From: Hyphomicrobium methylovorum | GTDB lineage: Bacteria; Pseudomonadota; Alphaproteobacteria; Rhizobiales; Hyphomicrobiaceae | Direction: 5' to 3' | NCBI RefSeq assembly: GCF_013626205.1 | Contig: NZ_QHJE01000001.1 | Coordinates: 3,266,501-3,330,500 of the forward strand | DNA length: 64,000 nt | In this document: one piece after another, positions 1 to 64,000 of the stretch | How the letters are laid out: each line of letters begins with the position of its first letter | Numbering within the stretch: position 1 is the stretch's first letter | The notes under the pieces: generated by a model | Told to the model about the DNA's origin: nothing | Databases searched by the model: none | The model's input: the letters and a program-made list of their open reading frames with translations, nothing else | Program-made: the position numbers and the translations under genes

Positions 1-708
1 TTGCGGGTCTATCACGGGCCCGACGTGCCACGTGCGGAGATGGACGCGCTTTATCGCAAGTTCATCGAGCCGGGCGATCTTGCATTCGACATCGGTGCGC
101 ATGTCGGTGATCGCGTCTCATCGTTCCGACGTCTCGGTGCGCGCGTCGTTGCAGTTGAACCGCAGCCGCTGCTGTTCGATGCGCTGCGGCACATTCATGG
201 ACGCGATCCGCTGGTTGAAATCGTCGATCGCGCCGTCGGGCCTCGTGCGGAGTTTTTGACGCTGCACATCAACACGATCAATCCCACCGTCTCGACGCTG
301 TCTAAGCGCTTCATAGCAGGCGCAGTGGATGCACCCGGATGGGAAGGGCAGAATTGGGATGCGGAACTCGTTGTCGATGTCGTGACGCTCGACGCGCTGA
401 TCTCGCGTTTCGGCGTGCCGGCATTCATCAAAATCGATGTCGAGGGATCAGAGGAAGCCGTTCTGTTTGGGCTGTCACGTGCTGTCAAAGCACTGTCGTT
501 TGAATTTACGACAATTGCGCGAGACGTGGCGCTCGGATGTCTCGACCGTTTGTCGCAACTTGGAGACTATCGCTATAACGTCGCGTTCGGCGAAACACAG
601 CAACTGACATTCGACGACTGGATTTCAGCCGCAGAGATGGCAAATCATATTCTCGCCTTACCGGACGAGGCGAATTCGGGTGACGTTTATGCGTTGCTTG
701 GTTCGTAA
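1..708 (+). CDS. FkbM-family SAM-dependent methyltransferase, possibly 5'-truncated by the window edge
   Basis: The translation has the FkbM layout: a SAM-binding segment DIGAHVGDRVSSFRRLG near residues 30-46, the acidic strand end VVAVEPQP, and the late motif FIKIDVEGSE near residues 142-151. These proteins are O-methyltransferases, often acting on sugars or secondary metabolites; the substrate cannot be read here. The frame is open from the first base and the only start seen is a TTG at base 1, so the true start may lie upstream. The SAM-binding core is complete either way. It is followed after 38 bp by a secreted protein gene on the same strand. Confidence 0.75.
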   Translation: MRVYHGPDVPRAEMDALYRKFIEPGDLAFDIGAHVGDRVSSFRRLGARVVAVEPQPLLFDALRHIHGRDPLVEIVDRAVGPRAEFLTLHINTINPTVSTLSKRFIAGAVDAPGWEGQNWDAELVVDVVTLDALISRFGVPAFIKIDVEGSEEAVLFGLSRAVKALSFEFTTIARDVALGCLDRLSQLGDYRYNVAFGETQQLTFDDWISAAEMANHILALPDEANSGDVYALLGS

Positions 709-746
709 CACTTATACTTTCACGTTCACGCAATCGGAGTTCATCA

Positions 747-1790
747 ATGCATCATTGCTTTCGGGTTTTCGCCGCGGCGGCCGCGCTCTCGTGTCTTGTC
801 ACTGGACCGGTGCGTGCAGCTTCGCTCGACGCGCTTGCCGTCGATGTTAAAAACGAAAGTGAGCCGGTGCTCTGCGCTGAGAAGGATAACGTCGCGCTCT
901 CGTTCACGAACAAAGAGGTTCGGTCATTCCGTCTTGAGGCCGCGCATCCGGCCTATCTCTCGCCGGGGTTGCGCAACAACTTCGAGCCCGATTGGACGGC
1001 CTGCGATATGACAGGCGATCCCGTATTTGCGCCGCCGAGCCAGCCGAAAAAAGTGACGCTCTACGAAGATCCGGCGATCTGGGTCATCGGTTATACGTTC
1101 CCGACGTTCTGGCGTCCGGCAACGGCGTCGGTTCGGATCGGCGAGCACGTCGACAACAGCATTCATATGCTGCAGCTTTGGATCCGTCGTGAAGACGGCG
1201 CGGAAGAAGTGCTCGTGCTTTATCCGCAGGATGGCTATTGGCGTCCGCGGCCGATGACGCCTGACACGATGCGCAACACGGCATACGGGTCGTCGTTTCT
1301 TGTCGGGCCCGTCGACTATGACGGGCGTCCGCTGGTCAAGATCAAAGAGGTCGTGTTCGAACCTGCAACGCGGGCTTTCACGCTCAATTTCGAGCGTGGC
1401 GGCAATGCCGTCGTTCGCCTCATGAACGCCGATACCAATAAGCTGACGCTCGACGTCACGTTCGACAAGGGCATCTCGGACTCGCCATTCGCAATGCTGC
1501 GGTCGATGTACATTACCGAGTTCAATAACGACGTTGCGCGGATTGCGTTGCGCGAGAACGGCGCGAAGGGCTGGCTCGAAAATAACATCATGGCCTTCGA
1601 CAAGGCGACGGCGACAGACGTTTGGGCGGGCCGCCTTGTGCCGTCGCGCCACAACACCTCGTCGCCCGATCTGGTGTTCAACAGCTTTTCGGGTGAAGCA
1701 AAGGCGAAGCCGCCGAAGAACGAAGCGCCCGTGCATCCGACCGGCGCTCCAGCGGCAACGCCTGCAGCACCGGCTGAACCAACGCCTTAG
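747..1790 (+). CDS. Secreted protein of unknown function
   Basis: The 347-residue product starts with a clear Sec signal peptide: a hydrophobic run FAAAAALSCLVTG followed by a VRA-A cleavage site near residue 25. The rest is soluble, with no membrane segment, and ends in a Pro/Ala-rich tail of about 30 residues. Two cysteines (about positions 43 and 87) could form a disulphide. The start has GGAG about 8 bases upstream. I do not recognise the family. It is co-directional with the FkbM gene and converges on the HAD hydrolase gene. Confidence 0.7.
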   Translation: MHHCFRVFAAAAALSCLVTGPVRAASLDALAVDVKNESEPVLCAEKDNVALSFTNKEVRSFRLEAAHPAYLSPGLRNNFEPDWTACDMTGDPVFAPPSQPKKVTLYEDPAIWVIGYTFPTFWRPATASVRIGEHVDNSIHMLQLWIRREDGAEEVLVLYPQDGYWRPRPMTPDTMRNTAYGSSFLVGPVDYDGRPLVKIKEVVFEPATRAFTLNFERGGNAVVRLMNADTNKLTLDVTFDKGISDSPFAMLRSMYITEFNNDVARIALRENGAKGWLENNIMAFDKATATDVWAGRLVPSRHNTSSPDLVFNSFSGEAKAKPPKNEAPVHPTGAPAATPAAPAEPTP

Positions 1791-1841
1791 GCTTTAGAGG
1801 CCTGTTGGGTGGAGAGGCGGCAAGTATCGTCGCCTCTTCGC

Positions 1842-2732
1842 CTACCAGCGAAGCTGGGCCATCGCGCCAACAGCCGTCGGGGCCTGCGCATCGAACAGCG
1901 CTCCGAGCCGTTCTGGCGACAGGTGTGCGTCATCCATCGTTTCGTGGCGGTGGATGCCCGAGGCGATAAACAGGGCGTCGCAGCCAAAGGTTTCGGCGCC
2001 TTTCATGTCGGTGCGCAGAGAGTCGCCGATGACGAGGATCCGGCGCTTTTCGACGTTACGGTCACGAAGGGATTCCGCCTTGGCGTGCGCGGTTTCGTAG
2101 GCGTTGAGGTGAGGCTTGCCTGCCCAGTAAACCGCTCCGCCCATCTCTGCATAAAGATCTGCAATCGCGCCTGCGCAATAGTAGTACGTGCCGCCGACAT
2201 CGACGATCAGATCGGGATTGGCGCAAATGAACGGCAGTTTGCGGGCGAGTGCCTGCTCCAGAATTGCGCGGTAGTTTTCAGGCGTTTCCGTCTTGTCGTC
2301 GTTCAGGCCCGTACAGATCAGCGCTTCCGCTTCGGCGAGCGGAACGGAGCGGGCGGACAAGGCGCGAAAGAGCGCCTGGTCGCGATCCTGCGGTCCGATG
2401 CAATACAGCGCCTGGAAGCCGCGTTCTGCGACGTGGGCGAGCGCGATGTCGCCGGAGGAAACGATGTCGTCCCAGGCAGAGCGCGGTACTTGTCGCGTGT
2501 CGAGCATATCGGCAACGCGCTGTTTCGGAACCGGTGCGTTGGAGACCAACACGACAGTTCCACCGCGGCGCCGGAATTCTTCCAGCGCCTCGCATGCATC
2601 GCGATAGGCGATCAGACCGTTGTGAATGACGCCCCAGACGTCACAGAATAGAACTTCGTAGCGCGAGAGCAATTCCGCGGCATTTGCAATGACGGGCGGC
2701 GTCGGGAGTGCTGAATTGGATGGTGGCTGCAT
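1842..2732 (-). CDS. HAD-IIA family hydrolase (TIGR01459-like)
   Basis: The protein shows the HAD subclass IIA signature. Motif I is FCDVWGVIHNG (about residues 30-40), where the second catalytic Asp is replaced by Trp-Gly as in the TIGR01459 group. Motif II lies around VVLVSNAP, the GKPH segment supplies the motif III lysine, and motif IV is VIGDSLRTDMKGA. Relatives are NagD-like sugar or nucleotide phosphatases, and the physiological substrate is unknown. The length of 296 residues is normal for the group. It stands alone between two plus-strand genes. Confidence 0.85.
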   Translation of the reverse strand: MQPPSNSALPTPPVIANAAELLSRYEVLFCDVWGVIHNGLIAYRDACEALEEFRRRGGTVVLVSNAPVPKQRVADMLDTRQVPRSAWDDIVSSGDIALAHVAERGFQALYCIGPQDRDQALFRALSARSVPLAEAEALICTGLNDDKTETPENYRAILEQALARKLPFICANPDLIVDVGGTYYYCAGAIADLYAEMGGAVYWAGKPHLNAYETAHAKAESLRDRNVEKRRILVIGDSLRTDMKGAETFGCDALFIASGIHRHETMDDAHLSPERLGALFDAQAPTAVGAMAQLRW

Positions 2733-2925
2733 CGCTGCCTCTCGCCGGTCGAAGTGGCTGGATTATGAGTTCGGGCGCTCACCGGTGTTGTGCCGGTATC
2801 GAGGCATTCCAGTCAGTTAGCCGCGCCTGAGCGCGTGTGCAAGGCCGGGACTGGCGGCCTATTGCCCCGAAATCGGATGCGCCCTGGATCCTTCCGCCGA
2901 TCGGACTGCTTTTTCTACGGACCGG

Positions 2926-2952
2926 TGTCGGCTAGGCGTCTACTCGTGCGTC
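2926..2952 (+). promoter_or_regulatory. Candidate ECF42-type promoter for the YCII gene/sigma operon
   Basis: TGTCGG (2926-2931), a 17-base spacer, then CGTC (2949-2952), 28 bases before the ATG at 2981. The same TGTCGG-N17-CGTC arrangement recurs before the VOC gene at 4757. As I recall, ECF42 sigma factors recognise a TGTCGA-like -35 and a CGTC-like -10, so autoregulation is inferred. Confidence 0.6.
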
Positions 2953-2980
2953 CTTGGGACAGCAAAAAGGGAGGCTTGAG

Positions 2981-3361
2981 ATGCAGTACGCAGTGCTTTG
3001 CTACCATTCCGAAGATGCCGTCTGCGCATGGACGAAGGAAGAAGACGACGCCGTTATGGCGCGGCTGATGGAGGTCCATGGGCGCTTCGCGAAGACGGGC
3101 AAGCTCGGCCCTGTTGCGCGTCTGATGCCGACGACCGCCGCAACCACGCTTCGGAAGACCAACGAGCCTGCCGTTATTCTGGATGGTCCGTTCGCGGAGA
3201 CGAAAGAGCAATTGCTTGGCTTCTATGTTGTGGAAGGCGACACGCTGGAAGACGTTCTCGCGTTCGTGCGCGAGTTGGGTGATGCGAACCCGGGTGGTGC
3301 CTACGAAGTGCGGCCCATAGGGCTTTATCTGCCGGGTACATCGAACGCAGGCGCGGCGTGA
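2981..3361 (+). CDS. YCII/DGPF-domain protein
   Basis: A 126-residue protein of the YCII-related DGPF family, named for the conserved tetrapeptide seen here as ILDGPFAETKEQLLGFYVVE. DGPF proteins are typically encoded beside ECF42 sigma factors, but their biochemical role is not established. The ATG at 2981 has GGGAGG upstream and is preferred to an in-frame TTG 27 bases earlier. The stop codon overlaps the GTG start of the sigma factor gene, which indicates translational coupling. Confidence 0.85.
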   Translation: MQYAVLCYHSEDAVCAWTKEEDDAVMARLMEVHGRFAKTGKLGPVARLMPTTAATTLRKTNEPAVILDGPFAETKEQLLGFYVVEGDTLEDVLAFVRELGDANPGGAYEVRPIGLYLPGTSNAGAA

Positions 3362-4623
3362 GCAGCGCCAATCCGATCGAGGCGCTGTTGACGGCAGCGC
3401 GGCCGCGCGCGGTTGCGGCTTTGCTGCGCAATTTTCGCGACCTCGACATGGCGGAAGATGCGTTTCAGGAGGCGTGCCTCAAGGCGTTGCAGACGTGGCC
3501 TGTGAACGGTCCGCCGCGAGATGCTGCAGCCTGGTTGATCTTTGTTGGCCGCAACGTTGCGCTCGATCGCTTGAGGCGAAGTCGCAAAGAAGATGCTCTG
3601 CCGGACGAAGCCCAGATGTCGGATTTAGAAGACGCTGAAGACAGTATGGCTGAACGCATCGATGGCACCCATTACCGCGATGACATTCTCCGTTTGCTGT
3701 TCGTGTGCTGCAATCCCGTTTTGCCTGTCGCGCAGCAGATCGCACTCGCGCTCAGGGTTGTTTCCGGATTGTCGGTGAAGGAGATTGCGCGCGCATTCCT
3801 CGTCAGCGAAGCGGCGATGGAGCAGCGGATCACACGTGCGAAGCGGCGGGTCGGTGAATCCGAAATTCCGTTCGAGACGCCGGGTGCTGTGGAGCGCGCC
3901 GAACGTCTGCGCGCGGTCGCGACCGTGATCTATCTCATTTTCAATGAGGGCTACGCTGCCACCGGCGGGACGGCGCACATTAAGGCGCCGCTTTGTGAAG
4001 AGGCCATTCGTCTTGCGCGATTGCTGCTGCGGCTCTTCAATGCCGAACCGGAGGTGATGGGACTGACAGCGCTGCTTTTGCTGCAGCATGCGCGTGCAGC
4101 GGCACGGCTTGATGCGGAAGGAGCGATCGTCGTTCTGGAGGATCAGGATCGCACGCGATGGGATAAGGGCGCCATCGCGGAAGCTCTTATTATGCTAGAA
4201 AAAGCGGTGCGCCATCACCAGCCTGGTCCGTATCAGATTCAAGCTGCGATTGCCGCGCTGCATGCGCAGGCTGCACGACCTGAGGATACGGATTGGCTTC
4301 AGATCGAGCTGCTTTATCGCACGCTGGAGCAGATCGAGCCGTCGCCTGTCATCACGCTCAATCGCGCAGTAGCGACGAATAAAGTGCGGGGCGCTGCCGC
4401 GGCTCTGGCGCTGATCGAACCGCTCGCGGAACCGCTTGGGAGCTACTTCTACTTTCACGGCGCGCGGGGAGCGTTTTTACTGCAGCTCGGTCGCGAAGCA
4501 GAAGCAAAGACGTCGTTCGACCGGGCGATTGCCTGCGCAAATACAGCGGCTGAAGCCGCGCATATTCGTACTCAGATCGATCGCTTTATCAAAGACAACA
4601 AACCGAATTTAGCTCGATCTTAG
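3358..4623 (+). CDS. ECF42-type RNA polymerase sigma factor
   Basis: The first ~170 residues carry sigma-70 region 2 (LRNFRDLDMAEDAFQEACLKAL, then WLIFVGRNVALDRLRR) and region 4 (VSGLSVKEIARAFLVSEAAMEQRITRAKR). A ~240-residue C-terminal extension follows, with helical, TPR-like repeats (for example LLYRTLEQIEPSPVITLNRAVA). At 421 residues it is about twice the length of a simple ECF factor, as expected for group ECF42. No anti-sigma gene is adjacent, and the extension is thought to control activity in this group. It starts at a GTG overlapping the stop of the YCII gene. Both flanking transcription units carry the same candidate promoter. Confidence 0.9.
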   Translation: MSSANPIEALLTAARPRAVAALLRNFRDLDMAEDAFQEACLKALQTWPVNGPPRDAAAWLIFVGRNVALDRLRRSRKEDALPDEAQMSDLEDAEDSMAERIDGTHYRDDILRLLFVCCNPVLPVAQQIALALRVVSGLSVKEIARAFLVSEAAMEQRITRAKRRVGESEIPFETPGAVERAERLRAVATVIYLIFNEGYAATGGTAHIKAPLCEEAIRLARLLLRLFNAEPEVMGLTALLLLQHARAAARLDAEGAIVVLEDQDRTRWDKGAIAEALIMLEKAVRHHQPGPYQIQAAIAALHAQAARPEDTDWLQIELLYRTLEQIEPSPVITLNRAVATNKVRGAAAALALIEPLAEPLGSYFYFHGARGAFLLQLGREAEAKTSFDRAIACANTAAEAAHIRTQIDRFIKDNKPNLARS

Positions 4624-4683
4624 CTGCGTTGAGGCCGACAAACGAATGCGCCGAGGCTCGGCTAAAATAAAATTCCCAGCGGA

Positions 4684-4710
4684 TGTCGGATGAGTGGACG
4701 GCGAAACGTC
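4684..4710 (+). promoter_or_regulatory. Candidate ECF42-type promoter for the VOC gene
   Basis: TGTCGG (4684-4689), a 17-base spacer, then CGTC (4707-4710), 46 bases before the ATG at 4757. The arrangement is identical in sequence and spacing to the element at 2926-2952. Two such elements flanking an ECF42 gene suggest a small local regulon. Confidence 0.6.
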
Positions 4711-4756
4711 TTTCAGATGTGACATCGAACTCAACCAAGTCTGAGGAGACCCGTTA

Positions 4757-5203
4757 ATGACACAAGCTCAAACGCAGAACGTAGCTGAAGACTTCGACAC
4801 AGCGACGAAGAAGTGTCCGGCGATTGGCGGGATCATTCCGTATCTCAGTCTTAGCGACGCCAGCAAAGCCGCCGATTTTTATGTTCGCGCATTTGGTGCG
4901 ACTGAAGTTTTTCGTCATCCGGCCGATGAAAAGGGACGGCACATGCACATCCATCTGCATGTCAACGGCAACTCTCTGATGCTGAGCGATGCGTTTCCCG
5001 AGCATGGCCATCCGCTGAAAGATCAACAGGGATATTCGCTGCTTTTAACGGTTGGGGATATCGACACGTTGTTTCAACGCGCGGTCGATGCCGGTGCGAC
5101 GGTGGTCATGCCTGTTGAAAAGATGTTTTGGGGTGATCGCTATGGCCAGTTGCGTGATCCGTTCGGCGTGCTTTGGGCAATGAATTCGCCGAGCTCGAAT
5201 TGA
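4757..5203 (+). CDS. VOC-superfamily protein (PhnB/glyoxalase-like)
   Basis: The 148-residue protein has the paired beta-alpha-beta fold of PhnB-like VOC proteins: IPYLSLSDASKAADFYVRAFGA near the N-terminus, MHIHLHVNGNSLMLSDAFPE in the middle, and WGDRYGQLRDPFGVLWAMN at the end. His residues in the MHIHLHV strand could be metal ligands. Family members include glyoxalases, dioxygenases and resistance proteins, so no reaction is assigned. An ECF42-like promoter precedes it, which suggests it is a target of the upstream sigma factor. GAGGAG lies upstream of the ATG. Confidence 0.85.
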   Translation: MTQAQTQNVAEDFDTATKKCPAIGGIIPYLSLSDASKAADFYVRAFGATEVFRHPADEKGRHMHIHLHVNGNSLMLSDAFPEHGHPLKDQQGYSLLLTVGDIDTLFQRAVDAGATVVMPVEKMFWGDRYGQLRDPFGVLWAMNSPSSN

Positions 5204-5231
5204 GCGGTCCGCTGTCTGCGCTCGGTGTCGG

Positions 5232-5248
5232 GGAGAGACGATCTCTCC
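5232..5248 (+). other. Short perfect hairpin after the VOC gene
   Basis: GGAGAGA and TCTCTCC separated by CGA form a 7-bp stem 28 bases after the VOC stop codon. No T-run follows, so it may be a 3'-end stabiliser rather than a terminator. The remaining ~200 bases to the next gene contain nothing else I can name. Confidence 0.35.
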
Positions 5249-5456
5249 GCCGCTGGCGCGCTTTCGGCTGGTGATCGCGACGGGCCGTTGCTTTGAGAGA
5301 ACGCATCAAAGGGAACGGCCAAGCGTTGGCAGGTCAGATTCTAAGGGCTAAAAAAGCTGTAGTTATAACCAGTTAGAGTATGTGGATAGGTGTTTAGTAT
5401 CTTTATTTCGCCATTAGAATCACATGGTTGATGTCTCCTACGAGAAGGGGACGCCA

Positions 5457-5876
5457 ATGACACGCCTACATCAGAACGTCGAAGAACTGCTGGCTCGGTT
5501 GACCGAGGATTCGCAGGGAGAGATGGAACTGGTCCGCGCGCTTGGCGATGCGATCCGTCGCGTCGATGAGCAATTGCTGCGGGAAGTTCGCACAGTGACG
5601 GTTCAGCACGAGATGCGCCGCGAAGCTATTCTGGGAGAACTGCAGACGCTCGCGGGTCGGCTCTGTGTGTTGCCCGCGCCGAGCGCTCAGAAGCCTTCGG
5701 TTACGGCCATCGATCAGCAGGCGCGTTACGAGCAGCAGGCCATCGATCGGCAACCGCGCTACGAGACGCAAGAGATCGATGCTCCGCACAACGTCAACGG
5801 CGGTGCCGACTGGCGGCAGGCGACGCAGAACATCAGCGATGATTTTGAGTTTACGTTCAACGAACCTCGCCATTGA
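5457..5876 (+). CDS. Small protein of unknown function with internal QxxRYE repeats
   Basis: The 139-residue product has a helical, possibly coiled-coil N-terminal half rich in Glu/Arg/Leu (about residues 1-65). It then has a short degenerate repeat in which AIDQQARYEQQ is followed by AIDRQPRYETQ and a third EID. It has no signal peptide and no recognised domain. The ATG at 5457 is preferred because GAGAAGGGG lies 6 bases upstream; an in-frame ATG at 5424 would add 11 residues. It converges on the DHFR-like gene across a strong hairpin. Confidence 0.6.
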   Translation: MTRLHQNVEELLARLTEDSQGEMELVRALGDAIRRVDEQLLREVRTVTVQHEMRREAILGELQTLAGRLCVLPAPSAQKPSVTAIDQQARYEQQAIDRQPRYETQEIDAPHNVNGGADWRQATQNISDDFEFTFNEPRH

Positions 5877-5911
5877 GGCTTGCTGGCGTGTAATGCGCGC
5901 GTCGCGACCTT

Positions 5912-5944
5912 AACCGCGGAAGGCGGATTCACCGCCTTCCGGTT
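5912..5944 (+). terminator. Hairpin between convergent genes
   Basis: GGAAGGCGG (5918-5926) pairs with CCGCCTTCC (5932-5940) around the loop ATTCA, and flanking AACC/GGTT extend the stem across a GC bulge. It sits between the stop codons of two convergent genes and may terminate both. There is only a weak T-run on either side. Confidence 0.55.
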
Positions 5945-5962
5945 GACTTGAATTTGCTGAGT

Positions 5963-6385
5963 TCAGTGTGGCGCGTCGCGGCTGGTTCTGCCGGTCAGCC
6001 AAGCGGGATCGAACCAGCGATCGGCCGGGCCGTCATACGGCAGCCGCGTGATATCCCAATGCGAAACGAAGCGTGCGTAGATGTCCCACACCGGGGGACC
6101 GCCGCCGATGTAGACGACGCGACCGGCGTATTGCTTCAGCGTTTCTTCCGGGTCCATGCTGGAGCGCAGCACGCCAATCGTTCGATCCGCAAATGCGAAT
6201 TCAGGTACGCTGGCGATGGTCTTTGGACCAGCAAGCAGTACGTGGCCGCGCGTAATATCGAAGAAGCGCGCGACGTCCGCGACATACTCTGGATCGCGAT
6301 TGCCTTCCCACGGCAGTTCGCCGTTCAGACCGAGCTGGCCCGACTGGCCGATTGCGCAGATGACCCTGACGACTGTCTGTTCCAA
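5963..6385 (-). CDS. dmrA: DHFR-fold reductase, probably dihydromethanopterin reductase DmrA
   Basis: The 140-residue protein has the dihydrofolate reductase fold: VRVICAIGQSGQLGLNGELPW near the start (compare DHFR A-x-G/D-x-x-G-x-I-G-x-x-x-x-L-P-W), GHVLLAGPKTIASVP for the NADPH site, and VVYIGGGPPVWDIYA. In Methylobacterium extorquens a DHFR-like protein of this size (DmrA) reduces dihydromethanopterin to H4MPT. The methylotroph context and my recollection of DmrA's ICAIGQ and FAFADRTI segments favour dmrA over folA. It lies far from the H4MPT cluster at 49-63 kb. A folate-specific DHFR remains the alternative. Confidence 0.7.
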   Translation of the reverse strand: MEQTVVRVICAIGQSGQLGLNGELPWEGNRDPEYVADVARFFDITRGHVLLAGPKTIASVPEFAFADRTIGVLRSSMDPEETLKQYAGRVVYIGGGPPVWDIYARFVSHWDITRLPYDGPADRWFDPAWLTGRTSRDAPH

Positions 6386-6453
6386 TGAAGCCTTCCTTTA
6401 TCGCTTTCCAATCCTCTCTTAAGCGGGATCGGCGCGATGGCTCCAGTGGAAAA

Positions 6454-7878
6454 TCACCACAGCAGATAGCGGATCGCGATATCTGTGACGCGGCGAAACG
6501 GCGGACGCAGAAAGCCACCCAGATTCCAGCGTGATTGCTCGAAGACGCCTTTGGCGTGGCTCATGTTCCTGAAGCCTTCGGGGCCGTGATAGGCGCCCAT
6601 ACCGCTGGCGCCGACGCCGCCGAACGGCAGATCGTTTTGCACGTAGTGCATCAGCGTATCGTTAATCGTCACATTGCCCGAGGTTGTGCGCGCCAAAACC
6701 TTGCGGCGATCCTCTCCGTCATTGCCGAAGTAATAGAGCGCCAACGGACGATCATGCCGGTTCACCAGTTTGATGGCTTCGTCGATGCTATCGTACGTGA
6801 CGAGGGGGAGGATTGGTCCGAAGATCTCGTCCTTCATCACCGCCATGTCCATCGTGACGTTGAGCATAAGCACGGGCGAGGCTTTGCCTGTGTCGTTGCC
6901 CGCCGGTGTTTCGGGCCCGAGCGGGACGATGGTTGCGCCCTTCTTTCGTGCGTCTGCCAGCAGGTCGCGCAGGCGCGTCTGGTGGCGGGCATTGATGATG
7001 GACGTGTAATTCCGGCTGGCTGCGCCTTCGGGATAGAGTGCCTGCACTGCTGTCTTGTAATGCTCGGCGAACGTGGTGGCTTTGTCGCGCGGGACGAGGA
7101 CGAAATCCGGCGCGATGCAGGTTTGTCCCGCGTTGGCCAATTTGCCGTAAGCGATGCTGACGGCTGCGCGTTCGAAGTCCGCGTCATGTCCGAGGATGGC
7201 GGGTGATTTGCCGCCGAGTTCGAGCGTGACCGGTACGAGGTTTTCGGCGGCGTTTTTCAGGACAGAGGTGCCGACGGCGGTGCTGCCGGTGAACACCAGA
7301 TGGTCGAACGGCAGGCTTGCGAACACTGAACCTGTTTCTGGGCCGCCGCAGGTGACAGAAACCTGATCCTCGGGGAAGAGTTTGCCCAGCATATCCTTCA
7401 TGAGTGCCGAGGTGGCTGGCGTGTGCTCGGACGGTTTCAGCATGACGCGGTTACCCGCTGCGATCGCCGTCGCCAACGGCATCAGCGCCAGCGAGAAGGG
7501 GTAATTCCAGGGCGAGATGATGCCGACGACACCGAGCGGCTGATACATCACATAGGACGACGCCGGGATGAAATGCAGGGAGTTGCGGCGTCGCTCGGGG
7601 CGCATCCATTTGCGGAGGTTGCGGCGCAAGTAATTGATTGTCTGAATAAGTGGGATCAGCTCCATGATCCGCGTCTCATAGGCGGACCGATTGCCGAAAT
7701 CCGAGCTGACGGCCGCCTCTATTGCTGCGCGGCGGGCGAGAACGGCTGATTTCAAGTGCGCAAGGTCGGCTTTGCGCTGCTTGAGATCGGGTGGCCCATC
7801 CTGCAGGAAAGCTGCTCGTTGCTTTGCAAGAACGCCACTTAGGACGAACTGGTTGTTGACCAAAACATGGGCTGTCAT
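6454..7878 (-). CDS. NAD(P)-dependent aldehyde dehydrogenase, coniferyl-aldehyde-dehydrogenase-like
   Basis: An ALDH-superfamily protein with GIISPWNYPFSLALMPLATA (cofactor entrance), FTGSTAVGTSVLKNA, ELGGKSPAIL carrying the catalytic Glu, and the nucleophile motif NAGQTCIAPDFVLVP with the active Cys. The C-terminal MHYVQNDLPFGGVGASGMGAYHG and overall length match the class 3/coniferyl-aldehyde group. The preferred ATG at 7878 has AAAGGA 10 bases upstream; an earlier in-frame ATG at 8007 would add 43 unlikely residues. The substrate is an aldehyde that cannot be predicted. It lies 68 bp upstream of the dmrA-like gene on the same strand and may be cotranscribed with it. Confidence 0.88.
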   Translation of the reverse strand: MTAHVLVNNQFVLSGVLAKQRAAFLQDGPPDLKQRKADLAHLKSAVLARRAAIEAAVSSDFGNRSAYETRIMELIPLIQTINYLRRNLRKWMRPERRRNSLHFIPASSYVMYQPLGVVGIISPWNYPFSLALMPLATAIAAGNRVMLKPSEHTPATSALMKDMLGKLFPEDQVSVTCGGPETGSVFASLPFDHLVFTGSTAVGTSVLKNAAENLVPVTLELGGKSPAILGHDADFERAAVSIAYGKLANAGQTCIAPDFVLVPRDKATTFAEHYKTAVQALYPEGAASRNYTSIINARHQTRLRDLLADARKKGATIVPLGPETPAGNDTGKASPVLMLNVTMDMAVMKDEIFGPILPLVTYDSIDEAIKLVNRHDRPLALYYFGNDGEDRRKVLARTTSGNVTINDTLMHYVQNDLPFGGVGASGMGAYHGPEGFRNMSHAKGVFEQSRWNLGGFLRPPFRRVTDIAIRYLLW

Positions 7879-8229
7879 CAACGGGTTATCCTTTGTCACG
7901 TCCGGTCTTTTTGGCGATGTGTGAGAGATCAACGCCTGAGTAAGGACTCGGTTACCATATGCACCCCGAGCTTCATTCGGCAATTGTGGCAGCATTGTCG
8001 TCCCCACCTCTTAGGGAGGGTGGGGCGATCGAGGATGTGGGGTTGCCCGTCCGGTGAGAGCAAAACGTATCAACCCACTAGGAGCCGATGCGTTTCAGCG
8101 CCTGTGGGGGGACGTGTAGCCGCGTCATCACTGACGCATGGCATCCGCGCGTGCGAACACCAGCGTTGACGCGCGAGGCCGAGCGATGCGGAAGAGTTGA
8201 GAAAAGGGGTTGTGAGACGCCTACGCGGA
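7879..8229. other. 351-bp intergenic region between the phc-like locus and the aldehyde dehydrogenase
   Basis: Both neighbours are on the minus strand, so this region holds the end of the signalling operon and the promoter of the dehydrogenase gene. A perfect inverted repeat GCGTCA-TCAC-TGACGC lies at 8122-8137 without a T-run. I find no convincing ORF or RNA gene. Confidence 0.5.
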
Positions 8230-9483
8230 TCAGGCCGCGGAGACATCCAACGTTCCGAGCACCCAGCGTTCGTATTCGTCGCTTAGATCCTGGACCCATT
8301 GTTTCGGGAACGTCTCGATTCCCCTTGAATCGCGCGCTGCGCCGAGCGGCAGGTCGATCGTAATCTGCTTGTAGCCGTTTGCCATTGGCGGGGAGGCGAC
8401 GCGACCACCGAGATGGCCGACGGCCAAGAACGACCGCAGCAGATCGCCGGCGCTCTTCGAGGTCACCTGCATGGCAGGTGTGAAGAGAACGCAGTCCTGA
8501 ATCGCCTTCGTGGGATCGCAGTTGCGCGCTTCGAACTGGATATTGGCGACGCCCGGCTCGTGGCTGAACATTTCGTGCTTGAGGTTGACGTTCAACATGC
8601 TGCCGGGAGCAGCCCAGCGGCTGATCGGCTGCATCATGCCGCGCAGCAGCGCGTGAATGGTTTCAGCGTTGACCGGAACGATGATTTTTTCCTGCTCGCT
8701 CGAAACGCGAACTTGCGGCGCGCCGTGCTCTTCGTTGATGCCCTTGGCGCACTCATGCGCAATGGCAACGAGATCGGCTTCACCGACGTCATGCCCTGTG
8801 AGCATCGCGCGGTCCATCAACTCTTCCGTCAGGTCGATGGCGCGTTGTGTTTCTTCGACGGGAATGCGCCAGTGATCCTGGACGCGGAGCTGTGACCACT
8901 GCTTCCGAACCGACGGACGCCATGCAACTTCGGACAGCGAGTCCTTCAGGTAGCGGTACATCGTTTCGGCGGCGTTGTTGTAAGGCAGCGTTCCCGCTAC
9001 GACGGAGAGGCTGTTCATGCGATCGCGCAACAGCGTGCGATGGAGCGCGCTGAGCTTGTCGCGCAGGAGCATGTCGTATTCGTTCTTGAGCAGATAGAAC
9101 GTGATCGCCTGATCGATTTCCGCTTCGAGAACCCGCAGGTCCCACGGCTTCGAGATGTAGCGAAGAATTTCGCCCTTGTTGACGGCGTCGATAGCGCTGT
9201 CGAGATCAGCGTAAGCCGTCGTCAACATGCGAACGATGTCGGGGCGTTCATTGCGGATGCGGTTCAGCAGGCTGACGCCGCTGCGGCCCGGCATGCGCTG
9301 GTCGGTGATGACAAGCGCAATGTTGTGATCGCCCGAAAGGACAAGTGCTTCGGCCTCGTCAGCGCTTGTCGCCGTGAGGACGTCGTACTTCGTACCAAAA
9401 GCTTTCTTGAAGTATTTGACCGCTTGCGGCTCGTCGTCGACGATTAGAATTTCGACGGGCTGACTAGAACGAAACGACTCCAT
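8230..9483 (-). CDS. PhcQ-like response regulator
   Basis: The N-terminal receiver domain (residues ~10-130) has the acidic pocket ILIVDDEP, phospho-acceptor Asp61 in VITDQRMPG, and the conserved lysine in YISKPWDL. The remaining ~290 residues hold no DNA-binding domain. They resemble a degenerate histidine-kinase core, with a dimerisation-like helical part and then a weak ATPase-like end. This architecture fits PhcQ of the Ralstonia phcBSRQ system. Its start overlaps the end of the hybrid kinase gene by 20 bp, so the two are translated from one mRNA. A second, related regulator is at 13606-14766. Confidence 0.75.
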   Translation of the reverse strand: MESFRSSQPVEILIVDDEPQAVKYFKKAFGTKYDVLTATSADEAEALVLSGDHNIALVITDQRMPGRSGVSLLNRIRNERPDIVRMLTTAYADLDSAIDAVNKGEILRYISKPWDLRVLEAEIDQAITFYLLKNEYDMLLRDKLSALHRTLLRDRMNSLSVVAGTLPYNNAAETMYRYLKDSLSEVAWRPSVRKQWSQLRVQDHWRIPVEETQRAIDLTEELMDRAMLTGHDVGEADLVAIAHECAKGINEEHGAPQVRVSSEQEKIIVPVNAETIHALLRGMMQPISRWAAPGSMLNVNLKHEMFSHEPGVANIQFEARNCDPTKAIQDCVLFTPAMQVTSKSAGDLLRSFLAVGHLGGRVASPPMANGYKQITIDLPLGAARDSRGIETFPKQWVQDLSDEYERWVLGTLDVSAA

Positions 9484-12100
9484 GGGAGATCTGATTCTCC
9501 TGCTCGGATGCGAGCGGCAGATTGAAAACGAATTCGGTCCACTCTCCTAGGGAACTCTTAACACTCAATGAACCACCGTGATTCGCGATGATGCGATGGC
9601 TAACGGCCAAACCGAGGCCCATTCCTTCGCCGACGTCCTTGGTCGAGAAGAACGGATCGAAGATCTGAGTCTGGATTTTCGGATCGATGCCAGTGCCGTT
9701 ATCGCGCACGGAAACGAACAATTGCTCGCCTTCTGTCCATGAGTTGATCTTGATCTCGGGGTGTCGTTCTTCTTCGACTGCGCGGACTGCAGCAACAGCG
9801 TTGACGAGCAGATTTACCAAGACTTGAGCGATGGTGGATTGCGATCCGAAGACGAGACTGTTCTCGGTTAAATTGCGCGTTATGCTTATCCCTTTCTGAA
9901 CGTGTGCCGTAAAACGGAGCGCGTGATCGATGGCGGATTCGATCGGGAAAGGACGCGGATGTTCGGGCTTCTGCGGCGCGGTAAAGCCTCTCAGGTCCGT
10001 CACGACGCGGTGGATGCGATCGTAACCTTCCTGGATGTCCTTCATCGTGTCGGCGGTGTCGGGATCGGCTTGAATCGTTGGGTCACGTGCAGCAAGTTGA
10101 AGCGCGGTGCCCATGAAGTTCAGCGGGTTTCCAATTTCGTGAAGCAGACCAGCCGCCATCGTGCCGAGCGCGCTCAGGCGGGCGTTCTGCACGAGCGCTG
10201 CTTCCGTTTCGCGCAACTGTTGCAAGCTCTGCTTCAATTCCACGTTCGTGCGCTGCAGGTCTCGTTCGAGGTGTGACGCCCGAATGAGATTGGCAATGCG
10301 TGAGCGCACTTCCAGGCCGCTGAATGGCTTGATCAGGAAGTCGTCGGCGCCGTGTTTCAGCGCGATGATTTTCGCTTCCTCGTCGGCGCGCGCCGTGAGG
10401 ATGATGATCTTGATGCCGCGCGTCTCGGCGCGTTCCTTCAGCGAGCGGCAAACATCAAGTCCGCTGGCGCCAGGCAACATGACATCGAGAAGAATGAGTT
10501 CGGGCGTCAGTTTCTGCGCCATTTCGAGAGCTGCGATGCCGTCGCCCGCTTCAACAACGCGGTAGCTTTCGCGCAACATGGTTGCGAGATAGCGGCGCAT
10601 ATCCGGTTCGTCGTCGACGACGAGAAGCAGCGGCAGATCTGCGCTTGCTTCATCGTTGGTCTGTGTTTCCTGCTGCTGCAGCATCGGTGCAGGCTGATGG
10701 TCTGGTATTGTCAAAGCTTGTGATGAGGCCTTGCGATCGAACTTACGCAATGGATCTGCGATTTGATCTGGTTTGTCCTGAGAGGGCATGTCTGCAAGTG
10801 TATCTTGCTCAGAATGAGGAAAACGTAAAACGAATGTCGTGCCGTGGCCTGCGTCGCTTGATGCTGTCACGTCGCCGCCATGGCGCGTAATCAATTCTCG
10901 AACGAGCGCCAGACCAAGGCCGAGACCTTGATGGCGGCGGGTGGCTGAGCCATCGACCTGATAAAAGCGATCGAAGATGTGCGGCAGCTGATCGGGCGCG
11001 ATGCCGATGCCGGAATCCGAGATGCGCACGATAACCATGCGATCGACGTGAGCGGCCGAGACGTCGATGCGGCCTTCGGGCGGTGTGAACTTGATTGCGT
11101 TGGCGATGACGTTGCTGACGATCTTTTCGAGAGCGTCAGGGTCAGCGTTGATGATGAGGTCGCCCTGCAGTTCGCCAAGGTTGAGGTTGATGCCCTTCAT
11201 CGCTGCTAGGTGGCGCATCGATGCGGTGGTGTGGCTGAGGAAGTGAGCCATATCGATCGAGCGCTTGGCGAGCGTGGCGCGACCTTCCTCAAGGCGAATG
11301 AGGCTAAGGATGTCGTTGACCAGACGGAGCAACCGCAGCGCGTTGTTCTCGATGACTTCGAGCAGTTCCTGGGCGGGGCCGTGAAGAGCCGCGGCGTCGC
11401 TCTTCAATTTTTCGACGGGCGCGAGAATCAACGTCAGCGGTGTGCGCAGTTCGTGGCTCACGTTGGCGAAGAACTGCGACTTCAGGCGGTCCATCGCGGA
11501 CAGTTCCTGATGCTGCGCGGCGAGGCGATATTTCAACCCGAATTCGTTGAAGCGTCGGCGGTAGTTGAAGTGAACGGCCGTGACCGTGATGATGCAGGTC
11601 AGGATGAGGAAGTAGAGATTGTTCAGCAGTGTTTTGGTCATCATCTCTGCGTTTGGCACGTAGAGACAACTTATGGTGTAGATCACCAGCGTCGAAATGC
11701 AGAGCAGCGTGGCTTCGAACGGCTGCATGGCGGCGAGCACGCCGACCGCGAAGAGGATGAGGAAGAGGCCGTTATAGTAGGTCGATTCCGCGCCGGTGGT
11801 GATGCCGATCATGACGGCGATGGATGTCACCGCGATCAGCAGCCCCAACATCGTCAGCTGGCGGACATAGACCGCAGTCCGATCCCAGAAATGAAGGGCG
11901 AAGATAATTGCGATGAGCGCGGCAGCGATTAAACGGATGCTGCCCAGCGTCAGAAGAAGATCGGGATAGGAAATATAATCGAGGAAGATTCCCGCTGGAA
12001 TCAGCGTTATGCCAAGGATGCACGCGACCTTCGACTGCCTAAGCCGAAGCTCATGCTCTTCTGCTTCGAAAGCATTTTGAAGATCAGCGTTGTCATCCAT
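9464..12100 (-). CDS. Double hybrid sensor histidine kinase, PhcS-PhcR-like fusion
   Basis: 878 residues with this order: about six membrane helices (residues ~25-178), HisKA with His216 (NVSHELRTPL), HATPase with DSGIGIAP and GLGLGLALV (~320-430), a receiver with Asp539 (LILLDVMLPG) and the lysine of LIKPF, then a second kinase core with His654 (GLLHEIGNPLN) and a second HATPase (DNGTGIDP, GMGLGLAVS). Ralstonia PhcS is a membrane kinase and PhcR is a receiver-kinase protein, so this looks like both in one chain. It begins 3 bp after the methyltransferase gene and overlaps the PhcQ-like gene. Confidence 0.85.
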   Translation of the reverse strand: MDDNADLQNAFEAEEHELRLRQSKVACILGITLIPAGIFLDYISYPDLLLTLGSIRLIAAALIAIIFALHFWDRTAVYVRQLTMLGLLIAVTSIAVMIGITTGAESTYYNGLFLILFAVGVLAAMQPFEATLLCISTLVIYTISCLYVPNAEMMTKTLLNNLYFLILTCIITVTAVHFNYRRRFNEFGLKYRLAAQHQELSAMDRLKSQFFANVSHELRTPLTLILAPVEKLKSDAAALHGPAQELLEVIENNALRLLRLVNDILSLIRLEEGRATLAKRSIDMAHFLSHTTASMRHLAAMKGINLNLGELQGDLIINADPDALEKIVSNVIANAIKFTPPEGRIDVSAAHVDRMVIVRISDSGIGIAPDQLPHIFDRFYQVDGSATRRHQGLGLGLALVRELITRHGGDVTASSDAGHGTTFVLRFPHSEQDTLADMPSQDKPDQIADPLRKFDRKASSQALTIPDHQPAPMLQQQETQTNDEASADLPLLLVVDDEPDMRRYLATMLRESYRVVEAGDGIAALEMAQKLTPELILLDVMLPGASGLDVCRSLKERAETRGIKIIILTARADEEAKIIALKHGADDFLIKPFSGLEVRSRIANLIRASHLERDLQRTNVELKQSLQQLRETEAALVQNARLSALGTMAAGLLHEIGNPLNFMGTALQLAARDPTIQADPDTADTMKDIQEGYDRIHRVVTDLRGFTAPQKPEHPRPFPIESAIDHALRFTAHVQKGISITRNLTENSLVFGSQSTIAQVLVNLLVNAVAAVRAVEEERHPEIKINSWTEGEQLFVSVRDNGTGIDPKIQTQIFDPFFSTKDVGEGMGLGLAVSHRIIANHGGSLSVKSSLGEWTEFVFNLPLASEQENQISHGVVSF

Positions 12101-12103
12101 AGG

Positions 12104-13501
12104 CTAGTTTGCAGGCTTCACAATCTCGAGAAAGACGTTGATGCCAGTCTCGTCGGTGTAGACTTTCGCCAAAGCGGGGTCCGGCGCTAACCGGAGCATA
12201 TCTGACTCGTCCCGCATCACCAGATGCCATTCCATGACATGCTCCATCAAACCTTTCACAGGGTTCGATGAATGGACATTGGTGACCAGAACCCGGCCAC
12301 CTGGTTCACACCATTGATAAAATAGCTTCACGAGCTTGGCGCAGACGCGGTCCGAAAGGTAATCGAAGAGCCCTGCGCAATAGAGGACGTCATAGCTCTG
12401 GGCGGGCGTCTCCATCTCGATCGCCTGACGGAGAAGCTCCTGCACCGTCTTGAGGATATAGGTGACCTTGGGCGCTTCCGGCCTATCGGATGTGATGCTT
12501 TCGATTTGGCGTTTTGCGTAAGCCAAGGTCTCCGGATTGAAGTCCAGCAGGTCGAATGAGAAGCGCGGCGCGGCCGGATTCTTGGCGATGAAGAGCTGCA
12601 ACTCCTGAACCGGACCGCAGCCGACGTTGAGCACGCGCGGGCACTTGTTGCTACGAATGGCCTGATCGGCGGCGTCTTCCAGCATCTTTTCGAGCATGTA
12701 GATGCGGTTGCGATGCGCCTGAGGTGGTCCGCCGTTCAACAGCCATTCGTTGACGATCTGCGCGTACGTGGTCTTTCCGCCACGCTCCTTGCGGAACATC
12801 ATGTTGACCATTTCGTAGTCGCCCGCGTAGCCAAGTGGCTTTGAATAGACGCGGTTGAAGAACGGCGAGGCCATCATCAATGGTAAGAGATCACGCTGGG
12901 CCAGCTGCTTATGAGACTCGACTTCGTCGACGTCCAGCTGCCGGCAGGCATCTTCGAGTTCCATGAAAAGGCGGGTCAGGCGCGGCATGACCGGCGCTTT
13001 AATCTCTTCGAATCGCTCAGAATCGAATTTGGCTTCGTCCACGCCTTGGGCGGCTTCCGCGGTAAGATCGACCTGATCGAGCCAGAAGCTCAATTCGGAG
13101 AGAAATGAGCGGAGATCGGCGACCTTCAGCTGATAATTGGGGTCGAGCTTGTGCTGCCGCTCCCATTCATCGACGAAGCGCGCAACTTCATCTCGAAGTC
13201 CCGGGGTCGAGACCGGATCGTCGCCAAGCCGGGTCCAATCGTTCACGAGCGTAGCCGAGACGATCACCAGAATACTGGTGCTCACCACGCCCGTTACGAT
13301 GGCATCTCCCTGATAAACAACGTCCTTGCCGCGCCTCACTTTGAGGTCGGTCAAAACTTCACTCGTCTGAATTGTCGAGAAAGGATCGTAAATCTCGAAA
13401 ACGATATTCCGACGTGAAAGCTTGCTTAGTGTCCCCCGGACAGTGGTGCCCTGACTGCCGACGAACGAGACCGTGCGGTCGATGTCTCGCTCAATGCGCA
13501 A
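12104..13501 (-). CDS. PhcB-like SAM methyltransferase (putative 3-hydroxy fatty acid methyl ester synthase)
   Basis: Residues ~10-95 form a beta-rich, PilZ-like module. The C-terminal half is a class I methyltransferase with motif I PRVLNVGCGPVQEL (289-301), the acidic strand SFDLLDFNPETLAYA, and the later segment YDVLYCAGLFDYLSD. Length and order match PhcB, which in Ralstonia makes the quorum signal 3-hydroxypalmitic (or myristic) acid methyl ester. The strongest support is context: the next genes encode a PhcS/PhcR-like kinase and a PhcQ-like regulator, as in phcBSRQ. The actual substrate is not shown by sequence. Confidence 0.75.
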   Translation of the reverse strand: MRIERDIDRTVSFVGSQGTTVRGTLSKLSRRNIVFEIYDPFSTIQTSEVLTDLKVRRGKDVVYQGDAIVTGVVSTSILVIVSATLVNDWTRLGDDPVSTPGLRDEVARFVDEWERQHKLDPNYQLKVADLRSFLSELSFWLDQVDLTAEAAQGVDEAKFDSERFEEIKAPVMPRLTRLFMELEDACRQLDVDEVESHKQLAQRDLLPLMMASPFFNRVYSKPLGYAGDYEMVNMMFRKERGGKTTYAQIVNEWLLNGGPPQAHRNRIYMLEKMLEDAADQAIRSNKCPRVLNVGCGPVQELQLFIAKNPAAPRFSFDLLDFNPETLAYAKRQIESITSDRPEAPKVTYILKTVQELLRQAIEMETPAQSYDVLYCAGLFDYLSDRVCAKLVKLFYQWCEPGGRVLVTNVHSSNPVKGLMEHVMEWHLVMRDESDMLRLAPDPALAKVYTDETGINVFLEIVKPAN

Positions 13502-13605
13502 TGAACCGCTCCATTACTGAAACCCTGCAGAGCCAACATTATCATGCGGCGGTCCAGTTTTGATGCGTCAGATTAAGATCTCGTTTAGAATGAATGAGAA
13601 GATCG

Positions 13606-14766
13606 TTAATGTTTCCGGGCGTGCCGCAGCGTCACAGTGGCGGCGGGAAAGCGCAATTTCGTCACAGCCTTATCATCGGCCTCCTGGAGCAGCACTTCGC
13701 CTCCAAAGGCCCAAAGCGCGCAGCGGCTCATGCGTAGGCTCTCAGGTGAATTTCTCACCGAGTGTCCCGGGACCGTTATCACAACATCATTATAAGTCGC
13801 GCCCGGAACGAGTTTCACGGAAACGTCGCATGCGCCGTTTTCGGTTGAGGCGTGGCTAAATTCCAATTGTTCGATGAGTACGAACTCAACGATCTTTTTC
13901 GGGGCGCAGTAGGAAAAGTCGTTCCGCGCGTCGATCGTCATGCGAATGCGGCCGCCGCTCTTGCGGGTGATTTGCTCGCTTGCCTCGGACAGCGCGTTTG
14001 CCATTGAATGGGCAGACGGCGATACGCCAACTGCCAGACCTTCCGCCAAGTCGACAATCGGCTTCGCAAGAGCGCGGCAGTGTTCGACGAGCGTATGGAT
14101 GCGTGCAGCCGATGTTCCAATCTGGCCAGCGTGGAGGCGCCGCGCCCAGTTGGCCGACAACGATTGCACGGGCGATGGATTGATCGCCGTGTCGGCACCC
14201 GCGAGTGACGCGAGGCGAAGGCTTTCAGCGTCGATCTCTGCCAGAGGCTCCGTCAGTTCGCGCGATAGAACAGCGAGCAATTCAAGAGTTGCGTTTTGCG
14301 CGTCGGGATTAGCGGGATTTGCTGCGGGCGCTTCATCGAAATCATGTGTCGCTTCGGCTGCGTGCTCGCTCTGCAATGCTTCCTTCAACACATTGCAAAG
14401 CTCGTCGAAATTCCATGGCTTCGGAACGAAGCGGGAAATCGCTGCGCTGTTGATTGCTTCCTGCAGATCCACGTTCGTGTACGCGCTGGTCAAGATGCGG
14501 ACTGTGGACGGCCAAGACTTGCGTACGCTTGCGAGGAAGGCGACGCCGCTTTCGCGCGGCATGCGTTCGTCGCTGACGACGACGGAAATCGCGTCGCCTT
14601 CGGCTGCCAGGATTTTCATGGCCGCTTCGGGGTTTTCCGCAGTGACGACATCGGCATATTTGCCAACCGCCGCCTTGAAGTACTTCAGCGAGAGGGCTTC
14701 ATCGTCAACGAAGAGGATCTTGCCGCCACGGCTTGCGGTTGTTTCGATCGTTGCATGCATCGGCAA
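13606..14766 (-). CDS. Second PhcQ-like response regulator
   Basis: The receiver domain (residues ~15-135) has ILFVDDEA, phospho-acceptor Asp66 in VVSDERMPRE, TSAY at the switch threonine/serine position, and FVPKPWNF with the conserved lysine. The ~250-residue C-terminal region lacks a DNA-binding motif and looks like a degenerate histidine-kinase core (ELTEPLAEID, then MANALSEASEQITRKSGGRI). It shares the KYFK and KPW features with the 8230-9483 regulator, so the two are probably paralogues. It is upstream of the PhcB-like gene with a 104-bp gap, and could be the first gene of the operon or a separate unit. Confidence 0.75.
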   Translation of the reverse strand: MPMHATIETTASRGGKILFVDDEALSLKYFKAAVGKYADVVTAENPEAAMKILAAEGDAISVVVSDERMPRESGVAFLASVRKSWPSTVRILTSAYTNVDLQEAINSAAISRFVPKPWNFDELCNVLKEALQSEHAAEATHDFDEAPAANPANPDAQNATLELLAVLSRELTEPLAEIDAESLRLASLAGADTAINPSPVQSLSANWARRLHAGQIGTSAARIHTLVEHCRALAKPIVDLAEGLAVGVSPSAHSMANALSEASEQITRKSGGRIRMTIDARNDFSYCAPKKIVEFVLIEQLEFSHASTENGACDVSVKLVPGATYNDVVITVPGHSVRNSPESLRMSRCALWAFGGEVLLQEADDKAVTKLRFPAATVTLRHARKH

Positions 14767-15044
14767 ACCCGTTCGTTCACAAGTGGAAATGCGCTGTGCG
14801 GATCATTGGTCAGCGTGGTTCTATCCAGCTGGCGTATGAAAACAATTTTATGCTGGGTGAAATGCGTATCAAATTGCTTATAAGCAATGCGGCATTCGTG
14901 GAAATTTGAGAGGTGTTCGCAAACACTCTTAAGGAGTGTCTACCGGCTGCTCCGAATTTGAACGAAGCGAAACGACGCCTACTGAGTTTGGCCTATTCTT
15001 TCGGTACTTCAGGCCGGTCGTGGCTGCAAATAGGTACCGCTCTG
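14767..15044. other. Upstream region of the phc-like locus with nested hairpins
   Basis: The 278-bp region follows the glutamine synthetase-like gene and precedes the second PhcQ-like gene, both on the minus strand. ACACTC-TTAAG-GAGTGT (14923-14939) forms a hairpin. An overlapping GTGTT-CGCA-AACAC (14913-14926) offers an alternative fold. Either a terminator or a regulatory leader is possible. Confidence 0.4.
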
Positions 15045-16445
15045 CTAAACGCTCAACAACAGGTGTTCGCGTTCCCAGGGGCTGATGACGCGCATGAATT
15101 CTTCGAACTCGCTGCGTTTCAACGCCAGATAAACATGGCAGAAGCGCTGGCCGAGAATGTCGTGCAGCGGGGAGCTGTGTTCGAACTCCGTCAATGCTTC
15201 CAGTAGACCGCGCGGTAACTGGCGCCGGTTCTGATATGCGTTTCCAACCACAGCGGGGCGCGGCTCTAGTGCGGATTTCATTCCGATATATCCGCACGCG
15301 AGGCTCGCGGCGATTGCGAGATAGGGATTTGAATCCGCGCCTGCGAGACGCGTTTCCACGCGACGTGCAGCGGGTGGAGAGATTGGAACACGCAAGCCTG
15401 CCGAGCGATTGTCGTAGCCCCATTCGACGTTGATCGGCGCAGCGCTGTTGGGTACCAGGCGGCGATAGGAATTGACGTAAGGAGCGATGAGGCACATCGC
15501 GGCGGGAAGGCACGTTTGCTGTCCTGCGATGAAGTTGAAGAACAGCGGGCTGGGTTCGCCGGATTCAAGCGTGAAAATATTCTGGCCCGTCTTCGCATCA
15601 ACGATGCTTTGATGAATGTGCATGGCGCTGCCCGGCTCGTTGGCGAGCGGCTTCGCCATGAACGTCGCATAGCAGCCGTGCGTGAATGCAGCCTCGCGAA
15701 TGGTGCGCTTGAACAGAAACACCTGATCGGCGAGATCGACCGGATCACCGTGCAGCAGATTGATTTCAAGCTGCGCTGCGCCACCTTCATGGATGATCGT
15801 ATCGATCTTCAGATATTGGCGTTCGGCAAACTCGTAGATGTCGTCGACGATCTTGTCGTACTCGTCGACCGCACCGAGGCTGTAGGCTTGGCGTCCTGCG
15901 CCCGGACGACCTGAGCGCCCCATCGGCGGCTCTAGCGGATAGTCCGGATCGGGGTTTGTTTTGGTGAGATAGAATTCGATTTCGGGCGCAACGACCGGGC
16001 GCCAGCCTTCCTTGTCGTAGAGTTCGGTGATGTGCTTCAGCACGTTGCGAGGTGCAATCTCGACCGGTGCGCCGCTCTGCCAGCGCGCGTCGTGTATGAC
16101 TTGAGCTGTCGGACTTGATGCCCACGGCGCGGGGCGGATCGTCGAAAGGTCCGGCACCATCATCAAGTCGCTCTCGGCGTAGAGCTGCTGCCCGTCTTCC
16201 TCGAAGCCGACGTAGTCACCCGTGATGGTCTGATGGAAAATCGAGATCGGCAGGTGAACCGCGTCGAGCTTGACGAATTTCTCGGCCGGCATCGTCTTGC
16301 CGCGTGCGACGCCTGCGATATCGGGAATAGCGCAGTCGATTTCTTCGATCCGATGCTGGCGTAACCAGTGCCGCAGAGACTCGGGCGTCGTTCCGACACC
16401 GAATTCGCCGTCTTCGCTAGGTGGGGCGCCGAAAGAGGCCGTCAT
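15045..16445 (-). CDS. Glutamine synthetase family protein, gamma-glutamylpolyamine synthetase-like
   Basis: The 466-residue protein has the glutamine synthetase fold, with the glutamate/metal-site motifs VAPEIEFYL and EGGAAQLEINL, the ATP-site segment GSAMHIHQSI, and NRSAGLRVP near the C-terminus. It lacks the adenylylation-loop tyrosine motif of GlnA and matches the PuuA/GlnT type, which joins glutamate to amines such as putrescine. Divergently encoded beside it is a PuuB-like FAD oxidase, which supports a role in polyamine or alkylamine use. In a methylotroph, a methylamine-derived glutamyl product is a possible alternative. Confidence 0.82.
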   Translation of the reverse strand: MTASFGAPPSEDGEFGVGTTPESLRHWLRQHRIEEIDCAIPDIAGVARGKTMPAEKFVKLDAVHLPISIFHQTITGDYVGFEEDGQQLYAESDLMMVPDLSTIRPAPWASSPTAQVIHDARWQSGAPVEIAPRNVLKHITELYDKEGWRPVVAPEIEFYLTKTNPDPDYPLEPPMGRSGRPGAGRQAYSLGAVDEYDKIVDDIYEFAERQYLKIDTIIHEGGAAQLEINLLHGDPVDLADQVFLFKRTIREAAFTHGCYATFMAKPLANEPGSAMHIHQSIVDAKTGQNIFTLESGEPSPLFFNFIAGQQTCLPAAMCLIAPYVNSYRRLVPNSAAPINVEWGYDNRSAGLRVPISPPAARRVETRLAGADSNPYLAIAASLACGYIGMKSALEPRPAVVGNAYQNRRQLPRGLLEALTEFEHSSPLHDILGQRFCHVYLALKRSEFEEFMRVISPWEREHLLLSV

Positions 16446-16653
16446 GGTTGGTATCCAGATGAATGCGTTCGGTCCGAACGACCATCATACATGGACGACA
16501 GCCTCAAGGCAGCGGACGGGCGTTAGTCGTTAATGTCTAAACGCCGCATACCCGCTGTATCTTGCGTTCGTTGACCTAGGCCTTCCGTCCGTTAAGTGGC
16601 GCTTCGTGCCGGGCGTTGTCTGTGACGGTGGGGCGGTCTAAGCATTTGAGATC

Positions 16654-17931
16654 GTGACCTTGAATACTCATACACACTCCTATTACGCAGCGACGGCGAA
16701 CGCTCTGGAGCCATTTCCTGTTCTTGAAGGAACGGTGACAGCGGACGTGTGCGTTGTCGGCGGGGGCTTTTCCGGCGTAGCCGCGGCGCTGTTAATGGCG
16801 GAACGCGGGCGGTCCGTCGTGCTGGTCGAAGCGGACCGGATCGGGTCGGGCGCGTCGGGACGTAGCGGCGGGCAATTGATCGGCGGCATTAGCGGTGAAG
16901 CGGAAATCATCCGGCAGCTCGGACCGTCGGGTGCCAAGCTCGTGCGGGATATTCGCTATATCGGGCACGAGATCGTCGATCGCTGGGTTACGCGATATAG
17001 CATCGCCTGCGATTGGAAACGGGGATGGATGGAGGTCGCGACACGTCCACGCCACATGCAAGCGCTCCGCACCTATGTCGATGAGCGCCGCCGCGAGGGG
17101 GATGGCGCGGATCTGAAGATCGTGGAGCCGGAAGAGATCGGTCGCGTGCTCGGCACATCTGCCTATCATGGCGGGTACATCGATCCCTCAAGCGGGCATT
17201 TGCATCCGCTCAATCTCTGTTTGGGTGAAGCCCGTGCGGCGGCCGACATTGGCGTTCGGATATTCGAGCGTTCTCGTGTTCTCTCTCTCGGCGGCGGCGC
17301 GCGGCCTTGGGTGCAGACCGAGCGAGGGCGGGTGGAAGCGCGGATCGTCATTCTTGCCGGTGAGATTTTCGATCGCTTCGGTAAGCCGAAGCTTTCCGGT
17401 CTGATGCTGCCAACCGGAAGCTACATCATAGCGACCGAGCCTTTGAGCGAAGGTCTCGCAACAGAGATCAATCCGCAGGATCTCGCGGTGGCGGACAGCA
17501 ATGTCGTCGTCGATTATTTTCGGATGTCGGCGGATCGGCGCATGCTGTTTGGCGGGCGCTGCAACTATTCGAACCGCGATCCGAAAGACATCGCCGGGTC
17601 GATCCGTCCGCGGATGATCCAGATATTTCCGCAGCTCAGAGATGCGAAAATCGACTTCGCGTGGGGCGGGCGGATCGGCATCGTCATCAATCGTGTTCCG
17701 GCGATGGGACGGCTGGAGCCGAACCTCTATCACTTCGGGGGGTATTCGGGGCATGGGATTAGCGCGTCGCACATCGCCGCGTCGATCGTATGCGATGCGA
17801 TCTCAGGGACGACGGAGCGCTTCGATCTCTTCGACCGCATCCGTCACCGGCACTTACCGTTCAGCGGACAGTTCGGCAACGAAATGCTGGCGCTCGGAAT
17901 GCTTTACTATCGGATGCGCGATCTCATCTGA
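16654..17931 (+). CDS. FAD-dependent amine oxidoreductase, PuuB-like
   Basis: A DAO-family flavoprotein with a dinucleotide-binding motif VCVVGGGFSGVAAALLMAERG (about residues 32-52), followed by VLVEADRIGSGASGRSGG typical of gamma-glutamylputrescine oxidase and related OrdL/PuuB enzymes. The late segment WGGRIGIVINRVPAMGRLE and YSGHGISASH belong to the second flavin-contact region. The length of 425 residues is normal. It starts with GTG at 16654 or TTG at 16660, and neither has a strong Shine-Dalgarno. It is divergent from the glutamylpolyamine synthetase gene across 208 bp and ends 1 bp from the nrsF-like stop codon. Confidence 0.82.
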   Translation: MTLNTHTHSYYAATANALEPFPVLEGTVTADVCVVGGGFSGVAAALLMAERGRSVVLVEADRIGSGASGRSGGQLIGGISGEAEIIRQLGPSGAKLVRDIRYIGHEIVDRWVTRYSIACDWKRGWMEVATRPRHMQALRTYVDERRREGDGADLKIVEPEEIGRVLGTSAYHGGYIDPSSGHLHPLNLCLGEARAAADIGVRIFERSRVLSLGGGARPWVQTERGRVEARIVILAGEIFDRFGKPKLSGLMLPTGSYIIATEPLSEGLATEINPQDLAVADSNVVVDYFRMSADRRMLFGGRCNYSNRDPKDIAGSIRPRMIQIFPQLRDAKIDFAWGGRIGIVINRVPAMGRLEPNLYHFGGYSGHGISASHIAASIVCDAISGTTERFDLFDRIRHRHLPFSGQFGNEMLALGMLYYRMRDLI

Positions 17932-17932
17932 G

Positions 17933-18574
17933 CTACCAGCGCAGGAAGCGTTTGCCCAGCAGCGTTCCTAGAATGGTCATCAAGACGATGCCGAATGGAT
18001 ACCACGCGGCGACGAACATGGGACTGTCGTCCGTGCAGTGGGATGCATAGAGCGTTGCTGCGATGCCTCCCGCCAGAAGACCGGCGATTGCGCCTGCCAT
18101 CGACGAGTTTGCGGGTGCGCCCGATTTCAGCGCGTAGAAAATCGCAGCAAACGGCACGAGCGCCAGCATCGGAATAAGAACCATGCAGGTGATCGAGTTA
18201 TGGCCTTCCATCCGCGTGTGCCATTCCGTCTTCGGAACCAACGTCATTTCCAGAATGGTTCCGGCCAGGAGAAGAGCAGGGGCGAGTGCGAGCCAAAGCA
18301 ACCGCGCGTTCGGTGTGAAGTCGGGCCGCGAAATGGCCCGCGCAAGCAGGAATGCGGGAACTGCGAGGCTCAGCGTCACCACGAACTTGAACAGAAAGCG
18401 CGGAGACGTTGAAGCAGCCGTCGAAAAATCAGGACGTGCGCCGATCAGCGAGAGGAAGAGCACAAGAGTAGCGAGGGACGCGGCGACGACTGCAAGCGTC
18501 ACGGTGCGGCCGATAGGTTGCTGGACGCTTTTGGTATCGGCAGCAAGTGCATTGATGAGGTCGTCGGTCCTCAT
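17933..18574 (-). CDS. NrsF-like anti-sigma membrane protein (DUF1109)
   Basis: The 213-residue protein starts MRTDDLINALAADT, the typical cytosolic N-terminus of DUF1109/NrsF proteins. Six hydrophobic segments follow (for example ATLVLFLSLIG, LAVPAFLLARAI, LALVPFAAIFYAL, GAIAGLLAGGIAATLY). NrsF in Caulobacter is the membrane anti-sigma factor of SigF. The gene overlaps the upstream sigma factor gene by ATGA, the usual arrangement for a sigma/anti-sigma pair. Cysteines at about positions 131 and 182 are candidates for metal or redox sensing, as proposed for NrsF. Confidence 0.85.
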   Translation of the reverse strand: MRTDDLINALAADTKSVQQPIGRTVTLAVVAASLATLVLFLSLIGARPDFSTAASTSPRFLFKFVVTLSLAVPAFLLARAISRPDFTPNARLLWLALAPALLLAGTILEMTLVPKTEWHTRMEGHNSITCMVLIPMLALVPFAAIFYALKSGAPANSSMAGAIAGLLAGGIAATLYASHCTDDSPMFVAAWYPFGIVLMTILGTLLGKRFLRW

Positions 18575-19128
18575 TTCGATGGCTCCGCATAGGTTTCGGC
18601 GAGCTGTTTCAGGCTGCGATGTAACGCAACGCGGACGGCAACTTCTGTCATGCCAAGTCGTTCGGCGACATCACGCGCGGTTTGCCCGTCAATGCTGATG
18701 GCGCGGACGATGTCGCGATTGCGTTCGGAAAGACGGTCGAGCACGCGCGTGACGTCATAGGCGTCTATCGCGGCCTGCTGGTTGTCGCCCTCGATTTCGA
18801 ATTCGCTCAGATCGATCGTCACTTCCGGACGACGGCCACGTCGGCGCGCTGCATCGATCATCTTGTTGCGCGCGATCGCGAGCACCCAGGGCCCGAGCGG
18901 CAACGTCGGGTCCCAAGTATGCCGTTTGAGATGAATAGCCAGCAGCACGTCTTGCACCACATCCTCAAAGTCATTCGGTGCGCCAGAGAAGCCGGAGAAG
19001 CCCCGACGAACGACGGCGCGCAGGAATTGCGACAGGTCACTCAAAAGCGCGCGATAGGCGTTCTCATCCCCGGCGAGCGCTGCCCGCATCAGGTCCGCCC
19101 GTTCGTTGTCACGCGCCTTTCGATCCAC
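18571..19128 (-). CDS. ECF sigma factor, SigF-like
   Basis: Region 2 appears as GAPNDFEDVVQDVLLAIH and WVLAIARNKMIDAARRR. Region 4 appears as LDRLSERNRDIVRAISIDGQTARDVAERLGMTEVAVRVALHRSL. With the partner NrsF-like gene it fits the SigF-NrsF type known from Caulobacter, linked there to heavy-metal and oxidative stress. I place the start at GTG 19128 because GGAAGG lies 7 bases upstream; the frame extends to a TTG at 19203 with no ribosome-binding site. An ATG at 19089 is a third option. The target regulon is not visible. Confidence 0.87.
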   Translation of the reverse strand: MDRKARDNERADLMRAALAGDENAYRALLSDLSQFLRAVVRRGFSGFSGAPNDFEDVVQDVLLAIHLKRHTWDPTLPLGPWVLAIARNKMIDAARRRGRRPEVTIDLSEFEIEGDNQQAAIDAYDVTRVLDRLSERNRDIVRAISIDGQTARDVAERLGMTEVAVRVALHRSLKQLAETYAEPSK

Positions 19129-19260
19129 AGTCGAGCCTTCCAAGAGTTCGCCGGCTACGAGGGAAATGTTACAGAGGGTGACTAAAGTGTGGCTTTGCTG
19201 CAAATCCGATTAGGGCAGTGGGGCGCAGATCGCAAGCCAGACGCCCCAGTGTAGCCGGAT

Positions 19261-19644
19261 TCAGGGAGGCAGCCAGGTCCATAGGATGGCAACGTAGGTC
19301 AGGCCATGGAGCAACTGGTCCAGGCCTAACGCGTGCCAGTATTGGGGATCGCTGGCTTTCCAACCGTTGCTGCGGACAATCCGCTCCTTCAGCCAGTCGA
19401 TATGATAATGGACAATGAATTCGGCGACGAGGATGGCGACAGCCAACGCCACGCCGCCGCCCGGCCAGAGCACGAATATCGGTGCAGTCAGCGCGACATG
19501 GATGAAGGCGTGAACCAGGCCGCCGGGCGCGCCATAGATGCCCTTCTGGCGATAGATCGCCTCCGTCTGTAGCAGGAAATCCGCGACGGCATGCTTGACG
19601 AGCAGGTAGGCCATGGCGGCGAGGGCCGCGTGTGCTGGCGTCAT
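19261..19644 (-). CDS. DUF3307 membrane protein
   Basis: A 127-residue integral membrane protein with about four helices. The motif HAVADFLLQT near residue 20 and the later EFIVHYHIDWLKE match the DUF3307 family of uncharacterised membrane proteins with conserved His/Asp residues. The ATG at 19644 is chosen because the family motif begins soon after it; the open frame runs to 19806 but the upstream part is Pro/Ser-rich and unrelated. No functional context is seen. Confidence 0.7.
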   Translation of the reverse strand: MTPAHAALAAMAYLLVKHAVADFLLQTEAIYRQKGIYGAPGGLVHAFIHVALTAPIFVLWPGGGVALAVAILVAEFIVHYHIDWLKERIVRSNGWKASDPQYWHALGLDQLLHGLTYVAILWTWLPP

Positions 19645-19857
19645 CGGAGGGTGTCCTGCCCGAAACACGCCGGGCGATTGTGATCCTGACGGCCAATATA
19701 ACGGGCAATATGGGCTGTCCAAGCCGGATGCTGGCGTGGAGGGCGGTTGCCGCGCTGTTCCCTGGGGAACAGCCTCCGCGGGCCAGCTCGGTAGCGTGTG
19801 GTGCATCGGAAGAGACCGCAGCCAACCGGCCGCGGTCTCTGAGACTTTTCCTGCGGG

Positions 19858-21993
19858 TCAGTTCACCCGCTGAACCTCAACAAGGTTGTCCGAGAACGTC
19901 GGCGCGCGGCCTAATCCGCACCACGCGTCCGACGAAATGGAATTGACCGAGCCATCCGAGCGATTGAGCGACCGCCAGTAGCCCAGCGTCGCCACCACGA
20001 CGCCATCCGGCACGTCGTCCGTTACGCGCGCGACGCCTTCGAAGTCACCGCGATCGTTATAGACACGCACCGGATCGCCTTCGCGGATCATGCGCCGTGT
20101 TGCGTCACTCGGTGAGATCATGACGTATTGATCGCCCTGAACTTTGACCTTGTGCGGTTCGTTGGCGTAGCACGAGTTCAGGAATGCGTGGCTCTTCGGC
20201 GAGATGATATTGAGCGAGTAGAGCTTGGCGCGCTCGGGGTTCGTCTCGGGTCGTTCGCGTGCCGGAACGAATCCCGGCAGCGGATCGACGGGCTCGCCCG
20301 ACTGTTCGCCGTCGTACATGGCGCGGAACGGTCCTGCGACGAAGTTCTTTGCGTCGTGCAGCAGGAACTCGACCTTGCCTGATGGCGTCGGGAATTTGCC
20401 TTCAGCATGCGGCGTGCGCGTGTCGGCCGAACCCACTTCGATCTTGTAGTAGCCGTGGGTTTTGAAGTGCTCCATGTCGACGCCGCCCATCTTCGGGTCG
20501 GCCCAGTTGATGTATTCGGCGCAGAGTTCGCTGTCGGTCATTTTGAAGACCGGGTCGTCGAAGCCCATCTCTTTCGCCAGCAACCGCCACATGTCGCTCG
20601 TGGGGCGGCATTCGCCCGGCGGGTCAATCGCCTTCTGGTTATAGGTGAAATAGAAATGACCCCACGACCACATCATGTCTTCGGCTTCGCCCGCCATCGC
20701 CGCGGGGAGAACGATGTCGGCATATTTTGCCGTGTCGGTCAGGAAGTGCTCGGCGACGACGGTGAAGAGATCCTCGCGCTGAAGGCCTTGCACGATCTTG
20801 TTCGTTTCGGGCGCCTGTGACACGGGGTTGGTGCAGAATACGAATAGGCTCTTGATCGGCGGATCGAGCTTCATTTCTCCGGTGAGCGCCGCGCCAAGCC
20901 TCAGGTTATTGACGACGCGGGTGCCGGGTTTGATCCAGTCCGGTCTTGCGGCCTTGGCCCAATCGACAGGGAAATCCCAGAGCGGCATCTGCAAAAGGCC
21001 GCCGCCGACATGGCGCCATGAACCGACGAGCGCGGGGAGGCAGCAAACTGCGCGGATCGCCTGACCGCCACCAGCGCTCCGTTCGAGCGCAACGCCGATG
21101 CGGATGACCGACGGCTGAGCTGTTGCGAACTCTCGCGCGAACGTTTCGATATCGGCCGCTTTGACGCCGGTGATGCCTTCCACATACTCGGGCGTGAATT
21201 CGGCAGCGCGCTCTTTCAGCTCCGGATAACCGTGGGTGTACTTATCTACGTAATCCTGATCGACGAGGCCCTGCGCGATGATCGAATTGATGACGCCCAT
21301 TGCCAGCGCGCTATCGGTGCCGGGCTTCGGACAGATGTGCCAGTCGCCAGCTTTCGCGGTGCGGGATTTGAACGAGTCGATGACGACGACCTTCGCGCCG
21401 CGCTTCTGCGCCTCGAGCACGAACGGCCAGTGATGCAGGTTCGTCGAGATCGAATTGCAGGCCCAGATGACGATGTATTTCGAATGGACGAAGCTTTCGG
21501 GATCGACACCGCCCGTCGGTCCGACGGTGAGGAGCCACGCTGTCGATGACCCCGAAGCGCAGAACGTCTTTTCGTTCACCGTGCTTCCGAGGCGATTGAA
21601 AAAGGGATCGCCGGAGTTGATCCCCTGCACGAGGCCCATGTTGCCCAGGTAGCTGTAAGGCATGATTGCCTGGCTGCCATAGGTGGCGATGATCTCGCGC
21701 CAACGTTCGCCGATCTCGGAGATGGCTTCATCCCACGTGATTTGCTCGAACTGGTTGGAACCTTTTGGGCCGCTGCGCCGAAGCGGATACATTAAGCGAT
21801 CAGGATTGGCGTGGTGCTCGGCGAAATCCTTGACCTTCACGCAAAGGCCGCCGCGCGTCATCGGGTGGTCTTTGTTGCCGCGAACCTCTGCCAGCCGACC
21901 GTCGACCACTTCATAGACCATCGAGCAGGTGTCGGGGCAATCGTGCGGACACGCCCCAAAAAACTTCTCGCGCTTCAATTGTTCATTCATCAT
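19858..21993 (-). CDS. Molybdopterin-dependent oxidoreductase with N-terminal 4Fe-4S site
   Basis: 711 residues of the bis-MGD molybdenum enzyme (DMSO reductase) superfamily. Cys15, Cys19, Cys23 and Cys51 form the N-terminal 4Fe-4S motif (CPHDCPDTC, then GGLCVKV). A Cys145 in EKTFCASGSS lies where the family often has its Mo ligand. The C-terminal molydop-binding domain starts near residue 590 (KLYSLNIISPKSHAFLNS). There is no Tat signal and no adjacent electron-transfer or membrane subunit, so it is probably cytoplasmic with an unknown substrate. GGAGGAAG precedes the start. moeA and moaC for its cofactor lie 4-6 kb away. Confidence 0.85.
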   Translation of the reverse strand: MMNEQLKREKFFGACPHDCPDTCSMVYEVVDGRLAEVRGNKDHPMTRGGLCVKVKDFAEHHANPDRLMYPLRRSGPKGSNQFEQITWDEAISEIGERWREIIATYGSQAIMPYSYLGNMGLVQGINSGDPFFNRLGSTVNEKTFCASGSSTAWLLTVGPTGGVDPESFVHSKYIVIWACNSISTNLHHWPFVLEAQKRGAKVVVIDSFKSRTAKAGDWHICPKPGTDSALAMGVINSIIAQGLVDQDYVDKYTHGYPELKERAAEFTPEYVEGITGVKAADIETFAREFATAQPSVIRIGVALERSAGGGQAIRAVCCLPALVGSWRHVGGGLLQMPLWDFPVDWAKAARPDWIKPGTRVVNNLRLGAALTGEMKLDPPIKSLFVFCTNPVSQAPETNKIVQGLQREDLFTVVAEHFLTDTAKYADIVLPAAMAGEAEDMMWSWGHFYFTYNQKAIDPPGECRPTSDMWRLLAKEMGFDDPVFKMTDSELCAEYINWADPKMGGVDMEHFKTHGYYKIEVGSADTRTPHAEGKFPTPSGKVEFLLHDAKNFVAGPFRAMYDGEQSGEPVDPLPGFVPARERPETNPERAKLYSLNIISPKSHAFLNSCYANEPHKVKVQGDQYVMISPSDATRRMIREGDPVRVYNDRGDFEGVARVTDDVPDGVVVATLGYWRSLNRSDGSVNSISSDAWCGLGRAPTFSDNLVEVQRVN

Positions 21994-22155
21994 CTTCCTC
22001 CGACTGCGGCCCCGATTGTTCCGGGTTTTCTATGATTCAGTTTGACACTGGACTACGCGATAATCCAATCGAAACAATGGCTGATTTCGCGATGCAGCAT
22101 GGTAGATAAATCATGCCTTGCGAACTCGCTGGAGGAAACTTGAGCCTTAGTTCAA

Positions 22156-22188
22156 TTGGATAGCTAAATATCCCGACTTATAGTCGGG
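22156..22188 (+). promoter_or_regulatory. Sigma70-like promoter with a palindrome over the -10 box
   Basis: TTGGAT (22156-22161), a 17-base spacer, then TATAGT (22179-22184). The perfect inverted repeat CCCGACT-TAT-AGTCGGG (22172-22188) covers the -10 hexamer, as expected for a repressor operator. It lies 13 bases before the GTG start at 22202. Binding is inferred only. Confidence 0.5.
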
Positions 22189-22201
22189 CTTGGAGACGCG
22201 A

Positions 22202-22582
22202 GTGACAAAAGCACTATATGCAAACCGGAGAGTGCTTTGGTTTCCCCTGGAAACAGTGTGGACACTTCCGCCCGCCAATTCCCATCATTGCTGTGCTTCA
22301 ATGACGATGGCGCTACAGTTTTCGTGCGATCAGCATCCCGACCCATTCGATTGTCCGGATGCCTTGCTAATCTACAATGACATATTGGACGAATATGGCA
22401 TCGTTATTCACGATGGTTCGGCATCGTATCTGTTGATTGACGCGTGTCCGTGGTGTGGAACGCGATTGCCCGAGAGCGCGCGGGACAAATGGTTCGACGC
22501 CGTTGATGCCTTGAACCTCGCAGATGGCGAGGAGCCTCCGCGGGAATATCTCACGTCGGCATGGCGGCGAGGTGCGCGATAG
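22202..22582 (+). CDS. Small Cys-rich protein, DUF6980-like
   Basis: The core runs from HHCCASMTMALQFSCDQ through FDCPDALLIYND and EYGIVIHDGSASYLLIDACPWCGTRLPES to DKWFDAVDAL, which matches the DUF6980 pattern as I remember it. The HCC pair, two single Cys and the CPWCG motif suggest a bound zinc ion. The function is unknown. The N-terminus is uncertain: GTG 22202 fits the predicted promoter, while a TTG at 22190 would lie at the expected transcription start. Everything conserved is downstream of both. Confidence 0.6.
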   Translation: MTKALYANRRVLWFPLETVWTLPPANSHHCCASMTMALQFSCDQHPDPFDCPDALLIYNDILDEYGIVIHDGSASYLLIDACPWCGTRLPESARDKWFDAVDALNLADGEEPPREYLTSAWRRGAR

Positions 22583-22616
22583 TCCGTCAGCACTTGTTAA
22601 TCGATGGACGACCGGT

Positions 22617-23687
22617 TCAGGGCGTATCTGGCGCCGCGCAACAATCGTCATAATCGTGAATGTCGCCGCGTGAATCGGTGACGGCATATTTGCCGTCACC
22701 TGTTGGCGTCACATAGCGCTCCAACGGCACCTTGCCGTGCGCGCCCGGGATATCGAGCACATACGTCGGCAGCGCGAGGCCAGAGAGGCGGCGGCGAAGT
22801 TCCCGCATGAGGTCCTGCCCTTGCTCTACCGTCGTGCGGAAGTGTGCTGTGCCGGGAGCCAGATCTCCGTGGTGCAGGTAATAGGGTTTGACGCGTAGCT
22901 CGACCAGCGCACGCATCAATGCTTCGAGCGTGTTGGCGTCGTCATTCACGCCGCGCAGCAGAACGGTCTGGCTCACCATCGGAAGCCCCGCATCGACCAG
23001 AGAGGCGATTGCGACGCGTGCCTTGGGTGTCAGCTCGTGCGGATGGTTGACGTGCAGGCCGACAAACACAGTCTGTTGCGTCGCCTTGAGTGCGGAGATG
23101 AACTCCGGCGTGATCCGTCCGGAATCGACGACCGGAACGCGCGTATGCCAGCGCAGAACTTTGACGTGGCCGATATGTGAGAGCGCTTCGGTTGCCTCGC
23201 GTATGCGGCGGGGCGACAGAACGAATGGATCGCCGCCGGTCAGGATGACTTCCCAAATGCCGGGGTTCGCGCCGATATAAGCGAGTGCGGCTTTGAAGTC
23301 GGTGGCCGACAATGCTTCGCCATTCTCGGGGCCAACCATTTCCCTGCGGAAACAGAAGCGGCAGTAGACCGGGCATACGCTGGCGATTTTTAGCAGCACG
23401 CGGTCTGGATAACGGTGCACCACGCCCGGCGCCGGACTTTTGATGCGGTCACCGATTGGGTCTCCGAGCTCGGCTGGGTGTGTTTCAAGTTCGCGGATGT
23501 CCGGCACGAACTGGCGTGCGATCGGATCGGTCGGATCATCTGGGTTGATCAGGTGCGCGAGTTCGGGTGTTAACGCGACGGCGTAGCGCGACGCGACGGC
23601 TTCAAGGTCCGAGCGCTGCGCCTCTGCTGCGAGTCCTCGCGCAACGAGATCGCCGACAGTCGTTATTTTTCCCGCATGGCGCGACAT
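22617..23687 (-). CDS. epmB: EF-P beta-lysylation radical SAM enzyme EpmB (KamA family)
   Basis: A radical-SAM lysine 2,3-aminomutase-family protein. The cluster motif is CPVYCRFCFRRE (Cx3Cx2C), followed by ILTGGDPFVLSP, LRWHTRVPVVD, FVGLHVNHPHE, and the PLP-site end PTYVLDIPGAHGKVP. EpmB isomerises alpha-lysine to (R)-beta-lysine for EF-P modification. The adjacent EpmA and nearby EF-P genes make this assignment more likely than catabolic lysine aminomutase. I start at ATG 23687, 5 bp after the epmA stop; an in-frame start 102 bases earlier would overlap epmA. Confidence 0.87.
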   Translation of the reverse strand: MSRHAGKITTVGDLVARGLAAEAQRSDLEAVASRYAVALTPELAHLINPDDPTDPIARQFVPDIRELETHPAELGDPIGDRIKSPAPGVVHRYPDRVLLKIASVCPVYCRFCFRREMVGPENGEALSATDFKAALAYIGANPGIWEVILTGGDPFVLSPRRIREATEALSHIGHVKVLRWHTRVPVVDSGRITPEFISALKATQQTVFVGLHVNHPHELTPKARVAIASLVDAGLPMVSQTVLLRGVNDDANTLEALMRALVELRVKPYYLHHGDLAPGTAHFRTTVEQGQDLMRELRRRLSGLALPTYVLDIPGAHGKVPLERYVTPTGDGKYAVTDSRGDIHDYDDCCAAPDTP

Positions 23688-23692
23688 GGGCG

Positions 23693-24730
23693 TTATCTGG
23701 TCTCGCCTTCCATCGGTGTCCAGATCACCTGATCGACACGCTCGGCTCCGGTTGCCAGCATCACGAGCCGATCGAAACCGAGGGCGCAACCGCAGGCAGG
23801 CGGCATTTCTGCCAATGCGGCGAGGAAGTCCTCATCGATGGGAATGCGCTCGCCGTAGATCCGTTCCTTCGCGGCCATTTGCTCTTCGAAGCGGCGGCGC
23901 TGCTCGGCTGCGTCCGTCAATTCGCCGAAGCCGTTCGCCAGTTCGACGCCACAGCAATACAACTCGAAGCGTTCCGCGACGAGCGGGTCTTCGGGATCGG
24001 GGCGAGCGAGCGCGGCTTCTTCAATCGGGTATCGGCACAACACTTCGGGGCGATAGAGGCCGAGCCACGGTTCTATCTTTTCCGTCAACACGCGACTGAA
24101 AACATCCGACCAAGTGTCGTCGGGCGCGGTGCGTATATTCTGCGCTTCTGCAAGGCGCGCCAGCGCATCGCGATCGCCCATCGCTTCGTGCAGAGGTATC
24201 TCCACAAACTGCGCGAATGCCTGATAGAGCGTCGTCCAATCATAGAGGGCGAGCGGATCGCAGGTCTTGCCGCGAAACGTCCATGGCGTGTGCCCGGTGG
24301 ATTTCGCGGCAATTTTGACGATCGCGTCGCAATCAGCCCAAAGGGTTTCGTAGGGTTCGTCCACGCGATACCATTCGAGCATCGTGAATTCCGGTGCGTG
24401 GAGTGCGCCGCGCTCGCGATTGCGGAAGACAGGTGCGAACGCAAAAATTTTGGTTTCGCCAGCGGCCAGAAGTTTCTTCATGGCGAATTCGGGCGAGGTG
24501 TGGAGATAGCGATCGCGGCGCTGGAGGTCTGTTCCCACGAGCTCCGTCCGGAAGGCGTGGAGATGGGTCTCATTGCCGGGTGAGACTTGCAGACAGCCGG
24601 GTTCCACCTCCTGGAAGCCTTCTGCCAGGAACCAGTCTCGGATTGCCGTCTTGATCCGTCCTCGGGCCGTCAGAAACGGTCTACGATCGGAGTGCCGGCC
24701 GGGCTTCCACCAGGGGGAGGGTTGCGACAT
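23693..24730 (-). CDS. epmA: EF-P--(R)-beta-lysine ligase EpmA (GenX/PoxA)
   Basis: A class II aminoacyl-tRNA synthetase-like protein of 345 residues lacking the tRNA anticodon-binding domain of LysRS. Motif 2 is visible as FRNRERGALHAPEFTMLEWYR, and motif 3 near the C-terminus as GCALGFDRLVML. The segment VELANGFGELTDAAEQRRRF is typical of LysRS/EpmA. EpmA activates beta-lysine and attaches it to Lys34 of EF-P. It sits head to tail with epmB (5 bp) and divergent from efp (147 bp). Confidence 0.9.
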   Translation of the reverse strand: MSQPSPWWKPGRHSDRRPFLTARGRIKTAIRDWFLAEGFQEVEPGCLQVSPGNETHLHAFRTELVGTDLQRRDRYLHTSPEFAMKKLLAAGETKIFAFAPVFRNRERGALHAPEFTMLEWYRVDEPYETLWADCDAIVKIAAKSTGHTPWTFRGKTCDPLALYDWTTLYQAFAQFVEIPLHEAMGDRDALARLAEAQNIRTAPDDTWSDVFSRVLTEKIEPWLGLYRPEVLCRYPIEEAALARPDPEDPLVAERFELYCCGVELANGFGELTDAAEQRRRFEEQMAAKERIYGERIPIDEDFLAALAEMPPACGCALGFDRLVMLATGAERVDQVIWTPMEGETR

Positions 24731-24877
24731 GGCTGATTATTGGGCTTTTGAGTACCGTTGCCGCACTTGGCGAAGAGAAGCTAAGCAGGTAAGGAGACGC
24801 GACCGAATTCCCGGAGTGTGCCTGCCGTTCAATTTCGGTAAGGCGGCGCGAACCCGATTTTATTACGGAGATGCTAG

Positions 24878-25447
24878 GTGGTGAAGGTTATTGCAAGCTC
24901 GGTGCGCAAAGGCAACGTGCTCGATCTGGACGGCCGGTTGGCGGTCGTCATGCACGCCGAGAACATTCATCCCGGCAAGGGTACGCCCGTCACGCATCTC
25001 GAGATGCGGCGTATTGCAGACGGCGTCAAGGTGGTGGAACGCTATCGGACGACCGACCAGGTTGAGCGCGCCTACCTGGACGAGAAGGACTACAATTATC
25101 TTTACGAAGACGACATGGGCTACAACTTCATGCAGCCCGAAACATTCGATCAGATCACCATTCCGCGTGACGTGATCGGCGATCAGGGTCAATGGTTGCA
25201 GGAAGGCATGACGTGCCTCGTCTCGCTGCACGAAGGCAACCCAATCTCGGTCGAGCTTCCGCAGCGCGTGACGTTCGAGATCGTCGAAGCCGATCCGGTT
25301 GTGAAGGGGCAGACGGCGTCGTCGTCGTATAAGCCTGCGAAGCTGTCGAACGGCGCTCGCGTGATGGTGCCGCCGCACATCGGAACCGGCACCCGCGTCG
25401 TCGTGATGACGGAAGACGGCTCCTACGTCGAGCGCGCGAAAGACTAA
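24878..25447 (+). CDS. efp: Translation elongation factor P
   Basis: 189 residues with the three-domain EF-P layout and the N-terminal [18 protein letters not shown]. The modification loop reads NIHPGKGTP, and the lysine in PGKG is residue 34, the exact site beta-lysylated in E. coli. The C-terminal signature region ends in [24 protein letters not shown] relieves ribosome stalling at polyproline. The GTG start at 24878 has GGAG 7 bases upstream. The divergent epmA-epmB pair supplies the modification machinery. Confidence 0.95.
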
Positions 25448-25486
25448 GCGAAGCGCTCAGCTTTCTTCGAAGTTCCAACGAAACAA

Positions 25487-25520
25487 AAACGCCGCCCGGA
25501 TAATCCGGACGGCGTTTTTT
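25487..25520 (+). terminator. Rho-independent terminator of efp
   Basis: AACGCCG-CCCGGA (25488-25500) pairs with TCCGGA-CGGCGTT (25504-25516) around a short TAA loop, with one bulged C, and is followed by TTTTTT. It lies 40 bases after the efp stop codon. Confidence 0.9.
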
Positions 25521-25541
25521 CATATGTCGTGACGCTGTGGC

Positions 25542-25814
25542 TTAGCCGCAGTTGTTGTCGAACGCGTAGCAAGCACGGTCGTCGCCGCGGTTGCAGCGAT
25601 AGTGCCAGCGGTCGCAACGATCGCGCCAGCGGCTACGCTCGTAGGCGTCGGCGCGGCTGGAATTGGCGATGATGGCACCAGCGGTCAAGCCGATCAGCGC
25701 ACCGGCGACGATGGCGCCGCCACGGCGGGCTTCTGCCGGAGTCGTCGTTGCGGGAACGAGAGCAGACACCGCCATGATTGAGGCCAGCGCAGCAGGAATT
25801 ACTTTCTTCAGCAT
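25542..25814 (-). CDS. Small secreted/membrane protein with glycine zipper and Cys-rich tail
   Basis: About 90 residues: a signal peptide (KKVIPAALASIMAVSALVPA, cleavage near AEA-RR), then GGAIVAGALIGLTAGAIIANS, a glycine-zipper-like hydrophobic stretch. The tail has five cysteines, in RCDRWHYRCNRGDDRACYAF and the final NNCG. Tandem ATGs at 25817 and 25814 are both possible, and GGAG upstream favours 25814. The function is unknown; membrane-associated small envelope protein is the best description. It follows moeA, where several Rhizobiales carry lexA instead. Confidence 0.65.
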   Translation of the reverse strand: MLKKVIPAALASIMAVSALVPATTTPAEARRGGAIVAGALIGLTAGAIIANSSRADAYERSRWRDRCDRWHYRCNRGDDRACYAFDNNCG

Positions 25815-25968
25815 CATGGATCTCCGTCTAGCCGGCGTTCGCCGGTCGTGCGATTCGAAGCCCTTCATGCCACTGATTGATGGTGCAACGATGGCACGCA
25901 GGGATTGGACTCACCATGCAATGCAAAAGATGAACTTCCCATGAGCGGGAAATTGCGAATTCGGTAAT

Positions 25969-27198
25969 TCATATATCGAGGTTAAGAACTGTTATCGGAC
26001 TGCCCGCGGCCATTCCCGGTGAATTGACCGGAACCACTACGAGGCAGTCGGCCCGCTGAAGTGAGCTAACGAGGCCGCTATCCTGGTTACCAAACGGTGT
26101 CGCGCGGGGAGGCGAAACCGTTCGATCGAGCTTCGCCCGCATATAGTGCTCACGCGGACCATTTGGAGGCAGCGACGTGGCGATGACTGCGCTAATCGTT
26201 TCCAGCGGCACCTCGCGGCCGAGCAGCCGACCAATCAGAGGAACGAGAAACACGCGCGCGCAGATGAGCGAGGCTACCGGATTTCCGGGGAGGCCGAGGC
26301 AGATCTGGCTGCTTGCGTCGCCGTTTCCGGTGGCCGCCTTAGGGCGTTTGCCGAAGAACATCGGCTTTCCCGGACGCATTGCGATTTTGTAGAATTGGAG
26401 AACGGCGCCGGATTTTTCCAGCGCAGGGCGAACGAGATCGTGATCGCCGACGGACGCGCCGCCAATCGTCACCAACACGTCTGCGCCTTCCGCTCGCTCA
26501 AGCGCTTCGGCGAGGGATGCGTGGGAGTCGCGGGCGATGCCAAGAATGCGGGCTTCTGCGCCAGCCGCTTCCGCGACCGCTGCAAGGCCAAATGAATTCG
26601 AAGCCGGGATTTGTCCATAGCTTGGCGTCGTGCCGGGTTCGACAAGCTCGTCACCGGTTGCGAGCAGGGCAACGATCGGCCGCCGGACGACAGGGAGCGT
26701 GCCGTGTCCTGCTGCTGCTGCAAGCAGGATGTCTCGCGCTGTCACGCGATGACCTCGCTCCAGCAGCGGTCTGCCGACTGCGAAATCCTCACCTTTCGGG
26801 CGGACGTTTTCTCTGCGTGACGCCGTTTGCTGAATCGTGATGTCGTTGCCGCTGGCCTCTGTGTTCTCCTGAATGACAACGGTATCCAGGCCCTCCGGCA
26901 GTGCGCCGCCCGTGAAGATGCGAACGGCTTCGCCATTGGCAACGTTGCCGGTGAACGGTCGTCCCGCACCGGCTTCGCCGATGACTTTGAGTGTCACCGG
27001 TACGCTTGCGACATCAGAGGCGCGGACTGCGTAGCCATCCATCGCGGAGGCGTCGAACGGCGGGTTGGTCAGGCGAGCTGCAAGAGGTTCCGCGAGTGTG
27101 CGGCCGAGCGCGCTGGAAAGAGACACGTTTTCAGTGGCGAGCGTTTCGGCGGTTTCCAATACGCGCGCGAGGGCGTCGGCCACGGGGAGAAGTGCCAT
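25969..27198 (-). CDS. moeA: Molybdopterin molybdotransferase MoeA
   Basis: 409 residues with MoeA landmarks: PLAARLTNPPFDASAMDGYAV (substrate loop), IFTGGALPEGLDTVVIQE, the MoCF-biosynthesis core LLATGDELVEPG and VTIGGASVGDHDLV, and GLPGNPVASLICARVFLVP. MoeA inserts molybdate into adenylated molybdopterin. It is the last gene of trpGDC-moaC-moeA and starts 4 bp after moaC. The molybdopterin oxidoreductase at 19858-21993 is a local candidate user. Confidence 0.95.
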   Translation of the reverse strand: MALLPVADALARVLETAETLATENVSLSSALGRTLAEPLAARLTNPPFDASAMDGYAVRASDVASVPVTLKVIGEAGAGRPFTGNVANGEAVRIFTGGALPEGLDTVVIQENTEASGNDITIQQTASRRENVRPKGEDFAVGRPLLERGHRVTARDILLAAAAGHGTLPVVRRPIVALLATGDELVEPGTTPSYGQIPASNSFGLAAVAEAAGAEARILGIARDSHASLAEALERAEGADVLVTIGGASVGDHDLVRPALEKSGAVLQFYKIAMRPGKPMFFGKRPKAATGNGDASSQICLGLPGNPVASLICARVFLVPLIGRLLGREVPLETISAVIATSLPPNGPREHYMRAKLDRTVSPPRATPFGNQDSGLVSSLQRADCLVVVPVNSPGMAAGSPITVLNLDI

Positions 27199-27202
27199 CG
27201 CC

Positions 27203-27697
27203 TTAAGTGTCCTTCTGCCGGTCCGTCACTGAATAGGTTCCCGACTTGCCGCCCGTTTTTTCCAGGAGACGCACGCTGCCGATGACCATCGATTTATCGG
27301 CAGCTTTGAGCATGTCATAGAGCGTGAGGCACGCAACCGACGCGGCCGTCAGCGCTTCCATCTCGACACCAGTTTGTCCGTTCACTTTCACTTCGGCCAC
27401 GACGTGAATACCGACCGGATCGTGCGTAGGTGTAAAGTCGATCGTCGCTTTGGTGATCGCAAGCGGATGGCAAAGCGGTATGAGTTCGTGCGTGCGTTTC
27501 GCGGCCATGATGCCAGCGATGCGCGCCGCCCCGATCACGTCGCCTTTCTTGGCTTCGCCCGTTTCGACCAGCGCCAGCGTTTCGGCGCTCATGGAAATGA
27601 AACCTTCGGCGACGGCGCGGCGTGCGGTGGCGGATTTTTCCGACACGTCGACCATGCGCGCTTCGCCCTTCTCGCCGATATGCGAAAGCTTGCTCAT
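27203..27697 (-). CDS. moaC: Cyclic pyranopterin monophosphate synthase MoaC
   Basis: 164 residues with MoaC motifs: [20 protein letters not shown] near the start, [15 protein letters not shown] in the middle, and [24 protein letters not shown] around the conserved active site. It performs the second step of molybdopterin synthesis with MoaA. The ATG at 27697 overlaps the trpC stop by ATGA; the longer open frame upstream lies inside trpC and is not coding. Confidence 0.95.
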
Positions 27698-28497
27698 TCT
27701 GGGTTCTCTTTGCCGAGCAACGCTTTCGTTGCCGCCGTGACGTCGGGCTGGCGCATCAGGCTCTCGCCGACAAGGAATGTATTCACGCCAGACTTCGCGA
27801 GACGCTGCAGATCGGCGTTCGTGAAAATACCGCTCTCGCCGACGATGATGCGATCGGCAGGGACTTGCGGGGCCAGTCGTTCGGTTGTCTCGAGGCTGAC
27901 TTCGAACGTCTTGAGATTGCGATTGTTGATGCCGATCATGCGGCAATCGAGCTTCAGCGCGCGGTCCAGTTCGGCGTCGTCATGGACTTCGGCGATGGCG
28001 TCCATGTCCCAATCTTTCGCGGCGTTTGCGAGGTCGTGCGCGGTCGCGTCGTCCACTTCCGCAAGGATGATGAGGATACAGTCAGCGCCCCAGGCGCGCG
28101 CTTCCGGCACCTGATAGGTGTCGATCATAAAGTCCTTGCGCAGAACCGGCAGGTTCGTTGCTTTGCGCGCGGCGGTGAGAAAATCGGGGGCGCCTTGAAA
28201 CGACGGTGTATCCGTCAGGATCGAAAGACACGCGGCGCCGCCTGCTTCGTAAGCGCGGGCGAGGGCCGGGGGATCGAAGTCGGTGCGGATCAGCCCTTTC
28301 GAGGGCGACGCCTTCTTGATCTCTGCGATAAGGGCCGGACGGCCGTCGGCATGCTTCGCAGCAATCGCATCCGCAAAAGGCCGAACGCGGGGGGCTGAGC
28401 GCGCGTGCTCGGCGATGACGCGCAGCGGCTTCAGTGTTTTCGCGCGCGCTACTTCTTCGCGCTTATAGGCGGTGATCTTGTCGAGGATGTCGGCCAT
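27694..28497 (-). CDS. trpC: Indole-3-glycerol phosphate synthase
   Basis: A TIM-barrel enzyme of 267 residues with [17 protein letters not shown] (catalytic lysines), [21 protein letters not shown], and [20 protein letters not shown]. It forms the indole ring in tryptophan synthesis. It lies between trpD (3 bp) and moaC (ATGA overlap), so molybdopterin and tryptophan genes are cotranscribed. This order is common in Rhizobiales. Confidence 0.96.
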
Positions 28498-28500
28498 GGC

Positions 28501-29544
28501 TCACGCCTCATCGTTGGTGACGGCGACGAGACGATCGAGCGCGCGCGCGGCGCGGCCGCTGTCGATTGCATCGGCTGCGCGCTTCATGCCGTCGGCCAGG
28601 CTGTCTGCCGTTCCCGCGACCACCAGCGCTGCTGCGGCGTTCAAAACGACGATATCGCGATAAGCGCTCGGCTCACCCTGCAACAGCGTGTGGATTGCGG
28701 CGGCGTTCGTTGCCGCGTCTCCGCCTTTGAGGTCAGCGATGTCGCTGCGTTTGATGCCGGTATCTTCGGGCGTGAGATCGAAGGCGTAGAGATCGCCGTT
28801 CTTCAGCTCGGCGATGTGCGTGACGCCTGTTGTCGTCAATTCATCCATGCCGTCCGCGCCGTGCACGACCCACGCATGCTCGGAACCAAGTTTGCGGAGA
28901 ACTTCCGCGATCGGCTGCACGAGCTTCCTGTCATAAACGCCAAGCACCTGACGCTTGACGCCTGCCGGATTGCAGAGCGGGCCGAGCAGATTGAGGATCG
29001 TGCGCAATCCGAGATCGGCGCGGATCGGCGCCCACGTCTTGAATGCGGGATGATAAAGCGGGGCCCACAGGAAGCCGACACCAGCCTCCGCGATGGCACG
29101 TGAGACGACGACGGGCGGCACATCGAGTTTGACGCCGAGCGCTGCCAGAACGTCGGATGCGCCGGAAAGCGATGTCACGGCGCGATTGCCGTGTTTGGCG
29201 ATGATGGCGCCCGCGCCAGCGGCTACGATTGCGGCGCAGGTCGACACGTTATAGGTGCCGCGGCTGTCGCCACCGGTGCCGACGATGTCGATGGCGCCCG
29301 GAGGCGCGTCGACCGTTGTCATGCGGCTGCGCACGAAGCGGGCGGCGCCGGTGATTTCTTCCGTCGTCTCGCCTCGAACGCGCATCCCCATCAGGAACGC
29401 GCCCATTGCAACGGGTGGGGCGATGCCGGACATCAAGAGATCGAGTGCCGACTGCATGCCGTCTTCGCCCAGCGTCTCGCCATCGGCGATGCGATTCATC
29501 AGAGCCTTGAGCTCGCGGGCGGGATTGGGAACGGGTGCGCTCAC
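28501..29544 (-). CDS. trpD: Anthranilate phosphoribosyltransferase
   Basis: 347 residues with the TrpD nucleotide-phosphoribosyl motif VDIVGTGGDSRGTYNVSTCAA, the KHGNRAVTSLSGASDVL segment that binds PRPP and anthranilate, and FLWAPLYHPAFK followed by LGLRTILNLLGPLCNPAG. It transfers phosphoribose to anthranilate. The start codon is GTG at 29544, 3 bp after the trpG stop. Confidence 0.96.
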   Translation of the reverse strand: MSAPVPNPARELKALMNRIADGETLGEDGMQSALDLLMSGIAPPVAMGAFLMGMRVRGETTEEITGAARFVRSRMTTVDAPPGAIDIVGTGGDSRGTYNVSTCAAIVAAGAGAIIAKHGNRAVTSLSGASDVLAALGVKLDVPPVVVSRAIAEAGVGFLWAPLYHPAFKTWAPIRADLGLRTILNLLGPLCNPAGVKRQVLGVYDRKLVQPIAEVLRKLGSEHAWVVHGADGMDELTTTGVTHIAELKNGDLYAFDLTPEDTGIKRSDIADLKGGDAATNAAAIHTLLQGEPSAYRDIVVLNAAAALVVAGTADSLADGMKRAADAIDSGRAARALDRLVAVTNDEA

Positions 29545-29547
29545 TGT

Positions 29548-30147
29548 TCAAGCCGCCTTGTTGCGGCTTTTGGGTGTGAACCCTGCGAGCGAAAGGAAGT
29601 TGGCGAGCAAAGCGTGTCCCTGTTCGGAAGCGATGCTTTCTGGATGGAACTGCACACCGTGCACGGGGTGAGATTTGTGCTGCAGGCCCATGATAATCCC
29701 GTCATCTGTTTCAGCCGTCACCTCAAGGCAATCCGGCAGCGACGCGCGCTCGACGATGAGCGAGTGGTACCGCGTAATTTCGAATTTCTTCGGTAGGCCT
29801 TTGAAGATGCCCTGATCGGTGTGCGTGATGGTCGAGAGCTTGCCGTGCATTGGCGAGGGCGCGCGGACGACTTTACCGCCGTAGGCCTGGCCAATCGCCT
29901 GGTGGCCGAGACAGACGCCGAGGAGTGGAATTTTTCCGGCTGCCACTTTGATCAGATCGAGACAAACGCCCGCTTCGTTCGGCGTGCAGGGGCCAGGCGA
30001 GAGAACGATGGCCTTCGGCTTTTTCTCCAGAACTTCATCGACCGAGACTTTGTCATTGCGGATGACGACGCTCTCGGTTCCAAGCTCGCCCAGATAGTGG
30101 ACGAGATTGTAGGTGAAGCTGTCATAGTTATCGATGAGGATCAGCAT
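29548..30147 (-). CDS. trpG: Anthranilate synthase/aminodeoxychorismate synthase glutamine amidotransferase subunit
   Basis: A 199-residue class I glutamine amidotransferase with the oxyanion segment [13 protein letters not shown], the catalytic Cys in [17 protein letters not shown], and the His/Glu pair in [13 protein letters not shown]. It releases ammonia for TrpE (encoded at 31301-32935), and may also serve PabB. It begins the trpGDC-moaC-moeA operon. Confidence 0.94.
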
Positions 30148-30252
30148 GTTGGCCTTCTACTCGATCGGGTCGCCGCACGGAAGCCGTTCTAGCAGAAGTG
30201 CTGCTCAGCGCGACAGGGGGCATAGTGCTCGCGGTCGGGCCTGCCCGAGGAC

Positions 30253-30771
30253 TTAACTGTTTACGCGGTCCCTTGGCGTGATGAAGGCTTCCAAATGGCC
30301 CGTCGCCGGGGCGATTTCGCGCCAGGACGAGTGGGGGAAGCGGAAGAGGGCGAGTGCGGCTGTCGGAAATTTGTCTTCCAGACGCGAGATGGACTTCGCG
30401 TCGCCCGTGCCTGCTAGCATCCGGGCGAGACCGTGAAGGCCCGGGTTGTGGCCAATCATCAGGACCACCTTATTCTCCGCGTCGACGCTGCGAAGGCGCG
30501 ACAACAAGGTGGCTGTATCGGTGAGATACAACTGATCGTCATAAACGACGTTGGCGGCGGACTTGCCCAAATTCGACAAATCCAGAGTCTCGCGCGTGCG
30601 TTTCGCCGACGAGCATAAAATGACCTCAGGTGTGAATTCTCTACTCTTGAGCACTTCACCCATCAGTGGAGCCGCCGAACGTCCGCGATCGTTCAGCGGA
30701 CGGTCAAAGTCATCGAGATCAGCATTGTCCCAAGTGGACTTCGCATGACGGAGAAGTGCAAGGGACAGCAT
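30253..30771 (-). CDS. sixA: Phosphohistidine phosphatase SixA-type histidine phosphatase
   Basis: The 172-residue protein has the branch-I histidine phosphatase catalytic motif LALLRHAKSTWDN near the N-terminus (RHA in place of RHG, usual in SixA) and the second catalytic histidine in VLMIGHNPGLHGLARML. SixA removes phosphate from His-phosphorylated proteins such as HPt or PTS components. It is separated from trpG by 105 bp and may form its own unit. Confidence 0.85.
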   Translation of the reverse strand: MLSLALLRHAKSTWDNADLDDFDRPLNDRGRSAAPLMGEVLKSREFTPEVILCSSAKRTRETLDLSNLGKSAANVVYDDQLYLTDTATLLSRLRSVDAENKVVLMIGHNPGLHGLARMLAGTGDAKSISRLEDKFPTAALALFRFPHSSWREIAPATGHLEAFITPRDRVNS

Positions 30772-30878
30772 TCGAACCTGGCGTTAGTGATTTTCAGAAG
30801 TCAGCACCATATAGCACACCGCCCTTGAGGTTAAGCGGTTGGATGCTGTGCAGTGCCGCAAAATAAGGCTCGTGATGC

Positions 30879-31298
30879 ATGGATTATGTGCTTGCGCCGG
30901 TCTTTTGGATTCTCAGCTTTATTTTTAATCTCGCCGTGTGGGTGATCTGGCAATTGTTCTGGATCGCTTTCTGGCTGATTCTGCCGATCGTCGTTGTCGC
31001 GTTCGTTGCTCTGAGAATCGCTGAGCGTGTGCTCGGACGAGATCGCGTCGCAGCATGGGTGAAAGCGCGGACTGCGAAATATGGAGCCGCTGCTTCGCAA
31101 CGTGCACGGCGCATTACGTTCGCGCTCGGAGTTGCTCCGTTACGTGTGCTGTTCTGGTTTCCGATCTATGCGATGTGGCACAGCATCATCAGCTTGCTGT
31201 GGCGTCCGAAGTGGTCGCCGTGGCAGCGCGCATGGTCGAGGCGTTCGCCGCCACCGCGGAATTCTGAGTCGATTGCAGGCGATAAAAAGCGGGCGTGA
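30879..31298 (+). CDS. Small membrane protein of unknown function
   Basis: 139 residues with two or three hydrophobic segments: FWILSFIFNLAVWVIWQLFWIAFWLILPIVVVAFVAL covers residues ~9-45 and probably forms two helices, and ITFALGVAPLRVLFWFPIYAMWHSII a further one. The C-terminus is basic. It is very rich in Trp. I recognise no family. It lies on the opposite strand to sixA and trpE, and its stop codon is 2 bp from the trpE stop. Confidence 0.6.
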   Translation: MDYVLAPVFWILSFIFNLAVWVIWQLFWIAFWLILPIVVVAFVALRIAERVLGRDRVAAWVKARTAKYGAAASQRARRITFALGVAPLRVLFWFPIYAMWHSIISLLWRPKWSPWQRAWSRRSPPPRNSESIAGDKKRA

Positions 31299-31300
31299 GG

Positions 31301-32935
31301 TCAGGCGAATGGTCCGCCGTTGCCGGCACTGGAGCTATCTGTCTTGCGTGAGTTCGTGGCGAAGCGAACGGCTTCTTCGGCTGCGCGCACGACGGCCTTC
31401 GCCTTATTGATGCATTCCTGCTGTTCGTTCTCGGGAATGCTGTCGTGCACTACGCCAGCGCCTGCTTGAATGTGGATCTTGCCGTCTTTCAGGATCGCGG
31501 TGCGAAGCACGATGCAAGTGTCCATCTCTCCGCCTGCGGAGAAATATCCGACGCAACCCGCGTATGGTCCGCGCTTGGCCTTTTCCAATTCGGCGATGAT
31601 TTCCATGGCCCGGACTTTCGGCGCGCCGGAAACGGTGCCAGCGGGAAACCCTGCCATCAGCGCGTCGATGCTATCGAATTTTTCGGAATCGAGATTGCCG
31701 ATCACATTCGAGACGATGTGCATCACGTGGCTGTAGCGTTCGACGATGAACTTGTCGGTGACGCTGACGGTGCCGGGCAGGGACACGCGGCCAACGTCAT
31801 TGCGTCCGAGGTCCAGCAGCATCAGGTGCTCGGAGCGCTCTTTCGGATCGTTGAGGAGAGCGGTTGCGAGCGCCTTGTCTTCAGCGTCATTGCTACCGCG
31901 GCGGGTTGTTCCGGCGATCGGGCGAATGGTGACGACGCCGTCGCGAACGCGAACAAGAATCTCAGGCGACGAGCCAACGAGCTGGAACTCACCGAAGTCG
32001 AGATGGAACAGGAACGGCGACGGGTTGAGGCGACGCAACGAGCGATAGAGTGCGAATGACGGAAGCTCGAAGGGCGCGGAGAAGCGCTGCGAAAGCACCA
32101 CCTGGAAGATGTCGCCCGCGCGGATGTAATCTTTCGCCTTATCGACCATCGCCAAGTAGTCGGCAGCGGCTGTATTCGATTTGGGTTCCGGCAAAGCCAC
32201 GGCGGCGCCAGTGGCCGAGGCGCCATGCGGCAGCGGCGTGTCGAGGCTTTGCACGGCAGCATCGAGACGCGCGAGCGCATTTTCATAGGCTTCGGCGGCA
32301 CTGGTCGTTGCGTCCGGCCGCGCCGGGCTCACGAGGATCATCTCGTCCCGGACGTTGTCGAAGATCAGCATCAGCGTCGGGCGGATGAGAATGGAATCGG
32401 GAACGCCGAGCGCATCGGGCGACATTTCCGGCAGGTTCTCGATCAGCCGTACGGTGTCGTATCCCATGAAGCCGAAGATTCCTGCTGCCATCGGCGGCAG
32501 CGCATCCGGCAGCTGAATAGCGCTTTCGTCCAGCAGCGCGCGCAGCGATTGGAGCGCGGGCTGATCGTCGGGGACGAAGGATGCGGGATCGGAGAGCGGC
32601 GTGCGGTTGACGCTCGCTGTGTTTCCCACGGCCTGCCAGATGAGGTCCGGGGCGAAACCGATGACCGAATAGCGTCCGCGTGCTTCGCCGCCTTCGATCG
32701 ACTCGAGGAGGAAACTCATCGGCCGACGGTCGCACAGTTTTAGATAGGCTGAGACAGGCGTTTCGAGATCAGCGACGAGGCGCGTCCACACAACCTGGGG
32801 CGTGCCTGCGTCGTAGGTTTTCGCGAACGCTTCGAAGGGCGGATAAAATTCGCCATCCGCGCGCTGGTTCACAGACGCGCGTTTTGATGATCCCGCTGCG
32901 ATGTCTGCGGGGGATTCCGGCGCGCGCGTTTTCAC
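31301..32935 (-). CDS. trpE: Anthranilate synthase component I
   Basis: 544 residues with the tryptophan feedback site MSFLLESIEGGEARGRYSVIG (LLES motif) and the chorismate-binding core: QRFSAPFELPSFALYRSLRR, SSPEILVRVRDG, RPIAGTTRRG, EHLMLLDLGRNDVGRV, FPAGTVSGAPKVRAMEII and GCVGYFSAGGEMDTCIVLR. It makes anthranilate with TrpG. It follows ppiD by 7 bp on the minus strand and is separate from trpGDC, as in many Rhizobiales. Confidence 0.95.
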   Translation of the reverse strand: MKTRAPESPADIAAGSSKRASVNQRADGEFYPPFEAFAKTYDAGTPQVVWTRLVADLETPVSAYLKLCDRRPMSFLLESIEGGEARGRYSVIGFAPDLIWQAVGNTASVNRTPLSDPASFVPDDQPALQSLRALLDESAIQLPDALPPMAAGIFGFMGYDTVRLIENLPEMSPDALGVPDSILIRPTLMLIFDNVRDEMILVSPARPDATTSAAEAYENALARLDAAVQSLDTPLPHGASATGAAVALPEPKSNTAAADYLAMVDKAKDYIRAGDIFQVVLSQRFSAPFELPSFALYRSLRRLNPSPFLFHLDFGEFQLVGSSPEILVRVRDGVVTIRPIAGTTRRGSNDAEDKALATALLNDPKERSEHLMLLDLGRNDVGRVSLPGTVSVTDKFIVERYSHVMHIVSNVIGNLDSEKFDSIDALMAGFPAGTVSGAPKVRAMEIIAELEKAKRGPYAGCVGYFSAGGEMDTCIVLRTAILKDGKIHIQAGAGVVHDSIPENEQQECINKAKAVVRAAEEAVRFATNSRKTDSSSAGNGGPFA

Positions 32936-32942
32936 GTTCGCC

Positions 32943-34832
32943 TTACTCCCCGCCCAGCCCGATCGCGGAATTGAGTTCCGCTTGATTGATCGATGCGCCG
33001 TAACGCTTCTTCAGTCCCTCGGTGTATTCGGTCAGCGACTGGTTTGCGAGTTCCGCTTCGAGCCTGCGGTTTAACTCGTCCTTTTCGGTCAGTGTCGCTT
33101 CCGCTGCCGGAATGACTTCCGCCACACGGAATACGATGTCCGTCGAACGGTCGCTTGAAGGGCCATGTCCGGCCTTGCCCTTGGCGGTGGCGAAAGCCTG
33201 CTCCATCATCGACTGCGAGATGCTTTGCGGCACTGTGTTGCGCGTGATCGGATCGGTCTTTTCGACCTTGTTCTTCGCTTCGGCTTCGAACGCGCTCAGC
33301 GGCTCACCTGCGTTGACGCGCTCGGTGATCTTCTTCGCCATCTCGCCAATGAGGCGCTGGCTTTCAGCCTTCATGTAATCTTCTTTGACCTGATCCTTGA
33401 CCGTATCGAACGGCTTCAGCTTGGGTTCTTCGGTCGAGAGGACGTTGACCCAGGCAGCGCCGCCGTCCGTCAGATCGATCGCCGTGTCGTCGTTGTTGGA
33501 TTCCGGAGCGAAGACGCGCGCGATGATTTTCTGAAGATCCGGGCTCAACAGCACGGGCTTGCCATCGGGGGCGAGGCCAGTTGCGTCGACTGCTGGAATT
33601 TCCTTGAACGTCAGCTTCAGCTGATCGGCGACTTCTTGCAGCGTCTTGCCTGCAAGCCGGTTGTCTTCAACGTCGTCGCGACGGTTCTGAAGTCCGGTGC
33701 TCGCCTTGTCTGCTGCGAGTTTTTCGCGAACTTTTTCCTTCACGTCCGCGAGCGTGTGGGTGACGCCGGGTTCGATCTGCGTCACGCGCACGATGACAGT
33801 CGCGAAGCGGCCTTCCACCACATCGGAATACTTATCCTTCTCGATCGAGAACGCCACGTCAGCGATCTTCGGATCGATCAATGCAGACTTCGTCACGAGG
33901 CCAAGGTCGACGTCGGTGTCTTTGGCGCCAGCGTCCTTGGCGACGTCGGCAAACGACTTCGTGCCGTCACGAAGGGCTTTGAGCGCAGCTTCGGCCGTCG
34001 CCGTGTCCTTGAACGCGATCTGCTGTACGCGGCGCTTTTCGGGCTGATCGTACGTTGATTTCGATGCCTCATAGGCCTTCGTAATTTCGTCGTCGCTCAC
34101 TTCGACCTGCTTTTTCAGATCGTCGAGCGTGAGCATGAGAAGCTGGACCTTGCGGTATTCCGGCGTCTCATATTTCGTTTTGTTGTCGTCGTAGCGCTTC
34201 TGCAAGTCCGCCTGATCCGGCTCCTTCACAGTGACGGCTTCCGGATCAATCTTGAGCCATTCGAGGACGCGCTTTTCCTGATTGTGCGCGTGGATGGCGT
34301 CGAACAGCGGCTTTGGCACCGTCTGTGCGGCGAGGAAGGATTCGACGATCATGCCGCGCAGTTCATCCTGGCGGCGTAACTTCAGGAAGTGCTGCTCGCT
34401 CATGCCCATCTGGCGAAGCATGTTTTCGAAACCGAGGCGGTTGAACTTGCCGTCAGTCTGGAAATTCGGATCCGACTGGATGCCGTCGACGAGCGTTTTA
34501 TCAGACAGCGAGAGGCCAAGCTGTTCAGCATTCTGTTCGATGGCCGAACCCGCAACAAGCTGCGCAACAACACGCCTGTCGAGACCGAAGGCGCGGCCTT
34601 GTTCCGCGGTCAAACGCTGATTGGCCTGGCGCGAAACACGATCGAGTTCCTGCTGGTAGGACTGCCGGAATTCTTCCGTCGTGATCGATGTCGATCCGAT
34701 CTTTGCGACCGAGCCCGTGCCCCAGCCGTGAAATACGTCGGCGACTCCCCAAATCGCGAAGCTGAAGCAGAGGATTCCGAACAACACCTTAGCTAACGGT
34801 GTCTGGGCGCCGCGTCTTAGTGCTTCGAGCAT
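32943..34832 (-). CDS. ppiD: Peptidyl-prolyl isomerase, SurA/PpiD type
   Basis: About 630 residues. A single N-terminal membrane anchor (KVLFGILCFSFAIWGVADVF) is followed by a SurA_N-like chaperone region (EFRQSYQQELDRVSRQ and RVVAQLVAGSAIEQNAEQLGLSLSD) and a parvulin-like part (KRRVQQIAFKDTATAEAALKAL, then KSFADVAKDAGAKDTDVDLGLV). PpiD-type proteins are inner-membrane periplasmic folding factors at the Sec translocon. The ATG at 34832 is chosen because the family begins MLEALRRGA; the frame runs on to 34889. It is divergent from tpiA and upstream of trpE. Confidence 0.87.
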   Translation of the reverse strand: MLEALRRGAQTPLAKVLFGILCFSFAIWGVADVFHGWGTGSVAKIGSTSITTEEFRQSYQQELDRVSRQANQRLTAEQGRAFGLDRRVVAQLVAGSAIEQNAEQLGLSLSDKTLVDGIQSDPNFQTDGKFNRLGFENMLRQMGMSEQHFLKLRRQDELRGMIVESFLAAQTVPKPLFDAIHAHNQEKRVLEWLKIDPEAVTVKEPDQADLQKRYDDNKTKYETPEYRKVQLLMLTLDDLKKQVEVSDDEITKAYEASKSTYDQPEKRRVQQIAFKDTATAEAALKALRDGTKSFADVAKDAGAKDTDVDLGLVTKSALIDPKIADVAFSIEKDKYSDVVEGRFATVIVRVTQIEPGVTHTLADVKEKVREKLAADKASTGLQNRRDDVEDNRLAGKTLQEVADQLKLTFKEIPAVDATGLAPDGKPVLLSPDLQKIIARVFAPESNNDDTAIDLTDGGAAWVNVLSTEEPKLKPFDTVKDQVKEDYMKAESQRLIGEMAKKITERVNAGEPLSAFEAEAKNKVEKTDPITRNTVPQSISQSMMEQAFATAKGKAGHGPSSDRSTDIVFRVAEVIPAAEATLTEKDELNRRLEAELANQSLTEYTEGLKKRYGASINQAELNSAIGLGGE

Positions 34833-35041
34833 GGAGATCGTATGTCCCGTTGAAGGAAGCGTGACGGGCCCGTTCGGGCGCACGGTCAAACGACTTCATT
34901 TGGTGAACGCCCCAGGTGACGGGGCGCGCGAGCGTGATATGAAGCGCAGGCGGCTGCGGATTGCAAGGGTGCAGCAATGGCAGCCTCGGCGAACGGGCTT
35001 ACCCCGAGAAACCGGGCCGGCGGCACGATTAAAGGGATGGT

Positions 35042-35818
35042 ATGGCAGGACAAGCGAAGAATATTCGGCCGCTCGTGGCTGGGAACTGGAAGATGAACGG
35101 TGTCAAGGCGAGCGCCGCAGAGGTCGAAGCCGTGAAACGTGCGCTGTCGGAGGCAAAGCCAGCGATCCCGGCGGACGTCATGATCGCACCGCCAGCACCG
35201 CTGATTTCAGCTTTCTCCACAGTGGCGGCGGGCTCTGATATCGCCATCGCCGGTCAGGATTGCCATCCGAAGGTTTCCGGTGCGCATACAGGAGATGTTT
35301 CGGCCGAGATGCTCAAAGATGCGGGCGCGGAGGCCGTTATCGTCGGGCATTCGGAGCGCCGGTCGGATCATGGCGAATCGAGTGCGGTGGTGAATGCGAA
35401 AGCCAGCGCGGCGCATCGCGCGGGTTTGACGGCTATCGTCTGCATCGGTGAGACGCGCGGCGAACGCGACGCTGGTTTGACGATCAAAGTGGCTGGGCGG
35501 CAACTCAAAGACTCGCTGCCGCAATCATCGACAGCGGCCAATACCGTGGTTGCTTACGAACCGGTTTGGGCCATCGGCACAGGCCTCGTTCCATCCACGG
35601 CAGACGTTGCGGAGGTTCATGCAGCCATTCGCGCGGATCTCATCAACAGGTTTGGCGATGAAGGCGCGGCGATGCGAATCCTCTATGGTGGTTCAGTGAA
35701 GCCCGATAACGCACGCGAACTGCTGGCAATTGCCAACGTCAACGGCGCGCTTGTTGGGGGCGCTAGCCTGAAGGCCAGCGATTTTCTCGCCATAGTTCGC
35801 GCCTACCAGAGGGGATGA
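35042..35818 (+). CDS. tpiA: Triose-phosphate isomerase
   Basis: 258 residues with the N-terminal GNWKMNG (catalytic Lys), the catalytic His in [14 protein letters not shown], the active-site Glu in [13 protein letters not shown], and the phosphate loop [12 protein letters not shown] and VGGASLK. It interconverts dihydroxyacetone phosphate and glyceraldehyde 3-phosphate. AAAGGGATGGT precedes the ATG. The stop overlaps the start of the next gene by ATGA. Confidence 0.97.
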
Positions 35819-36474
35819 TGCTCGTTTCGCGCTGTTTCGCCGTTCTGTTGTTCGTTGCCGGTCCTACGGCCGTTGCTCATGCGACGGAAGCGAAGATCGA
35901 CGACGCGACCTGCGTGCAGTTGCGGGCCGAGCAGTCGAAGCTCCGGCATGCGGGCGTTTCGGATGATTTGAAGAAGGGCGTGGCCTGGGCCAAGTCCAAT
36001 CTCGCTCCGGCACGGATGCGCGATGTTGAGCAGTACATCAGGCTGGATGAACAACTGAAATTCGGCTGCCGCGATGCCAAGCCTTCGCTCGCGGCGGAAA
36101 AGGCTCGCGCGGCGGCGGCTCGGATCGAGGCCAACTCGGATGCCGATCCGCTGGTGCCCGTCGCCGTCGATCCGGCAAAGCCCGGCGCTGCTGACGCATC
36201 GGACAAAGAGAAGAAGAAGCCTCAGAAGAAGCAGGCCACGAAGAAAGCTAAGCCGGCCGATCCCAATGTAGGGTCGGGCGATCCGCCGAAGCCTGCACCC
36301 ACACCCGCGGCGGCCGGAAAACCGCACGCTGACGCTCGGCCGATCACGCCGCGCCGTGCGACTCCGGCGCCCCGGCCTTCGCAGGAGACCGCTGCTGCGG
36401 ATGCGCAAGACCAGCTGCCAGCATTCGGTTTTGGCGAGATGACCGTTTTGCCGCACGTCGAAGGCGGCAGGTAA
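35815..36474 (+). CDS. Secreted protein with Lys/Pro/Ala-rich C-terminus
   Basis: 219 residues. A signal peptide ([24 protein letters not shown]) is followed by a helical segment of ~85 residues containing two cysteines ([11 protein letters not shown] and FGCRDAK), then a low-complexity Lys/Ala/Pro tail ([16 protein letters not shown]). No known domain. Translationally coupled to tpiA by ATGA, with secG 131 bp downstream. The disordered tail suggests cell-wall or envelope interaction, but this is a guess. Confidence 0.65.
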
Positions 36475-36605
36475 TTGGGCGGGGCTGCCTTGTGCTTGGG
36501 TGCAGGGCTGGTCCGCTCGGAAAAGGTGGTGTATACGGCCGCCTTCGCGTGTCGGCGCACTAGGGTGCCGGCGTTTCGCGGCAAGGACGCTTGGACTCCC
36601 AAATC

Positions 36606-36992
36606 ATGGCTACCGTACTCCTCATCATTCACCTGATGATTTCCGTGGCGCTGGTGTGCGTCGTGCTGATGCAGAAATCCGAAGGCGGCGCGCTGGGGAT
36701 TGGTGGCAGCGGCGGCGGAGGCGGTGGCTTTCTGACCGGCCGGGGAACGGCGAACCTGCTGACGCGGATGACGGCTGGACTGGCCGCTCTCTTCTTTCTG
36801 ACCAGCATTCTGCTGACGATTCTGGCGCGAAATGCCGCGAATCAGGGATCGCTGTTTGATGCGACGCATCCGGGCAGCCCGCCTGTTACCGCTCCGGCGA
36901 CGCCGGGCAGCGGCGAGGCACCGGCAGGACGTGGCGGCGTGCTCGACAAGCTGCAGCAGCAGGGCGGCCCGGCCGTTCCGCAGAACCAATAA
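36606..36992 (+). CDS. secG: Preprotein translocase subunit SecG
   Basis: Two membrane helices (LLIIHLMISVALVCVVLMQ and MTAGLAALFFLTSILLTILA) flank the conserved cytosolic loop KSEGGALGIGGSGG...FLTGRGTANLL, which is diagnostic for SecG. A Pro/Gly-rich tail follows. SecG supports SecYEG-dependent export. ATG at 36606 fits the family start; the open frame begins at a TTG 15 bases earlier. Confidence 0.94.
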   Translation: MATVLLIIHLMISVALVCVVLMQKSEGGALGIGGSGGGGGGFLTGRGTANLLTRMTAGLAALFFLTSILLTILARNAANQGSLFDATHPGSPPVTAPATPGSGEAPAGRGGVLDKLQQQGGPAVPQNQ

Positions 36993-37011
36993 CGACCCTT
37001 ACGAGGATGGT

Positions 37012-37036
37012 GCAGCTACGTGTGAGGCGTAGCTGC
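37012..37036 (+). other. Hairpin between secG and pyrG
   Basis: GCAGCTACG (37012-37020) and CGTAGCTGC (37028-37036) form a perfect 9-bp stem with a 7-base loop. It starts 20 bases after the secG stop and has no T-run. It may be a weak terminator or a leader element for pyrG, which begins at 37141. Confidence 0.4.
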
Positions 37037-37128
37037 AACGCATAAGGCCCGCGCCAAACGGACCTTGCGACGTTTTCGTGTGGTGAGAGTGCAAAAAAGC
37101 CGCTTCGAATCCGGCGCTGGCTGTGTAA

Positions 37129-38769
<1,641 letters not shown>

Positions 38770-38793
38770 TTCGAACTGCTTCAGACACATAAT

Positions 38794-38818
38794 AATCCCG
38801 GCGGGTTGCGCCGGGATT
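38794..38818 (+). terminator. Hairpin after pyrG
   Basis: AATCCCGGCG (38794-38803) pairs with CGCCGGGATT (38809-38818) around GGTTG, between the convergent stop codons of pyrG and the small membrane protein gene. The T-run is short. Confidence 0.7.
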
Positions 38819-38844
38819 CATCGTTGCAATCTCGACAGGCGATA

Positions 38845-39084
38845 TCAGGGGGTCGTCGTGGCTGGCGCCATCGTGCCTGCCGGCGGTGCGGCGACCGTCG
38901 TGACGTCCAGACGAAGCACGCCGCTGTAAAGCAATCCGCCAAAGACGACTGCGAAGACGATTGCCGTCGCGAGGGCGTTCATGAAACGGTTCGAAAACGA
39001 AATCAGATTGCCGATGAGATCGAGTACGAACACGACGAGTGCGCCGATCAATACCGGTTCGATCCAAGGATATTGTTCAAACAT
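38845..39084 (-). CDS. Small membrane protein of unknown function
   Basis: 79 residues with two predicted helices: WIEPVLIGALVVFVLDLIGNLIS and ALATAIVFAVVFGGLLYSGVL. A Thr/Ala/Pro tail follows. The ATG at 39084 has GGGGA 6 bases upstream; the frame extends further upstream without a good start. No family recognised. It is convergent with pyrG and divergent from pqqA. Confidence 0.6.
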   Translation of the reverse strand: MFEQYPWIEPVLIGALVVFVLDLIGNLISFSNRFMNALATAIVFAVVFGGLLYSGVLRLDVTTVAAPPAGTMAPATTTP

Positions 39085-39428
39085 TTCAAATCCCCATTTT
39101 TTTGACGCCGCCCCCGAGTCGCGGCTTGAGATCGCTTTTATAGCACGCCCGCCGAGATTTGATCCAATCCCGACCATTTGGCACCGTCAGCGAGTGGAAA
39201 CCTACGGTGCGATCATCGCTCAGCTACTCGATCGCGAGACGCAGAGGATATTGAACAGAGCAACGATCTAAGGCGTTGAATCACTTTCGAAACGATATAA
39301 CAGTTCACCGTTTCGTGATCACGAAAAGTTTGCCAAGTGAGAGCGAAATGAGATTGGAATTTTATCGGTAGCCCAACTATCTACTTCCTCAACAGGAGCA
39401 ACCTGTCGAATTTGGAGGAGGACACACC
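39085..39428. other. 344-bp upstream region of pqqA
   Basis: This divergent intergenic region separates the small membrane protein gene from pqqA. It contains a perfect 16-bp palindrome at 39311-39326 and the strong pqqA ribosome-binding site GGAGGAG at 39414-39420. I could not assign convincing -35/-10 boxes with normal spacing. No other coding potential seen. Confidence 0.5.
39311..39326. promoter_or_regulatory. Perfect 16-bp palindrome upstream of pqqA
   Basis: TTTCGTGATCACGAAA reads identically on both strands and ends 102 bases before the pqqA start. The form and position suit a dimeric regulator's operator. No regulator gene is adjacent. Confidence 0.55.
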
Positions 39429-39518
39429 ATGAAAGTCTGGACCAAACCCGCAGTTCGCGAACAGGAAGTCGGTCTCGAAGTTACGAGCTATCTGCCGGCC
39501 GAGATCGATCTCATCTAA
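39429..39518 (+). CDS. pqqA: PQQ precursor peptide PqqA
   Basis: A 29-residue peptide, MKVWTKPAVREQ followed by EVGLEVTSYLPAEIDLI. The Glu17-Val-Thr-Ser-Tyr21 spacing (E-x3-Y) is the invariant PqqA feature: these two residues are crosslinked by PqqE and become the PQQ skeleton. GGAGGAG lies 8 bases upstream and a strong terminator follows, so it is a monocistronic, probably highly expressed unit. It is far from pqqE (window end) and no other pqq genes adjoin it. The C-terminal extension after Tyr is 8 residues, within the normal range. Confidence 0.92.
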   Translation: MKVWTKPAVREQEVGLEVTSYLPAEIDLI

Positions 39519-39523
39519 GAATT

Positions 39524-39568
39524 CAATCTTCGGATTGGAAACGGCGGCCTTCGGGCCGCCGTTTTTGT
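39524..39568 (+). terminator. Tandem hairpins ending the pqqA transcript
   Basis: The major hairpin is AAACGGCGGCC (39539-39549), TTCG loop, GGCCGCCGTTT (39554-39564), followed by TTTTG. A smaller hairpin, TCAATC/GATTGG with another TTCG, lies just before it at about 39524-39537. The first may protect the 3' end and the second terminate. Confidence 0.9.
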
Positions 39569-39670
39569 TTCAGGGCTCGGATTTCTCAAAAGCTTTGGGA
39601 TGTTCACGCGGGTTGGGGGAAACGGCTGTAAGATCTCGCCGTGCTGCTTTCAGGCCGCTATAATTCTCCG

Positions 39671-40540
39671 ATGACCCAGCACGAAACTTTAAAGCCTGCT
39701 TCGCGCGTTCGCGCAGGTTCGGTACTTTTCGCCAACGACGCGCCGATTGCCGTCCTTGCAGGCCCCTGCCAAATGGAAAGCCGCGAGCATGCGCTTGAGA
39801 TGGCGGCAGCTTTGGCAGAAATCTCACAAAAGCTTGGGATCGGGCTCGTCTACAAATCATCCTTCGATAAGGCCAACCGCACCTCGCTTTCCGGACGGCG
39901 CGGCATCGGGTTGAAGGCGGCGTTGCCGGTCTTCGCCGAAATCCGCGAGCGTTACGACCTACCGATCGTCACCGATATTCATGAGACGGCGCAGTGCGCG
40001 CCCGTGGCGGAAGTTGCGGACGTTTTGCAAATTCCCGCATTTCTCTGCCGCCAGACCGATCTGCTCATCGCGGCGGCTGAAACCGGCCGCGTGATCAAGA
40101 TCAAGAAGGGTCAGTTCCTCGCGCCTTGGGACATGAAGAACGTCGTCGCCAAGGTGACTGGGTCGGGCAATCCGAACGTCCTCGTTACGGAACGAGGCTC
40201 GAGCTTTGGCTACAACACGCTGGTCGTGGACATGCGTTCGCTGCCGCAAATGGCGGAGACGGGTGCGCCCGTTATCTTCGATGCCACGCATGCGGTGCAG
40301 CAGCCGGGCGGGCAGGGGACGTCATCAGGTGGCGACAGGCGCTTCGTTCCAGTGCTCGCGCGGGCTGCCGTGGCGGCGGGTGTCGCGGGCCTCTTCATCG
40401 AAACGCACCAGGACCCCGATCACGCACCGTCGGACGGCCCCAATATGGTGCCGCTCAAAAACTTCGCAGGTTTGATTGCAGAGCTGCAGGCGATCGACAA
40501 CGTCGTGAAGGGTAGCAAGGGCGCGGACCTGGCCAGTTAG
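39671..40540 (+). CDS. kdsA: 3-deoxy-8-phosphooctulonate synthase
   Basis: About 289 residues with the KdsA barrel signature: VLAGPCQMESREHALEMA, YKSSFDKANRTS, GRRGIGLKAAL, VTDIHETAQCAPVAEVADVLQIPAFLCRQTDLL, KKGQFLAPWDMKNVVAK, and ERGSSFGYNTLVVDMRSLP. It condenses arabinose 5-phosphate with phosphoenolpyruvate in LPS Kdo synthesis. ATG 39671 is preferred over an upstream GTG at 39641 because homology begins soon after it. It normally follows pyrG closely; here ~900 bp separate them. Confidence 0.95.
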   Translation: MTQHETLKPASRVRAGSVLFANDAPIAVLAGPCQMESREHALEMAAALAEISQKLGIGLVYKSSFDKANRTSLSGRRGIGLKAALPVFAEIRERYDLPIVTDIHETAQCAPVAEVADVLQIPAFLCRQTDLLIAAAETGRVIKIKKGQFLAPWDMKNVVAKVTGSGNPNVLVTERGSSFGYNTLVVDMRSLPQMAETGAPVIFDATHAVQQPGGQGTSSGGDRRFVPVLARAAVAAGVAGLFIETHQDPDHAPSDGPNMVPLKNFAGLIAELQAIDNVVKGSKGADLAS

Positions 40541-40618
40541 TCCGCGCGTCTCGATTGTTCTTCGCAGATTGCGGCCTCATCCCCCTGAGACGCGCTTGCC
40601 GCGAACAGCGTCTTTCTC

Positions 40619-40861
40619 TCAGGTCTTTGCAGACCAGAGTCGTGCCGCCAGAGTATCGATAGCGGAGCGGCTTGAGAGGTTTCCGTACTGCCCACCGTCA
40701 GACACCACGACGCCGACAATCGGGATCGGTGTATTTGCGGTTCGCAGCGGCGAGCTGTGTCCAACGTTGACAGCGGCAATTGCCATCGACGTCATCAGCA
40801 GGCTCAAAGTTGAAAGGCAAGAAGCGTAGGCAAGGGCACGCGAAACAAATTCGTATTGCAT
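40619..40861 (-). CDS. Small putative exported protein
   Basis: 80 residues with an N-terminal hydrophobic stretch (ALAYASCLSTLSLLMTSMAIAA) that could be a signal peptide, then a short polar region. AGGTGG lies a few bases before the ATG. I recognise no family and the coding signal is modest, so it could be spurious. It converges on kdsA. Confidence 0.4.
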   Translation of the reverse strand: MQYEFVSRALAYASCLSTLSLLMTSMAIAAVNVGHSSPLRTANTPIPIVGVVVSDGGQYGNLSSRSAIDTLAARLWSAKT

Positions 40862-41128
40862 CAGACCACCTCAAAAACAAAAAACAACGGGTGACGACAC
40901 ATCGCTTGCGATCAATCGGCGAATGGGAAGAAGGCCAGTCACCGAATGTTTTTAGACTACGTCAATGTTCGTTAAGGGCGCGTTAAGCCTAACGCTTCGT
41001 CAATACTTTTTTCGTCCGCACGCGCGGACTCTGGCGCGAGTCGGCAGGCGCAGCACGATCAGGCGCGCGATGCTTCGCAGATCGCTCGCACAGAGCGGAA
41101 ATCAGACGCTAAGAGGGGGTTGGGCGCC

Positions 41129-41854
41129 CTAGCTCTTCATATCGGCGCGTATGGCGCGCGCAACGGCGCCTGCGCGTTCGTCAATGAGCTGAGGAATTTC
41201 GCAAGCGATCGGCATGTTCGCCTGCTTCTCCTGGAAGGTGCGAACCTCCCATTTGTACTTTTCCTCGGCATCCGAGAGCTTGTTGATCTCGCCAGCCGGT
41301 TCCGAATCCGCGGCAGCTGCAGCCGCGACGGCCTCAGGCGGCAGCTCCTGAGATTCCTTGTCGATCTCCTTGGCGCGTTCAAGCTGGCGCTTATGGAACC
41401 GCTCGATGCCGGACATCACGATCCGGCGCTCTTCATTCGTGCGCGTCAGCACAGCGGCGAACAGTTCCGTCAACTTGGCGTCGTGCACGTCAGCGGGTTG
41501 AGCATCGGCGAATTTCTTGATCGCCGCTTCGACCTCTTCCATCGTCAACCGTCGCGAGATCAGATACTCCGACAGCTTTCGCACGGTCTCATCTTTGCGC
41601 CAGCTTGTGGTGTCGGTGATCTCGGGGCCGTCCCAGATCGTTGCAGCACTCAGTTGCGGAACCTTGCGGTAAATGCAGGGCCATTCGGTCGCCGGGGCCT
41701 TAGCAAGTTCCGCCGCAGTCTGCGGTGCTGGCGTTTCCTGTGCTGGCGTTTCCGGCTCGGCTGCGTTGGCGCGCGGACCGAAGCTAACGCTCGAGACCGA
41801 CACGGTTGCCGCGACAGCGAACAGCGATGCGCGAATGAGGACAGAAGACTTCAT
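41129..41854 (-). CDS. Exported protein of the PQQ-associated ABC cluster
   Basis: 241 residues. A signal peptide (KSSVLIRASLFAVAATVSVSS, cleavage near ANA-AEP) is followed by a Pro/Thr/Ala linker, then a helical domain with two cysteines (WPCIYRKVPQLSAATIWDGP and IACEIPQLIDERAGAVARAI). GAGGTG lies 7 bases before the ATG at 41854. It is the last gene of the ABC operon. In the Methylobacterium lut (lanthanide) cluster an exported protein follows the ABC genes, but equivalence is inferred from position only. Confidence 0.65.
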   Translation of the reverse strand: MKSSVLIRASLFAVAATVSVSSVSFGPRANAAEPETPAQETPAPQTAAELAKAPATEWPCIYRKVPQLSAATIWDGPEITDTTSWRKDETVRKLSEYLISRRLTMEEVEAAIKKFADAQPADVHDAKLTELFAAVLTRTNEERRIVMSGIERFHKRQLERAKEIDKESQELPPEAVAAAAAADSEPAGEINKLSDAEEKYKWEVRTFQEKQANMPIACEIPQLIDERAGAVARAIRADMKS

Positions 41855-41870
41855 AACAACACACCTCATG

Positions 41871-42884
41871 TTAGGCGCCTGGTCCGCCGCGCCGGGAGAT
41901 CAGGCCTTTCGATGGATTGTAGGCATAAACGGCCGCCGCAAGAAACAGCACCGTACACCCGACAACGATGAGAAGTGAGATCGTATCGATCTGACCGTAA
42001 AGAGCGAAGCGGATGAGTTCGACCGCGTAGGTAAATGGATTGAGCCGGCATATTTCAAAAAGCAGCGGGCTGGCTTCGCGGATGCGCCATAGTGGATAGA
42101 GCGCGGATGACGCAAAGAACATCGGGAAAATCACGAAGTTCATGACGCCAGCGAAGTTTTCGAGTTGGCGAATGACCGACGAAATAAAGAGTGCCAGCGA
42201 ACCAAGCATCAGGCCTGCGAGAACGATTGCCGGAATAACCGTGATGTAACCCGCGAAGGGCTGCAGCACGGCTGGGATCGATACGAGCGAGTGCACGATC
42301 GGTTCGGCCATGCCCGTTACGTCCTGGCCGAGCCAAGCGGGAGCCTCGAAGAACGTGAAGAGCTTCAGCTCTGAAATGGGCGGAGGTTGAATGCCCCAGA
42401 AATAGGCGACCAGCAGAAACGCATATGACTGCAGCAGCGCGACAGAGACACCGCCAAGCAACTTCGACAGCAGCAGGAACCAACGCGGAAACGGACTGAC
42501 GAGCAGCGTGCGCATCGTGCCGGTTTCGCGGTCATAGACCATCGATAGCGACGATTGCATTGCGTTGAAGAGCAGGATCATCGCGATCAGTCCTGGCGCG
42601 ATGAATTCCTCATAAAGCACGTACGTCTCGTAGGGCGGAATGATCGAGACGCCGAGCGTCTGGCGAAAGCCTGCGGCGAAGATGAAAAGCCAGATGAGCG
42701 GACGGACGAGGGCGGAGAGAAAGCGCTCGCGCTGATGCAGATAGCGCAGGATCTCACGCCAGACGATGCCGCGGAAGCAAGCAAAGTAGCCGGATATGCC
42801 AAGACGGCGGCGCGCGGACGCTTCGGATTCCGCGATAGTTCCCGGACTCATCATTGCCGTGCTGGACACGATCGGAGACGACAT
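41871..42884 (-). CDS. ABC transporter permease, PQQ-associated (PedC/LutF-type)
   Basis: 337 residues with an ABC-2-type membrane domain: about six helices, including LIWLFIFAAGFRQTLG, FIAPGLIAMILLFNAMQSSLSMVYDRETGTMRTLLVSPFPRW (the conserved ABC-2 segment) and FVIFPMFFASSALYPLW. ABC-2 permeases are usually exporters. It overlaps the ATPase gene by ATGA. The set of binding protein, YVTN propeller, ATPase and this permease matches the cluster beside PQQ-dependent alcohol dehydrogenases, related to the lanthanide lut genes of Methylobacterium. Confidence 0.85.
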   Translation of the reverse strand: MSSPIVSSTAMMSPGTIAESEASARRRLGISGYFACFRGIVWREILRYLHQRERFLSALVRPLIWLFIFAAGFRQTLGVSIIPPYETYVLYEEFIAPGLIAMILLFNAMQSSLSMVYDRETGTMRTLLVSPFPRWFLLLSKLLGGVSVALLQSYAFLLVAYFWGIQPPPISELKLFTFFEAPAWLGQDVTGMAEPIVHSLVSIPAVLQPFAGYITVIPAIVLAGLMLGSLALFISSVIRQLENFAGVMNFVIFPMFFASSALYPLWRIREASPLLFEICRLNPFTYAVELIRFALYGQIDTISLLIVVGCTVLFLAAAVYAYNPSKGLISRRGGPGA

Positions 42885-43687
42885 CAGGCGGCCTCCTCGA
42901 CCGAGGCCGACGTTCCGGTGAGCGTGCGGAAGGCTTCACGAACGGTCGTCGTTCCGGTCTGTGCGAGAAGCTGGGGCACGCCGCCGTTGAACAGCACGAC
43001 GCCCTTGTGCAGCACCACGACCTGATCGGTCCGCAACACTTCGTCCATCAAATGGGTGGCCCAAAGTACGCCAAGGTGCTCTCGCGCGACGAGGTCGCGA
43101 ACGATCTTGATAACGCTTTCGCGCGATCCGAGGTCGAGACCGACCGTCGGTTCGTCAAGCAGCAGCATGTTCGGGCGATGCATCATCGAGCGCGCGATCT
43201 CGACGCGTCGGACCTGCCCGCCAGATAATGCGCGCACTTTCTCATTGGCGCGATCGCCGAGCCCGACAAGCTCGAGCGCGGCCTTGGCGCGTTCGGCCGC
43301 TTCGGGCTTGGAATATCCATGCAGCGCCGCATGATATTTGAGGTTCTGCGCCAGCGTCAGATCGACGTCGAGCGTGCGGCTCTGAAAAACCACACCAAGC
43401 TGCTGGAGTGCGAGCGATGGGCGCCGGCGCACATCGTGGCCGCGAATGAAGATCTCGCCCGTCACGTTGTCGTAGAGGCGCGTTACGAGCGAGAAGAGCG
43501 TGGATTTTCCCGCGCCGTTCAGGCCGAGAAGCACGACGAAGCCGCCTTGCCCCACGCTCAACGATACGTGATCGAGGACCTTTCGGTCCCCAAAGCTGTG
43601 GCTGACATCGTTGACGACGAGCGCGGGCGTGCGGTCCGTCTCCGCTGTGATGGCCGGGGCCGTCTTCGTCATGCTATCGCCGTCCAT
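42884..43687 (-). CDS. ABC transporter ATP-binding protein, PQQ-associated (LutE-type)
   Basis: About 267 residues with the full ABC ATPase set: Walker A GLNGAGKST, Q-loop VVFQSRTLD, signature LSGGQVRRVEIARS, Walker B MLLLDEPTVGLD, and switch His in WATHLMDE. It energises the ABC-2 permease encoded next, with which it overlaps by 4 bases. The start is uncertain: ATG 43687 or 43672; the open frame running to 43753 would overlap the YVTN gene. Confidence 0.87.
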   Translation of the reverse strand: MDGDSMTKTAPAITAETDRTPALVVNDVSHSFGDRKVLDHVSLSVGQGGFVVLLGLNGAGKSTLFSLVTRLYDNVTGEIFIRGHDVRRRPSLALQQLGVVFQSRTLDVDLTLAQNLKYHAALHGYSKPEAAERAKAALELVGLGDRANEKVRALSGGQVRRVEIARSMMHRPNMLLLDEPTVGLDLGSRESVIKIVRDLVAREHLGVLWATHLMDEVLRTDQVVVLHKGVVLFNGGVPQLLAQTGTTTVREAFRTLTGTSASVEEAA

Positions 43688-43712
43688 CGCATTGTATTTT
43701 CCCGCGTCTTCC

Positions 43713-44696
43713 CTAGTGCGGCGAGACGACCACGCCCCATGGGTAGCGGCCAACCTTGATCGACTTTATCGCCTTCTGACTCGCAACATCGATAACTGTT
43801 ACATCGTTAGAGGCGCCGTTGGTGGTGAATAAAAGTTTATCGTCGGGTGTGAAATACATCTGCCAAACGCGTTGACCCACCAGGATATACTTGAGGACCT
43901 TGAAGGTTGCCGTGTCGACGACTGCCACACGGTTTGCGGGGCCGAGCGCGACGAACGCGATCTTGTCATCTTTCGTGATGCGGATCCCGACCGGCTGAAT
44001 GGCTTCGCGGGTGATGCCGGGGATCTCGAAATTGATCTTGCCGATGATCTTACGGTCCGCCGGATTGATGATCGTCACGGTGCCGCCGACCTCGGAGGAT
44101 ACCCAAAGCTGCGTCTGAGCGGCGTTGAACATAGCAACGCGCGGACGGCTATCGACCAGCACGTTGTCGAACGTCTCGTGCTTCGTCGTATCGATGAAAT
44201 GGGCCATGTTCGTCGTTTCCGACGTGTTGACCAGCACCTTGCCGTCGGGGCTCATGCCCATTCCTTCGGGTTCAACGCCGACAGGAATTTCCGTGACGAC
44301 CTTCGAGGTTTCGATGTCGACGACGGTGACGAGGTTATCATCTTCATTGGCGATGTAGAGCCGCTTGCCGTCGGGGTGCAGCGTCAGAAGCTCGGGATCG
44401 GGTCCGGAGGGAAGCGATTTGATGTATTCGAGCGTCTTGGCATCATAAACTTTCACATCATTGTCATCGCTCGTGCAGATGATGATCCATTTGCCGTCTT
44501 GCGACATCACGATGCCGCGCGGGCGCTGGCCGACCTTCGCCGTCTTGATGACTTCGAGCTTTTCCGTGTCGATGACGCTGACGGTATTGTCCTTTTCGTT
44601 CGTGACGTAAGCAGTGAACGCGCTGGCGGGGGACGCCACAGCGGCAACGGCTGCGAACGAGAGAAGAGCAGAAAAGGCACTGGGTCGTCGCAACAT
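43713..44696 (-). CDS. Exported YVTN-family beta-propeller protein, PQQ-associated
   Basis: 327 residues. A signal peptide (FSALLSFAAVAAVASPASA-FTA) is followed by seven YVTN-type blades, for example AYVTNEKDNTVSVIDTEKLEVIKTAKVGQRPRG, then repeated G-x-x-P-x-G and D-x-x-x spacing to the final GRYPWGVVVSPH. Such propellers occur in the PQQ-linked ABC gene sets and are likely periplasmic. Their ligand is unknown. The gene lies between the binding-protein gene and the ATPase. Confidence 0.85.
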   Translation of the reverse strand: MLRRPSAFSALLSFAAVAAVASPASAFTAYVTNEKDNTVSVIDTEKLEVIKTAKVGQRPRGIVMSQDGKWIIICTSDDNDVKVYDAKTLEYIKSLPSGPDPELLTLHPDGKRLYIANEDDNLVTVVDIETSKVVTEIPVGVEPEGMGMSPDGKVLVNTSETTNMAHFIDTTKHETFDNVLVDSRPRVAMFNAAQTQLWVSSEVGGTVTIINPADRKIIGKINFEIPGITREAIQPVGIRITKDDKIAFVALGPANRVAVVDTATFKVLKYILVGQRVWQMYFTPDDKLLFTTNGASNDVTVIDVASQKAIKSIKVGRYPWGVVVSPH

Positions 44697-44763
44697 CTCT
44701 CGTCTCCAAATAGCGGATCCTGCAATCAGGATCTGTTGAGGAAAGGTCTTCTCACCTGCCGCG

Positions 44764-46068
44764 TTATTGCGCGTAGGCTTTGCACTTGGTTTCCGGCTTG
44801 TCCAAGCCGAGCGTATCGAGGGTACTGAACTGGTGCAGGAAGCCTGGCTGAGGTGACACGCTGACCAGCAGCTTCGGCGTTCCGACGATCAAGGGCTCGC
44901 GAAGCTGGCCGTTCCACGTGCGGAAGCTGAGTGCGACGCCTTTGAAGGCCGCGACCTCAAATTCCGGTGAGTGGATGAAGTCGTGCAGAACCTTGAAGTC
45001 TGTCGTGTGCCGGCGCGTGACGGCTTCGCCGATGGCGCGCGTCGCGACCCAGGCATCATAATCGATGGTGCGCATCTGCCGGTTGTTCAGGCGGCGGAAG
45101 CGATGTTGGAACTGAGTGCCACCCCACAGCTCAAGAGCGGGATGCCAGCTCGTCGGCGTCAATCCTGCTGAGCCAGCAACCGGACGCGGCACCCAGGTGC
45201 GGAACGGAAAATAGTCGGCAAAGAGTTTGCCATCGTCAGCGACGACGACCACGTCATGGTCTTTCGCGCGCTGCATGAAGCTCGGGATCTGCTGCTGAAC
45301 CTGTTCGAACCCGCCATCGGCGCGGCGGCTGCCGGTTTCCTGCTTGAATTCGCGATCCTCAACGATCTTCGCGCCGAATTTCTTTGCGGCCCGGCGATAT
45401 GCATCGGCCAGCAGCTTGTCTTCCGGGCGAGGACCCGACACCAGGAACCAGTTGCGCCACTGTTTCCACGCCAAATACTGACCGAGCGCGTCCGCGAGCA
45501 TCGTGCGGGTTGGCGCAACATGCATGACGTTTGCGCGGCAATCTTCTTCGCGCAGCCGGTCGTCAGGGTTGCCGACGTTGAAGATGATTGCCGGTTTTCC
45601 CGAGAGAGCGTCGGAGAGCTTCAGGATGCCGTCCGGGTCGAGATCAGCGATGATAAAGCTATCACCGGAGGCCTGCTTTTCCTTGGCGCCAGCGATCAGC
45701 TCATCGACGGTTCCTTCAAGGGTATCGAGCTTGAAGGTCTGGTTGAGGAAGCGCCCGGTCGTGTTGTTGTCGGCGATGCCGAGCTTGGCGCCAGCGATCC
45801 CATCATCAGGAGAGGGCAGGTCCAAAAGGGAGAGCGGAAGTTCGTCGGTGCGGTTCTGTTTAAGGTAAAGAATCGAGACGTTTAGCGGTTCGCGCTTGGC
45901 GGGCTGAACGTTGGTGTCGATTGCTTGCTCACCTGCGGCCGCGGGCTTGGCAGCATCCTCGGCGTAAAGCGCGCCGGGCCAGCAGGCGAGTGCGAGCGCC
46001 CCAGCAACAGCCATGGTCCTCGGGCTCCAGCGTCGCGGGGTGCGTCCAGTCCTCGGCGGGCATGGCAT
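44764..46068 (-). CDS. Periplasmic ABC substrate-binding-like protein, PQQ-associated (LutA-type)
   Basis: About 434 residues after ATG 46068. A long basic n-region and hydrophobic core (MAVAGALALACWPGALYA) form the signal peptide. The body resembles a type I periplasmic binding protein (NVSILYLKQ, then FIIADLDPDGILKLSDAL, NWFLVSGPRPEDKLLADAYRRAAKKFGAKIV and DVVVVADDGKLFADYF). An ATG at 46014 would still leave a signal peptide. It heads the minus-strand operon binding protein-YVTN-ATPase-permease-exported protein. The ligand could relate to PQQ-enzyme products or lanthanides; sequence does not decide. Confidence 0.8.
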   Translation of the reverse strand: MPCPPRTGRTPRRWSPRTMAVAGALALACWPGALYAEDAAKPAAAGEQAIDTNVQPAKREPLNVSILYLKQNRTDELPLSLLDLPSPDDGIAGAKLGIADNNTTGRFLNQTFKLDTLEGTVDELIAGAKEKQASGDSFIIADLDPDGILKLSDALSGKPAIIFNVGNPDDRLREEDCRANVMHVAPTRTMLADALGQYLAWKQWRNWFLVSGPRPEDKLLADAYRRAAKKFGAKIVEDREFKQETGSRRADGGFEQVQQQIPSFMQRAKDHDVVVVADDGKLFADYFPFRTWVPRPVAGSAGLTPTSWHPALELWGGTQFQHRFRRLNNRQMRTIDYDAWVATRAIGEAVTRRHTTDFKVLHDFIHSPEFEVAAFKGVALSFRTWNGQLREPLIVGTPKLLVSVSPQPGFLHQFSTLDTLGLDKPETKCKAYAQ

Positions 46069-46303
46069 TGGCAATGATCGAACTCCGAAAGGCAGGAAAT
46101 ACGCGGTTATGGGAAGGGAAGCCGACCCTTCCAATGTTACTGTGTTGCTGTAAAAGGGGGCGTAGCATCTGGTTGTCAAGGCAGACGCACCGGGCTCGCG
46201 CGTTTGTGACTGGGAACAATCGCCAAAATTTGTGTGAAGGTCTTGCAATAGTCTAGGGGTAGCAAACACGTAAAGGCTCTGCGCCTTCGTCTGGGCGTAA
46301 ACC

Positions 46304-46858
46304 ATGTTCTCTCCGAGGTTCCGAAACCCCGTAGCTTGGATTTCCCGCCTTATGCTTCATCCGCTTATTTATGCAGCTCTCGCGCTCATCATTGCCTCTC
46401 CCGCCGCTGCCGTTACGAAGGTTGCCGTCGTCCCATTCGATTTTCACGATGCGCAGCAAGATGGCGAAATGTTTCCGCAGCATGATCCTAACGATCTGCA
46501 ACGGTTGAAACTAATTGCGGATGAACTGCGTAGTCTGATGGAAAAAGACGAGCGCTATCAGGTGGTCGATCTTTCCGGCAAAGCGCAGGAGATCGAGGCA
46601 GCGTCTCCATTCTACAAATGTGATGGCTGCGAAGTGCCGATCGCAAAAGAGGCCGGTGCAGATGTGGTTGTCACGGGATACGTCGACAAACTCTCGAATG
46701 CTCTGATCCAGCTACAACTCGTCGAGCGAAATGTGGCGACCGGCGAGCTCACCAAGACGATGTCGGCGTCGATCAACGGGAATACCGACGAACTTTGGCT
46801 TCATGGGCTCAAGTACCTTTGGCGAAATCGATTCAGCGCAGAGGCACAAGCGAAATGA
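46304..46858 (+). CDS. Exported DUF2380/DUF3280-like protein
   Basis: 184 residues. A hydrophobic leader (LIYAALALIIASPAAA) precedes a mature domain TKVAVVPFDFHDAQQDGE... with later YQVVDLSGKAQEIEAASPFYKCDGCEVPIAKEAGADVVVTGYVDKLSN. The CDGC pair might bind metal or form a disulphide. This resembles the DUF2380/DUF3280 family, seen near PQQ-dependent dehydrogenases in methylotrophs by my recollection. It overlaps the next ABC binding-protein gene by ATGA and is divergent from the PQQ-ABC operon. Confidence 0.7.
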   Translation: MFSPRFRNPVAWISRLMLHPLIYAALALIIASPAAAVTKVAVVPFDFHDAQQDGEMFPQHDPNDLQRLKLIADELRSLMEKDERYQVVDLSGKAQEIEAASPFYKCDGCEVPIAKEAGADVVVTGYVDKLSNALIQLQLVERNVATGELTKTMSASINGNTDELWLHGLKYLWRNRFSAEAQAK

Positions 46859-47835
46859 CCGATGTGACCCGCCGGCAGGCGATCGCAGCGGGCACAGCGT
46901 TGCTTGCCGCTCCTCTGTTGCCCAGGCCGCTTTTGGCGGCGAATGCGGTTCGTCTGAGCTCAATCCGATCCGGCTCAGTCAGTTGGTTGATCGAAACGAT
47001 CCGCGCCGAGGGCATCGACAAGAAGGTTGGCTTGACGCTTGACGTCGTCGAGGTCGCGAGCAGCGCAGCGGCATCGATCGCTCTGCTGTCCGATTCTGCG
47101 GACGTCATCGTCAGCGATTGGACCTGGGCGATGCGGCAACGCTCAAAGGGTTACGATCTCAAGTTCGCGCCCTATTCGACGGCACTCGGCAGCGTGATGG
47201 TTCCGCAGAAGAGTCCGGCGCAATCGATTGCGGACCTCATGGGCAAGCGGATCGGCGTGGCTGGCACCGGCATCGACAAAAGCTGGATTTTGCTCAGGGC
47301 GTATTCGCGCAAAATGACCGGCAAGGATATCGCCGACGAGTCCGAACCGGTATTCGGCGCGGCGCCGCTCGTCACTGAAGAATTTCGCAGCGGGCGGTTG
47401 GACGCCGTTCTCAACTTCTGGACTTATGCTGCGCGTCTTCAAGCGGAAGGCGCCCGTCAAATGCTTTCGATGGCTGATGTGGTGCATGGGCTTGGCGTTT
47501 CGCCAATTCCCGCCCTTGTCGGTTTTATCTGGTCCGACAAAGAGGTTCGCGATAAAGGCATTCCAGTCGACAAGTTGTTGCTCGCGGAACGCGAAGCCAA
47601 CGCGGTGTTGGCAACGTCGGACGCAGCGTGGCAACGGATTAGGCCCCTTATCCGTGTGACTTCGGATCGCGAACTCGAGGCGATCCGTGATTATTATCGT
47701 GCCGGAATTACAGACGGTTGGGGTGCGAACGAGACGGCTGCAGCGGAGAAGATGACCAATCTTCTCATTGAACTCGGTGACGCGGAACTCGTAGGCGATG
47801 GCACCCGTTTCGACCAGAATCTCTTCCATACCTAA
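46855..47835 (+). CDS. ABC substrate-binding protein, NitT/TauT type
   Basis: 326 residues. The N-terminus TRRQAIAAGTALLAAPLLPRPLLA has an Arg pair before a hydrophobic core, so Tat export is possible. The mature part follows the NMT1/SsuA-like fold (WLIETIRAEGIDKKVGLTLDVVEVASSAAASIALLSDSADVIVSDW). Relatives bind sulfonates, nitrate or thiamine precursors; the ligand here is unknown. The ATG at 46855 overlaps the preceding stop. It forms an importer with the following permease and ATPase. Confidence 0.82.
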   Translation: MTDVTRRQAIAAGTALLAAPLLPRPLLAANAVRLSSIRSGSVSWLIETIRAEGIDKKVGLTLDVVEVASSAAASIALLSDSADVIVSDWTWAMRQRSKGYDLKFAPYSTALGSVMVPQKSPAQSIADLMGKRIGVAGTGIDKSWILLRAYSRKMTGKDIADESEPVFGAAPLVTEEFRSGRLDAVLNFWTYAARLQAEGARQMLSMADVVHGLGVSPIPALVGFIWSDKEVRDKGIPVDKLLLAEREANAVLATSDAAWQRIRPLIRVTSDRELEAIRDYYRAGITDGWGANETAAAEKMTNLLIELGDAELVGDGTRFDQNLFHT

Positions 47836-47839
47836 GCCG

Positions 47840-48607
47840 ATGCCGGTGTCCGGTATCAATTCGACGGCGGAGCGCCTTCTATGGCTGATCGGCTCGCTCG
47901 CCGTTCTCGTTCTTTTTTGGCATGTTATCGCCGTCATTCTGCAAAACCGATATTTGCCGACGCCGCTCACTGTTTTCGACGTCGTCATCAGCGAGGCTAA
48001 AAACGGGGACCTCTGGAAGCACACGTCGGCAACGCTGGTGCGTGTTGCGTTCGCGTTCGTCGTTTCGATGTTCATCGGGACGGCGATCGGGCTCGCGCTC
48101 GGAAAATTCCGCACGGCGGACAAGTTTTTCGATTCCTGGTTGATCCTGTTTTTGAATCTTCCGGCTCTTGTCACCATTACGCTCTGCTACATCTGGTTTG
48201 GCCTTGGTGATGCCGCGGCGATTATCGCGGTGGCGCTCAACAAAATCCCGAACGTTGCGGTGACGATGCGGGAAGGCACGCGCAGCCTGTCGCGTGATCT
48301 CAATGAGATGGCGGGGATCTATAAATTCGGGTGGTGGAGAACACTGCGGCACGTCACGGTGCCACAACTCGCGCCGTTTTTTGCTGCGGCGGCCCGTTCG
48401 GGTCTCGCGCTGGTATGGAAGATCGTGCTGGTGGTCGAAGCGTTCGGCCGTTCGAACGGCGTTGGGTATCGTCTCAATATTGCGTTTCAGGAATTTGATG
48501 TCGGCATCATTCTCGCTTACGCGCTCGCTTTCATTCTGATCGTTCAGATCATCGAGTTCGCGATCCTTCAACCGGCTCAAGCACGGGTGAGCGCATGGCG
48601 GCGATAA
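47840..48607 (+). CDS. ABC transporter permease, NitT/TauT type
   Basis: About 255 residues with six helices and the inner-membrane BPD-type permease motif (EMAGIYKFGWWRTLRHVTVPQLAPF, the EAA loop). Helices include LLWLIGSLAVLVLFWHVIAVI and IILAYALAFILIVQIIEFAIL. ATG 47840 follows the binding-protein stop by 2 bp. Its 3' end overlaps the ATPase start by 13 bp, so the three importer genes are coupled. Confidence 0.87.
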   Translation: MPVSGINSTAERLLWLIGSLAVLVLFWHVIAVILQNRYLPTPLTVFDVVISEAKNGDLWKHTSATLVRVAFAFVVSMFIGTAIGLALGKFRTADKFFDSWLILFLNLPALVTITLCYIWFGLGDAAAIIAVALNKIPNVAVTMREGTRSLSRDLNEMAGIYKFGWWRTLRHVTVPQLAPFFAAAARSGLALVWKIVLVVEAFGRSNGVGYRLNIAFQEFDVGIILAYALAFILIVQIIEFAILQPAQARVSAWRR

Positions 48608-49338
48608 ATGGTTTGAATGGATCGGCGCCTATCCGGGTTGCCGTTCGTCGCAAGACGTTTCAGTCCGTCGGCGGGCGCGCAGCGCAGACGGTTCTCAAGG
48701 ATATCGAGTTCGAGGTTGCGCCGCGCTCGTTTCTCGTCATCACCGGCCCATCCGGTTGCGGGAAGTCGACGTTGCTCAACATCATTGCCGGGCTCGATAC
48801 GGATTTCGAGGGCGTGATCGACCTGGGACCGGCGAAGGACAATCTCTCCTTCATCTTCCAGACGCCCCGGCTTTTACCCTGGCGCACGGTGTACGAAAAC
48901 ATCGCACTGGCGTTGCCGCCGGACGATCCGCGGCTTGCCGGGATACCCGCCATGCTTGAGCGCGTTGGGCTTACCCAGGCCGCGAACGCCTATCCGGAAA
49001 TGCTCTCCCTTGGCATGCAACGGCGGGCGGCACTGGCGCGCGGCTTTATCCTCGAGCCCGAAATCCTGCTGATGGACGAGCCCTTTGTTTCGCTGGACGA
49101 TCCAACGGCCGTCAGCCTGCGCGAGCTTCTGATGGAGCTTTGGCATAGCCATCCCACCACGGTTATTTTCGTGACTCACGATCGAACCGAGGCAATACAA
49201 CTCGGAACCCGCATATTGCGCTTGGCGCCCGGACAGGCGAGTGTCGCGCAGGACGTCGCGGTGACGCTGTCGCCGACCGACCGTGCGGATCGCGCGGTGG
49301 TTCTGGCGGAGCAGAATCGCATATTCGCGGACGCTTGA
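48595..49338 (+). CDS. ABC transporter ATP-binding protein, NitT/TauT type
   Basis: 247 residues with Walker A GPSGCGKST, Q-loop FIFQTPRLLPW, Walker B ILLMDEPFVSLDD and switch-His VTHDRTEA. The signature reads LSLGMQRRAALARG, so the first glycine of LSGG(Q/M) is leucine, which is unusual. The gene ends 46 bp before mfnB on the same strand, so importer and methanofuran genes may share a transcript. Confidence 0.87.
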   Translation: MAAINGLNGSAPIRVAVRRKTFQSVGGRAAQTVLKDIEFEVAPRSFLVITGPSGCGKSTLLNIIAGLDTDFEGVIDLGPAKDNLSFIFQTPRLLPWRTVYENIALALPPDDPRLAGIPAMLERVGLTQAANAYPEMLSLGMQRRAALARGFILEPEILLMDEPFVSLDDPTAVSLRELLMELWHSHPTTVIFVTHDRTEAIQLGTRILRLAPGQASVAQDVAVTLSPTDRADRAVVLAEQNRIFADA

Positions 49339-49384
49339 GACAAGCTGCCCCGCAACGGAAATCCAAGGCGCACGGACACAACGG

Positions 49385-50116
49385 ATGATCGCAGGGTTGA
49401 AACGCGAAGGGCCCGCCTTTCTCGCGAGCGTGAAGAGCGCTGAGGAAGCGCTGGCGGCGCTCGATGCTGGCGCGGACCTGATCGATGGGAAAGATCCGGT
49501 GGCCGGTGCTCTCGGCGCGCTCGATCTCGCAACTGTTCGCGGCATCGTTGACGCTATCGCGTCGCGTCGTCCCGTCAGCGCGACTGTGGGCGATCTCCCT
49601 GCCGAACCCGAAGCAATGGCATCTGCTGTTACCGAGATGGCGTCCACCGGTGTGGACCTGATCAAGATCGGGTTCTTCGGTGACCGTGACCCTCAAGCTG
49701 CCATTCAGAGACTTGGTCGTGACGGTCATTGGCGCGGGCGCATGGTCGCCGTGCTGATGGCGGATCGCGCGCCGGACTTCGCCATTCTTCCACTGCTCGC
49801 CGCGAATGGCTTCGCGGGTGTCATGCTCGATACTGCCGGTAAAAGCAGCGGGCGGCTGACGTCGGTGCTTTCGCGCGATCGGCTTGCCGAGTTCGTCCGC
49901 ACCGGTCGCGCTGCGGGATTGACCACCGGGCTTGCCGGATCGTTGGCAATCGAAGACATCGCATCATTGATGCCGCTCAGCGCGGACATACTTGGCTTTC
50001 GAGGAGCGCTGTGCCGCGACGGCCGGACAGGAACATTGGACCCGCAGCGTGTTGCGGCGGTTCATGCAGCGCTTACACGCGAATTTAAGGCGCCGCAGGA
50101 GAGATCGGTCGCATGA
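49385..50116 (+). CDS. mfnB: (5-formylfuran-3-yl)methyl phosphate synthase MfnB
   Basis: A DUF556/MfnB protein of 243 residues. The active-site segment AGADLIDGKDPVAGALGALD contains the Schiff-base lysine (Lys36) of the archaeal enzyme, which condenses two triose phosphates into the furan of methanofuran. Later, IKIGFFGDRD and GVMLDTAGKSSGRL follow the barrel. Methylotrophs with H4MPT-linked formaldehyde oxidation use a methanofuran-type cofactor. The ATG at 49385 is chosen by homology. It overlaps the next gene by ATGA. Confidence 0.9.
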   Translation: MIAGLKREGPAFLASVKSAEEALAALDAGADLIDGKDPVAGALGALDLATVRGIVDAIASRRPVSATVGDLPAEPEAMASAVTEMASTGVDLIKIGFFGDRDPQAAIQRLGRDGHWRGRMVAVLMADRAPDFAILPLLAANGFAGVMLDTAGKSSGRLTSVLSRDRLAEFVRTGRAAGLTTGLAGSLAIEDIASLMPLSADILGFRGALCRDGRTGTLDPQRVAAVHAALTREFKAPQERSVA

Positions 50117-50565
50117 AAGAGAAGAAGAAGTTGCGCAAGAGCGATACTGCTGGTGCGCACAAGGCCAAGGCTCGCAAGGCTCATCAAATCGGCGACCGCA
50201 TTTTCGTGCGTGACTTCATCGTTGATTGTAACGTCGGAGTTTACGCGGAAGAGCAGGGCATTACGCAAAAGGTGCGCTTCTCCGTCGAAGCGCTGCTGAC
50301 GCCGGACGTTTTCAGCATCGATGATGAAATGGCGGAAGTGCCGTCGTACGCCGATATTATCGACATCATCGTTGCGCTGGCGCGTGGCGGACATATCAAT
50401 CTGGTCGAGACGTTTGCCGAGCGCATCGCGGAGAGCGTGCTCGCGGAATCGCGCATCGCCGCGGTTCGCGTCGTGCTCGAAAAACTCGAACGTGGACCTG
50501 CACGCGGCGTCGACATCATTCGCCCGGCGACGAAGGCTGCGGCGCGCGAGTTTGGCCGTGGCTGA
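50113..50565 (+). CDS. folB: Dihydroneopterin aldolase-like protein, probably for H4MPT pterin
   Basis: 150 residues. After an unusual ~24-residue Lys/Arg-rich N-terminal extension, the FolB fold appears: RDFIVDCNVGVYAEEQGITQKVRFSVEAL, SYADIIDIIVALARGG, INLVETFAERIAESVL (catalytic-site Glu), and VVLEKLERG (conserved Lys). FolB makes 6-hydroxymethyldihydropterin, shared by folate and H4MPT pathways. Its position between mfnB and an mfnE-like kinase suggests service to H4MPT. It overlaps both neighbours. Confidence 0.82.
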   Translation: MKEKKKLRKSDTAGAHKAKARKAHQIGDRIFVRDFIVDCNVGVYAEEQGITQKVRFSVEALLTPDVFSIDDEMAEVPSYADIIDIIVALARGGHINLVETFAERIAESVLAESRIAAVRVVLEKLERGPARGVDIIRPATKAAAREFGRG

Positions 50566-51175
50566 TGCCCCGACGACGGACGTTGCCCCGCTCGTCGTCA
50601 AGGTCGGTGGCAGCCTGATCAAATCCGGACGGTTCGCCACGGTTCTTGAAATCCTCGCTGTCACGCGTGTGCCTACCGTCCTCGTTCCCGGAGGTGGGCC
50701 ATTTGCGGATAGCGTTCGCGCCTTACAACCTGCGTTGCAATTCGATGACGAGATCGCGCATCGGCTTGCCATGCTCGCGATGCAGCAGACGGGTGAATTG
50801 ATGGTGGCCACTCATCCGAGATTTCAGATTGGGGAAACACCAGCGGAAATTATCGATTGTCTTTCAAGAGGCATGATCCCGGTTTGGGCGCCCGCAAAGA
50901 TGCTTACCGACGACAAGACACTTCCCGCCGGATGGTCAGCAACGTCGGACAGCCTTGCGGCGTGGCTTGCGGAGAGACTTGGCGCTCGCGAGCTTCTGCT
51001 GGTCAAATCTGTTGATGTGGCGGCCGGCGCTTCGCTCGAGGATCTGGCGCGAGACGGCATCGTCGATCCTGTGATGCCGGGGATCGTTGCGCGTGCGGGG
51101 CTTTCGTGGTCCATCTTTGGGCCTGCTGCCGATGTCCGTCTCGGACGCGTTTTGCAAGGTGAAGGACGCCACTGA
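50558..51175 (+). CDS. Amino acid kinase-family protein, MfnE-like
   Basis: 205 residues of the amino acid/uridylate kinase superfamily: PLVVKVGGSLIKSG near the start, VPTVLVPGGGPFAD for the phosphate site, and LLVKSVDVAAGAS. In methanogens MfnE of this superfamily phosphorylates (5-aminomethyl-furan-3-yl)methyl phosphate. Clustering with mfnB and mfnF supports that role here. The start is GTG 50558, overlapping the folB-like stop by 8 bases. Confidence 0.8.
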   Translation: MADAPTTDVAPLVVKVGGSLIKSGRFATVLEILAVTRVPTVLVPGGGPFADSVRALQPALQFDDEIAHRLAMLAMQQTGELMVATHPRFQIGETPAEIIDCLSRGMIPVWAPAKMLTDDKTLPAGWSATSDSLAAWLAERLGARELLLVKSVDVAAGASLEDLARDGIVDPVMPGIVARAGLSWSIFGPAADVRLGRVLQGEGRH

Positions 51176-51759
51176 TGCCGCGTATCGTCGAAACCATCGT
51201 GACGACCATGGATGCGAACGGGACCGCTCATATTGCGCCGCTCGGTCTGATCGAAGACGGGCCGCACTGGATCATCGCGCCGTTCAAGCCCTCGCGGACA
51301 CTCGATAACCTCCGGGCGGTTCCTTACGCGGCTGCGAGCCATACCGACGACGTGCGAGTGATCGCGGGATGCGTGACGGGTCGCAAGATCTGGCCGCTTA
51401 CGCCTACGACGGCTGTAAAGGGCGCGCGCCTTGCGGATTGCGTATCGCATTGGGAATTGCGTGTTGAAGAGGTCATCGAGGATTCCGAGCGCCCGCGTTT
51501 CAAATGCGGGATCGTGCATCAGGAAACGCACAAGGGCTGGGAAGGATTCAATCGCGCGCAGGCGGCGGTTCTGGAACTCGCTGTATTGACGACGCGCTTC
51601 AGAATGCTGCCGCCGAAAAAGATTGAAGATGAACTGCGCTATCTCGAAATTGCGATCTCGAAAACTGCGGGGCCACGCGAAGACGAAGCGTGGGAGTGGT
51701 TGATGGAAAAGGTCGCGGCTTGGCGGCAATCGCTGTTCGACAAATCCGAAGGCACATGA
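51175..51759 (+). CDS. DUF447 protein of H4MPT gene clusters
   Basis: 194 residues of the DUF447 family: RIVETIVTTMDANGTAHIAPLGLI, then FKPSRTLDNLRAVPYAAASHTDDVRVIAGCV and late FNRAQAAVLELAVLTTR. The fold resembles flavin reductase/FMN-binding split barrels. DUF447 genes are shared by methanogens and H4MPT-using methylotrophs. The exact reaction is unknown to me. Both ends touch neighbours (TGATG and ATGA overlaps), so it belongs to the mfnB operon. Confidence 0.8.
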   Translation: MPRIVETIVTTMDANGTAHIAPLGLIEDGPHWIIAPFKPSRTLDNLRAVPYAAASHTDDVRVIAGCVTGRKIWPLTPTTAVKGARLADCVSHWELRVEEVIEDSERPRFKCGIVHQETHKGWEGFNRAQAAVLELAVLTTRFRMLPPKKIEDELRYLEIAISKTAGPREDEAWEWLMEKVAAWRQSLFDKSEGT

Positions 51760-52952
51760 TGGCCGCTAAAGACGAAAATCGAATTGCGTTCATCCGCGCT
51801 GTCGCTGCTGCGGCAGCGGATGGTTCGTTTCTCCGAATGACGCTTGGAAAGTTTCGCGGAGAGGGCGAGCCGCGCAAGGCGGTGGCGACGCCAATCGTGC
51901 TCAAGGGCGCGCCACATATAAAGTTTGTCACGAGTTTCGCGCGGAAGGATGAGACCAAGAACTTCGCGGTTCCCGATGCGATCAATCATCTGAAGACGCT
52001 TCTCGGAACGAGCTATCTCAGCGTGACGCTGTTTACGCCGGAGCGCAATCTAACGCTCGGCTACAGCAAGAAGCGTGTTTCGCAATTGGTGACAAACAAG
52101 GCGACGGACACAGCCGACAGCGCGGCGCCGGACGCAGCGCACGATCGCGCGAAGGCGTATCTGGTTGCTCCAGACCGGCCTTACCTCTCGGCGCTCGGCG
52201 TTGCGGATGGGTCGGGACGCATCAAGCCGACGATGCAAGGCAAGTACCGGCAGATTTGCCGCTTCATCGAGATTGCCGACGGGCTGTTGAAATCCGCGCG
52301 CTCCGAAGGGGGCCGTGATGCGCTGTCGATCGTCGATATCGGATCGGGCAAAGGTTATTTGACCTTCGCTCTTTATGATTATGTGACGACAACGCTCGGA
52401 CGTCCCTGCCGCATGACGGGCATCGAGATCAGGGACGAACTCGTTCAGGCGTCGAATGCGCTTGCGCGGGATCTTGGATTTGCCAACCTGATATTCGAAG
52501 CGGCCGAGGCACGGAAATCCTCGGCTGGTCCCGTTGATGTCGTCATCGCGTTACATGCGTGCGATACGGCGACGGACGATGCGCTGGCGATTGGCGTGAA
52601 TGCGGACGCTCAGGTTATTCTTGCTGCTCCCTGCTGCCAGCACGAATTGGCACCGCAGATCGATCATCCGGCAGATGGTCTTGCCGGTCTCGTGAAATAT
52701 CCGCTGCTCAAACAACGCCAGGCCGATCTCGTCACGGATGCCGCGCGTGCGCTATTGCTGGAAGCGGCGGGATATAAAGTTAAAATCATCGAATTCGTTT
52801 CAACGGAGCACACCGCGAAGAATCTGCTTATCGCAGCTTCTAAATCCTCTACCGTCAATCGTGATGCGGCGCGGCGGCAATACCGGGCGTTGAAAGAATT
52901 GACCGGTTTTGCGACACATCATCTCGATACGCAACTTAAGGCTGCCGAATAA
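51756..52952 (+). CDS. Class I SAM-dependent methyltransferase
   Basis: About 398 residues. The central methyltransferase domain has motif I LSIVDIGSGKGYLTFALYDY, the acidic turn MTGIEIRDELVQ, DVVIALHACDTATDDAL and the downstream ILAAPCCQHEL. The N-terminal ~180 residues contain a conserved-looking substrate-binding module (ITPERNLTLGYSKKRVSQLV-like). This resembles the Methyltransf_32/METTL25-type family. It overlaps DUF447 by ATGA. Whether it acts in C1 cofactor synthesis or is only cotranscribed cannot be told. Confidence 0.75.
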   Translation: MMAAKDENRIAFIRAVAAAAADGSFLRMTLGKFRGEGEPRKAVATPIVLKGAPHIKFVTSFARKDETKNFAVPDAINHLKTLLGTSYLSVTLFTPERNLTLGYSKKRVSQLVTNKATDTADSAAPDAAHDRAKAYLVAPDRPYLSALGVADGSGRIKPTMQGKYRQICRFIEIADGLLKSARSEGGRDALSIVDIGSGKGYLTFALYDYVTTTLGRPCRMTGIEIRDELVQASNALARDLGFANLIFEAAEARKSSAGPVDVVIALHACDTATDDALAIGVNADAQVILAAPCCQHELAPQIDHPADGLAGLVKYPLLKQRQADLVTDAARALLLEAAGYKVKIIEFVSTEHTAKNLLIAASKSSTVNRDAARRQYRALKELTGFATHHLDTQLKAAE

Positions 52953-53081
52953 GTCGATTGCATTAATCCGTCGCGCCACATTTGCTGCGCAGCATAATGA
53001 GATTAGAGTGCAGCGCGGAACCAAGCAGTTTCTGTGCTGTTAATTCCGAACAGTTTCCCCCTAAGACGAGAGGTGAATCCT

Positions 53082-53363
53082 ATGACTTATGTTTCTCGCG
53101 CCGTGCGTCACGCGCTGGCCCTTGCTGTCGTCGGCACAGCGATGACGGCTCCGGCTCTCGCTGATCGCCGCGCTCCGGCCGATGATCCGGCGGTTGTCAC
53201 CGAGCGTCTCAACCGCATGGGATTTATCGAATGGCGCAAGCTGCGTTATTCGCATGGCTATTGGAAGATTGAGGATGCGCGCCGCGACAATGGCCACACC
53301 TACGATCTGAAGCTCGAAGCGGGAACGCTCGATATCGTTCGCCTCTCACGCGATCGCGATTAA
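53082..53363 (+). CDS. Small secreted protein, PepSY-like
   Basis: 93 residues. A signal peptide (AVRHALALAVVGTAMTAPALA-DRR) is followed by one small domain: VVTERLNRMGFIEWRKLRYSHGYWKIEDARRDNGHTYDLKLEAGTLDIVRL. The helix-strand-strand layout resembles PepSY-type domains. GAGAGGTGA lies upstream of the ATG. A strong terminator follows. Confidence 0.65.
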   Translation: MTYVSRAVRHALALAVVGTAMTAPALADRRAPADDPAVVTERLNRMGFIEWRKLRYSHGYWKIEDARRDNGHTYDLKLEAGTLDIVRLSRDRD

Positions 53364-53387
53364 TTCGAAATTCGAATTTGGTTTTTT

Positions 53388-53418
53388 ATCGGCCGCGGCA
53401 TTTGCTGCGGCCGATTTT
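53388..53418 (+). terminator. Rho-independent terminator
   Basis: ATCGGCCGC (53388-53396) and GCGGCCGAT (53407-53415) form a 9-bp stem followed by TTTATTTT, between the small secreted protein and mfnF, which converge. Confidence 0.85.
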
Positions 53419-54436
53419 ATTTTCTCTTCTCGTCGGCGGCTAGCATTGCGACGGCGACGGCTGGCGCGCAACGCGTAGCCCATTTGCTCAGATCGTCGGG
53501 CGCTTCGATCAACTCTCCAAATTCAATTGCCGGATATCCGAGCCGTGCTGCAATCCGTAGCGCGACGGCCGAACCAATGCCGGCTGCGACGACGGACAGA
53601 ATGGCCGTTCCCGGGCGGGATAGAACCTGCAACGCGCCGTCGTGCAGCGCGCGCATCTGGCGTTCGGCGATGTATGCGGCGGAGACTTGCCACGTCGCGA
53701 GGCGGCGCATGTCAGCGTCTCGACCGAAGCCACGCGCGAAGCGCGCGAGACTTTCCGCCTGCGATGTGCCGCGCCCATCCGCCGTTGCGTGAACGTCAAC
53801 GCCATCGGGAAGCGTGCCGAGGATACGCTGCACGTCAGCCATCGTCGCGAAGCCGTCGCGTGCAAGTCCCTGCCATGATCCCGCGAGCGGTGCGCGTGTC
53901 GCGATAGACGCGACGGGTGTGCGCGTCAGCCCGGTATAGACGAGTTCGCCCGTTTGCAGCCGTTCTGCGTCGGTCAACCCTTGTGGTCTGCTGCAGACGA
54001 TGATGTCGGTCGTCGTGGAGCCGACATCGATCAACAATGCGTTCGGCTCACGATCGGCAATAAGGCGCGCCGTTGCGAGGAAATTCGCCGATGCTGCGGA
54101 GAAGGGGTCGGCTTGCGCTGCGGCGGTGTCGCCAAAGCCCTTCAGACCCATGAAGATGCGTTGCTCACCCTCAATATGTTTTCCGAGCTTCGCAAGGATC
54201 GCCGCGACGCCCGCTTCCCGGCTGTCGAAAATTTCCGTGAGTTCGGCTGTCATGGTGACGGCGTGAACTGCGGCGCCAGCGGTTATCTCGCGCGCTTCCG
54301 TGAGCGCGGCATCGAGATGTTCGGCACCTTTCCAGAGCGCGCACGCAATCTGGCGGACCGCCACCAGACGACCGTCTTCAATGCGCGCGACCTTCAGGTG
54401 CGCCCCGCCTACATCGTATCCGACGACAATTGACAT
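53417..54436 (-). CDS. mfnF: H4MPT-linked C1 transfer pathway protein, MfnF-like
   Basis: 339 residues of the hydantoinase/oxoprolinase-like (ASKHA) family specific to H4MPT gene clusters. Motifs: VVGYDVGGAHLKVARI (phosphate 1), LLIDVGSTTTDIIV (phosphate 2) and ILSVVAAGIGSAVALRIA. In methanogens MfnF joins the furan and tyramine-glutamate parts of methanofuran. The clustered mfnB and mfnE-like genes support this. ATG 54436 is preferred over one 12 bases earlier. It is divergent from the HisA-like gene (55 bp). Confidence 0.85.
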   Translation of the reverse strand: MSIVVGYDVGGAHLKVARIEDGRLVAVRQIACALWKGAEHLDAALTEAREITAGAAVHAVTMTAELTEIFDSREAGVAAILAKLGKHIEGEQRIFMGLKGFGDTAAAQADPFSAASANFLATARLIADREPNALLIDVGSTTTDIIVCSRPQGLTDAERLQTGELVYTGLTRTPVASIATRAPLAGSWQGLARDGFATMADVQRILGTLPDGVDVHATADGRGTSQAESLARFARGFGRDADMRRLATWQVSAAYIAERQMRALHDGALQVLSRPGTAILSVVAAGIGSAVALRIAARLGYPAIEFGELIEAPDDLSKWATRCAPAVAVAMLAADEKRK

Positions 54437-54491
54437 CCTACCTCGCATGTCCCGGCCCCCGTGTTACACTTGCCGTTTGAGGAGGCAAGCC

Positions 54492-55205
54492 GTGGACATC
54501 ATTCCCGTGCTCGACATTGCCCGCGGCAAGGTTGTTAGAGCGGTCGAAGGCAAACGTTGGGCGTATCGGCCGATCGAGACGCCGCTCTCGCGGACAGCGG
54601 AGATCGTTGACGTGGCGCAGGGCCTCGGCAAACTGTTTTCGTTCCGCAAGGTTTATATCGCCGATCTCGACGGTATCGAAGGTCGCGGCCGCAATACGCG
54701 CATCGTGCCGTCGATCAGTCAGGCGTTGCCGGATGCGGAGATGTGGATCGATGCAGGCACCGGATCTCGAGGTGCTGCGCGCGCAATTCTGGCAACACCC
54801 GTGGCGACGCTGGTCGTTGGATCGGAGAGCCTCGAAAGCGTCCGCGACTGGGAAGAGATCGCAGCGGAGGCTCCGCAGCGGACAGTTCTATCGCTCGATT
54901 TTCGCGGCGGGGAATTTATGGGGCCGGACGCGCTGCTGAAGGACGCTTCGCTCTGGCCGCAGCGCGTGATTGCGATGACGCTCGATCGTGTTGGCGCCAA
55001 CAGCGGTCCCGATTTCGATACGCTGAAGGCGATCGGATCGAAGGCCAAGGGGCGGCGCGTCTACGCGGCGGGCGGCATTCGCGATAAAGCCGATCTGGAT
55101 GCGCTGCGCAGTGCAGGCGTTGCGGGTGCGCTGGTTGCGTCGGTTCTGCACGCACAAAAAATTTCGGCCAGCGATCTCAAAGAGATCACCAGCCGAAAAG
55201 GATAG
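54492..55205 (+). CDS. HisA/HisF-like barrel protein of H4MPT clusters
   Basis: 237 residues with the phosphate-binding barrel of HisA: DIIPVLDIARGKVVRAVEG at the start, KVYIADLDGIEGRG, and late YAAGGIRDKADLDALRSAGVAGALVAS. It is diverged from true HisA (no histidine genes nearby). HisA-like proteins recur in H4MPT/methanofuran clusters, function unclear. The GTG at 54492 has GGAGG 7 bases upstream. Confidence 0.75.
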   Translation: MDIIPVLDIARGKVVRAVEGKRWAYRPIETPLSRTAEIVDVAQGLGKLFSFRKVYIADLDGIEGRGRNTRIVPSISQALPDAEMWIDAGTGSRGAARAILATPVATLVVGSESLESVRDWEEIAAEAPQRTVLSLDFRGGEFMGPDALLKDASLWPQRVIAMTLDRVGANSGPDFDTLKAIGSKAKGRRVYAAGGIRDKADLDALRSAGVAGALVASVLHAQKISASDLKEITSRKG

Positions 55206-55388
55206 TAGGACGAAACGAAACGGCAGCCGCTCCAGCTAACCTGGAACCGCGGTATGGATGCGGCTCCGGATCAATTATTAACCGCTGTAACGGCCTGAGA
55301 GCAGTCTACCCAATCGCTGCAGCAGACCCCCCTTCATGGGAGGGGCGGAATTGTTGTTGTTATCGACCTGCTGAGGACGGTTTCCGCT

Positions 55389-55901
55389 TCAAGTCTTCGC
55401 ACCGAACGGATGCTGAACCGAGTTGCGCTGAGCGGTTGCTTCAGCAGCCGTCGGCTTGCCAGCAACTGCGCGTGCGATCGATTCCTTCACGGCGCGATAG
55501 TTGTAGTCCTGGATCTTCGCGTCGTCAGCGGCTTCCCAGTGGATGAACACGCCGACAGCGATGTAGAGATCGTCAGCTTCAGCAGCCGGGATCACGCCTT
55601 CAGCGACCGAGTCCTGAACAGCCTTGGCAACGCCGTACTGTGCCGGTCCGAACATCTGAACGGCCTGGCGGGCGTCCTTGATCGTGACCTTGTTGTAAAG
55701 GATCGTGTTCGGCTTGCAGGGCAGGTTCGGCGCGATGACGGCGAGGAGCGTCGTGAAGCCGTCCTTGTTGTTCGTCAGCGCGTTGCAGAATGCCGTTTCA
55801 GCAGCCGAACCGCGCGGTCCGATGATGAGATCGATGTGAGCAACTTCGTTGCCGTCGCCGACGAGTGACTCGCCAACCATGACTTTATTGATTTTGGCCA
55901 T
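55389..55901 (-). CDS. fae: Formaldehyde-activating enzyme
   Basis: 170 residues with clear Fae identity: [81 protein letters not shown], and [24 protein letters not shown]. Fae condenses formaldehyde with H4MPT and is among the most abundant proteins of these methylotrophs. The ATG at 55901 has GGAGG upstream. It has its own 230-bp upstream region, with structured inverted repeats, separating it from the CitG-like gene. Confidence 0.96.
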
Positions 55902-56050
55902 TTGGGGGGTTCCTCCCACGAATGATACAATAAGAGCGTCAACGCTCTCCCGTCAGAAAGCCGGGACTTCGTTGAATCGCTCTGGCGATGATTATCCAAT
56001 ACGTCGGCGCCCAGGTTTCGTGAGTACCAGCGTCGGCCACAAAGGACGGT

Positions 56051-56085
56051 CCGTGCTCCTTGGAACACGGGGCTGTAATTAGCCC
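56051..56085 (-). promoter_or_regulatory. Two adjacent inverted repeats upstream of fae
   Basis: CCGTGCTCCTTGGAACACGG (56051-56070) is a near-perfect 20-bp palindrome with one mismatch pair. GGGCT-GTAATT-AGCCC (56070-56085) follows directly. They lie 150-185 bases upstream of the fae start and could be operators or a leader structure. Confidence 0.45.
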
Positions 56086-56131
56086 TAGCTGGTCGGATGA
56101 GACAAGCCCTTTAGTGGCGCAAAATGGGGGG

Positions 56132-56998
56132 TCAGGACGGTTTCCGCGCCGTCGCCCCTGCGGCGAAAAGCGTGGCGACAACGAAATCGGCGGTCGTTCC
56201 CGGATTGAGACTGCGAGATTTCAGATTTGCGTCGAAATCAAGGAGATCGCGAAAGGATTCAGGCGTCGCGACAGGGTCCCAGTGCCGCTTCAGCGCCAGT
56301 GCCTCGAGGCGCACGCGTTCGGCCGTTTCCTGTCCGTACTTTCTGGCAATATGCGTGTCGGGGAATTCAGACAGCAGCGCCATGTGCAACGACGTGACGG
56401 CAAACGTTGCGTCGGGTGTGACACGTTTCGCATCTAGATAATATGGCAGCGCGAAATCGAATATGTCTGCGTACGCTGTAACATAGGCGTTGGCTATTCT
56501 GTCTCTCGCGGCCGCGAGATGCATCGCCTCAATCAGCGTGAGACGCGGAGCAGATGCGTTCGCGTTTACGTCTCCCTCGTCGACGGATCCGAGGCCAGCG
56601 GGATTGGCGATGCGGATCGCAGCGAACACGTCTTCGGCGTCCTGTTGATCGAGACGCGCTAGGATGAGATCGAGGCGGCGGCGCAATCCAACACCGAACT
56701 TTGGTTCGGCTGCGGCTTTCGCGAGCGGTGCGCAGAGAAGAACGATGCCGAGGTTGGTGTTCAGGCCGGTTGCCGCAACGCTTGCTTCGGTTGCGCGCAG
56801 AATGCGTTTGCCGACACTGAGGGTTGGATCCGCGATCGGTCCTGCGGCTGCCTCGGCAGCGCGTTCGAAATGCGTGATGTCCATCCCGTGCCCGGCCGAG
56901 TGGCGATGCACATTGCCCGGCTTCAATGCGTCGAGTTCGGCCCGGCAGGCGTTTAGAAAAGCCGCCGAGATTTCATCTTGGGAGAGTGTCGGCGTCAT
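56132..56998 (-). CDS. CitG-like triphosphoribosyl-dephospho-CoA synthase family protein of H4MPT clusters
   Basis: 288 residues of the CitG/MdcB superfamily: AFLNACRAELDALKPGNVHRHSAGHGM, LGIVLLCAPLAKAA, NPAGLGSVDEGDVN and late LNPGTTADFVVATLFAAG. No citrate or malonate lyase genes are near. A CitG-like gene is a regular member of H4MPT clusters, presumably for a ribosyl/phosphoribosyl step. It overlaps the RimK-like gene by ATGA; translation is coupled. Confidence 0.8.
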   Translation of the reverse strand: MTPTLSQDEISAAFLNACRAELDALKPGNVHRHSAGHGMDITHFERAAEAAAGPIADPTLSVGKRILRATEASVAATGLNTNLGIVLLCAPLAKAAAEPKFGVGLRRRLDLILARLDQQDAEDVFAAIRIANPAGLGSVDEGDVNANASAPRLTLIEAMHLAAARDRIANAYVTAYADIFDFALPYYLDAKRVTPDATFAVTSLHMALLSEFPDTHIARKYGQETAERVRLEALALKRHWDPVATPESFRDLLDFDANLKSRSLNPGTTADFVVATLFAAGATARKPS

Positions 56999-57975
56999 AA
57001 CGCGACAAGAAGCGGCTCGGCGGCGGGCGCCCGCGCTTCGCGGTGTGACACAACCGTCTTCAGGAAATCCTCGGCGATGGCCCACGCAATGTTGACGTCC
57101 GCGACGCTCTGGAGACCGCGCCACGCCGGATTGGAATTGACTTCGAGGACCTGCAACTTGCCATCCGCCGAGCGAATGAGATCGATGCCTGCATAGTCGG
57201 CGTCGACGGCGCGCATCGCGGCCATCGCAATCGTCGTCATCTCGTCGTCGGGTTTATGATTTTTCGCCTTGCCGCCCTGATGGATATTCGTGACCCATGT
57301 GGTGCCAGAGCGTGTCATGGCGGCGACGACGCGATGGCGCGTTGCGAGCACGCGCCAGTCTTCGAACAGGGCATCGCGCGGGGCGATGTAATCCTGCATG
57401 TAGTACATCTGATCGACCGTTTCGGGGTCGGGCAGTTCGCTCTCGCTCCGGATCATGGCGATGCCTTTGCCCTGGCTGCCAAACAGCGGCTTCATCACCA
57501 GCGGGCGGTCGAGGCCTTCCACATATTCGAGCGCATGGGGCAGCGTTTCGCAAACGTGTGTGCGCGGCGTTGGAACACCGTTCTTGTGCAGCAGGAACGT
57601 CGTTTGTGATTTGTCGACGCAACGCTCAATCGCGCGAGCATCGTTCCAGACGCGGACGCCGCTCTCGCGTAGCGCATGGAGCAGTCCGAGGCGGAACGTG
57701 ATCTGCTCCAGCGTTCCTGCCGAGATCGAGCGCACGAAGACGCCGTCCGGCAGCTCGCCCTCGAAGCCCGGAATGTGGATGCCGGATGGCAGTGCCGTAT
57801 CGAATGCGCAGTGCGGCAGCGAAGAGACGGTAACGCGCGCGCCCATCTCTTCGAGCGAGCGCACGATGCGGCGAGCGTGCCACTCGCCGCGGCCCTCTTC
57901 GATCAGAAGTGCGAGATGCAGACCATGGCCGAGCCCGCTGACGGGTTTGGCTGGTGCTTCAGCGGAAGCTCGCAT
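56995..57975 (-). CDS. RimK-type ATP-grasp ligase, MptN-like
   Basis: 326 residues with an ATP-grasp fold: VWNDARAIERCVDKSQTTFLLHKNGVPTPRT, RPLVMKPLFGSQGKGI (glycine-rich ATP loop), YMQDYI and GIDLIRSADGKLQVLEVNSNPAWRG (metal site). Relatives ligate glutamate: MptN adds glutamate to H4MPT in methanogens. Position among mch, citG-like and orfY-like genes supports an H4MPT or methanofuran glutamylation role. It overlaps mch by 17 bases. Confidence 0.82.
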   Translation of the reverse strand: MRASAEAPAKPVSGLGHGLHLALLIEEGRGEWHARRIVRSLEEMGARVTVSSLPHCAFDTALPSGIHIPGFEGELPDGVFVRSISAGTLEQITFRLGLLHALRESGVRVWNDARAIERCVDKSQTTFLLHKNGVPTPRTHVCETLPHALEYVEGLDRPLVMKPLFGSQGKGIAMIRSESELPDPETVDQMYYMQDYIAPRDALFEDWRVLATRHRVVAAMTRSGTTWVTNIHQGGKAKNHKPDDEMTTIAMAAMRAVDADYAGIDLIRSADGKLQVLEVNSNPAWRGLQSVADVNIAWAIAEDFLKTVVSHREARAPAAEPLLVAL

Positions 57976-58924
57976 CGACGATCTCCGGCGCCAATTCGCC
58001 CGCGCGGAAGGTGTTGCCCGTTTCTACGTTCGAGATGAGGACCTGAGCCGGTGAGAAGAGCATCGGGTCGATCTTGTAGAAATCGCCGTTCACGTCGGCA
58101 AAGATTTCCGCGAACGGCTTGCCGAAGGACGCGCACGTGCTGGACGGCAGACCTTCTGCGAGGCGCTTGGCTTCCGCGTCGGTGCCTTTGACGAACAGGT
58201 GCGCGCGGCCGCCATAGATGATCGCGTCGTTGGTGCGGCCCATCGCTTTGACGAAATCGGGGAAGGGCGGTGCGATCGGCGTTGTCGCCGTGCCGTCGAT
58301 GATGTTTTCAAGCGCAAAGTGAAGTGCGTGCGCCTTGTGCATCGCGACTTCGAGAACGCGAGCGGCGATCTGCACGGTGCCTGCGAGGCTCCACGTCGTC
58401 GCGTAGAGGATCGACAGCCCCTTCGGATTGATGCCGCAGTGCTTGGCGATGTTTTCAATCACGGCTGCTGGCGGCGCTTTATCGCCTTCGATGACCAGCG
58501 CGGTGTTCGGTCCCTGATCGGCGTAGTTGAGTTCCTTGAAGAGGTCTTCCACGCGCGAGAGCGCACGCGCAGGGCCGGAGCCCAGAGCGAAGAAGCCTGT
58601 CGTTTCTTCGGTGATGGTCCAGCCCGCGTACTGGCTGGCGAGGCAGGCGATGACGGGGTTAGCGGAGCTGACGACGACGCCGAGCGGCCAGTTCGTCAGG
58701 CCGGACGACTGCGTGAACTGAACCGTTCCGAGACCGCCCATGCAAACTTCACCGAGGCGGCGTCCGGCTTCGAGGCCGCCCGTGGCGGTCGCGCCCATAT
58801 CGATCAGGCGTTCGCCGTGGCTACCGGTTGTTACGGAGATCCGAAGCGCGTCGGCGTCAGCGACAATGGCATCGACGAGTTTGGCGGCCCGAGCGGAGAC
58901 GCTGGGCTGATTCAGTGTTTGCAT
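57959..58924 (-). CDS. mch: Methenyl-H4MPT cyclohydrolase
   Basis: 321 residues with the Mch hallmark VTTGSHGERLIDMGATATGGLEAGRRLGEVCMGGLGTV, SANPVIACLASQYAGW, ALGSGPARALSRVED, and YGGRAHLFVKG. It hydrolyses methenyl-H4MPT to formyl-H4MPT in formaldehyde oxidation. It starts 19 bp after the ATP-grasp gene and sits in the mtdB-orfY-mch-rimK-citG order known from methylotrophic H4MPT clusters. Confidence 0.96.
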   Translation of the reverse strand: MQTLNQPSVSARAAKLVDAIVADADALRISVTTGSHGERLIDMGATATGGLEAGRRLGEVCMGGLGTVQFTQSSGLTNWPLGVVVSSANPVIACLASQYAGWTITEETTGFFALGSGPARALSRVEDLFKELNYADQGPNTALVIEGDKAPPAAVIENIAKHCGINPKGLSILYATTWSLAGTVQIAARVLEVAMHKAHALHFALENIIDGTATTPIAPPFPDFVKAMGRTNDAIIYGGRAHLFVKGTDAEAKRLAEGLPSSTCASFGKPFAEIFADVNGDFYKIDPMLFSPAQVLISNVETGNTFRAGELAPEIVDASFR

Positions 58925-58943
58925 CGCTTGGGGACTCCGTCGG

Positions 58944-60071
58944 TCAGGGTAATGCGTGTTCGTATATCAAATCTTCGAGTTCCGCCAAGCGGCTACGTGC
59001 GAGGGCTTCTGCCGCATCGGCGTTTTCGGCTTCCGCTAGGACGCTGGCCAGGGGGGCGCCCAGGGGGATTTCCGTTCCGGGCGGGCCACGATCGGCGCTC
59101 CAGTCGGGCCAATGCATGTCTCCCAGCGCAACGGATCGACGGTCGGCATGGAGAATGGCCATCGCGCGGGCTGCTTGCGGTCGGCTTCGAGTCGCGACCG
59201 GAGGCGGATTACCGAAACAGGCGGCGATATGGGCCTGGAATTGGCTGCCTCGGGCGTCATCGAGCACATCGAGCGATGCGCCTGGGCGCGGATTAACTTC
59301 GAGCAGGTGAGGGATGCCGTTCGAGACGATGAAATCGAACGACGCCATGCCGGTGAGTTTCATGGCATCCGCCACACGGACGGCGGCGTCACAGAGCGCG
59401 GCGCGGCGGAGATTGTGGACGGGAATCGTGACTGCGCCGCCGAAGCGGAACGGCTGAGCCGATGACGGGCTGATCCACTGCCGCGTTACGGTGAGGTCTC
59501 CCGTCTCTGCCGGGAAAACGCCGCCGACAGACAGGCGATCACCATCAAGCCGCTTCTGGAAGTATCGGCGCGGCATCGTGCGCGGGTGATCGCTGCATTC
59601 GCGAATGTGACGTCCACCACTGCCGCCGATGCGTTTGCTCAACCAGCCGGTGGTGTCGCGCGGTGCTTCGATCTGCGTTTGGGGATGAGGAATTTCGAGC
59701 GCGTCGAGCGTGGCGAAAAACGTCGCTGGGTTCTTGCAGGCCTTATACGTCGCGGCGCTTGTGCCGAGTAGCCGGAAGCGTTTTGCCAAAGCTTCGATGA
59801 GGCGCAGTTTGTCTTCGAAGCCGGACCCGAGAACAAGGCCGATCGGCGGGGCCGGTGCGGCCTTGGCGAGATCTTCAAGCGCGGAGATAAGCGGTTTGGT
59901 GCGAAAGCCCGTGGCCATCGCGCCATCGATCACGCGGACAGCGAGGGCTGCGTCTCGCGTATCGAGGTCGCCGAACGCATCGCAGACGAGAGGTGCGTAA
60001 CCGGCGCGCCGGGCGGACTGTGCGAGAGCCCGCCCGGAAAACGCTGCAATCAGGACCGTTTCGACGGTCAC
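58944..60071 (-). CDS. ATP-grasp ligase of H4MPT clusters (OrfY-like)
   Basis: 375 residues. Motifs include LIAAFSGRALAQSARRAGY (start), SKRIGGSGGRHI (ATP loop), YFQKRLDG and SFDFIVSNGIPHLLEVNPRPGASLDV (ATP-grasp catalytic strand). The Methylobacterium gene at this position is called orfY and is needed for H4MPT-dependent growth by my recollection. It starts with GTG, 4 bp after the mtdB stop. MfnD-like tyramine-glutamate ligase is an alternative name for this family. Confidence 0.8.
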   Translation of the reverse strand: MTVETVLIAAFSGRALAQSARRAGYAPLVCDAFGDLDTRDAALAVRVIDGAMATGFRTKPLISALEDLAKAAPAPPIGLVLGSGFEDKLRLIEALAKRFRLLGTSAATYKACKNPATFFATLDALEIPHPQTQIEAPRDTTGWLSKRIGGSGGRHIRECSDHPRTMPRRYFQKRLDGDRLSVGGVFPAETGDLTVTRQWISPSSAQPFRFGGAVTIPVHNLRRAALCDAAVRVADAMKLTGMASFDFIVSNGIPHLLEVNPRPGASLDVLDDARGSQFQAHIAACFGNPPPVATRSRPQAARAMAILHADRRSVALGDMHWPDWSADRGPPGTEIPLGAPLASVLAEAENADAAEALARSRLAELEDLIYEHALP

Positions 60072-60075
60072 ATTC

Positions 60076-60981
60076 TTACTTGAGGCCGACGAGTTCTTTC
60101 GCCAGCGCGTAGGCGTGACGGAAGTCGAGCGACAGCGGCTTATCGGATGCGATCATCTGCTTGAAGAGACCGGACTCGCACTTGTACTTGATGTCGCCGA
60201 TTGCGAGCGGGCCAACGCCCAGCGCATCGCAACCCGGAATCTGCTCGCCGTTCATGAACAGATCCATGCCTTCGACACCTGCGGGCGGAACCGCGTTGAC
60301 GTCAGCGATCACCTTCAGGTTCTTCGCGATCGCCTTGTGCTCCTTGGAGACGACCTGAACGCCTGCTGCCGCTGCTGCGAAGATGACTTCCGCGTTGGCG
60401 ATGATGTTCTGCTTCTGCTCGGGCGTTTCACCTGCGACCGCTTCAAGGTCGACGCCGAAACGCTCCTTGGAGATTTTCGCGTTCTTGATGACGCGCTCTA
60501 CGCCACGATGGGCGACGAGCTGAACGTCGGCGCCTTCCAAGGCTGCGATGATCGACGAGGCGAAGCCGACGACGCCGGTGGCGCCGAACACAGCGACCTT
60601 CACGCCCTTCCACGAGCGGTTATGTTTTTCCTTCAGCAGCTTTTCAACGCACGCCACCATGGCAGCGGCGGTGGTGAAGGAGCCTGCGGGGTCTGCGAAG
60701 ACGGAGCATTCGAACGGCGGCACCATCGCCTTCTTTGCCGCGTCGAGCATATCAAGGGCGAGAAGCGCATCCTTGCCGCCCATGAAGAAGCCGGTGCGTA
60801 CGCCGTAGTTCGGCGGGCGCGAGAAGATCGCGTCCTGGATGAGGCCGGCAACTTCCGTCAGTTCGACGTTGATGTAGGGGACGATGACCTTATAGCCGGC
60901 GTCTGCGGCCATGTTCACATCGAATGGGCTCATGTGCTTCTGCGGCGCGAGCATATGCAGAATAGGTGTAGCCTCGCTCAT
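60076..60981 (-). CDS. mtdB: NAD(P)-dependent methylene-H4MPT dehydrogenase
   Basis: 301 residues matching MtdB: HMLAPQKHMSPFDVNMAADAGY, GLIQDAIFSRPPNYGVRTGFFMGG, ECSVFADPAGSFTTAAAMVA and the dinucleotide fold VAVFGATGVVGFASSIIAALEGADVQLV. It oxidises methylene-H4MPT to methenyl-H4MPT, feeding Mch. The first gene of the minus-strand mtdB-orfY-mch-rimK-citG run. Confidence 0.95.
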   Translation of the reverse strand: MSEATPILHMLAPQKHMSPFDVNMAADAGYKVIVPYINVELTEVAGLIQDAIFSRPPNYGVRTGFFMGGKDALLALDMLDAAKKAMVPPFECSVFADPAGSFTTAAAMVACVEKLLKEKHNRSWKGVKVAVFGATGVVGFASSIIAALEGADVQLVAHRGVERVIKNAKISKERFGVDLEAVAGETPEQKQNIIANAEVIFAAAAAGVQVVSKEHKAIAKNLKVIADVNAVPPAGVEGMDLFMNGEQIPGCDALGVGPLAIGDIKYKCESGLFKQMIASDKPLSLDFRHAYALAKELVGLK

Positions 60982-61017
60982 GGACGATGGTGCTCCGTTC
61001 TCTTTTTGGATTTCAAA

Positions 61018-61995
61018 TCAAGGTTTTATGGACTCGATGCGCGCGCCGGTGTTGCGGCCCTGCGCGATGAGAATGTTGATTCCGACGGCTTTAGCGTCTT
61101 CGATTGAAGAATGATAGAGGCGTTCTGCGGCGGCCTGGCTGTCTACAAAAGCGAAACCCGTAGGCCCCCACGAGCTCTGGCCGATGCCCGTTGCCCCCTG
61201 CTGGCGGAGCCGGTTCGCGATCTGGCCAACGGCGGGGCTGGTCCATGGGCTACCGCCCTGTTTGGTGGCGAAGTAGCCGCCGACGATGGCCTGGATTTCC
61301 GTGATCGCCGCGCCGAATGCGGCGATGTCACACTCCTTTAGGCCCGGCACGAGCCGCATCAGCACCAGGTGGCAAATGTGCGCTGCTGCAACTTGAGGAA
61401 ATTCCGGGAGATCGGCAAAGGCGGTCAGTTCGGCCTCTCCGGAGACGCCCGTTTCCCGGGAATCGAGGATCAGCAGAACGCGCCAGTCCTCGGGGAAGTC
61501 ACAGCGCAGGGTGACCGGCGGGGGGACGCCAGGGTCCTTTCCCTTGCCGCCATCGACAATGAAGCCGCCACCGGCAAATGCCGCCAGGCCGATGCCGGAG
61601 CGGGCGCCCCGGTCTCCCAGCGCGGCAAGATCTTCAGCTTGGAGGGTGCCTCCTTCGATCTCTGCAATAGCAGCGCCGACTGCGAGCGCGAGCTGTGTTC
61701 CGGAGCCAAGGCCCGCGTGTGCGGGGATCGCGTTCTCGACGTCGATTGCGTAATGCGCTCCCCGATCTGGACGCGCGTACTTGTTTACCAAGGCGAGCGC
61801 GCGCTTGCTTTCGGCGCCTTTCGCTTCGTTTTTCTCCGAGCGCCTCAGGGTCAGAGTTGTCGAGGGCTGGTCGACGGCGAGGCCGATGCTGCCAAATCGG
61901 CGGCCGATGTCTCCGTTCAGATCAAGAAATCCGAGATGCAAGCGGGCAGGTGCAGTGACGCGGATCGCTGGCGAAGTCCTGATCGTTTGCCTCAC
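61018..61995 (-). CDS. mptG: beta-Ribofuranosylaminobenzene 5'-phosphate synthase
   Basis: A GHMP-kinase-superfamily protein with IRVTAPARLHLGFLDLNGDIGRRFGSIGLAVDQP near its start and AIPAHAGLGSGTQLALAVGAA (GHMP motif), both typical of beta-RFAP synthase. This enzyme commits p-aminobenzoate and PRPP to H4MPT. I choose GTG 61995, with AAAGGA 9 bases upstream and 9 residues before the family motif; the frame also allows ATG 62064 or TTG 62091. It ends 36 bp before mtdB. Confidence 0.88.
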   Translation of the reverse strand: MRQTIRTSPAIRVTAPARLHLGFLDLNGDIGRRFGSIGLAVDQPSTTLTLRRSEKNEAKGAESKRALALVNKYARPDRGAHYAIDVENAIPAHAGLGSGTQLALAVGAAIAEIEGGTLQAEDLAALGDRGARSGIGLAAFAGGGFIVDGGKGKDPGVPPPVTLRCDFPEDWRVLLILDSRETGVSGEAELTAFADLPEFPQVAAAHICHLVLMRLVPGLKECDIAAFGAAITEIQAIVGGYFATKQGGSPWTSPAVGQIANRLRQQGATGIGQSSWGPTGFAFVDSQAAAERLYHSSIEDAKAVGINILIAQGRNTGARIESIKP

Positions 61996-62109
61996 GAAGC
62001 GCGGTCCTTTCAATTTGTAAATGGTGCCAGCCCAACGCGTTTGCGCTGATGGCGGCGGCGGCATTAGAACGGAAGGCAAGTTTTCCGACAATTGGAGTAC
62101 GAGGGCAAG

Positions 62110-62487
62110 ATGACCACCGAACGCGAAAAACCGCTTTCAGAAGCGGACGTTAATAGCTGGCTACAGCAGAATCTGCCGTCCTGGAAACTCGAGGACGGCT
62201 GGATACGGCGCACCTACAAGACGTCCGGGTGGAAGGGTACCCTTATGGTCATCAATACCGTCGGCCACCTTGCGGAGGCTGCATGGCACCACCCTGACAT
62301 AACGGCATCTTACGCGTGGGTCGAGGTGCGGCTCGTCACGCATTCGGCCAAGGGCATCACGTCGAAGGATCTGGAACTCGCGAAGAAGATCGAAGACGTC
62401 GTCCATTGGCAGCCCGGCAAAGAAGGAAAGGGCCTGGAAGGCACGCCTCATGGCGATTCCCGCTTCGCTTACATCAAGTACGATTGA
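62110..62487 (+). CDS. Pterin-4a-carbinolamine dehydratase-like protein
   Basis: 125 residues with the PCD motif AAWHHPDITASYAWVEVRLVTHSAKGITSKDLELAKKIE, including the HHP pair, the Y/W-x9-H spacing and the D after eight residues, all seen. PCD normally recycles biopterin; in H4MPT clusters a PCD-like gene is conserved and its real role is unsettled. GAGG precedes the ATG at 62110. It is divergent from the beta-RFAP synthase gene and 9 bp upstream of folK. Confidence 0.85.
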   Translation: MTTEREKPLSEADVNSWLQQNLPSWKLEDGWIRRTYKTSGWKGTLMVINTVGHLAEAAWHHPDITASYAWVEVRLVTHSAKGITSKDLELAKKIEDVVHWQPGKEGKGLEGTPHGDSRFAYIKYD

Positions 62488-62496
62488 GCGCGCTCA

Positions 62497-63015
62497 ATGT
62501 CCGATATCGGCGGATCGCGAAATGAGGCCAAGCAATCGTTCGATGCCATCCTTGGCCTCGGCTCCAATGTCGGCGATCGCGAGGCAAACATCGAGGAAGC
62601 GCTGCGGCTATTGACGGCGGATGGCGCCGTCACCGTCGCTGCGCGGTCTCAACTCTACCGAACCGCGCCCTGGGGCGTGACGAATCAGGACTGGTTTCTG
62701 AATGTCTGCGTGGGCGTGCTCACCGGCCTCGATCCCCACGCGCTGCTGAAGCACTGCCAGAGCGTCGAAAGGGAGATGGGCCGCGTCCGCAAGCTCCGAT
62801 GGGGTCCGCGGAATATCGACGTCGATATTCTTTTGATGGGAGAGCAGAAGATCGACGAACCGGATCTGACGATCCCTCATCCGCGCATCGCGGAGAGAGC
62901 GTTCGTTCTGGTGCCTCTGAAGGACGTCGCGCCGAACCTGATCATCGGGGGAGCTTCACTCGACGATCTTCTGGTGAAGTTGGATAGCAGCGACGTCGAA
63001 CCCTACCGGCCCTAG
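62497..63015 (+). CDS. folK: 6-Hydroxymethyl-dihydropterin pyrophosphokinase
   Basis: 172 residues with HPPK signatures: AILGLGSNVGDREANIEEAL (start), SQLYRTAPWGVTNQDWFLN, and the catalytic RKLRWGPRNIDVDILLMG with IPHPRIAERAFVLVPL. It activates hydroxymethyldihydropterin with pyrophosphate for condensation with p-aminobenzoate or the ribofuranosyl-aminobenzene. Linked to PCD-like and beta-RFAP genes here, so H4MPT supply is a likely role in addition to folate. Confidence 0.93.
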   Translation: MSDIGGSRNEAKQSFDAILGLGSNVGDREANIEEALRLLTADGAVTVAARSQLYRTAPWGVTNQDWFLNVCVGVLTGLDPHALLKHCQSVEREMGRVRKLRWGPRNIDVDILLMGEQKIDEPDLTIPHPRIAERAFVLVPLKDVAPNLIIGGASLDDLLVKLDSSDVEPYRP

Positions 63016-63030
63016 TTCTTCGTCCAAAGA

Positions 63031-63067
63031 AAATGCGCCGCGGAGAGGGTGTCTCCGCGGCGCATTT
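63031..63067. terminator. Bidirectional terminator
   Basis: A perfect 16-bp stem: AAATGCGCCGCGGAGA (63031-63046) and TCTCCGCGGCGCATTT (63052-63067) around GGGTG, between folK and the convergent cytochrome gene. Confidence 0.9.
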
Positions 63068-63090
63068 GAATACCTACCCGACCATAAAGA

Positions 63091-63447
63091 CTACTTGAGC
63101 GTCTTCAGGTACTCGATCAGGTTTGCGCGGTCCGCGTCATCCTTGATGCCAGCGAAGATCATCTTGGTGCCCGGAACCATCTTGCTCGGTCCGTGGAGCC
63201 ACTTGTCGAGGTTCGCCTCGTCCCAAGTGATGTCCGACTTCTTCAGAGCATCCGAATACTTGTAGTCTTCGAGGCTACCGGCCTTGCGGCCCATAATGCC
63301 ATCGAGATGCGGCCCGACGCCGTTCTTACCGACTTGGTGGCAAGCCTTGCACTTGTTGTAGACCGATTTGCCGGCGTCGGCATCGGCAGCAGATGCCGCG
63401 ACCGGCGCGGCTGCGATCAATGCGATCGCCAGAATCCATTTGCGCAT
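63091..63447 (-). CDS. Class I cytochrome c (c2-type)
   Basis: 118 residues. A signal peptide (ILAIALIAAAPVAASA) is followed by a single-heme domain with CKACH near residue 33 and the distal Met ligand in GTKMIFAGIK. Segment VGPHLDGIMGRKAG and the final LIEYLKTLK are typical of small class I cytochromes of the c2 type. Periplasmic electron carrier, possibly for PQQ-dehydrogenases or respiration. GGAAGGAA lies upstream of the ATG. Confidence 0.9.
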   Translation of the reverse strand: MRKWILAIALIAAAPVAASAADADAGKSVYNKCKACHQVGKNGVGPHLDGIMGRKAGSLEDYKYSDALKKSDITWDEANLDKWLHGPSKMVPGTKMIFAGIKDDADRANLIEYLKTLK

Positions 63448-63593
63448 CCTGGAGGTTCCTTCCCGTTTCGCTATGAGCGGCTTATGAAACGCTGCAACTC
63501 ATATATTAGCTCAACGAGAATGACATTTATTTTCTGAACGCACCCAGAACAGAATGCCGCACGCAATGGCCAGGACTATTCAATTCAAAGTTT

Positions 63594-63669
63594 TAATTGT
63601 CGACTTAATTCGTAGAGTTATTTGCGCCGTTCGAGACTCTAATTGTCTACCTAATTTGTAAAGTTATTT
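63594..63669. repeat. Two near-identical 30-bp copies at the pqqE 3' end
   Basis: 63594-63623 and 63640-63669 share 26 of 30 bases, beginning TAATTGTC and ending AGTTATTT, with a 46-bp period. The second copy includes the pqqE stop codon. This may be a small tandem duplication or paired binding sites. Confidence 0.7.
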
Positions 63670-64000
63670 CGCTGTCGCCGGTTTGGCAGGCGCCATTCGG
63701 CGATATACGAAGTTCGGCGGCGACGCTTCTGCGCTTTCCATCTCAGCCGCCTGAACGAAGGCGGTGTGGTGGCTCGAAAGTTTGCAAGCCGGATCGGTGT
63801 TCGTCGGATCGCCCGTGAAGGCCATTGCCTGGCAACGGCAGCCGCCAAAGTCGACTTCCGCACGCGGGCAACTGCGGCATGGCTCTTTCATCCAGCTCGT
63901 ACCGCGATACTTCTCGAACGCCTGCCCATGCAGCCAGATGTCGGCGAGGCGTTTGTCTTTCACGTTGTCGAACTCAAGACCGGGGATCGATTCGGCTGCG
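63664..64000 (-). CDS. pqqE: PQQ biosynthesis radical SAM enzyme PqqE, C-terminal part only
   Basis: The last ~112 residues of PqqE, read from the window edge: [20 protein letters not shown], then [29 protein letters not shown] with the SPASM-domain cysteines, [12 protein letters not shown], and a short tail. PqqE crosslinks Glu and Tyr of PqqA. The N-terminal radical-SAM domain lies beyond the window. pqqBCD are probably upstream of it. The matching PqqA precursor is encoded 24 kb away at 39429, unless a second copy exists outside. Confidence 0.92.

Follow-up and report, generated by a model that had tools for sequence, protein, structure and literature searches.

A 64,000-nucleotide stretch of Hyphomicrobium methylovorum DNA (the window) contains a four-gene locus that is likely to encode a Phc-type system of cell-to-cell signalling, in which a long form of the sensor kinase PhcS would relay the signal to two response regulators, RR1 and RR2. 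From sequence comparison, the gene order probably reads R-B-S(long)-Q. The initial annotation had described a Phc-like locus with a PhcB-like methyltransferase, a kinase consisting of fused PhcS and PhcR, and two PhcQ-like regulators. This reading was largely right: a PhcB relative, a sensor and C-terminal kinase of the PhcS type, and a PhcQ-like last gene support it, whereas the fusion and the second PhcQ were not supported.

A conserved four-gene locus in Hyphomicrobium

All four genes are encoded on the minus strand. The first gene, RR1 (13606..14766, 386 amino acids), encodes a putative PhcR-like response regulator with a receiver containing Asp66 and a degenerate histidine-kinase-like tail. 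It is followed by the gene for a PhcB-like SAM-dependent methyltransferase of 465 amino acids with a TTG start codon (12104..13501), by the gene for the long PhcS of 878 amino acids (9464..12100), and by RR2 (8230..9483, 417 amino acids), a PhcQ-like response regulator with Asp61 in its receiver and, again, a degenerate histidine-kinase-like tail. A gap of 3 bp (12101-12103) separates the methyltransferase and kinase genes, and the kinase gene and RR2 overlap by 20 bp (9464-9483); gap, overlap and the four open reading frames were exactly as annotated. Pfam searches detected a receiver in the first and fourth genes, a SAM methyltransferase domain (PF13649) in the second, and the series HisKA+HATPase, receiver, HisKA+HATPase in the kinase, and the proposed phosphorylation sites His216, Asp539 and His654 were verified by their positions.

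A survey of the genus revealed the kinase in 15 of 22 Hyphomicrobium genomes, that of the window included, with 79-81% identity in the 14 others. The order of the four genes was the same in all 15 loci read, i.e., the window and 14 fetched regions; Hyphomicrobium facile DSM 1565 is among the carriers of this order. Because the kinase is kept in 14 other genomes and the order is uniform, a chance origin is excluded, and the four-gene locus is real and conserved.

The methyltransferase and its putative product

The methyltransferase is a full-length relative of PhcB, with 42% identity to the Cupriavidus necator protein over 463 residues, and it is 77-78% identical to its counterparts in two members of the genus. 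A search of its own genome at E 1e-3 yielded one match, showing that it is a single-copy gene, and its assignment as PhcB-like was upheld. Sequences from Cupriavidus and other Betaproteobacteria were used as phc references, standing in for Ralstonia. Quorum sensing is disturbed when Arg22 of PhcB is mutated, and this residue is conserved. In the AlphaFold model it belongs to an N-terminal six-stranded part (residues 9-85, 13247..13477, minus strand), while the SAM-binding domain, located by Pfam and the structure model, comprises residues 258-461 (12119..12730, minus strand). None of the six Pfam matches obtained for the window's methyltransferase at E values up to 1 touched residues 9-85. The six strands suggest a barrel, but a PilZ domain was rejected, as PilZ was not among the 24 Pfam families of 22 members. 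The tree of the methyltransferase comprised 94 members. Weak alphaproteobacterial relatives, present in 36 of 385 genomes besides that of the window with 22-32% identity and alignments that mostly begin beyond residue 100, were assigned to another branch and left out, as were relatives on rhizobial plasmids.

In five loci, four from Verrucomicrobiota and one from a gammaproteobacterial MAG, a polyketide synthase (PKS) frame of 2082-2133 amino acids precedes the methyltransferase gene, with 17-43 bp between its end and that gene. The PKS was of the reducing type (KS-AT-DH-ER-KR-ACP) in all three cases tested, and no thioesterase match was found in these three. A PKS without thioesterase next to the methyltransferase hints at a substrate bound to an acyl carrier. 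It is possible, albeit rather unlikely, that the architecture is Phc-like and the ligand is another one, namely a different acyl ester or a modified polyketide that is made and then read by the sensor. The vicinity of reducing PKS in the two groups indicates that substrates of the enzyme family may vary, and the sensors of the long and short forms of PhcS match at just 50-97 bits. However, the PKS neighbour cluster was represented in none of the 15 Hyphomicrobium loci, and the fatty acid pathway that supplies PhcB is, to our knowledge, universal. For a Phc-type locus in Hyphomicrobium, we infer that the signal is a fatty acid methyl ester.

Less probable still is a locus that does not serve extracellular signalling at all, with a methyltransferase acting on a cell component or metabolite and a kinase sensing a cue from the environment, which may be linked to the adjoining polyamine genes. 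This would be consistent with the best fold matches of the enzyme, which were varied SAM methyltransferases, with the failure to find a PhcA ortholog (see below), and with the flanking genes. A glutamine-synthetase-like gene (15045..16445, minus strand) has relatives no more than 9 kb away in all 15 Hyphomicrobium loci and an aldehyde dehydrogenase gene (6454..8007, minus strand) in 14 of 15; a PotF-like gene lies within 9 kb in 13 of 15 loci and is absent from the window itself. However, these three clusters contained no locus outside Hyphomicrobium and therefore do not belong to the wider module, whereas a PhcS-like kinase, at least in part, adjoins the methyltransferase in 93 of the 94 loci, the remaining one (L123) being situated at a contig end.

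Domain structure of the long PhcS

The long PhcS is composed of four parts, all on the minus strand. The sensor (11516..12100), which has six hydrophobic segments at residues 25-176, matched 42 of 43 short PhcS proteins of the betaproteobacterial side in the above-mentioned range of bit scores, the remaining one being split. Kinase 1 (10781..11515, His216 in the motif HELRTP) forms a group of its own without counterpart in short PhcS, and is followed by an inner receiver (10295..10624, Asp539 in DVMLP) and by kinase 2 (9467..10285, His654 in HEIGNP), the equivalent of the PhcS kinase. Both kinases have kept the H, N, G1 and G2 motifs. Kinase 2 reached 182-227 bits with all 43 short PhcS proteins of the betaproteobacterial side, compared with at most 43 bits with 37 PhcR proteins of the same side. 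In the tree, kinase 2 and PhcS formed one clade (support 99), and kinase 1 and PhcR stood apart; the AU test against a grouping of kinase 2 with PhcR was borderline (p 0.0501). By its motif, His654 corresponds to H233 of C. necator PhcS and to H230 of R. pseudosolanacearum, which the accessible part of PMC11960443 gives as the phosphorylated His of PhcS. Taken by sequence, the sensor and the C-terminal kinase of the 878-residue chain are PhcS-like, and an extra kinase-receiver module that falls outside the PhcR family lies between them.

The inner receiver was placed in a tree with 29 generic receivers, chosen from 53 receivers found in the genome. The 38 receivers of PhcR, PhcQ, RR1 and RR2 formed one clade (support 99), to the exclusion of 12 inner and the 29 generic receivers. 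One clade of inner and PhcR/PhcQ receivers versus the generic ones was not rejected (AU p 0.24), and a remote common origin is therefore possible. When receivers only were used, the inner and PhcR receivers as one side of a branch gave p 0.555, a value that decides nothing because this tree has no outgroup. Furthermore, a long PhcS and a separate PhcR occur together in five gammaproteobacterial loci.

The best NCBIfam match of the kinase was LvrA (NF047465; residues 197-862), with 305 bits against a cut-off of 1200 bits, and an identification as LvrA was rejected on this basis. The Lvr relay of Leptospira, composed of the hybrid kinase LvrA and the receiver-kinase LvrB, nevertheless resembles the locus in this match, in the structural matches of RR2 to LvrB and, according to the accessible part of PMC13269768, in the logic of a receiver-controlled kinase. 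In contrast, that part of the paper describes no methyltransferase, and in Hyphomicrobium a PhcS-like sensor precedes the kinase-receiver-kinase chain.

The two response regulators

The H-box of RR1 reads SRELTEPL and thus lacks the His. In profile comparisons, the RR1 tail matched PhcR with probabilities of 95 (betaproteobacterial) and 89 (gammaproteobacterial), compared with 0.1-2.1 for PhcQ and 32 for kinase 1. The identity to PhcR is just 17% and 14%, respectively, but the score of 60.7 with betaproteobacterial PhcR exceeded those of 20 column shuffles (at most 22.2). The RR2 tail matched PhcQ with probabilities of 95 (gammaproteobacterial), 97 (planctomycetal/deltaproteobacterial) and 72 (betaproteobacterial), versus 1 for PhcR; its match to kinase 1 of the long form, at 63, was a little under the betaproteobacterial value. 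The scores were 59.0 with gammaproteobacterial and 77.1 with planctomycetal/deltaproteobacterial PhcQ, and those of the shuffles did not exceed 19.5 and 22.6, respectively. The two tails matched each other with a probability of 0.08. Receiver trees allowed a grouping of RR1 with PhcR (AU p 0.60) as well as with RR2 (p 0.57). RR1 is thus probably PhcR-like rather than a second PhcQ, and a recent duplication of RR2, which the receiver trees alone would allow, is contradicted by the tail profiles. RR2, with a receiver of the PhcR/PhcQ clade and a C-terminal part that matches PhcQ, is PhcQ-like, so that the annotation as PhcQ-like holds for the last gene and probably fails for the first.

That PhcS and PhcR are fused in this kinase and that PhcQ is present on both sides of it is very improbable. 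The HK-REC-HK content equals, on paper, PhcS (HK) plus PhcR (REC-HK), and the borderline kinase test and the permissive receiver tests would accommodate this reading, but the domain scores, the trees with generic receivers and the coexistence of long PhcS with PhcR speak against the fusion, and the tail of RR1 argues against two copies.

Output and proposed mechanism

Two LysR proteins near the C. necator phc locus were read in order to choose a PhcA query. The one chosen, encoded 22 kb from the locus, is a candidate PhcA whose N-terminus agrees with that of PhcA; the other one resembles OxyR. With this query, no match was found in the genome of the window at E 1e-8, which extends the annotated lack of a PhcA-like LysR regulator from the window to the whole genome. 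A PhcA ortholog was not found in the 22 Hyphomicrobium genomes, which yielded three weak matches (24-27%). A further 16 genomes with phc genes, including Hydrogenophaga, Polaromonas and Paraburkholderia, gave no full-length match over 32%, and PhcA may therefore not define the wider family.

In Ralstonia, PhcQ binds PhcA. RR1 and RR2 would probably act by partner binding as well, because Pfam detected no DNA-binding domain in either protein and their tails probably are worn-down kinase folds; the partner would apparently not be a PhcA ortholog. The six best PDB matches of the RR2 model were six chains of one LvrB entry (E 4.8e-13 to 1.3e-11), with low TM-scores of 0.29-0.33.

In the proposed Phc-type mechanism, the acyl substrate methylated by the PhcB-like enzyme would probably be a 3-hydroxyacyl group supplied by an acyl carrier, and the product would be a diffusible methyl ester. 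By analogy with PhcS, the six-segment sensor would detect this ester and drive kinase 1, which would phosphorylate the inner receiver from His216 to Asp539. The inner receiver may then gate the PhcS-type kinase 2, forming a receiver-controlled kinase within one chain, and kinase 2 would use His654 to phosphorylate Asp66 of RR1 and Asp61 of RR2.

The locus shares with PhcBSRQ of Ralstonia and Cupriavidus the clustering of a PhcB-like methyltransferase with its Arg22, the PhcS sensor and kinase, and a PhcQ-like receiver protein, together with a second receiver protein that is putatively PhcR-like. In contrast to PhcBSRQ, the order is R-B-S-Q instead of B-S-R-Q, PhcS contains the extra module, the PhcR-like tail lacks the His, and no PhcA ortholog was found.

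Distribution and significance

Among the matches listed, long PhcS occurred in Alpha- and Gammaproteobacteria, deltaproteobacterial MAGs, Planctomycetota and Verrucomicrobiota, and short PhcS in Betaproteobacteria and two Rickettsiales-titled MAGs. Quorum sensing by fatty esters is established for Ralstonia and related bacteria; the Lqs system uses another synthase, LqsA. According to the accessible part of PMC10653808, phc was restricted to Betaproteobacteria in a survey of Pseudomonadota, and Lqs and PhcX/LqsR represent small-molecule signalling beside phc genes in some Betaproteobacteria; the output domain of LqsR is reported there as diguanylate-cyclase-like, unlike the kinase-like tails of RR1 and RR2. 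Our literature search, with most subscription journals and bioRxiv preprints outside its scope, retrieved no paper linking phcBSR to Hyphomicrobium, and among the titles of the matches listed none concerned Phc outside Betaproteobacteria.

We put forward only tentatively that Phc could be a cross-phylum mode of communication, spanning Pseudomonadota, Planctomycetota, Verrucomicrobiota and deltaproteobacterial MAGs. The widespread sensor would then be the long PhcS with a two-kinase relay in one chain, and the Ralstonia-type short PhcS a reduced form; the reducing PKS of Verrucomicrobiota would be dedicated to building a chain, which the PhcB-like enzyme would set free in the form of a methyl ester, a new class of signal, and PhcR and PhcQ would be worn-down receiver-kinases acting as binding proteins.

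Carriers of long PhcS have lifestyles such as methylotrophy and nitrite oxidation. If their loci work alike, the signal class reaches methylotrophs, nitrite oxidisers, planctomycetes and Verrucomicrobia, groups in which little signalling chemistry is known to us, and fatty-ester-type chemical communication may be far more widespread than described. The two forms also offer a natural experiment in sensor-kinase coupling: in one lineage the PhcS kinase follows the sensor immediately, and in others a related sensor precedes an extra kinase-receiver pair. Moreover, the reading of PhcQ as a degenerate kinase suggests how a receiver protein without a DNA-binding domain can act. Hyphomicrobium, which lives in soil and water and uses methanol, is culturable, and the signalling reading is hence open to experiment.

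A Phc-type locus in Hyphomicrobium

The window locus is a Phc-type locus with a new form of the sensor. Its four genes lie on the minus strand from 14766 down to 8230 and encode, in reading order, the receiver protein RR1, a PhcB-like methyltransferase, a kinase that is a long form of PhcS, and a second receiver protein, RR2 (386, 465, 878 and 417 aa). Re-reading of the locus returned the same values that the initial annotation had given for the 3-bp gap, the 20-bp overlap and the phosphosites (His216, Asp539 and His654 in the kinase). Counting the window's genome, 15 of the 22 genus members carried the kinase; its identity in the other 14 was 79-81%, and the order of the four genes was identical in all 15 loci. 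The methyltransferase had a single match within its own genome. In an order-level sample of 297 genomes, only the window's own matched at E 1e-40; the three other genomes of the genus in this sample also lacked the kinase.

The window locus is flanked by aldehyde dehydrogenase and glutamine-synthetase-like genes, with an FAD oxidoreductase farther out (6454-8007 and 15045-17931). Within 9 kb, a glutamine-synthetase-like gene accompanied 15 of 15 Hyphomicrobium loci, an aldehyde dehydrogenase 14, and a PotF-like gene 13, the window locus not being one of the latter. In the one locus checked for likeness to PotF, PotG and PotH (L048), the equivalog cut-offs were missed and that of the polyamine ATPase subfamily TIGR01187 was reached. 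A link to polyamines is a lead only.

Relatives of the methyltransferase

The range of Phc-type loci is wider than described. The portion consulted of a survey of Pseudomonadota reports a restricted distribution of phc, in Betaproteobacteria (PMC10653808), and literature searches revealed no published account of a wider one. In a phylum-level sample, 8 of 398 genomes matched the methyltransferase at 1e-20; besides the window's own, these were six full-length matches with 39-43% identity and one partial match. A scan of named genomes yielded at least 585 stretches, 553 of which were confirmed. Six of the best 80 of these 553 came from the window's genus (77-82%), and the rest (39-46%) from Hyphomicrobiaceae MAGs, Gammaproteobacteria, Planctomycetota, Verrucomicrobiota, deltaproteobacterial MAGs and Betaproteobacteria, including Cupriavidus, Hydrogenophaga, Polaromonas and Paraburkholderia. 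Because only the best 80 matches were retained, this range is a lower bound.

In Cupriavidus necator, the methyltransferase gene is followed by genes for a 445-aa kinase, a 377-aa receiver-kinase and a 335-aa receiver protein, which is the order known for phc. Arg22 is shared by the window and C. necator methyltransferases and is nearly invariant among 22 members; an R22C exchange in PhcB changes signalling, according to the part of the source consulted (PMC6989110). A Paraburkholderia graminis conjugative plasmid carries a phc-like operon (L031:8983-13358), in which a short kinase and two receiver proteins follow a full-length relative (41.6% over 98%). At the PhcR position, the annotated product has 135 aa and consists of a receiver only. 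Two further loci (L131 and L136) also have a shortened protein there. A distant relative (29.7%) on a Pseudanabaena plasmid lies beside a sensor kinase and a receiver protein on the opposite strand (L032:4953-7572).

The long kinase is not a fusion of PhcS and PhcR

The initial annotation had interpreted the kinase as a fusion of PhcS and PhcR. This reading was rejected on the grounds of domain scores, the kinase and receiver trees, and the coexistence of long kinases with PhcR. The N-terminal part of the long kinase has six hydrophobic segments and matched 42 of 43 short PhcS proteins with 50-97 bits, the remaining one being split. The last kinase (His654) scored 182-227 bits against the same 43 proteins, versus at most 43 bits against 37 PhcR proteins of the betaproteobacterial side and 35-52 bits against five gammaproteobacterial ones. 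A tree of 81 kinase domains placed PhcS together with the last kinases of the long forms in one clade (support 99), the first kinases in a separate group (90), and the beta- and gammaproteobacterial PhcR proteins in a third (98); the formal test against a grouping of the last kinase with PhcR was borderline (p 0.0501).

A receiver tree was built with 29 of the 53 receivers detected in the window's genome added as generic ones. It contained a clade of the 12 inner receivers (99) and a second clade of the 38 PhcR, PhcQ, RR1 and RR2 receivers (99); forcing both together against the generic receivers was 10 log units worse and was not rejected (p 0.24). Five gammaproteobacterial loci (L081, L083, L084, L086 and the possibly mis-binned L088) contain a long kinase, a separate PhcR and PhcQ consecutively. 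A receiver-kinase is also present in three verrucomicrobial loci (L094, L095 and L135), and in the two tested its kinase domain fell outside the PhcR group of the kinase tree.

The mechanism is likely to be as in Phc, with the long PhcS providing an additional relay inside one chain, between a putative signal and a putative output.

Long and short forms of PhcS

The 94 distinct methyltransferase loci comprised 47 with a long kinase, 45 with a short one and two that were unreadable, three labels having been assigned by hand. A branch of the methyltransferase tree with a support of 100 separated 43 short and the two unread loci from 47 long and two short ones, and two changes of form are enough on this tree. 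Among the 43 short loci, L064-L067 set aside, all with a taxon name were betaproteobacterial. The two short loci on the long side (L129 and L130) are MAG contigs titled Rickettsiaceae and Rickettsia typhi, and the latter species name looks doubtful. Their position favours at least one loss; on the unrooted tree, the short form may have arisen by deletion or the long form by insertion.

RR1 resembles PhcR and RR2 resembles PhcQ

Both receiver proteins had been annotated as PhcQ-like, which held for RR2 and probably does not hold for RR1. The comparison used profiles of the regions C-terminal to the receiver, with 15 Hyphomicrobium rows for each protein. The RR1 tail matched PhcR with probabilities of 95.1 (beta) and 88.6 (gamma), versus 0.3 (beta), 0.1 (gamma), 0.1 (other Hyphomicrobiaceae) and 2.1 (planctomycetal/deltaproteobacterial) for PhcQ, 32 for kinase 1 of the long form and 6 for the PhcS kinase. 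Each of the two PhcR scores was higher than any obtained in 20 column shuffles. As identity was low (17% and 14%) and the receiver trees did not distinguish between PhcR and PhcQ kinship, the kinship of RR1 with PhcR is likely, not proved. In the alignment, HELNTPL of PhcR is replaced by RELTEPL in RR1, which has lost the phosphoacceptor.

The RR2 tail matched PhcQ with probabilities of 71.9 (beta), 94.9 (gamma), 97.0 (planctomycetal/deltaproteobacterial) and 94.8 (other Hyphomicrobiaceae), versus 1.1-1.3 for PhcR and 63 for kinase 1; each of the first three scores was likewise above all of its 20 column shuffles. The section consulted of PMC6989110 describes the C-terminal part of PhcQ as uncharacterised. 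The six top PDB matches of an RR2 model (pLDDT 84) were all chains of a single entry of the receiver-kinase LvrB. HisKA was matched by 4 of 23 PhcQ-like proteins and HATPase by 3 (E up to 1). A histidine directly before IRN is kept in six of the 23 (L078, L081, L088, L091, L093 and L105) and absent from the three Hyphomicrobium and the six betaproteobacterial rows. PhcQ may be a worn-down receiver-kinase, which, because the TM-scores were low, is a suggestion at the level of the fold. Arg155 of RR2 aligns with Arg157 of C. necator PhcQ and is nearly invariant in the 23 proteins; it probably corresponds, by inferred numbering, to Arg154 of Ralstonia PhcQ, a residue with a published effect.

PhcA as output regulator

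The query was a LysR protein encoded 22 kb from the C. necator phc locus, a candidate PhcA whose N-terminus agrees with that of PhcA. Ten of 18 phc-bearing genomes of unstated completeness matched at 1e-10, and eight did not. The ten were C. necator itself, C. gilardii (87%) and eight others without a full-length match above 32%, one of which had 40% identity in a partial match spanning 126 residues. Three Betaproteobacteria with phc operons (G1021, G1022 and G1023; loci L120, L097 and L137) had no full-length match above 31%. Within the genus, the query found weak matches (24-27%) in 3 of 22 genomes and none in the window's genome, in agreement with the earlier failure to see a PhcA-like LysR regulator. 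The rarity of close full-length matches suggests that PhcA may have been added late, in Ralstonia and Cupriavidus, with perhaps another output elsewhere. PhcQ binds and protects PhcA, as stated in the part consulted of PMC13320629; by analogy, RR2 may bind another regulator.

A polyketide synthase as neighbour

In five loci, a polyketide synthase (PKS) frame of 2082-2133 aa ends 17-43 bp upstream of the methyltransferase gene (L085:2633-8956, L088:2555-8956, L094:2573-8941, L095:2470-8745 and L135:2687-8935); in L124 it is in pieces. None of the 15 Hyphomicrobium loci joined this neighbour cluster. The three tested frames (L085, L088 and L135) had KS, AT, DH, ER, KR and ACP family matches, as in a reducing PKS, and all three lacked a thioesterase match. 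A chain left on its carrier has to be released, and a natural guess is that the PhcB-like enzyme does this by forming a methyl ester. L088 is a gammaproteobacterial MAG, and its methyltransferase nests among Verrucomicrobiota (support 97), by either transfer or mis-binning. One Hydrogenophaga locus (L126) fell into the same neighbour cluster as the PKS.
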